Shown here one piece after another: positions 1-38,875 of a stretch of 38,875 bases of DNA. The position numbers and the translations under genes were made by a program. Each line of letters starts with the position of its first letter. Within the stretch, counting starts at the first letter, position 1. Origin of the DNA: a virus; IMG/VR virus record IMGVR_UViG_3300043425_000122, positions 1 to 38,875 of that record; one strand, given 5' to 3'. Below the pieces are notes generated by a model. That model was not told the origin of the DNA. It saw only the letters and a list, made by a program, of their open reading frames with translations, and made no database searches.

Positions 1-72
1 AGCACGACGAGAACCAGATTGTTTTCCAGTTTCACCTAGTTGTTGTTTTAGTCTATCAATTAAATATGCCAT
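1..72 (-). CDS. Partial gene, N-terminal 24 residues of an unidentified late protein
   Basis: An ATG on the minus strand at 72-70 opens a frame that runs without a stop to the window edge, giving 24 residues beginning MAYLIDRLKQQL and ending in a basic SGSRRA stretch. It follows gp4 on the same strand with a 15-base gap, so it is probably co-transcribed with it. In T4 the neighbours of gene 4 are head and tail completion genes (2, 3), so a protein of that group is possible, but the fragment is too short for me to assign it. A TATAAATA octamer lies immediately upstream (84-77). Confidence 0.55.
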   Translation of the reverse strand, partial: MAYLIDRLKQQLGETGKQSGSRRA

Positions 73-87
73 TAACTATTTATACCA

Positions 88-537
88 CTAATACAAACCT
101 AAATGCTTTTCAGTTAAGACTAAAAACTGCCAGCCATGTTCTTGGCAGAATCTATCTGCGGCTTTCCATTTTTCTTGATTGATAGCATATGTAGCGGCTT
201 CAGCAATAAAACGTTTTGTTTTACGCTTTTGTGTTGGCATCTTAGTTTGAGCGTCAGGTTTAACTTCGATTACATAAGTCATAACTGTTCCATCTTTACG
301 TTTCATCTTAGCAATAAAGTCTGGAAAGTATCGATGTCTCTTATTATCAACTGGACTAAGATAAGGAATGACTAACTCTTCTGAGCACCACCATACAACT
401 TCAGGATGTGAATCAAACCATTTCATCACTCTTAATTCCCAAGAAGAACGATATATGATGTTTGTTGCATCACCTCTATATTTTTCAGGTTTACTGGGAC
501 TGAAAATGCCCTTGTATGTTTTATGTCCGAAACTCAT
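88..537 (-). CDS. gp4: Head completion protein gp4 (T4 gp4/gp50), TnsA-like nuclease fold
   Basis: At 149 residues it is almost the same length as T4 gp4 (about 150). The family is needed to finish DNA-filled heads before tails join and has a TnsA-like PD-(D/E)XK fold. The expected catalytic set is visible: E34 in RSSWELRV, D73 in the YFPDF segment, and E91-x-K93 in VIEVKP. Conserved aromatic stretches around WELRVMKWFD and VVWWCSEE match the family pattern as I know it. It is transcribed away from the baseplate block, with only 29 bases between its start and that of the gp48-like gene. The ATG at 537 gives the standard length. Family assignment is strong; nuclease activity is inferred from motif retention. 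Confidence 0.9.
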   Translation of the reverse strand: MSFGHKTYKGIFSPSKPEKYRGDATNIIYRSSWELRVMKWFDSHPEVVWWCSEELVIPYLSPVDNKRHRYFPDFIAKMKRKDGTVMTYVIEVKPDAQTKMPTQKRKTKRFIAEAATYAINQEKWKAADRFCQEHGWQFLVLTEKHLGLY

Positions 538-544
538 ATAAATA
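537..544 (+). promoter_or_regulatory. T4-type late promoter upstream of the baseplate block
   Basis: Exact TATAAATA octamer, the sigma-gp55 late-promoter element of T4-like phages, ending 22 bases before the ATG of the gp48-like gene. It overlaps the gp4 start codon on the other strand. The gap also holds an AAGG ribosome site at 557-560. Placement in one of the very few intergenic gaps makes chance unlikely. Confidence 0.7.
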
Positions 545-566
545 TATAGCTAACTAAAGGAATAAA

Positions 567-1796
567 ATGTCATTATTTAATCTAACTGATATCGACTTTA
601 AAGAAGAAGTCAGAAACGAGAGCACCAATCAAAATTTAGGTGTCGATTTCCGTTATCATAACAACATATTTAGATATCCTATTGACCTTGGTAATTACGA
701 CAAAGGTCACTATATGATTATTAATATTGGTCAACAAACAAAAACACAATATAAATCTGCTGATGGTGATATGGGAGCCATGACAGTAGAACAAAATCTA
801 AACTTACTTCAGACAGAAAATAAAGGTTCCGTTAGTGTTGTTAATGCAACAAATAATGTTGTAGGTAAAGCTTTAGGTTTAACTGAAGATGCTATCAATT
901 ATGGTATCGAAGCCGTGAATGCTTTACGTAGCGAAACTAATAAGATTACTCCTTTACATTTAAATAGTTCGAACACATATGAAGCTAAGTATAGAGAAGC
1001 AACAACACAATTAAATAAGCCTAGTTTTTTAAGAACAGTTCGTCGCACCACAGACACTATCGCACTATACATGCCAGATACATTACAGTTTAGTTATAAT
1101 CAAGGCTATTCTGATGTTAGTATGAATCAAGGTGCTTTACCTCTAATTGCTGTTGGTGGTGAAGCAGGTTATTCACTGATTGAAGGTCTTAAAGGTGGTA
1201 AAGGTGTAAAGGATAGTGTATTAAGTACATTAAAAAATGCATCACCATTCATAGCATCTAGAGCCGCAGGCGCATTGTTAGGTGGACCAGGCGATGCTGT
1301 TTTTGCAGGTCAGTTTGGTGCTGTCAATAATCCTCAATTAGAATTATTATATTCAAGTCCTGAGTTTAGAACATTCAGATTTGAGTTCATGTTATATCCA
1401 AGAAGTCAAAAAGAAGCTTTAGAAATTCAAAAGATTATTAACAGATTAAGATTTCATCAAGCACCTGAAGTGTTAGGTCAAGGCAGTGTTGGAAGTACAG
1501 GCGGTTTATTTTTAGTTCCTCCTTCTGAATTTGATATATCTTTTTATTATAACGGTGATATTAATCCAAACATTCCAAAAATATCAACTTGTGTGTTAGC
1601 AGGAATAGATACCGATTATGCACCTAACGGACAGTTTGCCGCATACGAAGCTTCAGATACACTAGACGCTAAATTAGGCGGTACAGGTATGCCTGTTGGT
1701 ATCAGATTATCATTAACATTTAAAGAAACTCAAATTCTTACTAAATTTGATTACGCTTATTTACCTGGCGGTCAAACTAGTCAGGTTACTAGATAG
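567..1796 (+). CDS. gp48: Baseplate tail-tube cap / junction protein, gp48-like (gp48/gp54 family)
   Basis: At 409 residues it compares with about 364 for T4 gp48, which caps the hub and starts the tail tube. The C-terminal half carries the family signature: an element like FRTFRFEFMLYPRSQKEA (residues about 268-285) followed by an IINRLRFH helix, matching the T4 gp48 stretch around WDLTPRSTEDL. Near the C-terminus, PNGQFA and LTFKETQILTK match the T4 segment ending in EIITLNR. Residues 150-175 hold an expanded RRTTDTIALYMPD region. It begins the plus-strand late operon directly after a TATAAATA promoter. gp54 is the alternative, but the C-terminal motif favours gp48. Confidence 0.8.
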   Translation: MSLFNLTDIDFKEEVRNESTNQNLGVDFRYHNNIFRYPIDLGNYDKGHYMIINIGQQTKTQYKSADGDMGAMTVEQNLNLLQTENKGSVSVVNATNNVVGKALGLTEDAINYGIEAVNALRSETNKITPLHLNSSNTYEAKYREATTQLNKPSFLRTVRRTTDTIALYMPDTLQFSYNQGYSDVSMNQGALPLIAVGGEAGYSLIEGLKGGKGVKDSVLSTLKNASPFIASRAAGALLGGPGDAVFAGQFGAVNNPQLELLYSSPEFRTFRFEFMLYPRSQKEALEIQKIINRLRFHQAPEVLGQGSVGSTGGLFLVPPSEFDISFYYNGDINPNIPKISTCVLAGIDTDYAPNGQFAAYEASDTLDAKLGGTGMPVGIRLSLTFKETQILTKFDYAYLPGGQTSQVTR

Positions 1797-1804
1797 AGAT
1801 AACT

Positions 1805-2452
1805 ATGGCAAAATATTTTAACTTCTTTCCAACGACAGCATATACATTAGCGAACAATTCAACAAGTGTTGAAGTTGTTACTAATCTTATGACTCGTTTT
1901 AATTTTGACCCTGCATTTAAGCAAAATAGTTCTGTCTATTACGACTACAGAATTAAAGATGGTGAAACACCTGAGATTATTGCAGATAAAATTTATGGTT
2001 CGTCTGAAAAGCATTGGGTTATTCTAAACTATAATGATATTCAGCATCCTCAATTTGATTGGTTAATGGATACCAATTCGTTATATCTTTATATTGATAA
2101 GAAATATGAACCTAGAGCAAACTCACAAATGGGTCAAACTGGTATGGATTGGGCATCGACGAATGTTTATTCATATTATAATAAAAAAACAACAATCAAT
2201 GATAAGACTAACAAAGTAATTTTAGTTGAAGATATTGCGATTGACGCAAACACATATGCGAATACTGCCACATCATCAACAAATTCGTATACATTACAAG
2301 ATGGTAATCGTATTAGAATCGAAACTGTTAAGTATTTTAAAACTCATTATGAATATGAAGTTGATAAAAACGAAGAGAAACGAACAATTAAAATATTACG
2401 TAGTGAATTCATTGCTGAAGTTGAGAACGAACTTAGAAGAGTTGTTTCATAA
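1805..2452 (+). CDS. gp53: Baseplate wedge subunit gp53
   Basis: At 215 residues it is slightly longer than T4 gp53 (about 196), the wedge protein that joins wedges around the hub. The N-terminus reads as the gp53 family: KYFNFFPTT, then a LysM-like stretch at about residues 46-80 with YDYRIKDGETPE, IADKIYG and HWVILNYND. A long charged C-terminal tail (KRTIKILRSEFI) follows. Position between gp48 and the hub gene fits T4-like order. The stop codon overlaps the next start by one base, suggesting coupled translation. Confidence 0.87.
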   Translation: MAKYFNFFPTTAYTLANNSTSVEVVTNLMTRFNFDPAFKQNSSVYYDYRIKDGETPEIIADKIYGSSEKHWVILNYNDIQHPQFDWLMDTNSLYLYIDKKYEPRANSQMGQTGMDWASTNVYSYYNKKTTINDKTNKVILVEDIAIDANTYANTATSSTNSYTLQDGNRIRIETVKYFKTHYEYEVDKNEEKRTIKILRSEFIAEVENELRRVVS

Positions 2453-3786
2453 TGGCTGATGTTAGCATAGTTCAATCCACCCAGTTTGTAATTAAAGAAC
2501 TGAAAATCATCACTAAGTCTGTTGGCCTTAGTGAAATCGATGTGTCTGGATTATTTGAAGAGATTAATATTTTTGATAACTTGTTGAATCCATGTTTATC
2601 AGGAACAATATTGATTCGTGATGCTGTCGGTCTATCAGAAAAACTAATGTTTGATGGTTCTGAAGTCTTAAAGATTAAGATAACTAAATCTGAAGACAGT
2701 GATATTGCTCAAATCAATAAGTCATTTAGAATCTACAAACAATCTAATAGACAAATCACAAATATGTCAAGTGAAACTTATGTTCTTCACTTCATATCTG
2801 ATGAATACATTTTGTCTGAACAACAAACACTGAATCAAGCTTATAATGAACCATATTCTAAAATTGTCAAGTCAATTCTTCAAAATAATTTAAGAATATC
2901 ATATCAAAATCTAGGTTTAATTGAAGAGTCTTCAGGAATTAAGAAGCTAATCATTCCTAATTTAAAACCTATTGATGCTATTGAATGGTGTGCTAGACGC
3001 TCAGTTGACAATTATGGCTCACCTAACTTTATTTTCTTTGAGAACAAATTAGGTTTTAACTTTGCAACACTATCAACTTTGATGTCTCAAGCTGTTGTTG
3101 GTACAGTTAACTTTAATCCTAAAAACATTATTGATAATATCACCGACGAGATTTGGGGTGCTAGAGATATTAAAGTGATATCTCAGTTTGACTTCATTCA
3201 AAACACAAAAGCTGGAGTTTATGCTGGTAAGTTTGTGGGATTTGACCCTATGACTAGAAATGTTGGTGAGTTGAATCTGACATATGCAGACCACTATGAT
3301 GTTATGACTCATGGTAATAAGACTAAGAAATTAACTCAAGTAGTTGGAAAAGATGGTACACTGAATACTGAAGCATATAATTCTAAGAAATCTGTTTACT
3401 TCTTTACATCAAATAGGTCTTATGTTGACCATTTTAAAAAGACAGACCCAGCTTCACTTAACAATGATGATGACACATACAGATACTTATTACAGAGACA
3501 AGCATTGTTTGAAAACTTATACTCTCAACGAGTTCAAGTAGTTCTTCCTGGTAACTTTAACATTACTTCAGGTTTAAATATTATGTTAAATATTCCTAAG
3601 AGAGCCGAAAGAGACCCGACTGATAGTTTGATTGACCAATTAGATAAGTCACTTTACGGTAAATATTTGATTGTAGCTACTAGACATATTATTAAATTTG
3701 ATAAACACGAAGTTGTTTTTGAAGCAGTAACGTCTTCAACTAACAAAGATGGTGTCTATCAAAGTTCAACTAAGCAGGTAACATAA
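2452..3786 (+). CDS. gp27: Baseplate hub protein, gp27-like
   Basis: At 444 residues it compares with about 391 for T4 gp27, the trimeric hub torus that holds the gp5 spike. N-terminal segments such as FVIKELKIIT, INIFDNLLNPCLSGTI and the KIVKSILQNNL region resemble the hub proteins annotated in T4-like marine phages. The middle WCARRSVDNYG segment and the late QRVQVVLPGNFNITSGL beta-rich segment fit the gp27/gpD hub fold, where the chain forms a tube-like domain. It overlaps the downstream OB-fold gene by one base, as expected for partners that assemble together. The hub role is well supported by context; the exact family is less certain than for gp25 or gp53. Confidence 0.75.
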   Translation: MADVSIVQSTQFVIKELKIITKSVGLSEIDVSGLFEEINIFDNLLNPCLSGTILIRDAVGLSEKLMFDGSEVLKIKITKSEDSDIAQINKSFRIYKQSNRQITNMSSETYVLHFISDEYILSEQQTLNQAYNEPYSKIVKSILQNNLRISYQNLGLIEESSGIKKLIIPNLKPIDAIEWCARRSVDNYGSPNFIFFENKLGFNFATLSTLMSQAVVGTVNFNPKNIIDNITDEIWGARDIKVISQFDFIQNTKAGVYAGKFVGFDPMTRNVGELNLTYADHYDVMTHGNKTKKLTQVVGKDGTLNTEAYNSKKSVYFFTSNRSYVDHFKKTDPASLNNDDDTYRYLLQRQALFENLYSQRVQVVLPGNFNITSGLNIMLNIPKRAERDPTDSLIDQLDKSLYGKYLIVATRHIIKFDKHEVVFEAVTSSTNKDGVYQSSTKQVT

Positions 3787-4880
3787 TGTCAAACGATTTT
3801 GCAGGATTAAATGGATTTGTATGGTGGATAGGTGTCGTTGAAGATAGACAAGACCCATCTAAGCTTGGTCGTGCTAGAGTTAGAATTATTGGCTGGCATG
3901 ATTTTGATGAAAACATAGTACCAAACGACAGCTTGCCTTGGGCGCAAATTATACAACCAACAACTGGTTCAAGAACATTCTCTTCAATGCGTGAAGGTGA
4001 ATGGGTAACTGGTTATTTCTTAGACGGTAATAACGGACAACAACCTGTGATTATGGGTGTTTATCCTGGCGTGATGTCTGAAGAGAGTATCAACGCAATC
4101 GCTAAGAATGCTCAAGCACCAAAAATGCCTGAAGGTCTTAAAGCTGATGTAGTAGGTGAACCTACTTTGCCTCCTATGGCTCGTGAGAAGATTGAAGACA
4201 CCGCTATTGACGAATCAAATAACAGTCAATCCCACGTATGTGATATCACATCCGAATTAAAAAAAGATGTTGCGATTGTTAGATTGGCATTTAGTAATTT
4301 AATGGATGCTATTAGAAAAGCTATTCGTGCCTTTATCGCTTCTTTAGGATTAGACCCTAGTGGCGAAGTGTCAAAAATAGTTTCTCTAGCTAAATTCTTT
4401 TTAAGAGAATTAAAATATTATCAAGGAATTTTAGAAGAGATTTTAGATTTCAAAGAAGTTTTACTTGATTACGCAAGAAGAGTTAAAGCTATGATTGATT
4501 ATATTCTTAGCTTACCACAAAAATTATTACAACTATTAGCAGATTGTTTGGCTAACTTTACTGGTGCTATTGTCTCAGCGATTAAAGATTTAATTTCTGT
4601 ACCTGGATTAGATGGTATGGGAAATAGTTCAGATATAACCGAATTATTTGATGTAGCCGAACAAATAGTAGAAACATCAAAACAAACAGTATCGAGCGCA
4701 ACTGAATTATTGAATGTTCCTGCTCAAGTTGTTTCTGTGCTAACTTCACCAGCATCTAAAAAAGAAGCCGACGAGGCTGGCGTTATTTTGTCGGCATATA
4801 TATCTGAAACAGTTCCTTCAGCAAAAGATGTTTCTGAAGCTAATCCAACATATTCTAATGAATTATTGAGTCAACCATAG
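3786..4880 (+). CDS. gp5: gp5-like hub OB-fold protein lacking the lysozyme domain
   Basis: A 364-residue protein. Residues about 8-100 form the N-terminal OB-fold of T4 gp5 and VgrG proteins: GFVWWIGVVEDRQDP, LGRARVRIIGWH, a PWAQIIQPTT strand and WVTGYFLDGNNGQQPVIMG. In T4 this domain sits in the gp27 ring. The T4 gp5 lysozyme domain is not visible; instead residues about 165-300 look like a long helical region (IRKAIRAFIASLGLDP, FLRELKYYQGILEEILDF). The beta-helix spike is encoded by the next gene, so the T4 gp5 polypeptide appears split into two proteins here. No catalytic Glu/Asp/Thr lysozyme arrangement was found. Confidence 0.8.
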   Translation: MSNDFAGLNGFVWWIGVVEDRQDPSKLGRARVRIIGWHDFDENIVPNDSLPWAQIIQPTTGSRTFSSMREGEWVTGYFLDGNNGQQPVIMGVYPGVMSEESINAIAKNAQAPKMPEGLKADVVGEPTLPPMAREKIEDTAIDESNNSQSHVCDITSELKKDVAIVRLAFSNLMDAIRKAIRAFIASLGLDPSGEVSKIVSLAKFFLRELKYYQGILEEILDFKEVLLDYARRVKAMIDYILSLPQKLLQLLADCLANFTGAIVSAIKDLISVPGLDGMGNSSDITELFDVAEQIVETSKQTVSSATELLNVPAQVVSVLTSPASKKEADEAGVILSAYISETVPSAKDVSEANPTYSNELLSQP

Positions 4881-4888
4881 GGATTTAA

Positions 4889-5725
4889 ATGGCAGTTAAA
4901 CCAGATTTTGATAGAGGATGGACCGAACCAGAGTCGCAAGCGACGGCTGAAAATCCACCTCAGTATCCATATAATAACGTAACACAAACAGAATCAGGAC
5001 ACTCATTCGAAATGGATGATACTCCTGGTAGAGAACGTGTTCGACTTCAACACCGTTCAGGAACATTTACAGAAACTCATTCTGACGGCACTCAAGTTAC
5101 TAAGATTGTTGGTGAAGGTTATGAAATTGTTGCTAAAGACAAAAATATACTAATTAAAGGACATTGTAATATCACTATTGAAGGTGATGCCACAATGCAC
5201 GTCAAAGGTAACAAATATGAACGTATTGATGGTAATTTAGAACAAGAAATTAGAGGCGATTTAACTCAAGTAGTTAAAGGTAAATCTAAGATTCTATCTG
5301 AAGATGATATGACGATTGGTGCTAATGCTGGTGCTCTAGGTTCAATCACAATCTCAACTGGTGACCACGTATATTTAAATTCTGATTTGGCTATTGCTGG
5401 TGAATTAACCGCAGATAAAATCACATCGATGACTAGAGTTGATGCAGGAACTGGTGTTAGTGCAGGTCCTTTAGGATTCGTGTCTGTATTAGGTGGTTTA
5501 TCTTTAGGTATTCCTGTTGCTGTTCCATTCTGTGTTTATGCTTTAGGTTCAGTAAACGCTGTTACAACTGTAAATGCGGCAATTTCAGTAAATGCGCCTA
5601 TGGGTAATTTTGGTTTAATGACTGCAATTTTAATGACAGATACAATAAACACGAATTTCTACAATACACACATTCACAAAGCACCAAGAGGCTGGACAAG
5701 TCCACCTATATTGAAAATGATTTAA
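4889..5725 (+). CDS. Central spike beta-helix protein, gp5 C-terminal-like, with HxH tip
   Basis: A 278-residue protein. After a short leader it shows regularly alternating beta-strand repeats (residues about 60-140: EIVAKDKNILIKGHCNITI, MHVKGNKYERIDG, TQVVKGKSKI) like the intertwined beta-helix of T4 gp5 and of P2/phi92 spikes. A hydrophobic Gly/Ala-rich section follows (about 165-245). Near the C-terminus is H261-I-H263 in NTHIHKAPRGW; a His-x-His at the tip of phage spikes is known to bind an iron ion in P2 and phi92. It follows the OB-fold gene by 8 bases. The role is membrane-piercing central spike; lack of enzymatic motifs suggests a purely mechanical one. Confidence 0.75.
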   Translation: MAVKPDFDRGWTEPESQATAENPPQYPYNNVTQTESGHSFEMDDTPGRERVRLQHRSGTFTETHSDGTQVTKIVGEGYEIVAKDKNILIKGHCNITIEGDATMHVKGNKYERIDGNLEQEIRGDLTQVVKGKSKILSEDDMTIGANAGALGSITISTGDHVYLNSDLAIAGELTADKITSMTRVDAGTGVSAGPLGFVSVLGGLSLGIPVAVPFCVYALGSVNAVTTVNAAISVNAPMGNFGLMTAILMTDTINTNFYNTHIHKAPRGWTSPPILKMI

Positions 5726-5734
5726 GGGAAAATT

Positions 5735-6583
5735 ATGAGCGGAGTTTTTGAAAGATTAGGTTTTAACTATACAGATTCAAATAATGTCATAGCATTGTCT
5801 GATAAAGTTTTAGAATATTTAAACACAGTGCCTCAGCTTTTAGAGCCTTGGCAAGTTACCGACTTAGCGAACGATGATGTGAATGGATATTTTAAGAATC
5901 CAGTATCTAATGTCGCAAATAATGTTATTGTTGTTTCAGGTTTAATAGCTTCAAACACATTTAATGTCAATGGTACATCAAGTGCCACTTCAATATTGAT
6001 TAATCAATTATATGCGAAATCAGCAAACTTAGCATCATCTAATGGTGCCGCAGATTTGTTTATTGAACACACAGATAAAATTTCAGGTGTTACTCCATTA
6101 GGTTCGGTTGAAGAAGATGCTTTATTTCCGTACTATGTTACTGCAATGTCTACGGGACAAGGCGTGATGTATTTAACAAATCAGACTGATAACATTCAAA
6201 ACAATGCACCAATTATGGGAAGTTTTACTAGTTTGTTTGTTGACTCTAACGTAAGTAGTTTAGTTATAACTGCACAAACATATCCTCAGATTATTAAAAA
6301 TAGTATTACGATTACGATTGGTGGTATTTTCCCAAACACCTATAGTATTTTAACTTCAAATCTATCTGAATCTACATTACAAACCATGTATTCGACTGTG
6401 AACACTATAGATGCTGTGTTGAAAGAAAGAACTGACCATGATATTAATTTCTTTAGAAATTCTAACGATGTCTTAGAAGAAATGCGAAGCTTGCGTGTTT
6501 TTAGTAATAGAGGTGAGACCGCAGACAAATTACTTGATGAATTTATTGGTACTCCTAAACTTTTATCTAGAATCAACACATAA
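5735..6583 (+). CDS. Unassigned structural protein between spike and gp25
   Basis: A 282-residue protein not matching any T4 baseplate protein I recognise. The N-terminus (GVFERLGFNYTDS, VPQLLEPWQVTDLAND) is followed by a beta-rich Asn/Val/Ser-rich middle (about 55-215) and a charged helical C-terminus (about 225-280, DHDINFFRNSNDVLEEMRSL). No signal peptide, membrane segment or Cys-rich motif is seen. An AAGGG ribosome site precedes the ATG. Its place inside the baseplate operon makes a virion role likely, perhaps a hub- or spike-associated accessory protein, but I cannot name a function. Confidence 0.7.
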   Translation: MSGVFERLGFNYTDSNNVIALSDKVLEYLNTVPQLLEPWQVTDLANDDVNGYFKNPVSNVANNVIVVSGLIASNTFNVNGTSSATSILINQLYAKSANLASSNGAADLFIEHTDKISGVTPLGSVEEDALFPYYVTAMSTGQGVMYLTNQTDNIQNNAPIMGSFTSLFVDSNVSSLVITAQTYPQIIKNSITITIGGIFPNTYSILTSNLSESTLQTMYSTVNTIDAVLKERTDHDINFFRNSNDVLEEMRSLRVFSNRGETADKLLDEFIGTPKLLSRINT

Positions 6584-6590
6584 ATAATAG

Positions 6591-6995
6591 ATGGCTACTA
6601 CGACACTAAATACAAATAAATCATATATCGACCTGGATTTAAACTTTATTCCACATCCAGTTAAGAAAGATATTAATAAAAACACCGATGCTATGGCAGT
6701 AATCAATTCTATTAAGAATTTGGTTATGACAAAACATTATGAGCGTCCTTTTCAGCCAGATATTGGTTCTAATGTCTATTCATTATTGTTTGAAAATATG
6801 GACAAGATTACTTCAGCCGCACTCGAGCGTGAAATTAGTCAAGTAATCGCAACTTATGAACCAAGAGCAAAAGTATCTAGAATCTCAGCATCACCTGATT
6901 TTGATAATAATGCGTATAGAATTAGTATGGAATTTTACATTCTATCAAGAACAGAACCAATAACAATTCAATTTTCATTAAACAGAGTAAGATAA
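6591..6995 (+). CDS. gp25: Baseplate wedge subunit gp25
   Basis: At 134 residues it is almost exactly the T4 gp25 length (132). gp25 nucleates sheath polymerisation and joins gp6 in the wedge core; its homologue TssE does the same in type VI secretion. The conserved E-P-R motif is at E90-P91-R92 (ATYEPRAKV), preceded by the KHYERPFQPDIGS loop typical of the family and followed by the VSRISASPDFDNNAY strand. It sits directly before gp6, its binding partner, with one base between stop and start. Confident assignment. Confidence 0.95.
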   Translation: MATTTLNTNKSYIDLDLNFIPHPVKKDINKNTDAMAVINSIKNLVMTKHYERPFQPDIGSNVYSLLFENMDKITSAALEREISQVIATYEPRAKVSRISASPDFDNNAYRISMEFYILSRTEPITIQFSLNRVR

Positions 6996-6996
6996 T

Positions 6997-9093
6997 ATGG
7001 CAGACCGCTTACAAGTTACAGCATTAGATTTTGATACAATTAAATCTAACTTAAAGAATTTCTTAAAACAACAATCAGAATTTCAAGACTATGATTTTGA
7101 AGGTTCTGGTATGGCTGTTTTATTAGATTTATTAGCCTATAACACTCACTATAATGCATACTATCTAAACATGATTGCTAACGAATCATTCTTAGACACT
7201 GCATTATTAAGAAATTCTGTTGTTTCTCATGCTAAAAAGATGGGTTACACTCCACGTTCAACTAAAGCATCAAAAGCTATTATTAATGTATCTGTAGAAA
7301 CCAACTCTTCAAATACAGGCACTCTAACAATGGAAGCAGGACAAACATTCATATCTAATATGATTGATAATCGTCCTTACAGATTTATTGTTCTTGATGC
7401 AGTTTCAGTATCAAAATCAAACACTAAATTTAACTTTATTAATGTACCAGTTTATGAAGGTGAATTAGTATCTTACAACTATACACACACTCAATCATCT
7501 AATCCTAGACAAACATTTACGATTAATGACCCTAATGTAGACATCTCTACATTAAAAGTATCTGTTCGACCTTCAGCAAGTAACACACAAGTTTCTGTTT
7601 ATAATAGAGCAACCGATGTTATCAATGTTGCTCAAACTGATGAAGTGTATTATATCGAAGAGTCATTAGATGGCAAGTATCAAATCTTCTTTGGTGATGA
7701 TGTTGTAGGTAAGAAACTACCTGATGGTGCTATTGTTACTTTGACATACTTAATCACAAACGGACCAGTACCTAATGGTGCAAACAACTTCACATTAGCC
7801 ACAGCTATCGGAAGCTATATTAATGTAACAATCGACTCAGTAGTTAAAGCTTCGTCAGGAGCCGCTAGAGAAACTGTTGATGAGATTAAATATTCAGCAC
7901 CGTTATCTTTGACTTCACAAAATCGTGCTGTTACTAAAAACGATTATGTTAGATTGATTCAACAAAAATATCCAGCATTCGAAGCAGTAAATGTTTGGGG
8001 TGGTGAAGAAAACATACCTCCTATTTTTGGTAAAGTATTCATCTCAGCTAAACCTAAATTAGGTTTTGAAGTAACTCAAACTGAAAAAGATTATGTAATT
8101 AATAAAATTATTAAGCCAATCAGTGTGTTAACTGTTACACCTGAGATTGTTGATGTTGATTATAACTATTTAAAATTGACAAGTAAAGTTTATTTTGACC
8201 CAGCTAAGACAACAACAAATCAAACAACTCTTCAAGCTGGTGTAAAATCTGCTGTTGAAGATTATTGTACAACTAACTTAAACAAGTTTAATACTATATT
8301 TAAATCTTCAGGATTAAAAACAACTGTTGATAGATATAGTAATTCTATTTTATCTAACGACTTAGAAGTGTTTATTAGTAAAAGATTTAGACCAAATTTA
8401 ATTACATCAAACAGTTATGAATTAGATTTTGGTATAGAACTACAAAGAGGTACTACATTCGATAACTTCTATTCATCACCTGCTTTCTCAATGCTAGATG
8501 AAGATGGTGTGTTGCGTGAATGTTTAATTGAAGAAATTCCTTCATCATATACAGGCGTTGAATCGATAGCAGTATCTAATCCTGGTTTTAATTACACAGG
8601 AACTCCATCTATTGAAATTATTGGTGATGGTACTGGTGCTTCAGCGTTCGCAACTGTTGTAAATGGTAAAATTAATTCTATCACAGTAACTAATCCTGGT
8701 ATTGGTTACACTTCAACTTCAATTCGAATTGTTGGAGGTGGCGGACAATCAGCAAGTGCTAATGCAGTATTGCAAGGAAGATATGGCCAATTACGTATTG
8801 TTTATTACAAAGCTGATGAAGTCACAAGCCAAAACACAAAAGTTGTAATTAATCAGAATAGAAATAATGGTGTTGCTGGAACAATTGATTACTTGATGGG
8901 TAAAGTTACCTTAACAGATTTTAATCCTATATCGGTATCAGATTTGTTTGGTTATTTGTCTATAAATATTAGACCAAAAGCAACAACAATCAAATCAGAA
9001 AAAAATAAAATGCTTGTATTGGATGAAGAAGACCCAACATCGGTTGTGGTTGAAATGGTTCCAGTATACGCTTCTAACATAGAATCAATGTAA
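6997..9093 (+). CDS. gp6: Baseplate wedge subunit gp6 with an inserted Gly-rich beta repeat
   Basis: At 698 residues it is a little longer than T4 gp6 (660), the dimeric wedge protein that forms the continuous ring of the inner baseplate. Family features: an N-terminal helical part (LDFDTIKSNLKNFL, YNTHYNAYYLNMIANESFLD), then the YYIEESLDGKYQIFFGDD and LTSQNRAVTKNDYVRLI segments characteristic of the gp6/baseplate J-like core. Residues about 520-595 carry a two-copy Gly-rich beta repeat (NPGFNYTGTPSIEIIG, then NPGIGYTSTSIRIVGGGG) that also occurs in the next three genes. It overlaps the following start by one base. Confidence 0.9.
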   Translation: MADRLQVTALDFDTIKSNLKNFLKQQSEFQDYDFEGSGMAVLLDLLAYNTHYNAYYLNMIANESFLDTALLRNSVVSHAKKMGYTPRSTKASKAIINVSVETNSSNTGTLTMEAGQTFISNMIDNRPYRFIVLDAVSVSKSNTKFNFINVPVYEGELVSYNYTHTQSSNPRQTFTINDPNVDISTLKVSVRPSASNTQVSVYNRATDVINVAQTDEVYYIEESLDGKYQIFFGDDVVGKKLPDGAIVTLTYLITNGPVPNGANNFTLATAIGSYINVTIDSVVKASSGAARETVDEIKYSAPLSLTSQNRAVTKNDYVRLIQQKYPAFEAVNVWGGEENIPPIFGKVFISAKPKLGFEVTQTEKDYVINKIIKPISVLTVTPEIVDVDYNYLKLTSKVYFDPAKTTTNQTTLQAGVKSAVEDYCTTNLNKFNTIFKSSGLKTTVDRYSNSILSNDLEVFISKRFRPNLITSNSYELDFGIELQRGTTFDNFYSSPAFSMLDEDGVLRECLIEEIPSSYTGVESIAVSNPGFNYTGTPSIEIIGDGTGASAFATVVNGKINSITVTNPGIGYTSTSIRIVGGGGQSASANAVLQGRYGQLRIVYYKADEVTSQNTKVVINQNRNNGVAGTIDYLMGKVTLTDFNPISVSDLFGYLSINIRPKATTIKSEKNKMLVLDEEDPTSVVVEMVPVYASNIESM

Positions 9094-11852
9094 TGACCGA
9101 CATCTTAGTTTCTAGTATAGTCAAATCACAAATCCCGGATTTCATTCGCAGTGAATATCCTATGTTCGTCACATTCTTAGAGAAATACTATGAATGGACT
9201 GAGCAGAATTCAAACATTTCAAAAGAAGCCGGTGATTTACAAAACGCTAACAATATTGATTTAGCTGATGATTTTTATATCGAAGAACTTAAAAAAGAAT
9301 TATTACCTTTTTTACCTGTAGATATTGCTCTAGATAAAAGAAAATTCTTAAAGTTTGCCACAGAATTTTATAAATCTAAAGGTACTGTACCAGCAATCAA
9401 ATTCTTGTTCAGAACACTATTTAATGAGAATATTGATATCTATTTACCTAAAGATGATATTTTTAAAGCGTCTGATGGTCGTTGGGCTTTACCTTTAGCA
9501 CTACGTATCGATACAGCCGACACAAACATATTTAATATTACAAAAACAAAATTAACTGGTGTTACATCAAAAGCTACAGCTATTGTTGAAAACGTTGTTA
9601 AGTCTATTGATAGACAATTAGGTATTCAATACATTGAAGTTTATGTTTCAAATGTTGACCGAACATTTTCTACAGGTGAGACTGTATATTCAACTTATTA
9701 TGATGATAATAACTTACCGGTTACAGTAACAGGACGATTAGTTGGTTCTTTATCTGAAATTAATATTAACCCTGATGCTAGAGGTTTATATTACAAAGTA
9801 GGTGACCCTGTTTCTATTGTTGGTGGTTTTGATGGTATCGCAAATACTCCTATTGGTGCTATTGCAACTGTAGGTGAAGTTACTCAAGGTTCTGTAACAG
9901 ATATTTGGGTAAAAAAAGAAGGCTTTGGATTTAGAAATCCTATCACAGACCCAAATTCAAGTCTAGTTGTTTTTAGAGGCGGTTTCCAAAGTATATCTGA
10001 TGTTACTGAAGCCGTTGCTAATATCGATTTGGTTGACACAGCAAACGCACGTCAAATGAACGTAAGTAGAACTACACTAGAAACAATTTATGTTATTGCG
10101 ATTGCTAACGTTGAAAGTAATAGTATTTTATCTTTATCAACCTTACAATCTTTCGACGTTCAACCAATATCTCACTTAACTGTTACTGGTGAAGGTGTCG
10201 GTTATATTAGAAAACCTGAAACCAATGTATTAAGTTTATATGCTGAAGAATTGATTTCAAACGAAGTTTTATTATTAAATACAGTAAACGTAACTAACGG
10301 AGCATCGTATTTTGTAAACTCTTCTGTTGATTTAACATCAAAATTTGCACCAGGTGAATCTTTTAAATTTGTTATTCCTTCACGATACGAAGCCGTTCGA
10401 ACAGTACAAACAGTAACTGCAAACACAGTAACATTTGAGGCACCTCTAGAAAACGAACTAGTGAATGCTCAAGTATATTCTTTCTTGAGAAAAAGACTTG
10501 ACAGATTAGGTTCTTTAGGTAGATTAAAAATTGAATCTGGTGGTCAAAACTATAGAGCAAACGATGTTCTAGTATTCACTGGAGGAACAGGTTATGGTGC
10601 TAATGCTATTGTTACTCAAGTAGACGCTTCTAATTCAAATACAATTATTGAAGTGGCGTTCGTTGCGCCAGCTAATAATGAATATATTATTGCAGGTGAA
10701 GGTTATACTCAAGCTTTGTTACCTTCAGTATCAGTAGTTTCAGCTAACGGCTCAAACGCTGTTATTCGAGTTACTGAAATTGCAGGTGACGGTGAAGAAT
10801 TAGATTTAGCGACAAGTAGAATTGGTGCTATTTCAAAATTAAAAGTATCTAGTTATGGTTATGACTATGTTCAAACACCTACAGTTTCTTTAAGAAATGC
10901 TGATTTAGTTGTTAGTAACATCACATCCGGCCAAGTTTTTTCAACAAACACAAAAATTTATCAAGGTGCATCAAACACAGTTTCAACATTTACCGCTTAT
11001 GTTGATAGATATTTTGAAGCTAATAATTCATTAAGAATTTTTGATTATGCAGGTACTTTAAACGAAAGTCTTCCTTTAATTACAGACGATGGTTTAATTT
11101 CAGCTAACGTTGTTTCAAATTCAATTTCATATTACGGAAACGGTTTAGCTAGAGCGACTGCTAAATTTGAAAATGGTCTAATTAGATATCCTGGTATTTA
11201 CTTGAATACTGAAGGTTTCTTGAATTGGGATAAAAAACTTCAAGATGCTATTAGATATAACAACTTCACTTATGCGATTAAATCTAATTATGATTATAAA
11301 TTCTTTAAGAATACAGTATCAAATATAATTCATCCGGCAGGTATGAAAGTTTTTGCTACTAGAATTGAGACTCATGAAGTTTCAGTATTAGGTCAAGGTA
11401 ATGTTAGTCATCAAATTGTTACTACATTATCTCCTACATTTAATGTGTCAAATGGTTCTAACTTGATGATTGCTAACACTTCTGTTGATTTAGCAAATAC
11501 AGTAACTGTTGGTGATACTGTAATTTTAACAAACATATCACGACAAATCAATGGTACTATTAATGTATCAGGTAATGTTATTTACGGAACAAATACAAAC
11601 TTTATTAATGACCTTCTTGAAGGTGATACGATTTATCTAGAATCTGGAAATACTGTTGTTGTATCTAATGTTATTAGTGCTAATAATTTGTATATTGCAA
11701 ACACACTTAATATTACTGCAAACACCATAAATCTTTCAATTATATACAATGAAGTTAGAACAGTTTCAAATGTTTCAAGTAATACCATTACAGTAGACGT
11801 AAATTTCAGAACAAATTCTAATTCTGTAATAACTATTTTAGAAAATCTATAA
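9093..11852 (+). CDS. gp7: Baseplate wedge protein, gp7-like
   Basis: A 919-residue protein; T4 gp7 has 1032 and lies at the same map position between gp6 and gp8. The N-terminus (VKSQIPDFIRSEYPMFVTF, then KYYEWTEQNSN and AIKFLFRTLFNEN) is typical of gp7-like wedge proteins in marine T4-like phages. The rest is beta-rich and contains Gly-rich repeat segments at about residues 218-300, 474-526 and 535-605 related to those in gp6 and gp8. Direct T4 gp7 similarity cannot be judged by eye, so the name leans partly on gene order. Its stop is 12 bases before gp8. Confidence 0.75.
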   Translation: MTDILVSSIVKSQIPDFIRSEYPMFVTFLEKYYEWTEQNSNISKEAGDLQNANNIDLADDFYIEELKKELLPFLPVDIALDKRKFLKFATEFYKSKGTVPAIKFLFRTLFNENIDIYLPKDDIFKASDGRWALPLALRIDTADTNIFNITKTKLTGVTSKATAIVENVVKSIDRQLGIQYIEVYVSNVDRTFSTGETVYSTYYDDNNLPVTVTGRLVGSLSEININPDARGLYYKVGDPVSIVGGFDGIANTPIGAIATVGEVTQGSVTDIWVKKEGFGFRNPITDPNSSLVVFRGGFQSISDVTEAVANIDLVDTANARQMNVSRTTLETIYVIAIANVESNSILSLSTLQSFDVQPISHLTVTGEGVGYIRKPETNVLSLYAEELISNEVLLLNTVNVTNGASYFVNSSVDLTSKFAPGESFKFVIPSRYEAVRTVQTVTANTVTFEAPLENELVNAQVYSFLRKRLDRLGSLGRLKIESGGQNYRANDVLVFTGGTGYGANAIVTQVDASNSNTIIEVAFVAPANNEYIIAGEGYTQALLPSVSVVSANGSNAVIRVTEIAGDGEELDLATSRIGAISKLKVSSYGYDYVQTPTVSLRNADLVVSNITSGQVFSTNTKIYQGASNTVSTFTAYVDRYFEANNSLRIFDYAGTLNESLPLITDDGLISANVVSNSISYYGNGLARATAKFENGLIRYPGIYLNTEGFLNWDKKLQDAIRYNNFTYAIKSNYDYKFFKNTVSNIIHPAGMKVFATRIETHEVSVLGQGNVSHQIVTTLSPTFNVSNGSNLMIANTSVDLANTVTVGDTVILTNISRQINGTINVSGNVIYGTNTNFINDLLEGDTIYLESGNTVVVSNVISANNLYIANTLNITANTINLSIIYNEVRTVSNVSSNTITVDVNFRTNSNSVITILENL

Positions 11853-11864
11853 TAAATATACAAT

Positions 11865-13193
11865 ATGAATAATCTAATCACAAAAAACTTCAGAACACTA
11901 ATGACCACGCAGTTTTTAAATCTGCTTAATCTTGGTGCAAACTCATATTTACCAGCCGACAGAAAATCATATGTATTCGCTGTTATTGGTAAACAAACTC
12001 CATGGAATTCAGGTACAGAAATTGTTCCAACTCCTGGTGAATCTATTGATGATTTGAATGAATATTGGAGACGTGCTTACGGTGCTCGTGTTGCTTCTTT
12101 AGTTAATGCTAACTATGTTGTTCCTAGAATCGACTGGAGAGCAAATACAGTATATAACACATACGAATCTAGCTCAAATTTTTATGTAAAGAATTCTAAT
12201 GACCAAGTTTTTAAATGTTTATTTAATAATAATGGTGCTCAATCAACTGCTGAACCATCACTAGTATTATCAACAACTTCACTTGAAGAACCTTATATTA
12301 TTACTGCTGATTCATATAGGTGGAAATACTTATATACAATTTCATCATTCGAAAAACAATGGTTTATGAATGAAGATTGGATGCCAGCGTTAACAAACAA
12401 ATTCGTAGCTGATGCCGCTATCAATGGAAGTATTGATGTTGTTAATATCACGAATGCAGGTAACAATTATGTGAGTGGTCCTGTTCAAAGTATTATTACC
12501 GTTGAAGGTGATGGAACTGGTGCTATTTTAAAAGCTAACGTTGTTAGTGGTAGAGTTAGTGACATCATTATTCAAAATAGAGGTGAAAATTACACTCGTG
12601 CGAATGTTAGATTCTCAGATGTTTCTGGCGGCAATGGTTCAGGTGCTGAAGCTGTAATTAAAATTTCACCACAAAACGGACACGGTTTTGACCCAGTTTA
12701 TGAATTGGGTGCTAATAATATTATGACATGTATTCAGTTTGAAGGTCCTGGTCCTAATGGAATATATCCAACAGACAATGACTTTCGTGAAGTATTGTTA
12801 GTACATAATCCCGTTGATGCTACTACGGGTGAATTATGTACAGACGAATATTACCCATTATATACGACTATAAATACTTCACCAGGTATTGGTGATTTCA
12901 GTAACGATGAAATTGTGTTTCAAGGTTTAACATACGGCTCATCATCATTTTCAGCCGAAGTAGTTTCTTTTGATGAAGTTAACAATAAACTATATGTAAA
13001 TAATCTTAAAGGAACACTAGCAGTAAACCAAGCAATTAAAGGATTTACATCTGGTGCTACTCGTATTGCATCAAGTGTTACAGAACCTAAGATGAAAAAG
13101 TATTCTGGTAAAATACTATTCGTTTCTGAAAAAGAAAAAATCAGTCGAGACGATAACCAAATAGATAAAATTCGATTTATAATAAGTTTTTAA
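11865..13193 (+). CDS. gp8: Baseplate wedge subunit gp8
   Basis: A 442-residue protein, longer than T4 gp8 (334). N-terminal hallmarks of the family are present: ITKNFRTLMTTQFLNLL, YVFAVIGKQTPW, WRRAYGARVASLVNA and the YVVPRIDWRANTVYN strand, then DSYRWKYLYTISSFEKQWFMN. The extra length is explained by an insertion at about residues 189-275 of two Gly-rich beta repeats (GNNYVSGPVQSIITVEGDG; GENYTRANVRFSDVSGGNG). In T4, gp8 dimers link gp7 and gp10 at the baseplate periphery. Its flanking genes, gp7-like and a large gp9/10-position protein, agree with that. Confidence 0.87.
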   Translation: MNNLITKNFRTLMTTQFLNLLNLGANSYLPADRKSYVFAVIGKQTPWNSGTEIVPTPGESIDDLNEYWRRAYGARVASLVNANYVVPRIDWRANTVYNTYESSSNFYVKNSNDQVFKCLFNNNGAQSTAEPSLVLSTTSLEEPYIITADSYRWKYLYTISSFEKQWFMNEDWMPALTNKFVADAAINGSIDVVNITNAGNNYVSGPVQSIITVEGDGTGAILKANVVSGRVSDIIIQNRGENYTRANVRFSDVSGGNGSGAEAVIKISPQNGHGFDPVYELGANNIMTCIQFEGPGPNGIYPTDNDFREVLLVHNPVDATTGELCTDEYYPLYTTINTSPGIGDFSNDEIVFQGLTYGSSSFSAEVVSFDEVNNKLYVNNLKGTLAVNQAIKGFTSGATRIASSVTEPKMKKYSGKILFVSEKEKISRDDNQIDKIRFIISF

Positions 13194-13203
13194 AAGGTAA
13201 AAA

Positions 13204-16200
13204 ATGACAACCACGTTCAACTATCAGCCATATTACGATGACTTTGATGAAGACAAGAACTTTTTAAGAGTTCTGTTTCAACCAGGATATTCTGTTCAGG
13301 CACGTGAACTAACACAACTACAAACAATTTTATCTAATCAAATTGAAAAATTTGGTAATCACATTTTCAAAAGTGGTAGTCCTATTGTAGGCGGTAAAAT
13401 TTCTTTAGATGATAGAGCAAACTATATCACATTGAACACACAATATAATGGTATAGATATTAATGCTAGTGATTTCTTAGATAAAACTATTATATCATAT
13501 AATTCAACAAAACAGATTCGTGCCAAAGTTATCGCTGTCGATACTTCAGGTGCATATCCAGTTCTTATTTTAAAATATTTAAGTGGTGAGTTATTTGCTG
13601 AGAATGATGAACTTAAAGTTTACGGACAAAACTACTTTGCTCAATTAGTTTCAGCTAACGCTGTTGGTCGTTCTTACGTTGCAAACATCCAAGATGGTGT
13701 ATATTACTTCCAAGGACAATTTGTTAAAGTTAGTCCTCAATTCTTAGTATTAGAAACGTTTTATAGAATTGGTCACCAATCAGCTACAGTATTTACACAA
13801 CCATCATACAAAATTGGTATCGAGTTTGAAGAATCTATTGTTGATTATATCGACGATTCATCTTTATTAGACCCAGCGCAAGGTGCATATAACTATCAAG
13901 CACCAGGTGCAAATCGTTATAAAATTACAACAACACTAGCAAAACGCACTTTAGATTCTGCTGATACATCTTCATTCTTTGAAATCATTCGTATTGTAAA
14001 TGGTGTTAAAACTAAAGAGATTGAATATCCAATCTACAGCGAAATTGAAAAAACACTTGCTCGTCGTACTTTTGATGAATCAGGTAACTATACAGTTGAC
14101 CCATTTGTAATTTCATTACAAGAAGAAAGCTTCGATGCTAACAATAATTTACAAACAGGTAAATTTTCTGCTGTATTAGACCCAGGTAAAGCATATGTTG
14201 GTGGTTATGAATTCCAAACAATTGCACCGTCAACAATCACTGTTGATAGAGGTAGAGATACTTCGAATATTGCAGATTACGACTTACCTACAGCGGTAAG
14301 AAGTTCTGTTGTTTTTAAAGATATTAGTGGTAGTTTATTAATCACAGACTTTCCTAAGTTTGATATTCACTGTGTTCCTGTAACAAACGTAAACGTATCA
14401 ACAAATACAGCGTACACTTCAACTTTAATCGGTTCTCTTCGTGTAAGTACTGTTAAATATAACGACTCTACAGATTCTGCTAACGGACAAACCTTCTCAT
14501 TATCTACAAACGTATTTGATGTTAATGGTTCATCTATTACTGGTACTATAGCAAGTGCTTCAAACACACAGACTATTACATTACCAGCAAGCTTCTCAAG
14601 TACTACTGGAGATAATGCATATGCTAATATGTACTTCCGCATCACTGATGCTGGCGGTGCTTCTATTTCTCCAATTAAAATCGCTTCGTCAAATGGTTCA
14701 AATAAAACTATTTTCTTATCATCTAGTTTACCATTTACACCATCAAGCGCAAACACTTTTGCAATCGTTTCAGACTTTAAAGTTGCTGAATCTGTAATCT
14801 CACGTAATGGTTTATCAAAAACTTTTGCGGCAAATATTGATGCTGATTCTAAAGATACTCTAACAGGTTTTGCATATATCTCAGAACCAAATAGACAAAG
14901 TTTGATTTTTGATTTACCTTTTGATGCGGTTAAAGAAGATTCTATTGATAATCTAGACTTCTATGCTCGTAAATTATACGCTTCTAAAGTATCTGACGCT
15001 TCAGGTATCATCACACTTTCTACTGAAGGTACTGATACTTTCGCCTTTGCAGGTGCAGGTGGCGTATTAGATGATTCAACAATTATTAATAACATTATTT
15101 GTTTCACAAACTATAACACAGCTTCAAACGGTACTTCTGGTATTGTTGCAAACACTATATTAAGTTTAGCTAATAATTACTTCACTGTTACGGCAGTAAG
15201 TCCTACGACATTAAGTATTGATATGGGCACTATCGGTGTTCGTGCTGACTTTATCGTTAAAACTAAAGTTAATAATGCAGAAAACGGAACAACTGGTGCT
15301 ATTCGTGGCAAACAATTAAATCCATTATTACCATTGATGCACGATAAAGTTCCTGTTGAATTAGATGGAACAGACACATTAGATGCTTCTAATTCTGTGA
15401 ATCAAGTTGCTGTATCTAACGTTGGTATTGTATTTACTGATATTGGCGCAACATTCTTCAATGAGACTGCGGCATTATTAGATTTAAGAACACCAGGTAA
15501 AACTGTAAGCTTACAAGTTCCTGATGTATATCAAATTGTTCGTATTACAGATTCATTATCAACTTCATCAAACTTAACAACTGCAATGTTAACAAGTGAT
15601 GCACATGATGTTACATCAAGTTATGAGTTTGATAATGGTCAAAGAAAAACACATTACGACCATGCTACAATCAAACTTAAACGTGGATATAGTTCACCTC
15701 GTGGTAACATCTATGTTCAATACAAATACTTGAAACACCAATCAGCACCATCACCACAAATTGATGGTTTGTTTACTGTTGATTCTTATTTGAAATCTGG
15801 TTCTAACTTTACATATGCTGAAGTTCCATACTTCAATAACAAATCTGATAGTAAAGTAACTCCACTTCGTTCAGCATTAGACTTTAGACCATCTAGAACA
15901 ATTGGTTCAGACACTTTAAGCGGTGCAGTTAACGTTGATGTTGATAGTGTTGCTACACTAAATGCTGAATACTACTTGTCTCGTATCGACCAACTTGTAG
16001 TTAAACCTTCACGTGAATTTGCTGTAATTAAAGGTAAACCTTCAGTTAAACCTATTGCACCACCAGTAGACCAACAAGATATGTTGATTTACACATTAAC
16101 TATTCCTGCTTACACAGAATCAGTTAAAGAAGTTCGTGCAGACTTTAAAAACAATCGTCGATTCACGATGAAAGATATTGGTGCATTTGAAAATCGTATT

Positions 16201-19200
16201 AAGAGTTTGGAATACTATGTTGCATTAACTGGACTAGAAAAATCTGCGACTGATACTAAAGTTTTAGATGCTAACGGATTAGAACGTTCTAAGTATGGTA
16301 TCTTAACTGATAACTTTATTGACACAAGCACTCAAGCAACTTATTCTGATGTTGGTTTCGATAACCGTAACTTAATCGAGAATTCTGAATTAAAACCAGC
16401 ATCTCTAATGAGAAGCTTTAAACTTAATTTAAACGAATCTGCAAGTTCTGGTGATTTCAAAACTGCGGGTGTAAATGGTAAAAAATCTTTACTATTGAAT
16501 TACACAACTTCAGAAATGGCATCACAACCATATGCAACTAAAGCAGTTCCGATTGCAAACGCATTGTATGCTAACTTCCACGGAACATTAAGTTTATCTC
16601 CAGAGTTTTCTGCTGATGTTGATACTGATATTACTGCTCAAGTTACTTTGAATTCTACTCAAGGTCTTGAAAATGCATTCAACTTTATTAATGAAGCATT
16701 TAAATTTATTTCTGACCAAAACTACGAAACTGACCCAAATTGGATTAACGATAAAGATAATCCATTTGCTAAGATTGTGGATACAAAATGGTTCGAAACA
16801 ATTACAACAGTAACTAACCAAACAGTTAACGTAGCTAGAAGAACAAACGGTAACTTAGAAACTACAACAGATAGAACATACGTTTCTGCTGGTGCTGAGT
16901 TGTATCAAAAACAAATTTCAACATCTTCTTCTGAAGTTGATGTTGGTAGTTTTGTTACTGATATTGCGATTCAACCTTACTTGAAACCACAACCAATCAT
17001 CTTTAACGCAAGTTCAATGCGTCCAAATACAAGAATGTATTCATTCTTTGATGATGTTGATGTTAACAAGTACATTGTTGTACCAAATAAAGTTGCGTTA
17101 AACGCAAACACAACTCTTCTAAACACTGAATATTGTTTAATTGCAAATACATCTTCAGACTTGGCAGCCAATTTAGCAAGTTTCAATGCTGGTGGTTCAA
17201 GTTTTGATTTGGTAACTGTTACAAATTCTGAAAATGGTTCAGCTAACGTAAGTATCGTAAACGGCACAGGTAAACCTTTAACAGGTAAACTTGTATATGG
17301 TATCGACTCACGTAAATACTTCACAATCAATTCAGTAGTTGACCACCAATCAGGTATTACAAGAGGTGTTACTGCAAACACAATTACATTAGCGGCAGAT
17401 GCTCCTAGCGTAAATATTGCAGGTAACACATTAACTTTAATTTACGAATCATCTTCTGAAAATGGTGGTGTTGGTAATGAATTCACTGTTATTGCGTACA
17501 ATACTACAACTAAAGTTGCTACAGTTAATACAGATACATCATTAGCTAATAGAAGTGGTTCTTGGATTTACAGTTTAGGTAATGTTAGAACAAATAAACT
17601 AGGTCAAGCTTCAGGTGTGTTTATTCCACCTAAAGCAACATTCCGTTCAGGCGAAAGAAAATTCAGATTAACTGAATCTTTCAACAACACATATGATACT
17701 GAAGCTATTTCATTCAGTGAGAAAACATATGTTGCAAACGGATTGAAAGTTGATAAAACAAATCTAGTAAACACTGTATATAATATTGATGTTAGTCCTC
17801 AGCTTGTTGGTTCAGTGACTTCACCAATTCTACAAAAAACAGTTTCAACTTCTAGAATCACAAGTACTTGGAGAGTTGACCCATTAGCACAAACATTCTT
17901 TGTTGATGAAGCAGTTTATCCAAACGGAATGTTCTTAGAAAGTGTTGACTTATACTTCAAAGCTAAAGATGATGAAAACATTCCAGTAATGGTTCAAATT
18001 AGACCTACTGTGAATGGAGTTCCTTCTTCAGATTTCTGGTATCCTGAATCTGTTGTTGTTAAGTATCCTAGTGAAATTAATGTTTCTCAAAGTCCTTCAT
18101 TAGTTAATGCTTCAACAGCAACTAAATTTACGTTCCCATCACCAGTATTCTTGAAGCCTGGATTGTATGCGTTCGTTGTATTATCAGATACTCCTGATAC
18201 GTCATTATGGGTTGCTGAAAAAGGTAAGATTACAACAAGTAGACAATTTGTTTCATCACAACCATACTTGGGAACAATGTATAAATCTCAAAATACTATG
18301 GAATATACTCCATATATTAACGAAGATATCATGTTCAGATTGAATAGATGCGTATTCTCTAAAAATGTTGGTACCTTTGCTTTAGAAAGCACAGCACAAT
18401 CATCTAAGAAATACATGGACAAATTCCGTTTATTAGAAACTTCAATTGTTCCTATGAACGAAACTGTGATGTCAACAAATTACTCATTCATCTCTAAACC
18501 TGTTGATTCAGCAAAAGAAACTGCATACAGAGACTTTATTCCTAAGTTGACATATTCATTTGGTGATGATGATTTGTATGTTGTTGGATATCGCCGTAAA
18601 GAATTATTAGCTAAAGGTGATTTCACAGTACAAATTCAAATGGCGACAACTGACGATGCCGTTTCACCATTGATTTCATTAGAGAGTTTATACTTGAATG
18701 CTTGGGAAAACTTTGTTGATGATGGTATTATCGAAGCTTCAGACTTTAATATCATCGAATCAGGTTCAGGTTATTCAAACGCAAACACTATTATTGTGAA
18801 CTCAGAAACTGGTTCTGGTGCAAACGTTTACTTAGTAGTTGATGGTGCTAACGGTAATGTGGTTGGTGTGAATGTAGTTTCTGGAGGTTCTAACTACCTT
18901 GATGACTACTCAATCACAATCAACTCATCTACAGGTGCAAATGCAACTATCGTATTGAATTCTGAATTTGATAGTTCTGGTGGTCCTTGTGACGCTCGAT
19001 ACATCACTAAACCAATCACTCTAGCTGATGGTTTTGATTCTGGCGATTTGCGTGTGTTCTTATCAGCAAACAAAATGGGTAGTTCTGAAGTTCATGTATT
19101 CTACAAGATTCTTTCAGCTTCTGATGGTACTGAGTTTAAAAATAGACCATACCAAAAAATGGTATGTGCTAATCCAACAACAACTCCATCAAAAACTGAT

Positions 19201-19386
19201 GCAGACTATCGTGAATATGAATATCGTCCTTCATTAACTGAAAATCAAGTAACATATACTTCAGACGATGGTGTTACTTATGATACGTTTAAAACATTCG
19301 CAATTAAGATATTGATGGTTTCTAACGACTCAGCAATTGTGCCTAAAGTTAAAGACTTGCGTATCATTGCATTACCGGCAGAATAA
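13204..19386 (+). CDS. Giant baseplate-periphery protein in the gp9/gp10 position (DUF4815-like)
   Basis: A 2060-residue protein, the largest here. Its N-terminus (FNYQPYYDDFDEDKNFLRVLF, QARELTQLQTILSNQI, FKSGSPIVGGKIS) matches the pattern I associate with DUF4815 proteins of marine T4-like phages. The middle is long, Ser/Thr/Asn-rich and beta-rich, with a segment DNRRFTMKDIGAFENRI-like helical stretch around residues 980-1010. Residues about 1848-1919 carry the Gly-rich beta repeat shared with gp6, gp7 and gp8. The C-terminus ends in a compact domain with YREYEYRPSLTENQVTY. T4 has gp9, gp10, gp11 and gp12 at this place, so this single protein may connect wedges to fibres; that role is inferred from position. 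No signal peptide or transmembrane segment was seen. Confidence 0.75.
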   Translation: MTTTFNYQPYYDDFDEDKNFLRVLFQPGYSVQARELTQLQTILSNQIEKFGNHIFKSGSPIVGGKISLDDRANYITLNTQYNGIDINASDFLDKTIISYNSTKQIRAKVIAVDTSGAYPVLILKYLSGELFAENDELKVYGQNYFAQLVSANAVGRSYVANIQDGVYYFQGQFVKVSPQFLVLETFYRIGHQSATVFTQPSYKIGIEFEESIVDYIDDSSLLDPAQGAYNYQAPGANRYKITTTLAKRTLDSADTSSFFEIIRIVNGVKTKEIEYPIYSEIEKTLARRTFDESGNYTVDPFVISLQEESFDANNNLQTGKFSAVLDPGKAYVGGYEFQTIAPSTITVDRGRDTSNIADYDLPTAVRSSVVFKDISGSLLITDFPKFDIHCVPVTNVNVSTNTAYTSTLIGSLRVSTVKYNDSTDSANGQTFSLSTNVFDVNGSSITGTIASASNTQTITLPASFSSTTGDNAYANMYFRITDAGGASISPIKIASSNGSNKTIFLSSSLPFTPSSANTFAIVSDFKVAESVISRNGLSKTFAANIDADSKDTLTGFAYISEPNRQSLIFDLPFDAVKEDSIDNLDFYARKLYASKVSDASGIITLSTEGTDTFAFAGAGGVLDDSTIINNIICFTNYNTASNGTSGIVANTILSLANNYFTVTAVSPTTLSIDMGTIGVRADFIVKTKVNNAENGTTGAIRGKQLNPLLPLMHDKVPVELDGTDTLDASNSVNQVAVSNVGIVFTDIGATFFNETAALLDLRTPGKTVSLQVPDVYQIVRITDSLSTSSNLTTAMLTSDAHDVTSSYEFDNGQRKTHYDHATIKLKRGYSSPRGNIYVQYKYLKHQSAPSPQIDGLFTVDSYLKSGSNFTYAEVPYFNNKSDSKVTPLRSALDFRPSRTIGSDTLSGAVNVDVDSVATLNAEYYLSRIDQLVVKPSREFAVIKGKPSVKPIAPPVDQQDMLIYTLTIPAYTESVKEVRADFKNNRRFTMKDIGAFENRIKSLEYYVALTGLEKSATDTKVLDANGLERSKYGILTDNFIDTSTQATYSDVGFDNRNLIENSELKPASLMRSFKLNLNESASSGDFKTAGVNGKKSLLLNYTTSEMASQPYATKAVPIANALYANFHGTLSLSPEFSADVDTDITAQVTLNSTQGLENAFNFINEAFKFISDQNYETDPNWINDKDNPFAKIVDTKWFETITTVTNQTVNVARRTNGNLETTTDRTYVSAGAELYQKQISTSSSEVDVGSFVTDIAIQPYLKPQPIIFNASSMRPNTRMYSFFDDVDVNKYIVVPNKVALNANTTLLNTEYCLIANTSSDLAANLASFNAGGSSFDLVTVTNSENGSANVSIVNGTGKPLTGKLVYGIDSRKYFTINSVVDHQSGITRGVTANTITLAADAPSVNIAGNTLTLIYESSSENGGVGNEFTVIAYNTTTKVATVNTDTSLANRSGSWIYSLGNVRTNKLGQASGVFIPPKATFRSGERKFRLTESFNNTYDTEAISFSEKTYVANGLKVDKTNLVNTVYNIDVSPQLVGSVTSPILQKTVSTSRITSTWRVDPLAQTFFVDEAVYPNGMFLESVDLYFKAKDDENIPVMVQIRPTVNGVPSSDFWYPESVVVKYPSEINVSQSPSLVNASTATKFTFPSPVFLKPGLYAFVVLSDTPDTSLWVAEKGKITTSRQFVSSQPYLGTMYKSQNTMEYTPYINEDIMFRLNRCVFSKNVGTFALESTAQSSKKYMDKFRLLETSIVPMNETVMSTNYSFISKPVDSAKETAYRDFIPKLTYSFGDDDLYVVGYRRKELLAKGDFTVQIQMATTDDAVSPLISLESLYLNAWENFVDDGIIEASDFNIIESGSGYSNANTIIVNSETGSGANVYLVVDGANGNVVGVNVVSGGSNYLDDYSITINSSTGANATIVLNSEFDSSGGPCDARYITKPITLADGFDSGDLRVFLSANKMGSSEVHVFYKILSASDGTEFKNRPYQKMVCANPTTTPSKTDADYREYEYRPSLTENQVTYTSDDGVTYDTFKTFAIKILMVSNDSAIVPKVKDLRIIALPAE

Positions 19387-19387
19387 T

Positions 19388-19618
19388 ATGTTGATTCCAG
19401 TTGAAGGTACACCATACGTTAAAGATACTTCTACAAATGCTCTATTGACTGTAAATAAAACAGCAATAGAGCAAAATGAAGCTAGAAAAAGATTGGCTAA
19501 CAATCTTAATTCTAAATCACATGAGATAAATAGTATTAAACAAGATATTCAAAGTTTGAATGCTGATTTATCAGAAATAAAAGAATTATTAAAAAATTTA
19601 TTAGTAAAAGAAAAATAG
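19388..19618 (+). CDS. Small coiled-coil protein before the first tail fibre
   Basis: A 76-residue protein. The ATG at 19388, one base after the preceding stop, is preferred over an upstream TTG at 19337 that would overlap the giant gene and add an unlikely Cys-containing leader. The first 25 residues (MLIPVEGTPYVKDTSTNALL) are compact, and the rest (about 28-76) forms a long charged heptad-like helix (IEQNEARKRLANNL, INSIKQDIQSLNADLSEIK). Probably a trimerising linker or assembly factor between baseplate and fibre, judged from position only. I cannot assign a named family. Confidence 0.7.
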   Translation: MLIPVEGTPYVKDTSTNALLTVNKTAIEQNEARKRLANNLNSKSHEINSIKQDIQSLNADLSEIKELLKNLLVKEK

Positions 19619-19624
19619 GCCGCT

Positions 19625-21337
19625 ATGTCAATATCAACCATTGCAAGAACCAACACTATTGATGAATGGAGAATTCAGACCAACCAATCTGCGTTGGAAT
19701 TGAATAAACTTGAGTCAGGTACTTATACTAAGTATGACGGTACATTGATTTTAAGTAATAATTCTACCATGATTATTACTGCAAATGGTGTTGGCTTACA
19801 AGTTTCTAATACTGCTTTATTTCAATCTGAAGTTATTATCGGTAGAGAACTTGATATCGGTGTTCAATCATCACAAACAGGTAACGTTGTTATTGGTAGA
19901 GAGTTATCTGTATTAGGTCCTAACACTTCATTATACGTTGCTAACAATGCAACTGTAAATTCTCTTACTGTTAATGCTAGTGCTTCTTTTGGTGGTACAA
20001 TAGTTAGTAACCGCTTATCTTCTAATTCAAGCATCGTAAATACAAACATTGAGGTTTTAGGTACTGCTTCAGCAAACACTTTAATTGCTAATAATGTATA
20101 CGCAAATTCTAACGTATATGTCACAGACACAATTACTACAGATAACATTAGTACTAGATTGTTATCTAGTGATGTTGCTACAGTTAACACTTTCTTAACA
20201 GTATACGGTGACGGTATCGTTGAAGGTGACTTTGTTATTCGAGGTACATTCACTCAAGTAGGTAACACTGTTATTTCAACAGATACGTTAACACTTAATG
20301 CAAATACATTAGTAGATAAAAATGCATATATCACGAATGAAAGAAATACTGGCAATAATGCTTCTATTATTTGGAATGAACAATTTGATGTATGGCAAAT
20401 CACAAGAGGAAATACAGCAACCATTTCTTCTATTGTTGATGAATCTTTAATTATCGATTCACCAGTTTCATCTAATACATCATTAATTCCTACAGCAAGT
20501 GCATTAAGAGTTGCTTATTTAACTGCTGGTGGTTATGCTAACAATGCATACTTACATGCTAATGCATCTTATGTAAGTCAAAATACAACAGGTGTTTATG
20601 CTAATGCGGCATTTGCTTTAGCCAACACAGCTTTACTTCAAGGTGGTGTAATTACTGGTGGTTATGCTAACTCAGCTTTCATCAAAGCAAACAGTGCTTT
20701 TGATACTGCAAATACAGCATTATTACAAGGTGGTGTAATTACTGGTGGATATGCTAACTCAGCATTCGCTAGAGCAAACACTGCGGTTCTTAATGCGGCT
20801 AGTGCTTCATCATATGCTAATAGTGCTTATGCTGTAGCTAACTCAGCGTTTATAACAGCAGGAAACGCTTTACCTAAATCTGGCGGTACAGTTACCGGTG
20901 CTCTAACAGTAACAGCCGATGTTAATGTTTCAGGATATACAGTAACTGCGGCATTGTTTAGTGGTACAGCAACTACAGCAAGATACGCCGACTTGGCTGA
21001 GAAATATACAACCGACCAAGAATATGAAGTTGGTACAGTTATTGTTGTTTCAACAGTAGAAACTTCTGAAGCTACTCAATCATATGATGATGCTCAAGTT
21101 GTTCTTGGAGTTATTTCTGAAAATCCAGCTTACTTAATGAATAATGATAGCGAAGGCCAACCAATCGCCTTGCGTGGTCGTGTTCCAGTTAAAGTTCTTG
21201 GTCCAGTTAATAAAGGCCAAACTTTAATTTCAACTAAAGATGGTTATGCTATAGCTGGTTCTGGTGAAAATAAATTTGCGATTGCTCTTGAATCAATCAA
21301 TACTGTTGAAGGAATGATTGAAGCCGTTATTCTATGA
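19625..21337 (+). CDS. Tail fibre 1 with ANxA-type repeats and peptidase-G2-like C-terminal domain
   Basis: A 570-residue protein. The N-terminus (SISTIARTNTIDEWRIQTNQ) is a virion-attachment type seen in marine T4-like phage fibres. Residues about 25-300 are Asn/Ser/Thr-rich beta repeats. Residues about 300-415 carry YANSAF..ANTA-type repeats, including two nearly identical copies of a GGVITGGYANSAF unit. The last 120 residues begin ARYADLAEKYTTDQEYEVGT and include VVLGVISENPAYLMN, resembling the phage peptidase-G2 / intramolecular chaperone domain (pattern D-x-A-E ... LG-x-I-S-x-N-P). Such domains trimerise and can self-cleave; activity is not shown. Its stop overlaps the next start (ATGA), coupling it to the enzyme island. 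Confidence 0.85.
   Translation: MSISTIARTNTIDEWRIQTNQSALELNKLESGTYTKYDGTLILSNNSTMIITANGVGLQVSNTALFQSEVIIGRELDIGVQSSQTGNVVIGRELSVLGPNTSLYVANNATVNSLTVNASASFGGTIVSNRLSSNSSIVNTNIEVLGTASANTLIANNVYANSNVYVTDTITTDNISTRLLSSDVATVNTFLTVYGDGIVEGDFVIRGTFTQVGNTVISTDTLTLNANTLVDKNAYITNERNTGNNASIIWNEQFDVWQITRGNTATISSIVDESLIIDSPVSSNTSLIPTASALRVAYLTAGGYANNAYLHANASYVSQNTTGVYANAAFALANTALLQGGVITGGYANSAFIKANSAFDTANTALLQGGVITGGYANSAFARANTAVLNAASASSYANSAYAVANSAFITAGNALPKSGGTVTGALTVTADVNVSGYTVTAALFSGTATTARYADLAEKYTTDQEYEVGTVIVVSTVETSEATQSYDDAQVVLGVISENPAYLMNNDSEGQPIALRGRVPVKVLGPVNKGQTLISTKDGYAIAGSGENKFAIALESINTVEGMIEAVIL
20639..20748 (+). repeat. Tandem intragenic repeat in tail fibre 1
   Basis: The same 23-base string (starting CAAGGTGGTGTAATTACTGG) occurs at 20639-20661 and 20726-20748, 87 bases apart. 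It encodes QGGVITGG followed by YANSAF in both copies. A multiple of three preserves frame, so this is a coding repeat suited to unequal recombination. Confidence 0.85.
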
Positions 21338-21858
21338 TTTCATTACTTGAGTTTGAGAATTTTGTTCACTCTAAATTAGTTTACGAACAAAATATTATAT
21401 CTGTTATTGATGAAGACGGTAAACAAATATATCTTAATAGTCTAGGTGACTTGTACAAATACAATGCCTGCACTATTAAGATAGAACAGATGGAAAAATA
21501 CAATCAAAGTATTTTTAATTTCTGTAAAGAATTAGCAATCAAATATAATCATGATGGTCCTGTGTCATGTCATGCTTTTAGAGCATTCAAAGATTCTGTT
21601 AGTTTTGGCTTGCACACTGACCCTGATGACGTTATAATTCTCGGTGTAGCCGGGATTAAGTGGATGAATATAGATTCTAAAGAACACTGTATTGGTCCAA
21701 ATCAATCAGTATTAATTCCTGCTAATACTCCTCATGAAGCATTAAATAAAGAAGATTCATTAATGCTCAGTTTCGGTTTAGAACATTTTTTAAAAGATAA
21801 AGTGATTAGTTATGAATTGGATGTTTTATCTGAAGACGACCGAAACGTGCAACCTTAA
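21334..21858 (+). CDS. Putative JmjC/cupin-type Fe(II) oxygenase (island enzyme 1)
   Basis: A 174-residue protein. The core (about residues 88-152) has H94-T-D96 followed by VIILGVAGIKWM, matching the JmjC/cupin pattern H-x-D ... L-x-V-x-G-x-K-x-W of ribosomal-oxygenase-like hydroxylases. A later H134 in IPANTPHEA is the likely third metal ligand, and SFGLEHF closes the barrel. The small size suggests a single cupin domain without partner domains. Its ATG overlaps the fibre 1 stop by four bases and its 3-prime end overlaps the radical SAM gene by 47 bases. A protein hydroxylase, perhaps of fibre or precursor protein, is the likely role; the substrate is unknown. A non-catalytic cupin is possible. 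Confidence 0.65.
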   Translation: MISLLEFENFVHSKLVYEQNIISVIDEDGKQIYLNSLGDLYKYNACTIKIEQMEKYNQSIFNFCKELAIKYNHDGPVSCHAFRAFKDSVSFGLHTDPDDVIILGVAGIKWMNIDSKEHCIGPNQSVLIPANTPHEALNKEDSLMLSFGLEHFLKDKVISYELDVLSEDDRNVQP

Positions 21859-22873
21859 TTGTAAGCACTGTTTCACCAATGGAATCAATGGACCTAAAAT
21901 CTATTGGAATCATATCAAAGTAGCAAATTGGATTAAAAGATTTGCTGAATATCGAAAAGACTCAATCAAAGAAGATTCTCTACACTGTGAGTTTCATGGC
22001 GGTGAACCTTTCTTAGCACCTGTAGAACAAATGAGATATGTATGGAATGAATGTAAAAGTTTATTTCCTGAGATGTCATGGGGTATTACTACAAACTTAG
22101 TATTCAAACTAACTGATGATAAAATAGATTTTATTAAAAATTGTTTGAATAATAGATTAGGCACTAGTTGGGACCCTAAGATTAGATTCGATAACGAAAA
22201 GCAATCTACATTATGGGCTGAAAATGTCAAGACTTTAGTTCAAAAAAACGTTGACATAAAACTTTTTATTAGTGTTACTAAAGATACTATCGAGATTGAG
22301 CCTATCAAATTACTGGAATGGGTAAGAAGTTTAGGTGTCAAAGAGTTAGCATTCGAACGACTTACGGGTAATGGTAATGCTAATTTGCATCCTGAAATAT
22401 TTCCATCTAACATAGAACAAGATGCATGGTTCTTAAAGATGCATAATCAATCTGAAGAATATGGTGCTAGAGAATGGTTTGATAATGAGTTTTTAGAGAT
22501 TGTTTATGAGAAATTTGAAAACAACTTCACCAAAGGTGGCACATTCTGTCGAGACTGTGAAGAAAAGATATTCACGATTAATGCAACTGGAAGTATATCT
22601 GGATGTCCTAATTCGGCACCGGAGTTTCAATTTGGACATCTAGATGATTCTATAGAAACTCTTATAAATAGTCCTACTAGAGTACAAAATATTGCTTGCG
22701 AACGTGCACGAGACACTAGATGTTTTTCTTGTGATGTTTTTGAATATTGTGGTGGCGATTGTCACCAGTTATCATGGCAAGATGATGTTTGCGGTGCTCC
22801 AAAAAGTTTAATGAGACAACTGAAGACTAACACTAAAAAGAAGATTTGGATAATAAATGGCATCACTAGATAA
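21812..22873 (+). CDS. Radical SAM protein with complete SPASM domain (island enzyme 2)
   Basis: A 353-residue protein. The [4Fe-4S]-SAM motif C13-x3-C17-x2-C20 is in CNLNCKHC, and the GGEP SAM-amino-group motif is present (HGGEPFL). The C-terminal third has the full SPASM signature: Cx10Gx4C (CEEKIFTINATGSISGC), then Cx2Cx5Cx3C (CFSCDVFEYCGGDC) and a final Cys in DDVCG. SPASM enzymes bind two auxiliary clusters and mostly modify peptides or proteins (sactipeptide, AnSME, PqqE, mycofactocin types). The start overlaps the upstream gene by 47 bases, and an internal ATG at 21821 is also possible. Its last 17 bases overlap the Cys-His-repeat protein, making that protein the prime substrate candidate. 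Family call firm; reaction unknown. Confidence 0.88.
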   Translation: MNWMFYLKTTETCNLNCKHCFTNGINGPKIYWNHIKVANWIKRFAEYRKDSIKEDSLHCEFHGGEPFLAPVEQMRYVWNECKSLFPEMSWGITTNLVFKLTDDKIDFIKNCLNNRLGTSWDPKIRFDNEKQSTLWAENVKTLVQKNVDIKLFISVTKDTIEIEPIKLLEWVRSLGVKELAFERLTGNGNANLHPEIFPSNIEQDAWFLKMHNQSEEYGAREWFDNEFLEIVYEKFENNFTKGGTFCRDCEEKIFTINATGSISGCPNSAPEFQFGHLDDSIETLINSPTRVQNIACERARDTRCFSCDVFEYCGGDCHQLSWQDDVCGAPKSLMRQLKTNTKKKIWIINGITR

Positions 22874-23426
22874 TCCTATTACCCCACAGAATATTGTTGA
22901 CAGATTTGCTGACTATGTTGTTGCAACAGGAAACTCAAATATTGCTTGGGGATATAATGCATATCCATTTGCTGAGTTTGATGGTAACTATTTTGGTGGT
23001 TACACTTCTGGTAAAGGCATCGGTATCAATGGAGGAAGTGTAGGAGTTACAGGAAGTTTAGTCACAGCTTCTTCAATTGTTAATGCATTAGTAAACGAAA
23101 CTTATGCATATACGAATATCAGAAATTTGAGAGCATTATTATTTGTTGATGGCGGCGGTGGTAATACAGGCTCACGACCAACACCAGGATATGTTTATGA
23201 TGCTACGGCGATTGCATACCTAAACGGAAACTATTTACAAGGTTTTGGTTGGAGTACTATGGGTGTAGATGCAGGACAAAATGTATCTGCTGGTAATTTA
23301 GAGTCGTTTTTTAGTCACTTAAGAGATATCTTAAATAATGCAAGAGCACAGACGGTTACAGTTCAAATTAATGTATGTCATGCTTCTTGTCATTCAAATT
23401 GTCATGGTTCAAGAGGAAGAAGATAA
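22857..23426 (+). CDS. Candidate modified protein with C-terminal CHxx repeat
   Basis: A 189-residue protein that I do not recognise. The body is Gly/Asn/Tyr/Ala-rich (GYNAYPFAEFDGNYFGG; GINGGSVGVTGS; DGGGGNTGSRPTPGY), like an adhesin or fibre tip. A helix about residues 147-162 (LESFFSHLRDILNNA) leads to TVTVQINV and then a tetrapeptide repeat, CHAS-CHSN-CHGS, ending in RGRR. All three Cys (174, 178, 182) and three of the four His lie in the last 16 residues, a pattern expected of a RiPP-type core or a metal site. It begins inside the SPASM gene (17-base overlap). Role as substrate is inference. Alternatives are a metal-binding adhesin or a disulfide-linked fibre tip. Confidence 0.75.
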   Translation: MASLDNPITPQNIVDRFADYVVATGNSNIAWGYNAYPFAEFDGNYFGGYTSGKGIGINGGSVGVTGSLVTASSIVNALVNETYAYTNIRNLRALLFVDGGGGNTGSRPTPGYVYDATAIAYLNGNYLQGFGWSTMGVDAGQNVSAGNLESFFSHLRDILNNARAQTVTVQINVCHASCHSNCHGSRGRR

Positions 23427-23432
23427 TATATT

Positions 23433-24161
23433 ATGAGTTTAGTGAGAACAGTAGCACCTATATCAATCGACAATCTAAAACAATATTTTACAGATAAATC
23501 AATATCTTATCAGATTGATTATGCTAATAGTACATTAAAAGGTTCTAAGTTACTGACTTATTTAAGTAATCTTGATATACCAGCAGATATAGATTTTAAA
23601 GATTGTTCAGAACAAGAACGATTAGAATTAATTAAAGATTATTTACATAGTGGCATGTTGTTGAACGTGACTTCTTTAGAAAAAGAAGTTATTTTAATTA
23701 TGCTTGAATTAAAGAGCATGACCGACTCAACAATTTATAAACAATTTATCGAAGACAACATTGAGATTGTTAAGAAATGGGTTTCTAGAATTGATAGTTT
23801 GATTTTGTATAATCTATACATTATCGATTCTGAAGAAATGAAGAATTATGTGAAGCAGTTTCCTGAAGATAATACAGATAGCAACGAAGGAATTAACTTT
23901 GTAAGCTTACTGAAACATGAGTTTTTCTATACATTATTCGGTCGTATTGACCAAAGTAGTTTGAGATTCTACTCTAAATATTTTGATGAGTATATGTTCA
24001 AAGGTAAAAACATGTATTCTTATTGGGCTAACAATAATAACCCAATGTATATGTTAACAGTAGGTATCTCAGAACAATTATTTAAAAACGAAGAATACAT
24101 AGAAGCAAAACAAAATTCTGTAAAAGAATTAGAGGAGTTAATTAATGTTACACCTGTTTAA
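23433..24161 (+). CDS. Island protein of unknown function A
   Basis: A 242-residue protein, acidic and apparently all-helical, with no metal-binding motif, signal peptide or membrane segment seen. Notable stretches are the N-terminal ISIDNLKQYFTDKSISYQID, a hydrophobic helix around VILIMLELKSM, and LLKHEFFYTLFGRIDQSS near residue 165. It lies between the CHxx-repeat protein and another unknown, overlapping the latter by 17 bases. Possible jobs are a scaffold, chaperone or recognition partner for the neighbouring enzymes, but nothing in the sequence proves any of these. No family recognised. Confidence 0.7.
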   Translation: MSLVRTVAPISIDNLKQYFTDKSISYQIDYANSTLKGSKLLTYLSNLDIPADIDFKDCSEQERLELIKDYLHSGMLLNVTSLEKEVILIMLELKSMTDSTIYKQFIEDNIEIVKKWVSRIDSLILYNLYIIDSEEMKNYVKQFPEDNTDSNEGINFVSLLKHEFFYTLFGRIDQSSLRFYSKYFDEYMFKGKNMYSYWANNNNPMYMLTVGISEQLFKNEEYIEAKQNSVKELEELINVTPV

Positions 24162-25227
24162 GAAAACCTACATTCAAATCGATTCGTTGATTGATGTTAA
24201 AAACGATAGATTGGTTATATCTAAATCTGTGGGTATGCCTGATGGTACTAAAGTATCTATTGGTGAAGTATTACATCACGTTGATGATATAACAAAGATT
24301 GTAGGTAAAGGTAAAGAATACGAAAGTGTTTTTTCATTACTTAAAACTATCTCGCAACAAAATGATACAAATGACCGTCCTTTTGTTATCTATGCAGACC
24401 AATCAGCATTCTTAACTATTGTGTGTGCTTGGTTCAAAGCTATTTTTGCAAACATCGATTCTGTTTCTGCTCACAAAATTATTAAAGCACACTTTGATAG
24501 AGAAAAACTTGTTGGAAGTTTAGAGACTAAAGACTTTGATGCATTCGACACATTCGAACCATCACTTGCTGAATGGGAAGCAGTCTTTGGTAAAACAACA
24601 GTGACTGTAGCTGAAGCAACAGATATTCTTACTACTGTAGGATACAACTTAAGTATTGAATTCTTGTTATCATCTTATGTTTATAATAAGACTCAAAAAG
24701 CTAAATTAAAAGTAGCAATTCAAAAATTAGTTAAACGTCAAATCGAACAAACTATTATTGAAGCCAAGTATACTGTGAATAGAAAACTATTACGTAAACA
24801 ATTTACAGATAGACTTGGTGTTACATTAAATACTTTTGATAATATTGATGCTTATAGTACAGACCCTGCACTTAAAATTATCAATGACTCTAGTTTCATG
24901 AGTCATATAGGTACACCTAGATTTGGTAAACAATCAAACATTGATTTGAAATCTATTAGTGATGCTGATATTGTATTGTTGGATTCATTTATTAATAAAG
25001 TATATCCTGAATTAGAATATAAAGAATACTTTCAATCATATTTAAAATATGTACGTAAAACAGAATTGACTGATGCTGACTTAGATGCATTTATTGCTAA
25101 TGAGTGTGTTGCTGAAGAACCATTCTGTTCAACAATTGATTTAGAAAATATCAATATCTATTTTATTGATTACGTATTACAAAATGTCAAATCACCTGAG
25201 AAATTGAAAGCTTATTTAATAAGATAA
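24145..25227 (+). CDS. Island protein of unknown function B
   Basis: A 360-residue protein that I cannot place in a family. A strong GAGGAG ribosome site precedes the ATG although it starts inside the previous gene. The N-terminus is beta-like (FKKTYIQIDSLIDVKNDRL, SVGMPDGTKVSIGEV). The middle contains VIYADQSAFLTIVCAWFKAIF, a possible hydrophobic core helix, followed by basic helices (KLKVAIQKLVKRQIEQTI, NRKLLRKQFTDRLGV). The C-terminal part is acidic and helical. It contains only a few scattered Cys, so a metal enzyme is unlikely. One base separates it from the downstream oxygenase gene. A structural role cannot be excluded. Confidence 0.7.
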   Translation: MLHLFKKTYIQIDSLIDVKNDRLVISKSVGMPDGTKVSIGEVLHHVDDITKIVGKGKEYESVFSLLKTISQQNDTNDRPFVIYADQSAFLTIVCAWFKAIFANIDSVSAHKIIKAHFDREKLVGSLETKDFDAFDTFEPSLAEWEAVFGKTTVTVAEATDILTTVGYNLSIEFLLSSYVYNKTQKAKLKVAIQKLVKRQIEQTIIEAKYTVNRKLLRKQFTDRLGVTLNTFDNIDAYSTDPALKIINDSSFMSHIGTPRFGKQSNIDLKSISDADIVLLDSFINKVYPELEYKEYFQSYLKYVRKTELTDADLDAFIANECVAEEPFCSTIDLENINIYFIDYVLQNVKSPEKLKAYLIR

Positions 25228-25228
25228 T

Positions 25229-25747
25229 ATGCACTCGTTATTTAAAAATGGATACTGTAATTGGTTAGCAACAGATTTAGCAGACCAATTACAGGTTGAT
25301 GATTTAGAGTTTGACCCTAAAACTTCTCATATTAGTAGACTTCCTACTAACAATCAAGATTATGTTAAGACTATGTTGAATGTATTACACAATCAAATAG
25401 CACTAACATACATACAACCTTATGCACATTCATATGAATTATTAGAATCTGACATAAAAGGTAATCTACCAAAAGATTCTAAATTTTGCCAGTTTCATTC
25501 TGATGCTGATGAACCATCAAACGTATTCTTTTTACTTTACTTTAATGATATGAGTGAAATAAAAGAAGGTGGATTGTATGTCGGTGATGATGTCATCTAT
25601 CCTAGATATGGTGAATTAATCGCTGTATTAAATGATAATCCTAAAATATTACATAGAGCAGGTTACACCGAACATAGAAGAATTGTAGCTTGTTTTGACT
25701 TTATAGTGAATTGGAATCATGAATCAATTAGCAAATCTTGGATTTGA
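25229..25747 (+). CDS. Putative 2-oxoglutarate/Fe(II) oxygenase (island enzyme 3)
   Basis: A 172-residue protein with prolyl-4-hydroxylase-like features: metal ligands H90-S-D92 (QFHSDADEP) and H142 (KILHRAGY), with R150/R151 in the place of the 2-oxoglutarate-binding Arg (EHRRIVACF). The EGGLYVGDDVIYPRYGELI segment between them fits the GGxL and PxxGxxxxF strands of the fold. The family hydroxylates proteins, nucleic acids or small molecules; the size (single domain) suits the short phage versions. It is packed between unknown B and a second oxygenase, with a 29-base overlap. Substrate unknown. Confidence 0.75.
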   Translation: MHSLFKNGYCNWLATDLADQLQVDDLEFDPKTSHISRLPTNNQDYVKTMLNVLHNQIALTYIQPYAHSYELLESDIKGNLPKDSKFCQFHSDADEPSNVFFLLYFNDMSEIKEGGLYVGDDVIYPRYGELIAVLNDNPKILHRAGYTEHRRIVACFDFIVNWNHESISKSWI

Positions 25748-26354
25748 TTACTACGAAAAAGGTTTTGTAAATACAAAAATACCTGATGAGTTGATGTCTG
25801 ATTTCTGGATGCAAATATATACAACAGAATGGATTAAAAGTAAATCGGTATTCAAAACAGTTCCTGATTGGTATATAGAAGGTCAACCTGTCGATATTCA
25901 AGGTGATGATGCTCACATGGAATTTGAATATAGAGCAAATCGATTGAATTTAGAACGATGTCCCGATTCTTTAAAAGAATTATCTGAAAAACTAATAAAC
26001 AATTCTATATTTGATTTTTTGCGTATAGTTAGACCTATACACGAAATTTCACATATACATCTATGGAATGGTGCAGAAGGTGGTGACTATCACCAAGATG
26101 TGATAGACGGCACAAACACATTAGTGTTATGCTATCTTACTGAAACAGAATGGAAGTCATCTTATGGTGGAAGTTTATCTGTTACTAAGAAACTTTTAAA
26201 CAAGCATAAGTATACGACTAAGATATTACCGAACGCAGGAACGATGATAATTATTAATAATGATAATCCTTTGTTTATGCATAAAGTTGAAGAATTGAAA
26301 GCAAATGTTAATAGATATACTTTTGCTTTCTCTTATAAGTGGAAAATTAAATGA
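25719..26354 (+). CDS. Putative 2-oxoglutarate/Fe(II) oxygenase (island enzyme 4)
   Basis: A 211-residue protein. The candidate facial triad is H125-Q-D127 (YHQDVIDGTNTLVLCYL) and H188 (PLFMHKVEE), with R199 (NVNRYTFAFSYKW) for the co-substrate. The YGGSLSV and PNAGTMIII segments fit GGxL and the late barrel strand. The N-terminal 100 residues (DYYEKGFVNTKIPDELM) contain the lid helix common in these enzymes. It differs from the preceding oxygenase in sequence, so it is not a recent duplication. Its stop overlaps the next radical SAM start by four bases (ATGA), indicating coupled translation. Substrate unknown. Confidence 0.75.
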   Translation: MNQLANLGFDYYEKGFVNTKIPDELMSDFWMQIYTTEWIKSKSVFKTVPDWYIEGQPVDIQGDDAHMEFEYRANRLNLERCPDSLKELSEKLINNSIFDFLRIVRPIHEISHIHLWNGAEGGDYHQDVIDGTNTLVLCYLTETEWKSSYGGSLSVTKKLLNKHKYTTKILPNAGTMIIINNDNPLFMHKVEELKANVNRYTFAFSYKWKIK

Positions 26355-27352
26355 TTGCAGAAAAAGTAATTAACAATACTAAGAGAACCGAAACAGGTGA
26401 GATTATTGTGACTCTATTTGAGTACTGTGATATCTCATGCTTGTTTTGTGCTCAAGACCATAACAGTATGGCAGGTATTGATACAATCAAAGACAAGATA
26501 GAACCTATCAAAAAAGCAATCGCAGAATTACAAAAGAAAGGTAAAACAGTATTCACCATTAATATTATGGGTGGTGAAGTGTTTTCTGATAAGTTACCTG
26601 ATAGTGTATATGATGATTATGTGATATTGGTACACTCTATCAAATCATATTGTTCAGATAATAATATCGAAGTCAGTGTTCAATTCACGACTAACTTTAT
26701 TTGGACTAATACACAACGAGTTAGTGCTTTCTTAGAAAAGACTAAAGTTAAATTGTATACTAGTTATGACCCCTCAGGTCGTTTTAATGTTGATACATTC
26801 AAATTATTCACAAGAAATGTATTTGAGTTTACTCCTCATATTAGGTCAGTCAATGTAATTATGACTAAACCTAATCTTGATAGATTTGTGACTAACGTTG
26901 TACCTTTCTTCGACTATCTATACAAACATTTTCCAGTATACTTTGATTATTATACTCCAGAAAAGCATATGGATGTTTTGCTTCCTAAAGACTACGAACT
27001 TAGAAACTTCATGAAATATATGTATGATGTTTGGCCTAACTGTAGTCCATTCAATGGTTTCAACAACAAAACAAAACAAAACATGTCATGTATGGACACA
27101 TACACAATCATGCCAAACGAAGACTTTGGTCGATGCGATATACTGCTAAAGGGTGTTATACCTATCAAGTTGATTCCATCTAAAAAAGATTTAGAGCAAG
27201 CTTGGTTTGATGATTATAAATGTTTAGAATGTGAACACTTTAATAGATGTTCTTTAGGATGTTTCTTGAGTAATCATATTAAAGATGCTAGAACACAAGA
27301 AGAATGTTGGTTGAAAGAAGTATATGATTATGTGGACAATAAATGGAATTAA
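26351..27352 (+). CDS. Radical SAM protein with SPASM-like C-terminus (island enzyme 5)
   Basis: A 333-residue protein. C26-x3-C30-x2-C33 in CDISCLFC binds the catalytic cluster, followed by the MGGEVF motif in place of GGEP. The C-terminus has Cx12GxC (CMDTYTIMPNEDFGRC) and Cx2Cx5Cx3C (CLECEHFNRCSLGC) plus a final Cys in EECW, an almost complete SPASM set with a shortened first half. This suggests at least one and perhaps two auxiliary clusters. It overlaps the upstream oxygenase by 4 bases and the downstream paralogue by 10. It is divergent from the other three radical SAM proteins, so the four probably do different steps or act on different residues. Confidence 0.85.
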   Translation: MIAEKVINNTKRTETGEIIVTLFEYCDISCLFCAQDHNSMAGIDTIKDKIEPIKKAIAELQKKGKTVFTINIMGGEVFSDKLPDSVYDDYVILVHSIKSYCSDNNIEVSVQFTTNFIWTNTQRVSAFLEKTKVKLYTSYDPSGRFNVDTFKLFTRNVFEFTPHIRSVNVIMTKPNLDRFVTNVVPFFDYLYKHFPVYFDYYTPEKHMDVLLPKDYELRNFMKYMYDVWPNCSPFNGFNNKTKQNMSCMDTYTIMPNEDFGRCDILLKGVIPIKLIPSKKDLEQAWFDDYKCLECEHFNRCSLGCFLSNHIKDARTQEECWLKEVYDYVDNKWN

Positions 27353-28410
27353 TAATTAAACCTACTGAGAAATGTAATTTCAAATGTACGTTTTGTTCTA
27401 GCACTAAAATAACAGAAGATAAAACTGCTGAACTTGACCATGATTACATCTTTCAATTCTTAGAACGATTTCCAGAAACGAACACTATCATAGTGAATGG
27501 TGGTGACCCATTGATGATGGAACCAGAATACTACTGGAAAATTATCAGACATCTAGACGCAATAAATTCACCAGCAACTTTATCACTAACAACAAACTTA
27601 TGGCCGTTCTATAAGAATCCTGAAAAATGGAAAGACTTATTCAACCACAAACGTGTTGGAGTAACAACATCATTTCAGTATGGTGGCGGTAGACTAAAAG
27701 GCGACTTATCTGAATTTAGTGAAGAAGACTTTTGGAATGTATCTGATGCAATGCTTGAACACTGTGGATATAGACCTGATTTCATTTCAGTAATCACTGA
27801 AGAAAACTGTCATATGGCAATCAAGAATGTGGAACTTGCTAAAGAAATGGGTGTTGAGTGTAAACTTAATTACGCACTTTCTTCAGGTCCTCCAGTAAAA
27901 TTCAAGAATATCATAATGGGACAAGAAGGTAAACCATTCTTATTAGCAGACATATATGAAATTTATGTGGAAATCTGGAAAAAAGATTTACATCATTGGG
28001 AATATAATACGCTTCAAATGATTAAGCGTTTAAAAGGTAATGCAACATCTTGCCCACAAAATAGAAACTGTGATTCGAATATTAGAACATTACAACCATC
28101 AGGCGACTATTATTCTTGCGGTGCTTTTGGTGATGATAGAGAGTATTCAATCGACTTCAAAGAAGAGATGTCTGGTAATAAAATATTTCCATTAAAGTTT
28201 CAACCTGAATTACAAAGCTTGAAACAATCTTGCTTCACATGTCCTATGTTTGAGATATGTAATGGTTGTAAGAAGACAATCAAAGATTTGAAAACACACA
28301 ATCTAGTAGAAGTACATTGTTTCAAAATGAAGTCATTAGCGGGTGACATTATCGAAGCTAATGGACTAGATTTAGAGGTGACAGAATATGTCGATGAACA
28401 TATCTATTAA
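27343..28410 (+). CDS. Radical SAM protein with SPASM-like C-terminus (island enzyme 6)
   Basis: A 355-residue protein. C11-x3-C15-x2-C18 in CNFKCTFC is near the N-terminus, followed by NGGDPLM in the GGEP position. The C-terminal domain has Cx10Gx4C (CDSNIRTLQPSGDYYSC) matching SPASM exactly, then Cx2Cx5Cx2C (CFTCPMFEICNGC), one residue shorter than the norm, and a last Cys in EVHCFKM. It is thus a SPASM enzyme likely to hold two auxiliary clusters. The N-terminus is short, with no recognition-element domain before the catalytic Cys motif. It overlaps the next radical SAM gene by 23 bases. Confidence 0.87.
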   Translation: MELIIKPTEKCNFKCTFCSSTKITEDKTAELDHDYIFQFLERFPETNTIIVNGGDPLMMEPEYYWKIIRHLDAINSPATLSLTTNLWPFYKNPEKWKDLFNHKRVGVTTSFQYGGGRLKGDLSEFSEEDFWNVSDAMLEHCGYRPDFISVITEENCHMAIKNVELAKEMGVECKLNYALSSGPPVKFKNIIMGQEGKPFLLADIYEIYVEIWKKDLHHWEYNTLQMIKRLKGNATSCPQNRNCDSNIRTLQPSGDYYSCGAFGDDREYSIDFKEEMSGNKIFPLKFQPELQSLKQSCFTCPMFEICNGCKKTIKDLKTHNLVEVHCFKMKSLAGDIIEANGLDLEVTEYVDEHIY

Positions 28411-29311
28411 CCCTTGGTACTTTTGTAACTTTGATTGTGACTTTTGTTACCTAACGAAAACACAATTAAGAGATAAAAAGCTATTATCATTAGACAGATT
28501 ATCCGAGATGTTAGCAGAAATTGTGCAGACAACTGATATTGAAATGGTAGATGTATATGGCGGTGAAGTTGGCTTATTACCTAAAGACTACTGGAACGAC
28601 TTTATTAGTATACTGCAAATTTACGGTATACAAGATATAAATTTAATCACTAATTTATCGATGATAAATGAAATTACTATCGATAAACGAGTTTATACGT
28701 CGGTTAGTTTTGATTTTGAAGCTAGAGAATCATATGAATTAGTTTTGAAGAATATGGCTTTACTGAACAAACCATTTTCTATTTTGATGTTAGCCTCACC
28801 AAAATTACTAACACAAAACGTTGATGAGATGATATCAGTATTGAATACGTTTACAAATTTAGAATCAGTAGAGATAAAACCATACAGCACAAATCAAGCA
28901 AATCAATATGACGTTAAGTTTTCAGACTTTGAAGAATTTGTTAAGAAGTGGATTATCAACACAGATAAAAACTTCAAACTAACAAACGAATCTTTAATTA
29001 TATCATCACTTGAGAAGAAAAGAAACAGTTTTTCAGACAATCATATATACATTACACCATCAGGAAAATATGGAGTACTGGAATTCGATTTGAATGATAA
29101 TGAATTTTTCTTAGAATATGATTCTTTAGATAAATATTTTGAGTGGTGTGAGACAGAAAAGAAGAGAGTTTCTAAAAATAAATTCTGTTCAAACTGTAAA
29201 TATTATGGCAACTGTTTATCCGAACACTTGAGAGATGTTAAATCTTTAACTAATAGTTGCAACGGTTTTAAATTACTTTTGGATTGGTATGATGAACGAC
29301 TGGAAAGTTAG
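28388..29311 (+). CDS. Radical SAM protein with reduced C-terminal cluster domain (island enzyme 7)
   Basis: A 307-residue protein, the shortest of the four. The catalytic motif C13-x3-C17-x2-C20 is in CNFDCDFC, with VYGGEVG in the GGEP position. The C-terminal domain is reduced: Cx2Cx5C (CSNCKYYGNC) and a later Cys in LTNSCNG, with a YITPSGKYGVLEF strand replacing the usual first Cys pair. This pattern fits a twitch or single auxiliary cluster. The start MSMNISINPWYFCNF places the cluster motif very near the N-terminus. It overlaps both neighbours by 23 bases. Family call firm; reaction unknown. Confidence 0.83.
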   Translation: MSMNISINPWYFCNFDCDFCYLTKTQLRDKKLLSLDRLSEMLAEIVQTTDIEMVDVYGGEVGLLPKDYWNDFISILQIYGIQDINLITNLSMINEITIDKRVYTSVSFDFEARESYELVLKNMALLNKPFSILMLASPKLLTQNVDEMISVLNTFTNLESVEIKPYSTNQANQYDVKFSDFEEFVKKWIINTDKNFKLTNESLIISSLEKKRNSFSDNHIYITPSGKYGVLEFDLNDNEFFLEYDSLDKYFEWCETEKKRVSKNKFCSNCKYYGNCLSEHLRDVKSLTNSCNGFKLLLDWYDERLES

Positions 29312-29702
29312 ACAAGAAATTTTTCATAGACTACACACAGAACATGATGATGACTTGAAGACTAAAAATATTCTATTGTCAAATAATATTGTTGATGATG
29401 CGATACGATACTTCACTGATAGTACTATGGGTTGGGTATATCCAGCTAAGAGTTATATGGTCGCAATTTGCTACGCTAGATGGATATCTGAAACATTTGG
29501 TGAAGACTTCATCGACTGTTTAAATGATAAAGATTTGTTATATGGTAACGACCCATACTTCTTACCTTATAGTGAAAACAAAGGTGTCTATAATCAAATA
29601 TTGGAATCTATAGATTATTTAAATTTTGATGTAACAAAAGGAATGGTTCCTCATGTTAGAAGTTATTTTGATGAAGAGTTTATGTTAAATGAGTATGCTT
29701 AA
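29289..29702 (+). CDS. Small island protein C, unknown, paired with an oxygenase
   Basis: A 137-residue helical protein: NDWKVRQEIFHRLHTEHDDD, then WVYPAKSYMVAICYARWI and DCLNDKDLLYGNDPYF, ending in GMVPHVRSYFDEEFML. Similar proteins next to 2-oxoglutarate oxygenases in marine T4-like phages come to mind, but I cannot name a family or confirm this. There are two adjacent in-frame ATGs (29289, 29292). It overlaps the upstream radical SAM gene by 23 bases and the downstream oxygenase by 14. A partner or substrate adaptor for the oxygenase is possible; nothing shows catalysis. Confidence 0.65.
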   Translation: MMNDWKVRQEIFHRLHTEHDDDLKTKNILLSNNIVDDAIRYFTDSTMGWVYPAKSYMVAICYARWISETFGEDFIDCLNDKDLLYGNDPYFLPYSENKGVYNQILESIDYLNFDVTKGMVPHVRSYFDEEFMLNEYA

Positions 29703-30258
29703 TCTTTGGCAAACGTCGGTATTAATTGAAGATGTTACAGATACCGAATTACTGGATTACACTATCAATTATTTGTTGATGAATAAAGATACTTTGGTTG
29801 GTAAAGAAAGTGCTGATGATTCTTTACTTGAAAAACCAGAAATGCAAAGAGTTAAGAATGATATATTTAAACCAGCTTTTAATTCATACTTAAATCAAAC
29901 ATTGAATAAAAATATTGATGATTGGCACGGTCATAAGATGAATGGTTGGTTAGTTTCATATGCTCAAGGTCAGGCACTCAATTATCATAATCATAGAGGA
30001 AGTCAACTTAGTTCAGTTTTGTATCTTATAGCTGACGATTCGGAATCTGGCGGTGAAATAGTTTTTACTGACCCTAGACAAAATGCCAATAGAGGATATG
30101 ATTTAAGTTTTCAAGAATGGTTTGCTCCACTAAAACATAAACCTGTTTGCGGTCAAATAGTAGTCTTTCCTAGTTTTTTATATCATTATGTAACAACATA
30201 TCAAAGTAATATCAGATTAGCTGTTCCAACAGACTTATTTCTATTCAATTCAAGATAA
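29689..30258 (+). CDS. 2-oxoglutarate/Fe(II) oxygenase, phage 2OG-FeII_Oxy_5-like (island enzyme 8)
   Basis: A 189-residue protein. The motif LNYHNHRGSQLSSVLYLI (H100, H102) followed by GGEIVFTDPR and VCGQIVVFPSFLYHYVTTY (H166) with R176 matches the phage-rich 2OG oxygenase family whose signature is H-x-H-x4-LS-x-VYY ... DPR ... FPSxLxHxV. It is the best-conserved oxygenase of the island. It closes the overlapping gene string; a 37-base gap containing a late promoter then begins the second fibre module. An alternative ATG at 29695 would remove only two residues. Substrate unknown; family members in cyanophages are likewise uncharacterised. Confidence 0.85.
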   Translation: MSMLNLWQTSVLIEDVTDTELLDYTINYLLMNKDTLVGKESADDSLLEKPEMQRVKNDIFKPAFNSYLNQTLNKNIDDWHGHKMNGWLVSYAQGQALNYHNHRGSQLSSVLYLIADDSESGGEIVFTDPRQNANRGYDLSFQEWFAPLKHKPVCGQIVVFPSFLYHYVTTYQSNIRLAVPTDLFLFNSR

Positions 30259-30264
30259 AATTTA

Positions 30265-30272
30265 TATAAATA
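30265..30272 (+). promoter_or_regulatory. T4-type late promoter for the second fibre module
   Basis: Exact TATAAATA in the 37-base gap after the enzyme island, ending 23 bases before the GTG start at 30296. Spacing is almost the same as at the gp48 promoter. An AAGGA ribosome site at 30284-30288 lies between the promoter and the start. Confidence 0.7.
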
Positions 30273-30295
30273 CTATATAAAAAAAGGATTATATA

Positions 30296-30628
30296 GTGGC
30301 GGCATTCTCAGAAATTACAATTGAACAAGGCGCAACATTTAACTCAACAGTTAGTGTTGAAGACGTATACGGTACTCCTGTTAATTTAACAGGATATACA
30401 ACTTCATCAATGATGCGAAAATCATATTATTCAACAACCGCAATCACTATTAATTCGACTATAACTGGAACAGCTAATGGTGAAATTACATTAAGTATTC
30501 CGGCAAGTAATACCTCAAATATAACTCCAGGCAGATATGTGTATGATGTTATCGTAACTGACAGCCTAAATACAGTAACAAGAGTTGTAGAAGGAATCGC
30601 AACAGTGCTTCCATCCGTTACGAGGTAA
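30296..30628 (+). CDS. Small Ig-like fibre/baseplate linker with GTG start
   Basis: A 110-residue beta protein starting at GTG, supported by AAGGA at seven bases and a late promoter upstream. Pattern: ITIEQGATFNSTVSVED, PVNLTGYTT, GEITLSIPASNT and PGRYVYDVIVTD, ending LPSVTR. This resembles small phage proteins with a BppU-N-like immunoglobulin fold that connect receptor-binding parts to the tail. There are no ATG alternatives near the start of the conserved region, which supports GTG. Role inferred from fold-like pattern and neighbours. Confidence 0.75.
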   Translation: MAAFSEITIEQGATFNSTVSVEDVYGTPVNLTGYTTSSMMRKSYYSTTAITINSTITGTANGEITLSIPASNTSNITPGRYVYDVIVTDSLNTVTRVVEGIATVLPSVTR

Positions 30629-30631
30629 TAA

Positions 30632-30862
30632 ATGGCAAATATTGGTAAAGTAACCGTAAGAACGGGTAATAGAACGACGATAGCATCACCTAACTTTGAA
30701 CCTAAAGTTAACGTTTCTATCAGTGATATACAACAAATTAATGTTTCATCAAGATTGGATGGAGATACTTTAATATATAATGCGGTAACAGGTGAGTACG
30801 AGTCAACTCCAATTTCAGCGGCACAAGTAGATATAACAAATATAAATGGAGGCCAATTCTAA
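30632..30862 (+). CDS. Small fibre-module protein ending in GGQF
   Basis: A 76-residue protein starting three bases after the previous stop. The sequence opens NIGKVTVRTGNRTTIASPNF and has a DGDTLIYNAVTGEYES strand pair. It ends in TNINGGQF, sharing the terminal GG-[TQ]-F with the next two genes. It resembles the small proteins placed before tail fibres in marine T4-like phages, but I know no function. Its stop lies one base before the chosen start of the following fibre. Confidence 0.7.
   Translation: MANIGKVTVRTGNRTTIASPNFEPKVNVSISDIQQINVSSRLDGDTLIYNAVTGEYESTPISAAQVDITNINGGQF
30848..30852 (+). promoter_or_regulatory. Ribosome binding site deciding the start of fibre 2
   Basis: GGAGG eleven bases before ATG 30864. 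An in-frame ATG at 30846 would place this site inside the gene and give a leader absent from the paralogue at 33634, so 30864 is preferred. Confidence 0.6.
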
Positions 30863-30863
30863 A

Positions 30864-33110
30864 ATGGCAAATACAGTAATTCAACTCAAATATTCTAACG
30901 TCACGAGCGTACCACCGTTATTAAATATTGCGGAACCTGCTTATTCAAACGTTTCTAATAAATTGTTTATTAATGATGGTTCTGGTGTGGTGGCAATTGG
31001 TGGTAAATATTTCACCGAATTACTAGACAACGCAACTTCAGCTAATACTGCAAATACAATCGTTCGTAGAAGTACTAGTGGTAACATTGATGCTAATATT
31101 ATTACAGCAAGTCAATTTATTGATGATGGTGTTGATGTTTTAGGTTTTGCACAATCTGCTTTTAACACAGCTAATAACGCAGTTGGAGGTACAGCGACTG
31201 ACGGATTCGCACGAAACACTGCAAATGCGGCATCATCATATGCCAATAGTGCTTACACGCAAGCTAATACAGCAACTACAAATGCCGCTACGGCAGACCA
31301 ACGAGCAGTAACTTCTGGCTCATACGCAAACAGTGCTTATGATCAAGCGAATACTGCTACCACTAATGCGGCTACGGCAGACCAACGAGCAGTAACTTCT
31401 GGTTCTTATGCTAACTCAGCGTATGAACAAGCTAACACCGCAACTCTATCAGCACAATCTGGTTACAATCAAGCTAATACAGGTACACAATACGCTCAAT
31501 CGGCTGGTTCTTATGCTAACGGTGCTTTTGCTTTAGCTAATACTAAATTTGCTACTTCAGGTGGTTCAATCACTGGTAACGTACAAATTGATGGTAACTT
31601 AACAGTTTCAGGAACAACGACAACAGTTCATGCTAATAACATGACAATTCAAGATAATATGATTTATCTGAATGCTGATGCCAACGTTGCTAATCCTGAC
31701 TTAGGTATTGCGGCCGCATATAATGACGGCACATATCAACACACTGGTTTATTCAGAGATGCTTCAGATGGTGTTTGGAAATTCTACGATGGTTATTTAC
31801 TAGAACCAGACGCTTCAATCTACATTGACACTAGTGACGCATCATTCAAATATGCAACGATTAAAGCAAACTTAATTTCTGATGTGGTTTCTATCAGAGG
31901 TTATGACCCGATTAATCACGCTAATGGTGCTTATGGTGTAGCTAACAGTGCTTCAGCACACGCTACAAGCGGTTACGTTCATGCTAACAGTGCTTTTGCT
32001 CATTCTAATTTAACATTAGGTTACGCTGAATCTGGTTACGCTAAAGCAAATACAGCAAGTATTAAAGCCGACGCTTCTTATGAACAAGCAAACATCGCAA
32101 CAACAAGTGCAGAAACAGCAGGTGCTTACGCTAATGCCGCTTTTGCTACAGCTAATAATGCTTTAGTTGCCGGTGGTCAAATTGCTGGTGGTTACGCTAA
32201 CAGCGCATACTTACAAGCAAATACTGCAACTCAGTACGCGACTAGTGCAGGTGTTTATGCTAACGCATCTTACACTCAAGCTAACACAGCAACAGTAAAC
32301 GCTTCAGCCGCTTCATCATATGCTAATAGTGCATATACTCAAGCTAATAGTGCATATAACCAAGCAAATACAGCAACTACAAATGCCGCTACAGCAGACC
32401 AAAAAGCTGTTTCAGCAGGTTCATATGCTAACTCAGCGTATAGTCAAGCGAACACTGCAACGACAAATGCTTCAGTAGCTGACCAACGAGCAGTAACTTC
32501 TGGCTCTTACGCTAATAGTGCATATAACCAAGCAAATACAGGTACAATTTTAGCACAAGCGGCTTTTGATACAGCAAACACTAAACTAAATTCTGCTGGT
32601 GGTACAATCAGTGGTAGTTTAACAGTAGCTGGCGATTTGTTCGTTTCAGGTAATACAGTATCGATTGATACTTCTACAGTAAGAACAGACGACTCACTAA
32701 TTAAATTAGCCGCAAATAACGTAGCTGACTTGTTAGATATTGGTTTCTATGGTCAATACAATGATGGTTCAGATAAGTTCTCTGGTTTAGTACGTGATGC
32801 TTCAGACGGAGTATTCAAACTATTCACAGGTGAAACAACAGACCCAACAGGTAACGTAGTTTCATACAGTGCTGAAAATAGAGCAACATTAGAAGCTAAC
32901 TTTACAGGCGGTAACGTTTCAGGATTGTTCAACGCTATCTCAGTATCTGATGGTGGTTTAGGTGTTAAAACAATCGGTGTGAACCACATCATTTACGGTG
33001 ATGGTACTAACCCTGTTAAATCTGTGGGTTCTTCTACTGAAGGACACGTATTACAAATCAGTAGCAGTGGTGCTCCTGTATTTGAATATTTAAATGGTGG
33101 TACATTCTAA
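30864..33110 (+). CDS. Tail fibre 2, long ANTA-repeat fibre with two duplicated domains
   Basis: A 748-residue protein. I chose ATG 30864 because MANTVIQLKYSNVTS then aligns with the MANTVIQIRSSGVTG start of the next long fibre. The N-terminal 50 residues resemble the Mtd-N-type fibre-attachment domain. Asn/Ala-rich YANSAYxQANTA repeats occupy about residues 95-230 and 350-575. A domain occurs twice, at about 235-340 and 583-685, each with an LTVSG or LTVAG start, a YNDG segment and a G-x-x-RDASDG-x-K/W-x-F core. The C-terminus is FEYLNGGTF. Such repeats are predicted trimeric fibre stalk. A receptor-binding or adhesin role is inferred. Confidence 0.8.
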   Translation: MANTVIQLKYSNVTSVPPLLNIAEPAYSNVSNKLFINDGSGVVAIGGKYFTELLDNATSANTANTIVRRSTSGNIDANIITASQFIDDGVDVLGFAQSAFNTANNAVGGTATDGFARNTANAASSYANSAYTQANTATTNAATADQRAVTSGSYANSAYDQANTATTNAATADQRAVTSGSYANSAYEQANTATLSAQSGYNQANTGTQYAQSAGSYANGAFALANTKFATSGGSITGNVQIDGNLTVSGTTTTVHANNMTIQDNMIYLNADANVANPDLGIAAAYNDGTYQHTGLFRDASDGVWKFYDGYLLEPDASIYIDTSDASFKYATIKANLISDVVSIRGYDPINHANGAYGVANSASAHATSGYVHANSAFAHSNLTLGYAESGYAKANTASIKADASYEQANIATTSAETAGAYANAAFATANNALVAGGQIAGGYANSAYLQANTATQYATSAGVYANASYTQANTATVNASAASSYANSAYTQANSAYNQANTATTNAATADQKAVSAGSYANSAYSQANTATTNASVADQRAVTSGSYANSAYNQANTGTILAQAAFDTANTKLNSAGGTISGSLTVAGDLFVSGNTVSIDTSTVRTDDSLIKLAANNVADLLDIGFYGQYNDGSDKFSGLVRDASDGVFKLFTGETTDPTGNVVSYSAENRATLEANFTGGNVSGLFNAISVSDGGLGVKTIGVNHIIYGDGTNPVKSVGSSTEGHVLQISSSGAPVFEYLNGGTF
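31293..31402 (+). repeat. Near-identical repeat copies 1 and 2 in fibre 2
   Basis: A 26-base string starting GCAGACCAACGAGCAGTAAC lies at 31293-31318 and again at 31377-31402. Both encode ADQRAVTSGSYANSAY. A shared 23-base core recurs at 32481-32503 in the same gene and at 36599-36621 in a different fibre gene. Confidence 0.9.
32481..32503 (+). repeat. Repeat copy 3 in fibre 2
   Basis: Same 23-base core beginning GACCAACGAGCAGTAACTTC, in frame, again encoding DQRAVTSG. Identity at the DNA level in a region where neighbouring repeat units differ at synonymous sites points to recent exchange. Confidence 0.85.
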
Positions 33111-33123
33111 TTAATTATTATTG

Positions 33124-33132
33124 AAAAGGAAG
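33124..33132 (+). promoter_or_regulatory. Ribosome binding site deciding the start at 33139
   Basis: AAAAGGAAG six bases before ATG 33139. The longer reading from TTG 33121 would put this site inside the coding region, so 33139 is the preferred start. Confidence 0.65.
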
Positions 33133-33138
33133 TTCGTA

Positions 33139-33630
33139 ATGGACGTGAAATTACAAAATGCATATGTTGAAGTTTTGCTTGACAACTTTATGGCGGTTGT
33201 CAAGCAAAATATTATGATTCAAGCACAAGTTAAAGTATATGAAGATGCAGGTTCAGAATTAGAATCAACTAAAAAAGCTTTTGAAGAAGTATCTAGAAAG
33301 AATATTGAACTTGAGAAAAAACTTACCGAATCGACTAATTTGAATAATGCATTAGCAGTAGATAATACCAATAAACAAAATCAAGTTAATCAGACTTCCA
33401 CACTTCAAGCTGAAAAGGATAGATTGCAAGGTGCTGTTAACGACTACATGAAAAATATTAGAGGTCTAGAAGCAGAAAAACAATCACTTGTTGCTAAACT
33501 AGATGACATTCAACGTGATGTTGAAAAGCAAAATAAATACATAGAGCAACTAGAAGAGATTGCTCCTGTAACCAAATTAAAGAAAATTAAGGCATCTGAT
33601 GTTGAGATAAACTCAGGTGGAACATTCTAA
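33139..33630 (+). CDS. Coiled-coil protein of the fibre module, ends in GGTF
   Basis: A 163-residue protein starting at ATG 33139. After a short N-terminal part (MDVKLQNAYVEVLLDNFMAV) a long charged coiled coil spans about residues 35-145 (EVSRKNIELEKKLTES, LQAEKDRLQGAVNDYMK, KLDDIQRDVEKQNKYIEQLEE). The C-terminus is VEINSGGTF, sharing its last four residues with fibre 2. Probably a trimeric or dimeric connector or chaperone between two fibres; I recognise no named family. The next gene starts three bases after the stop. Confidence 0.75.
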   Translation: MDVKLQNAYVEVLLDNFMAVVKQNIMIQAQVKVYEDAGSELESTKKAFEEVSRKNIELEKKLTESTNLNNALAVDNTNKQNQVNQTSTLQAEKDRLQGAVNDYMKNIRGLEAEKQSLVAKLDDIQRDVEKQNKYIEQLEEIAPVTKLKKIKASDVEINSGGTF

Positions 33631-33633
33631 TAG

Positions 33634-34986
33634 ATGGCAAATACCGTAATTCAAATAAGAAGTTCAGGTGTAACTGGTAACGTTCCAGTGATACTACAAC
33701 CAGGTGAACTTGCTATCAACTTTGTTGATGGTAAATTGTTTTATGGTAATGCTTTATCTGCGGTTACTGAATTCTCAACAACCACACCAGCAGGATTAAA
33801 TGGAGAGATTCAATTTAATTCATATGGTGATTTAGGTGCTACTCAAAATGTTAGATATGAGATAGCAGATTCATATCTATATGTAAATAAGATTGTAGCA
33901 AATACATTAATTAATTCTACACTGACCGACGCTTATAATATAGCACAAGGTGCTTATGATTTAGCAAATACACTATCAGGTGGAACTTCTACCGATGGTT
34001 GGGCTAGAAATGCGGCTAACAGTGCTAGTTCGTATGCTAATAGTGCATACTTAACAGCAAATAGTGCTGGTTCATATGCTAATAGTTCTTTTGATAAAGC
34101 TAACACATCACTAATATTAGCACAAGCGGCATTCGACCAAGCAAACACTGGAGGTTCTTCTTCAGATAGTTTTGCTCGAACAACAGCGAACAGTGCATAT
34201 GCTCATGCAAATAGTGCTTACAATGAAGCAAACACAGCCTATGGTTTAGCGAATACTGCTTTCGGTAGAACAACGATTAATGGTTCTTACGCAAATAGTG
34301 CTTTTATAAAAGCCAATTCATCATTTGACAAAGCAAATACTTCAGAATTAATTGCTCAATCAGCGTATGATTTAGCTAATACATTATCAAGTGGCTCTTC
34401 AATAACTATTGTTGATGAAGTATCATCAAATAATATTTATTATGTTAACTTTACAGATAAAATTTCAGGAACTAGTTCAAGTTTAAATGTATCTAGTACT
34501 AATTTAACATTTAAACCAAATACAGGAACTTTAGGTGTTAAAGAATTAAGTGTAGCATCAAACTTAAGTATAGTTTCTGGTTCAATAGAAGTTACAGGAA
34601 CATCACAAACTTTAATAGATTCTTTCTCAATTGATTTGTTTAGAACAGCTTTTTATCAATTTCAAATTGAAAGTGGTAGTGATTTTCATAGCTTCTCATA
34701 CAATGTAGGTCAAGATGGCGAAACTACAAGAGAAGTAATGTTTGGTGATATCTATTCATCAACGACATTGGGAACAATTAATTCAAACGTTTCATCAGGA
34801 TTAGTAAACGTAATGTTTACTCCTACTAATGAGAACTCAATTGTAGTTTACTCTAGAAATACTTTAGTTAAAAAAAGTACTGGAATAGGTAATGATTTAG
34901 GATTCTTAGGTTTAGCTACTGCTACATTTGATTATGGTTTTGTTGGAGGTTCAGCAACAACACTTGATTTAGGTATGTTAGCGTAA
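33634..34986 (+). CDS. Tail fibre 3, ANTA-repeat fibre
   Basis: A 450-residue protein. The N-terminus MANTVIQIRSSGVTG with ELAINFVDGKLFYGN is paralogous to fibre 2 and resembles the Mtd-N-type attachment domain. Residues about 100-250 carry ANSAY..ANTA repeats with Gly/Ser-rich breaks (SGGTSTDGWARN, GGSSSDSFART). The C-terminal 190 residues are a beta domain (about 260-450) with TLIDSFSIDLFRTAFYQFQI and SGSDFHSFSY motifs, ending LDLGMLA. The similar TVIDTFSTTSFRTVKYLIQ pattern in fibre 4 indicates a shared tip domain. Role: receptor binding, inferred. Confidence 0.8.
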   Translation: MANTVIQIRSSGVTGNVPVILQPGELAINFVDGKLFYGNALSAVTEFSTTTPAGLNGEIQFNSYGDLGATQNVRYEIADSYLYVNKIVANTLINSTLTDAYNIAQGAYDLANTLSGGTSTDGWARNAANSASSYANSAYLTANSAGSYANSSFDKANTSLILAQAAFDQANTGGSSSDSFARTTANSAYAHANSAYNEANTAYGLANTAFGRTTINGSYANSAFIKANSSFDKANTSELIAQSAYDLANTLSSGSSITIVDEVSSNNIYYVNFTDKISGTSSSLNVSSTNLTFKPNTGTLGVKELSVASNLSIVSGSIEVTGTSQTLIDSFSIDLFRTAFYQFQIESGSDFHSFSYNVGQDGETTREVMFGDIYSSTTLGTINSNVSSGLVNVMFTPTNENSIVVYSRNTLVKKSTGIGNDLGFLGLATATFDYGFVGGSATTLDLGMLA

Positions 34987-34988
34987 CG

Positions 34989-34996
34989 TATAAATA
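34989..34996 (+). promoter_or_regulatory. T4-type late promoter before fibre 4
   Basis: Exact TATAAATA three bases after the fibre 3 stop and 30 bases before the fibre 4 ATG at 35027. Confidence 0.65.
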
Positions 34997-35026
34997 AACA
35001 AATAAAGATTAATTAGCGGGATAAAA

Positions 35027-36202
35027 ATGCCAAATACACAATTACAACTAAGACGCGGTAATACAGCACAGACAGCCATCTTTACAGGTGCTGTTGCTGA
35101 AGTTACTGTAGATACCGATAAAAAGACGCTGATAGTCCATGACGGATTAACGCAAGGCGGTATCGAGATTGCCAAAAGAGCAGATTTATTAGTATCGTTT
35201 AATGCCGCAAACTCTGCTGGCAGTTATGCTAATGGTGCTTTTGGTGTTGCAAACACAGCAACAATTAACGCGGCTCAAGCAGACCAAAAAGCATTAAGTG
35301 CTGGTTCATATGCTAACGGTGCTTTTGCACAAGCGAATACCGCAAATACATATGCCGCAACAGCACAAATTCACGCACATGCCGCATATCATCAAGCAAA
35401 CACGGCAACTACTGACGCTGAAACTGCTGGTGAATATGCTAATAGTGCATACGCTAAAGCAAATACTGCCATCACATCTTTAGCTGGATATGCTACCGAA
35501 TCTTACGTTGGTACAGCGATTTCTAATTTAGTCGACTCAGCACCTACAACATTAGACACTTTAAATGAATTAGCGGCCGCATTAGGTGATGATGCCAACT
35601 TTGCAACTACAATTAGTAACATGGTTGGTGTTTCCGGTGGATATGCTAACAGTGCTTTCGCTAAAGCTAATACAGGTACTACATTAGCACAAGCGGCTTT
35701 TGATGCGGCAAACACTGCTAGTAGCGGTTCATCGAATACATTATCTAGCGGCACACAAACAGTATCTTTGAATAATAGCGGAGTTATTACTTTACCTGCA
35801 TCGAGTACTTTGTACAATAACACAGCTTCATTATCAACAAATACTGCAAATCAAGTAATTGATACTTTTAGTACAACATCTTTCAGAACAGTTAAGTATT
35901 TAATTCAAGCTATATCGGGTGGTGATGTTCACTCAACCGAATTGCTATTAACTCATAATGACAATTTAACTTATACTAACGAAACATCAAACACGTCTTC
36001 GTCAGTTTTATTTAATTTATATTCAAGCATTTCAGGTGGAAATGTTAGATTGAATGTTTCACCTGTATTTGAAACAACAACTATTGATTTCGTTAGAACC
36101 GCAATAATTGCAAGAACACTATCAAGTCTAGAAGGTGATTTTATGTCTCTTTCTGGTACCGAAGATTTACAAACTGGTTCAGGCACAGTAGATTTGAACT
36201 AA
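35027..36202 (+). CDS. Tail fibre 4, ANTA-repeat fibre with Mtd-N-like start
   Basis: A 391-residue protein. The N-terminus LQLRRGNTAQTAIFTGAVAE with a following TLIVHDG closely fits the phage fibre attachment pattern LRRGT-x-A-Q ... G-E/A-x-x-x-D ... DG (major-tropism-determinant N-terminal type). Residues about 55-150 hold ANSAY..ANTA repeats. Around 165-200 is the common fibre element APTTLDTLNELAAALGDDAN, shared with fibre 5. The C-terminal domain (about 240-391) contains QVIDTFSTTSFRTVKYLIQ and SGGDVHSTELLL, related to the fibre 3 tip. A receptor-binding role is inferred. Confidence 0.82.
   Translation: MPNTQLQLRRGNTAQTAIFTGAVAEVTVDTDKKTLIVHDGLTQGGIEIAKRADLLVSFNAANSAGSYANGAFGVANTATINAAQADQKALSAGSYANGAFAQANTANTYAATAQIHAHAAYHQANTATTDAETAGEYANSAYAKANTAITSLAGYATESYVGTAISNLVDSAPTTLDTLNELAAALGDDANFATTISNMVGVSGGYANSAFAKANTGTTLAQAAFDAANTASSGSSNTLSSGTQTVSLNNSGVITLPASSTLYNNTASLSTNTANQVIDTFSTTSFRTVKYLIQAISGGDVHSTELLLTHNDNLTYTNETSNTSSSVLFNLYSSISGGNVRLNVSPVFETTTIDFVRTAIIARTLSSLEGDFMSLSGTEDLQTGSGTVDLN
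35519..35622 (+). repeat. Duplicated fibre element, copy 1 (fibre 4)
   Basis: Encodes the LDTLNELAAALGDDANFATT element with flanking ISNLVD. The second copy is in fibre 5 at 36419-36522. DNA differences are mostly third-position, consistent with duplication and purifying selection. Confidence 0.85.
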
Positions 36203-36209
36203 AAAATAA

Positions 36210-36217
36210 CATAAATA
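36210..36217 (+). promoter_or_regulatory. Probable late promoter variant before fibre 5
   Basis: CATAAATA, one mismatch from TATAAATA, in the 48-base gap before fibre 5, ending 33 bases before its ATG. AGAGG at 36236-36240 is the ribosome site. The placement parallels the exact promoter before fibre 4. Confidence 0.45.
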
Positions 36218-36250
36218 ACTAAAAGAATTAACTAAAGAGGTCAATCAAAA

Positions 36251-37147
36251 ATGGCAAAAACGCTACAATTTAGAAGAGATACCACAGCAAACTTAGCTAG
36301 TGTTACTGGTGCTGTAGGTGAAATTTTCATCGATTTAACAAAAGACACCGTTGTCGTTATGGATGGTTCTACTGCTGGTGGTAAACCATTGGCGACCGAA
36401 TCATATGTTACAACAGCAGTTTCTAACTTAGTTGATGCGGCTCCTGGCACACTAGACACTCTAAACGAATTAGCGGCAGCCTTAGGTGATGATGCTAACT
36501 TTGCAACAACTATCAGTACAACAATTGGCGTTGCGGGTTCATATGCCAATAGTGCTTATACACAAGCCAATACAGCAACTACAAATGCGGCAACTGCTGA
36601 CCAACGAGCAGTAACTTCTGGTGTTTATGCTAACACAGGGTTACAAAGAGCAAACACTGCTGGTTCATATGCTAATAGTGCATATACGAAAGCTAATACA
36701 GCACAACTTCACGCTCAGGCGGCATTTAATACCGCAAATACTGCTGGCGCAAATCAATCATTAAATACTACGGATAATGTTGTGTTTGCTTCTGGATTAA
36801 TTGGTGAAGTTTCTATTGTTGCTAATACAGTCTCAGCATTAGACTCATATGGTATGCCAGGTGGTACGTTAATAATTGATGGCAATATTTCAATTCCAAC
36901 AATCGATCCATTAGCAATAGGATCATACATGTTCTTGAGATTATCTTCTAGTTATGGGTCTAATGTGCTACCAGGACAAGATGTAATTTCTACTACGGCA
37001 TCTGGTCCCCTCTCGGCAGCAGGTGTTAAGACAACTGGTGCAGTAGTCAACTGGACTAATGTTGATGGAACATGGAGATGTATGGGTTATGCTGGTGTGT
37101 CCACAGAATCATCGCATATATCAACTTTATGGTATAGAGTTTCTTAA
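36251..37147 (+). CDS. Tail fibre 5, short ANTA-repeat fibre
   Basis: A 298-residue protein. N-terminus MAKTLQFRRDTTANLASVTG with AVGEIFIDLTKDTVVVMDG is the same attachment type as fibre 4. The shared LDTLNELAAALGDDANFATT element is at about residues 63-82. ANSAY..ANTA repeats follow (about 95-165), including the 23-base string also found in fibre 2. The C-terminal 120 residues differ from fibres 3 and 4 (SGLIGEVSIVANTVSALDSY, SYMFLRLSSSYGS, VVNWTNVDGTWRCMGYAG), i.e. the stem is conserved and the tip replaced. It is the last fibre gene; the next ORF starts three bases after its stop. Confidence 0.8.
   Translation: MAKTLQFRRDTTANLASVTGAVGEIFIDLTKDTVVVMDGSTAGGKPLATESYVTTAVSNLVDAAPGTLDTLNELAAALGDDANFATTISTTIGVAGSYANSAYTQANTATTNAATADQRAVTSGVYANTGLQRANTAGSYANSAYTKANTAQLHAQAAFNTANTAGANQSLNTTDNVVFASGLIGEVSIVANTVSALDSYGMPGGTLIIDGNISIPTIDPLAIGSYMFLRLSSSYGSNVLPGQDVISTTASGPLSAAGVKTTGAVVNWTNVDGTWRCMGYAGVSTESSHISTLWYRVS
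36419..36522 (+). repeat. Duplicated fibre element, copy 2 (fibre 5)
   Basis: Paralogous to 35519-35622 in fibre 4; encodes VSNLVDAAPGTLDTLNEL and continues AAALGDDANFATT. Same distance after the N-terminal domain is not kept, since fibre 5 lacks the intervening ANTA repeats of fibre 4. Confidence 0.85.
36599..36621 (+). repeat. Repeat copy 4, in fibre 5
   Basis: The 23-base core beginning GACCAACGAGCAGTAACTTC identical to the three copies in fibre 2, about 4-5 kb away. Supports exchange between paralogous fibre genes. Confidence 0.85.
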
Positions 37148-37150
37148 TTA

Positions 37151-37339
37151 ATGACAGATTTTTGCAATAAAGTAATAAAACCATATTCAACATATTGTGA
37201 TAAAATCTATATAGATTCTATTATCAATATGTTGAATTTTTCATATGATTATAATGACTATATTAAAAGTACGCGAGAGAAACTAATTGAAGCGAGAAAT
37301 AACACAACAAATTCCAAAAATAGTTTGGCAAACTGCTAA
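37151..37339 (+). CDS. Small ORF before the glycosyltransferase, uncertain
   Basis: A 62-residue frame starting three bases after the fibre 5 stop: MTDFCNKVIKPYSTYCDK, then IINMLNFSYDYNDYIKST. Its last 53 bases overlap the glycosyltransferase frame, which itself lacks an ATG. It may be a genuine small gene whose translation leads into the TTG start downstream, or the N-terminal part of a longer glycosyltransferase broken by a frameshift or an assembly error. I recognise no family. Lower confidence than neighbouring genes. Confidence 0.45.
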   Translation: MTDFCNKVIKPYSTYCDKIYIDSIINMLNFSYDYNDYIKSTREKLIEARNNTTNSKNSLANC

Positions 37340-38042
37340 ATCATTTCCTCATGTAAATTCTCATCCACTAATTAAATCTATTATTACTTTAAATCCTGAT
37401 TACGAATGGTTATTCATGGATGATGATAGATGCAATCAATTCATAAAAGATAATTTTAATTCAGATTTTTATAATATGTATAATTCATTACCATTTGGAG
37501 TAATGAAAGCGGATGTGTGGCGTGTTGCTGTTGTATATGTCTATGGTGGTGTTTATGTTGATATAGATTGTGAATGTTCAAAGCCATTCAGTGAATGGCT
37601 TAACGAAAAAGATAAATTAATTGTAGCAATCGAAAGAGAAAACGGAAGTCTTTGTAATTTTGCATTTGCATCATCACCAAAAAACCCAGTATTGCTTTCA
37701 GTATTGAATAATTTTATGAAATTATATAACAGTAATCTTTTCTTAGATAAATCACAAACTACCCCTATACAAAACTTTGGACAATTAGCATTTTCAGACG
37801 GCATTTTAGAATACTATGATATGCATGAGCACAATCATATGATGTTAGGTGGGACTTCAAATTATTATAACGAAAATAAAAATGTACAATTCGATAACAC
37901 CAAATTTATTTTGAAGCAAGATAATATTTTTACACCATACAAATATCCATCAACGTGTATATTTCATCAATCAGCTAGTATAACGTGGAGAAATTGCAAT
38001 TATGATTCGTGGCGCAGTGACGAAAAAGAGTATTTAAAATGA
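37287..38042 (+). CDS. GT32/OCH1-like glycosyltransferase, apparent TTG start
   Basis: A 251-residue reading. IPKIVWQTAKSFP near the N-terminus matches the IPKIIHQxW opening of the DXD-sugar (Gly_transf_sug, OCH1/GT32-type) family. The core KADVWRVAVVYVYGG then VYVDIDCECSKPF holds the metal-binding D92-x-D94. The late LGGTSNYY and FHQSASITWR segments fit the acceptor end. The frame is closed upstream by TAA at 37284-37286, so TTG at 37287 is the earliest possible start, which still includes the conserved IPK segment. It could transfer a sugar to phage or host surface structures; donor and acceptor unknown. It overlaps the next ORF by four bases (ATGA). Confidence 0.8.
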   Translation: MKREITQQIPKIVWQTAKSFPHVNSHPLIKSIITLNPDYEWLFMDDDRCNQFIKDNFNSDFYNMYNSLPFGVMKADVWRVAVVYVYGGVYVDIDCECSKPFSEWLNEKDKLIVAIERENGSLCNFAFASSPKNPVLLSVLNNFMKLYNSNLFLDKSQTTPIQNFGQLAFSDGILEYYDMHEHNHMMLGGTSNYYNENKNVQFDNTKFILKQDNIFTPYKYPSTCIFHQSASITWRNCNYDSWRSDEKEYLK

Positions 38043-38875
38043 TGCCTATAAAATTTGTTACAACTTTTTCTAAGATAGGATATGATTTATATGGTAAGAA
38101 ATGGATTGATACATTCACGAAAAATGTATCCGAATCTAACATTACTGTAGATTTATATTTAGATTTTGATATAGAAATATTTGATTCGAGAATTAATATT
38201 ATTAACTATGATATTGCAATACCTAATCATAAAGCTTGGATATGCGAATTTGAGACCAAATCAAAACATTCGTTGTATAATAAAAAGATGGGTGTCAGAT
38301 TTAGTTATAAAGCATTTGTAATGCAACATGCTTTAGATAATAATAAAGACTGTTATGTTATTTGGTTAGATGGGGATTGTATATTTAAGCCAAACAATTA
38401 TAATTTTATTGAGAATTTATTAAATAATTGTGCTATAGCATGTCAAAGAGAATATAATGGCGGAGAAGATCATATTGAATCGGGTATAGTTATATTTGAT
38501 GTTAATCATGAGCACACCCAAAAATTTAATAACAAATTTAAACAATTATACAAAGTGGAATCTTTAATTCAACATAATTCACCATATGATGGATTTATGA
38601 TTTATTTAAGTATTAAAGAAACTGGAATTAATTACATTAATTTAAATGATAAGTATGGTAAACCGGGAATACAATCTGATCCCAATGAAACGTTTTTACA
38701 TCCAGAAATAAACTCAAGATTTCATCATAATATTGGTCCAACTGGAAAGTCGCAATATGATTCATGGGACTCTGTAAATAAAAAGGATGAATACTTTATA
38801 TTGTTAAATAGAATGATGCCTAAGTCTCGTGAAGAAATACAAGAAATTAGAAATAGATTAATTGCTAAAAGAAAT
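38039..38875 (+). CDS. Partial glycosyltransferase-like protein, runs off the window
   Basis: An open frame from ATG 38039 (or 38042) to the window end, 279 codons without a stop. The sequence begins MMPIKFVTTFSKIGYDLYGK; a DXD motif D111-G-D113 is in YVIWLDGDCIFKPNN, preceded by a SYKAFVMQHAL helix, the order expected in a GT-A glycosyltransferase. Later segments include IESGIVIFDVNHEHT and SPYDGFMIYL, as in nucleotide-sugar transferases that bind an acceptor with a conserved Asp. It overlaps the GT32-like stop, so the two are coupled and may act in sequence. Family call is by motif only; no acceptor can be inferred. Confidence 0.75.
   Translation, partial: MMPIKFVTTFSKIGYDLYGKKWIDTFTKNVSESNITVDLYLDFDIEIFDSRINIINYDIAIPNHKAWICEFETKSKHSLYNKKMGVRFSYKAFVMQHALDNNKDCYVIWLDGDCIFKPNNYNFIENLLNNCAIACQREYNGGEDHIESGIVIFDVNHEHTQKFNNKFKQLYKVESLIQHNSPYDGFMIYLSIKETGINYINLNDKYGKPGIQSDPNETFLHPEINSRFHHNIGPTGKSQYDSWDSVNKKDEYFILLNRMMPKSREEIQEIRNRLIAKRN

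Follow-up and report, generated by a model that had tools for sequence, protein, structure and literature searches.

A compact gene island on the + strand of a viral DNA window (the whole stretch analysed, 38,875 nucleotides) is probably a dedicated, RiPP-like post-translational maturation system for a fibre-associated protein, which would receive crosslinks or hydroxylations on its flexible C-terminal tail. The argument draws on gene content, intact catalytic motifs, constant linkage, an invariant tail carried by variable bodies and a fibre neighbourhood that recurs in phages and bacteria. The island (21334-30258) comprises twelve ORFs, A to L, which are listed here with their neighbours:

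19625..21337, +, upstream fibre protein, 570 aa (phrog_22593 / phrog_19602 tail fibre C-terminus)
21334..21858, +, A: cupin/JmjC-like putative Fe(II) oxygenase, 174 aa
21812..22873, +, B: radical SAM/SPASM enzyme 1 (rSAM1), 353 aa
22857..23426, +, C: CHxx-tail protein, 189 aa, predicted substrate
23376..23423, +, C-terminal tail of C, CHASCHSNCHGSRGRR, presumed modified segment
23433..24161, +, D: core partner of the long body class, 242 aa (phrog_20767)
24145..25227, +, E: accessory protein, 360 aa
25229..25747, +, F: 2OG-Fe(II) oxygenase-like, 172 aa, variable accessory
25719..26354, +, G: 2OG-Fe(II) oxygenase, 211 aa, variable accessory
26351..27352, +, H: radical SAM enzyme 2 (rSAM2), 333 aa
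27343..28410, +, I: radical SAM enzyme 3 (rSAM3), 355 aa, most conserved member
28388..29311, +, J: radical SAM enzyme 4 (rSAM4), 307 aa, abbreviated auxiliary domain
29289..29702, +, K: core small protein, 137 aa (phrog_20737)
29689..30258, +, L: 2OG-Fe(II) oxygenase, 189 aa, variable accessory
30296..30628, +, small protein frequent directly downstream of the cassette, conserved in many viral loci

A previous, sequence-only reading had described twelve nearly all overlapping genes between fibre genes, and the same ORFs and overlaps were recovered at the same coordinates. Within the cassette, neighbouring ORFs share 4-47 nt at nine of the eleven junctions and are separated by gaps of 6 and 1 nt at the remaining two. 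The first cassette ORF (21334) shares a further 4 nt with the upstream fibre gene. The cassette is flanked by T4-like baseplate genes and fibres, and the C-terminal ADLAE...GRVPV domain of the upstream fibre protein adjoins it in most viral loci.

Protein C (189 aa) ends in CHASCHSNCHGSRGRR. Its tail reads CHxSCHxSCHxSRxRR, and the canonical 16-residue tail of its relatives is CHxxCHxxCHxxRxRR. The Cys, His and three Arg residues are invariant among 128 representatives, a set selected by pattern. His-Xaa-Ser repeats are present in this tail: S occupies the third position of the three successive H-x-S units in 89, 75 and 87% of the tail logo, with a S/N preference after each CHx. The tail remains constant on variable bodies, being carried by both the long and the short tandem body classes. 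These bodies (~120-360 aa) are folded and bear the tail at their C-terminus, an arrangement other than the short leader and core of a typical precursor. Judged by conservation, the most telling unit is the C-terminal 16-residue tail rather than a CHxx-repeat protein as a whole; the gene and repeats proposed before are there, but the bodies vary freely. In the AF2 model of the 189-aa protein the body is ordered (mean pLDDT 85.7) and the tail end is of low confidence. The CHxx body gave no PDB match in a fold search (best E 0.9; VIA best Z 2.1), and no NCBIfam family matched the protein. Its matches in BFVD (E < 0.001) are Atu_ph07 gp170, two other phage proteins comparable to it in size and a pair of proteins from one uncultured myovirus. 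The tail pattern is not a product of chance: at the DNA level it has 19 matches in 257 Gb of genomes, three of them without an ORF ending in the tail, and the reversed pattern has none in 291 genomes. Matches in Frankia, Pseudoalteromonas and Bordetella, where no ORF ends in the tail, were discarded as chance.

Such a tail might serve mainly as a metal-binding fibre tip, the three CH pairs being stacked in an oligomer as a column of metal ligands while the enzymes only tune or protect the Cys and His ligands. The tip of T4 gp37 has HxH iron sites. Three perfectly conserved Cys-His pairs that recur every four residues, the low confidence of the tail end in the monomer model, the fibre neighbourhood and a locus (L079) with four tail repeats instead of three are all consistent with this idea. 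However, metal binding alone needs no radical SAM enzyme, yet four such families accompany the tail, and neither the invariant RxRR nor the S/N preference after CHx is explained by it. We regard a metal tip as unlikely, with a small but real probability.

Linkage between the tail and the enzymes is constant. All 67 distinct rSAM1 genes with at least 900 nt of downstream sequence, chosen without using the tail motif, are accompanied by a protein ending exactly in CHxxCHxxCHxxRxRR. An earlier count gave 40 of 42, the remaining two being truncated. Relatives of the CHxx protein occur in seven jumbo-phage records (Agrobacterium, Sinorhizobium, Burkholderia and Pseudomonas), the gene order cupin-rSAM-CHxx persists in jumbo phages infecting four host genera, and the cassette is found in many viral contigs. 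A, B, H, I, J and K accompany both body classes, and a fibre gene adjoins the cassette in both. The co-occurrence suggested previously is thus borne out, and instead of being mostly scattered, away from CHxx proteins or fibres, the radical SAM, CHxx-tail and fibre genes lie together across unrelated phages and Bdellovibrionota. The marine-phage setting first proposed proved too narrow, since the hosts of the jumbo phages include soil, sewage and plant-pathogen bacteria and the cassette is also present on Bdellovibrionota chromosomes. This linkage strongly supports the CHxx protein as the predicted substrate.

The same observations bear on two other targets. Among phage moron genes there are indeed 2OG oxygenases (phrog_81), and the enzymes could have an auxiliary or host-takeover role in which they act on a host molecule and the CHxx protein serves as scaffold or regulator; the constant linkage of rSAM1 to the tail protein, the position of the cassette inside a structural operon and the presence of the same module near fibres in bacteria make this most improbable. 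The long fibre itself was the target originally put forward, in which case the CHxx protein would be a chaperone or adaptor. A fibre gene is indeed nearby in most viral loci, but the aligned fibre C-termini are conserved in the manner of any ordinary domain, with no short motif that equals the CHxx tail in invariance, and we consider modification of the long fibre very unlikely. What stands of the proposal that a RiPP-like system remodels a tail adhesin is a phage-encoded, fibre-linked protein-modification system, well supported by gene linkage; its target is more likely a separate CHxx-tail protein partnering the fibre than the long fibre itself.

The catalytic motifs of the enzymes are intact. 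CxxxCxxC is at least 98% conserved in all four radical SAM families. The sequence-only reading had assigned SPASM-type C-termini to all four; B, H and I have conserved auxiliary Cys sets as large as those of SPASM domains (7-8 Cys), but J (28388-29311) has only four conserved C-terminal Cys and is twitch-like. B (phrog_1802; CxxxCxxC and 8 Cys) is alone among the four in scoring above the TIGR04085 SPASM cut-off (34.2 bits, cut-off 27). In H, C26/C30/C33 and 7 Cys are conserved in 100 members. I (C11/C15/C18 and 8 Cys) and J (C13/C17/C20 and 4 Cys) match PF04055 with 41.9 and 32.5 bits, respectively. In NCBIfam profile scores all four fall far below the cut-offs of characterised maturase families, so the substrate is deduced from gene linkage. 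Identification of J as viperin, an antiviral radical SAM enzyme, was rejected (32.6 bits, cut-off 180).

Four Fe(II)/2OG or JmjC oxygenases had been proposed. They correspond to three proteins of the 2OG type (F, G and L) and a cupin/JmjC-like one (A), with motifs conserved across relatives. In A, H94xD96 and H134 are all 100% conserved (103 members); this protein belongs with phrog_8014, matches PF08007/PF07883 weakly and reaches 20.8 bits with Pfam JmjC_2 (cut-off 22). A full HxD...H...R set is conserved in F (H90xD92, H142, R151) and G (H125xD127, H188, R199). G scores 32.1 bits with PF13640 (cut-off 27) and has weak, sub-threshold matches to FlmC and YhhC, while L (H102, H166, R176) scores 48.7 bits with PF13759 (cut-off 27). 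Three further ORFs, left without function before, are D and K, each with a PHROG family, and E (24145), which has no clear PHROG match and is found in most long-body loci. K occurs with both body classes and in Bdellovibrionota. D is conserved in phages and Bdellovibrionota and has a predicted structure with pLDDT 90.5; its fold search gave no clear PDB match (best Z 4.0 over 58 residues, below trust level), and an RRE (PqqD-like) domain was not matched by Pfam or NCBIfam in the island.

A link between the CHxx protein and the virion comes from phage Atu_ph07, for which the virion mass spectrometry study (PMC6102473) gives a virion-protein gene cluster 'CDS 170-215'. With the gene numbering checked, that published cluster runs from gp170, the CHxx protein, to gp215, the major head protein, and the link is indirect.

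The CHxx protein could instead be a precursor whose tail is excised to yield a small peptide or cofactor in free form (bacteriocin-, PQQ- or mycofactocin-like), directed against the host or used by the phage. Multi-rSAM clusters with Cys-rich peptides usually yield excised RiPPs, and the low-score matches of the radical SAM proteins include dynobactin, darobactin and PapB maturases, the last being the best NCBIfam match of B (NF047865; 48.1 bits, E 9e-13, cut-off 340). None of the twelve ORFs has a Pfam match to a protease or an exporter, and this speaks against a small product being released; moreover the bodies are folded instead of forming a short leader, the fibre linkage is constant, and gp170 lies at the edge of the virion-protein cluster of Atu_ph07. 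Excision therefore seems improbable.

In Bdellovibrionota, the phylum of predatory bacteria, the tail-bearing cluster is chromosomal and present in 8 of 291 sampled genomes (~3%), which indicates that it is not required for predation. Most loci with long enough context have pseudopilin-type fibres with a phage-type Peptidase_S74 chaperone nearby. Neighbours at three loci (L202, L207 and L201) carry a C-terminal S74 domain (48-62 bits, cut-off 22), and two of these three S74 neighbours match the N_methyl pseudopilin motif, where the MAT fibres of Bdellovibrio have a signal peptide and a ~130-aa beta domain. B. bacteriovorus makes contact with its prey through S74 fibres (PMC10769870). A neighbouring GRHWVKVK protein was found in 9/9 tail-positive genomes and in 2/31 controls, these being hand-picked, mostly larger genomes of the same phylum and not phylogeny-matched. 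Of the two positive controls, one has the cluster with a variant tail, and the other carries a different multi-rSAM cluster whose tail is Cys-rich. Homology of this protein to the phage fibre C-terminal domain, plausible by eye, was not supported (hhalign probability 17%). In the rSAM3 tree one supported clade unites seven of the eight Bdellovibrionota sequences, and the eighth has no resolved place; a recent phage-to-predator transfer is not indicated by this topology.

In the maturation system that we favour, the folded body of the 189-aa protein is probably located on the virion fibre or baseplate, and the radical SAM enzymes would act on its flexible C-terminal tail. Each CHxx unit would most likely receive a single modification, with a His-to-(i+2) side-chain crosslink (H-x-S/N, in triceptide cyclophane geometry) and/or a Cys thioether as candidate bonds. 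The cupin/JmjC protein and the optional 2OG oxygenases may contribute hydroxylations that vary from phage to phage, and RxRR, invariant at the end of the tail, may be a recognition or capping element. The product would be a rigid, chemically unusual tip, retained on the protein and touching the host envelope. Some Bdellovibrionota may use the same machinery on a partner of pilus-like S74 fibres, presumably for prey contact. More tentatively, the whole may represent a surface-displayed RiPP, in which a four-rSAM and oxygenase assembly line makes a rigid, multiply crosslinked fibre-tip C-terminus that engages a conserved envelope target, both in phages and in separately maintained lineages of predatory bacteria; we consider this possible, if doubtful.

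If this reading is right, we know of no earlier example of radical enzymes maturing a structural or receptor-contact protein of a phage. The system would account for jumbo-phage rSAM clusters that have been called highly unusual, and a shared chemistry would tie phage adsorption to prey recognition by predatory bacteria. A modified tail could also reveal new envelope-binding chemistry. Because the 16-residue tail is invariant, mass spectrometry on laboratory-grown phages can test the idea directly.

Searches of the literature on phage rSAM/2OG tail-modification systems returned annotations only and no matching described system, as the sequence-only reading had supposed. PMC8066314 and PMC11898562 list rSAM, cupin and 2OG proteins in jumbo phages, and PMC12390700 terms eight rSAM genes among structural genes highly unusual. 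The rSAM genes of jumbo phages FLC6, S13 and 332-Vera are annotated and left unexplained, and the excerpted literature on these phages does not name the tail protein, the linkage or a function.

Among peptide-modifying systems, the triceptide or three-residue cyclophane systems (XncB, OscB, MscB, HaaB; PMC11002830) also involve rSAM/SPASM enzymes, i/i+2 spacing and an aromatic first residue. Under their rule the residue at position i is aromatic and its partner at i+2 is of the Ser/Asn/Ala/Arg type. Crosslinks that rSAM enzymes form with this i/i+2 spacing include C2(His)-Cbeta(Ala) and aromatic-Cbeta(Ser), and His can be the aromatic partner in HaaB and ScaB (PMC11002830). The tail logo fits such pairing, with His at i and a Ser/Asn-type partner at i+2. 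However, no island rSAM scores above the cut-off of XyeB, GrrM/OscB, FxsB, AmcB or YhhB, and the predicted substrate here is the C-terminal end of a folded protein whose gene lies in a structural operon, alongside four rSAMs and several oxygenases. The His-Xaa-Ser system (HxsABCD, TIGR03978/TIGR03977) likewise has H-x-S units and more than one rSAM, but the island matches HxsB and HxsC weakly (32.6 and 30.2 bits; cut-offs 370 and 267.9) and its units each contain a Cys and are C-terminal. Cys-spaced repeats and SPASM enzymes are shared with the CXXX-repeat target rSAM family (TIGR04115) and the PapB ranthipeptide maturases (NF047865), whereas the island scores fall far below the respective cut-offs of 350 and 340. 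Pairs of the YhhB/YhhC and FlmE/FlmC type likewise combine an rSAM with a 2OG oxygenase; here the matches are sub-threshold and the rSAM families are four. Finally, the MAT fibres of Bdellovibrio (PMC10769870) are phage-like, S74-chaperoned and used for prey contact. That study mentions no rSAM, and the fibres near the cluster differ in having pseudopilin-type N-termini, but a C-terminal S74 domain is common to both.

The twelve tightly packed ORFs that the sequence-only reading had placed at 21334-30258 are indeed present, between a fibre gene (19625-21337) and the next fibre module. Elsewhere in the window, T4-like baseplate genes (tube cap, hub/lysozyme and wedge subunits including gp8) lie upstream and fibre genes downstream; the 38,875-base virus record may be a fragment. 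An N-terminal Mtd_N (major tropism determinant) domain occurs in two window proteins (35027-36202 and 36251-37147), after which comes a glycosyltransferase-like gene (37287-38042). The island ORFs, all on the + strand, are in order:

A, cupin/JmjC
B, radical SAM protein 1 (rSAM1)
C, CHxx-tail protein
D and E, further ORFs between C and F
F and G, 2-oxoglutarate-type (2OG) oxygenases
H, rSAM2
I, rSAM3
J, rSAM4
K, ORF between J and L
L, 2OG oxygenase

Catalytic residues were inspected on family alignments of 15-125 members each. The CxxxCxxC motif is found in B, H, I and J. All four had been credited with SPASM-type C-termini: B, H and I do carry Cys sets of SPASM size, but J has four C-terminal Cys only. 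The alignments bear out the predicted oxygenase HxD/H/R sets in F and G and exhibit HxD/H in A, and L matches PF13759.

The rSAM genes are linked to the C-terminal 16 residues of C, CHxxCHxxCHxxRxRR. In tblastn searches of 50,697 phage records, B, C and D each matched the same seven (Agrobacterium Atu_ph07, two records; Sinorhizobium Phosso; Burkholderia FLC6, FLC8 and SURPRISE13; Pseudomonas DT01). Matches to C are confined to its C-terminus (16-31% of the query); the bodies differ among these phages and the ends all read CHxSCHxSCHx(S/A)RxRR. The gene order cupin - rSAM1 - CHxx - (D) occurs in the four phage loci inspected (4/4). IMG/VR scans seeded with rSAM1 gave 44 loci, then the best 80 of 358 related candidates; in this set a canonical tail protein adjoins rSAM1 or sits a few genes away for 67/67 distinct rSAM1 genes with at least 900 nt downstream. 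The tail gene is present in 25 of the 34 loci seeded with rSAM3. Several of the other nine stop short of its expected position, one (L228) has it farther along the same contig, in locus L352, and in three of the short-body class it falls beyond the fetched stretch. A scan with the tail pattern retrieved more than 100 viral loci among the matches listed, mostly beside rSAM1 and its partners.

Two body classes can be distinguished. Most loci are long-body, with D and usually E. Short-body loci carry as a rule two tandem proteins of about 127 aa (QLRTFDKT...RRTVDLIEGR) immediately downstream of a fibre gene; they are without D, and A, B, H, I, J and K are present where the stretch is long enough. 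What both classes have in common is therefore the tail together with A, B, H, I, J and K; neither the number nor the position of the 2OG oxygenases F, G and L is constant. In short-body loci L114, L049, L072, L080 and others, the tandem proteins share the tail, with enzymes nearby and neither D nor E. When 18 records, almost all short-body, were searched over their full length, 17 gave rSAM matches. Locus L079 encodes a four-repeat CHxx protein (CHSNCHSNCHSNCHTNRSRR) surrounded by six rSAM matches, highly divergent from other members.

Among 128 representatives (<80% identity), the six Cys/His and three Arg of the tail are 100% conserved, by construction since the set was pattern-selected; the rSAM1-selected set serves as the unbiased check. 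The position two after each His is Ser in 75-89%, otherwise Asn and occasionally Ala, Gln, Lys or Arg.

AF2 gives a good model for the body of C (mean pLDDT 85.7), the final six residues of the protein falling below 50; a fold search found no solved structure clearly like it. Three BFVD models (A0A8S5USJ8, A0A8S5USJ7 and A0A8S5USV2; 504-660 aa; E 7e-5 to 3e-3), all from one uncultured phage, Myoviridae sp. ctijX18, resemble the predicted body fold. The model of D is confident, and its fold search gave no clear match.

A bacterial counterpart exists in Bdellovibrionota. Across 84,980 genomes, the tail pattern hit 19 times. At three of these sites no ORF ends in the tail, several have the look of phage contigs that ended up in MAG bins, and nine belong to Bdellovibrionota. 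On the longer Bdellovibrionota contigs, housekeeping genes accompany families B, D, H, I, J, K and extra rSAMs. The canonical tail is present in only 8 of the 291 genomes sampled from the phylum; of its eight rSAM3 sequences, seven group in a single supported clade separate from phages. Close to the cluster, several members with long context encode pseudopilin-type proteins bearing the Peptidase_S74 chaperone, adjoined by a 180-210 aa protein ending GRHWVKVK. The latter is found once per genome in 9/9 tail-positive genomes versus 2/31 controls (Fisher p = 2e-7). In one of these two controls, G264, the cluster is complete and its tail is altered (YCHTNVPTPPPCHASRGRR), having two CH pairs instead of three (L269:8603-9169). 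In the other, G085, a different multi-rSAM cluster adjoins the GRHWVKVK protein (L271:9806-13268) and includes a 169-aa protein rich in Cys at its two ends (C-terminus CICNTDCACNAVCTCHNDCGCHY), which may represent another type of modified tail, unrelated to the first. Because of these two cases, the link between rSAM-type tail proteins and the GRHWVKVK fibre partner may reach beyond one tail sequence. Also recurrent next to the GRHWVKVK/pseudopilin genes are small proteins whose N-terminus contains RR (Tat-like) and which have Gly-Trp close to the C-terminus:

L202:9214-9594, - strand
L271:13313-13687
L273:8614-8934, - strand
L274:7130-7510, - strand

Its linkage and invariance make the tail of C the probable substrate. 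Its H-x-S/N/A spacing matches the triceptide i/i+2 rule and could allow His-to-i+2 crosslinks; triceptides are known with bonds from His-C2 to Ala-Cbeta and from an aromatic residue to Ser-Cbeta (PMC11002830). PapB-like thioethers on the tail Cys may be an alternative or an addition, PapB being the best NCBIfam match of rSAM1. With a varying set of oxygenases, the product would become more diverse. The island showed no match to a protease or exporter, and the modified tail therefore probably stays on its own body.

For Atu_ph07, the published account reports 131 virion proteins by MS, mainly from three clusters, CDS 170-215 among them (PMC6102473). In its record gp170 is the CHxx protein and gp215 the major head protein; the edges of the cluster are presumably detected proteins, which would tie the CHxx protein to the virion indirectly. 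Together with the phage fibre neighbourhood and the S74 fibres in Bdellovibrionota, whose model predator contacts prey via such fibres (PMC10769870), this cluster edge suggests a role in host or prey contact.

The literature searched, which took in few subscription-journal papers, contained no description of the tail, its linkage, the bacterial counterpart or the function. Earlier papers list enzymes of the island type singly or remark on an unusual rSAM gene number (PMC8066314, PMC11898562, PMC12390700). Aeromonas phage 332-Vera, described in the last of these as having eight rSAM genes within its structural cluster, is likely another member. The island departs from RiPP maturation systems in precursor length (not short), in protease/exporter content and in family scores, but would work alike.
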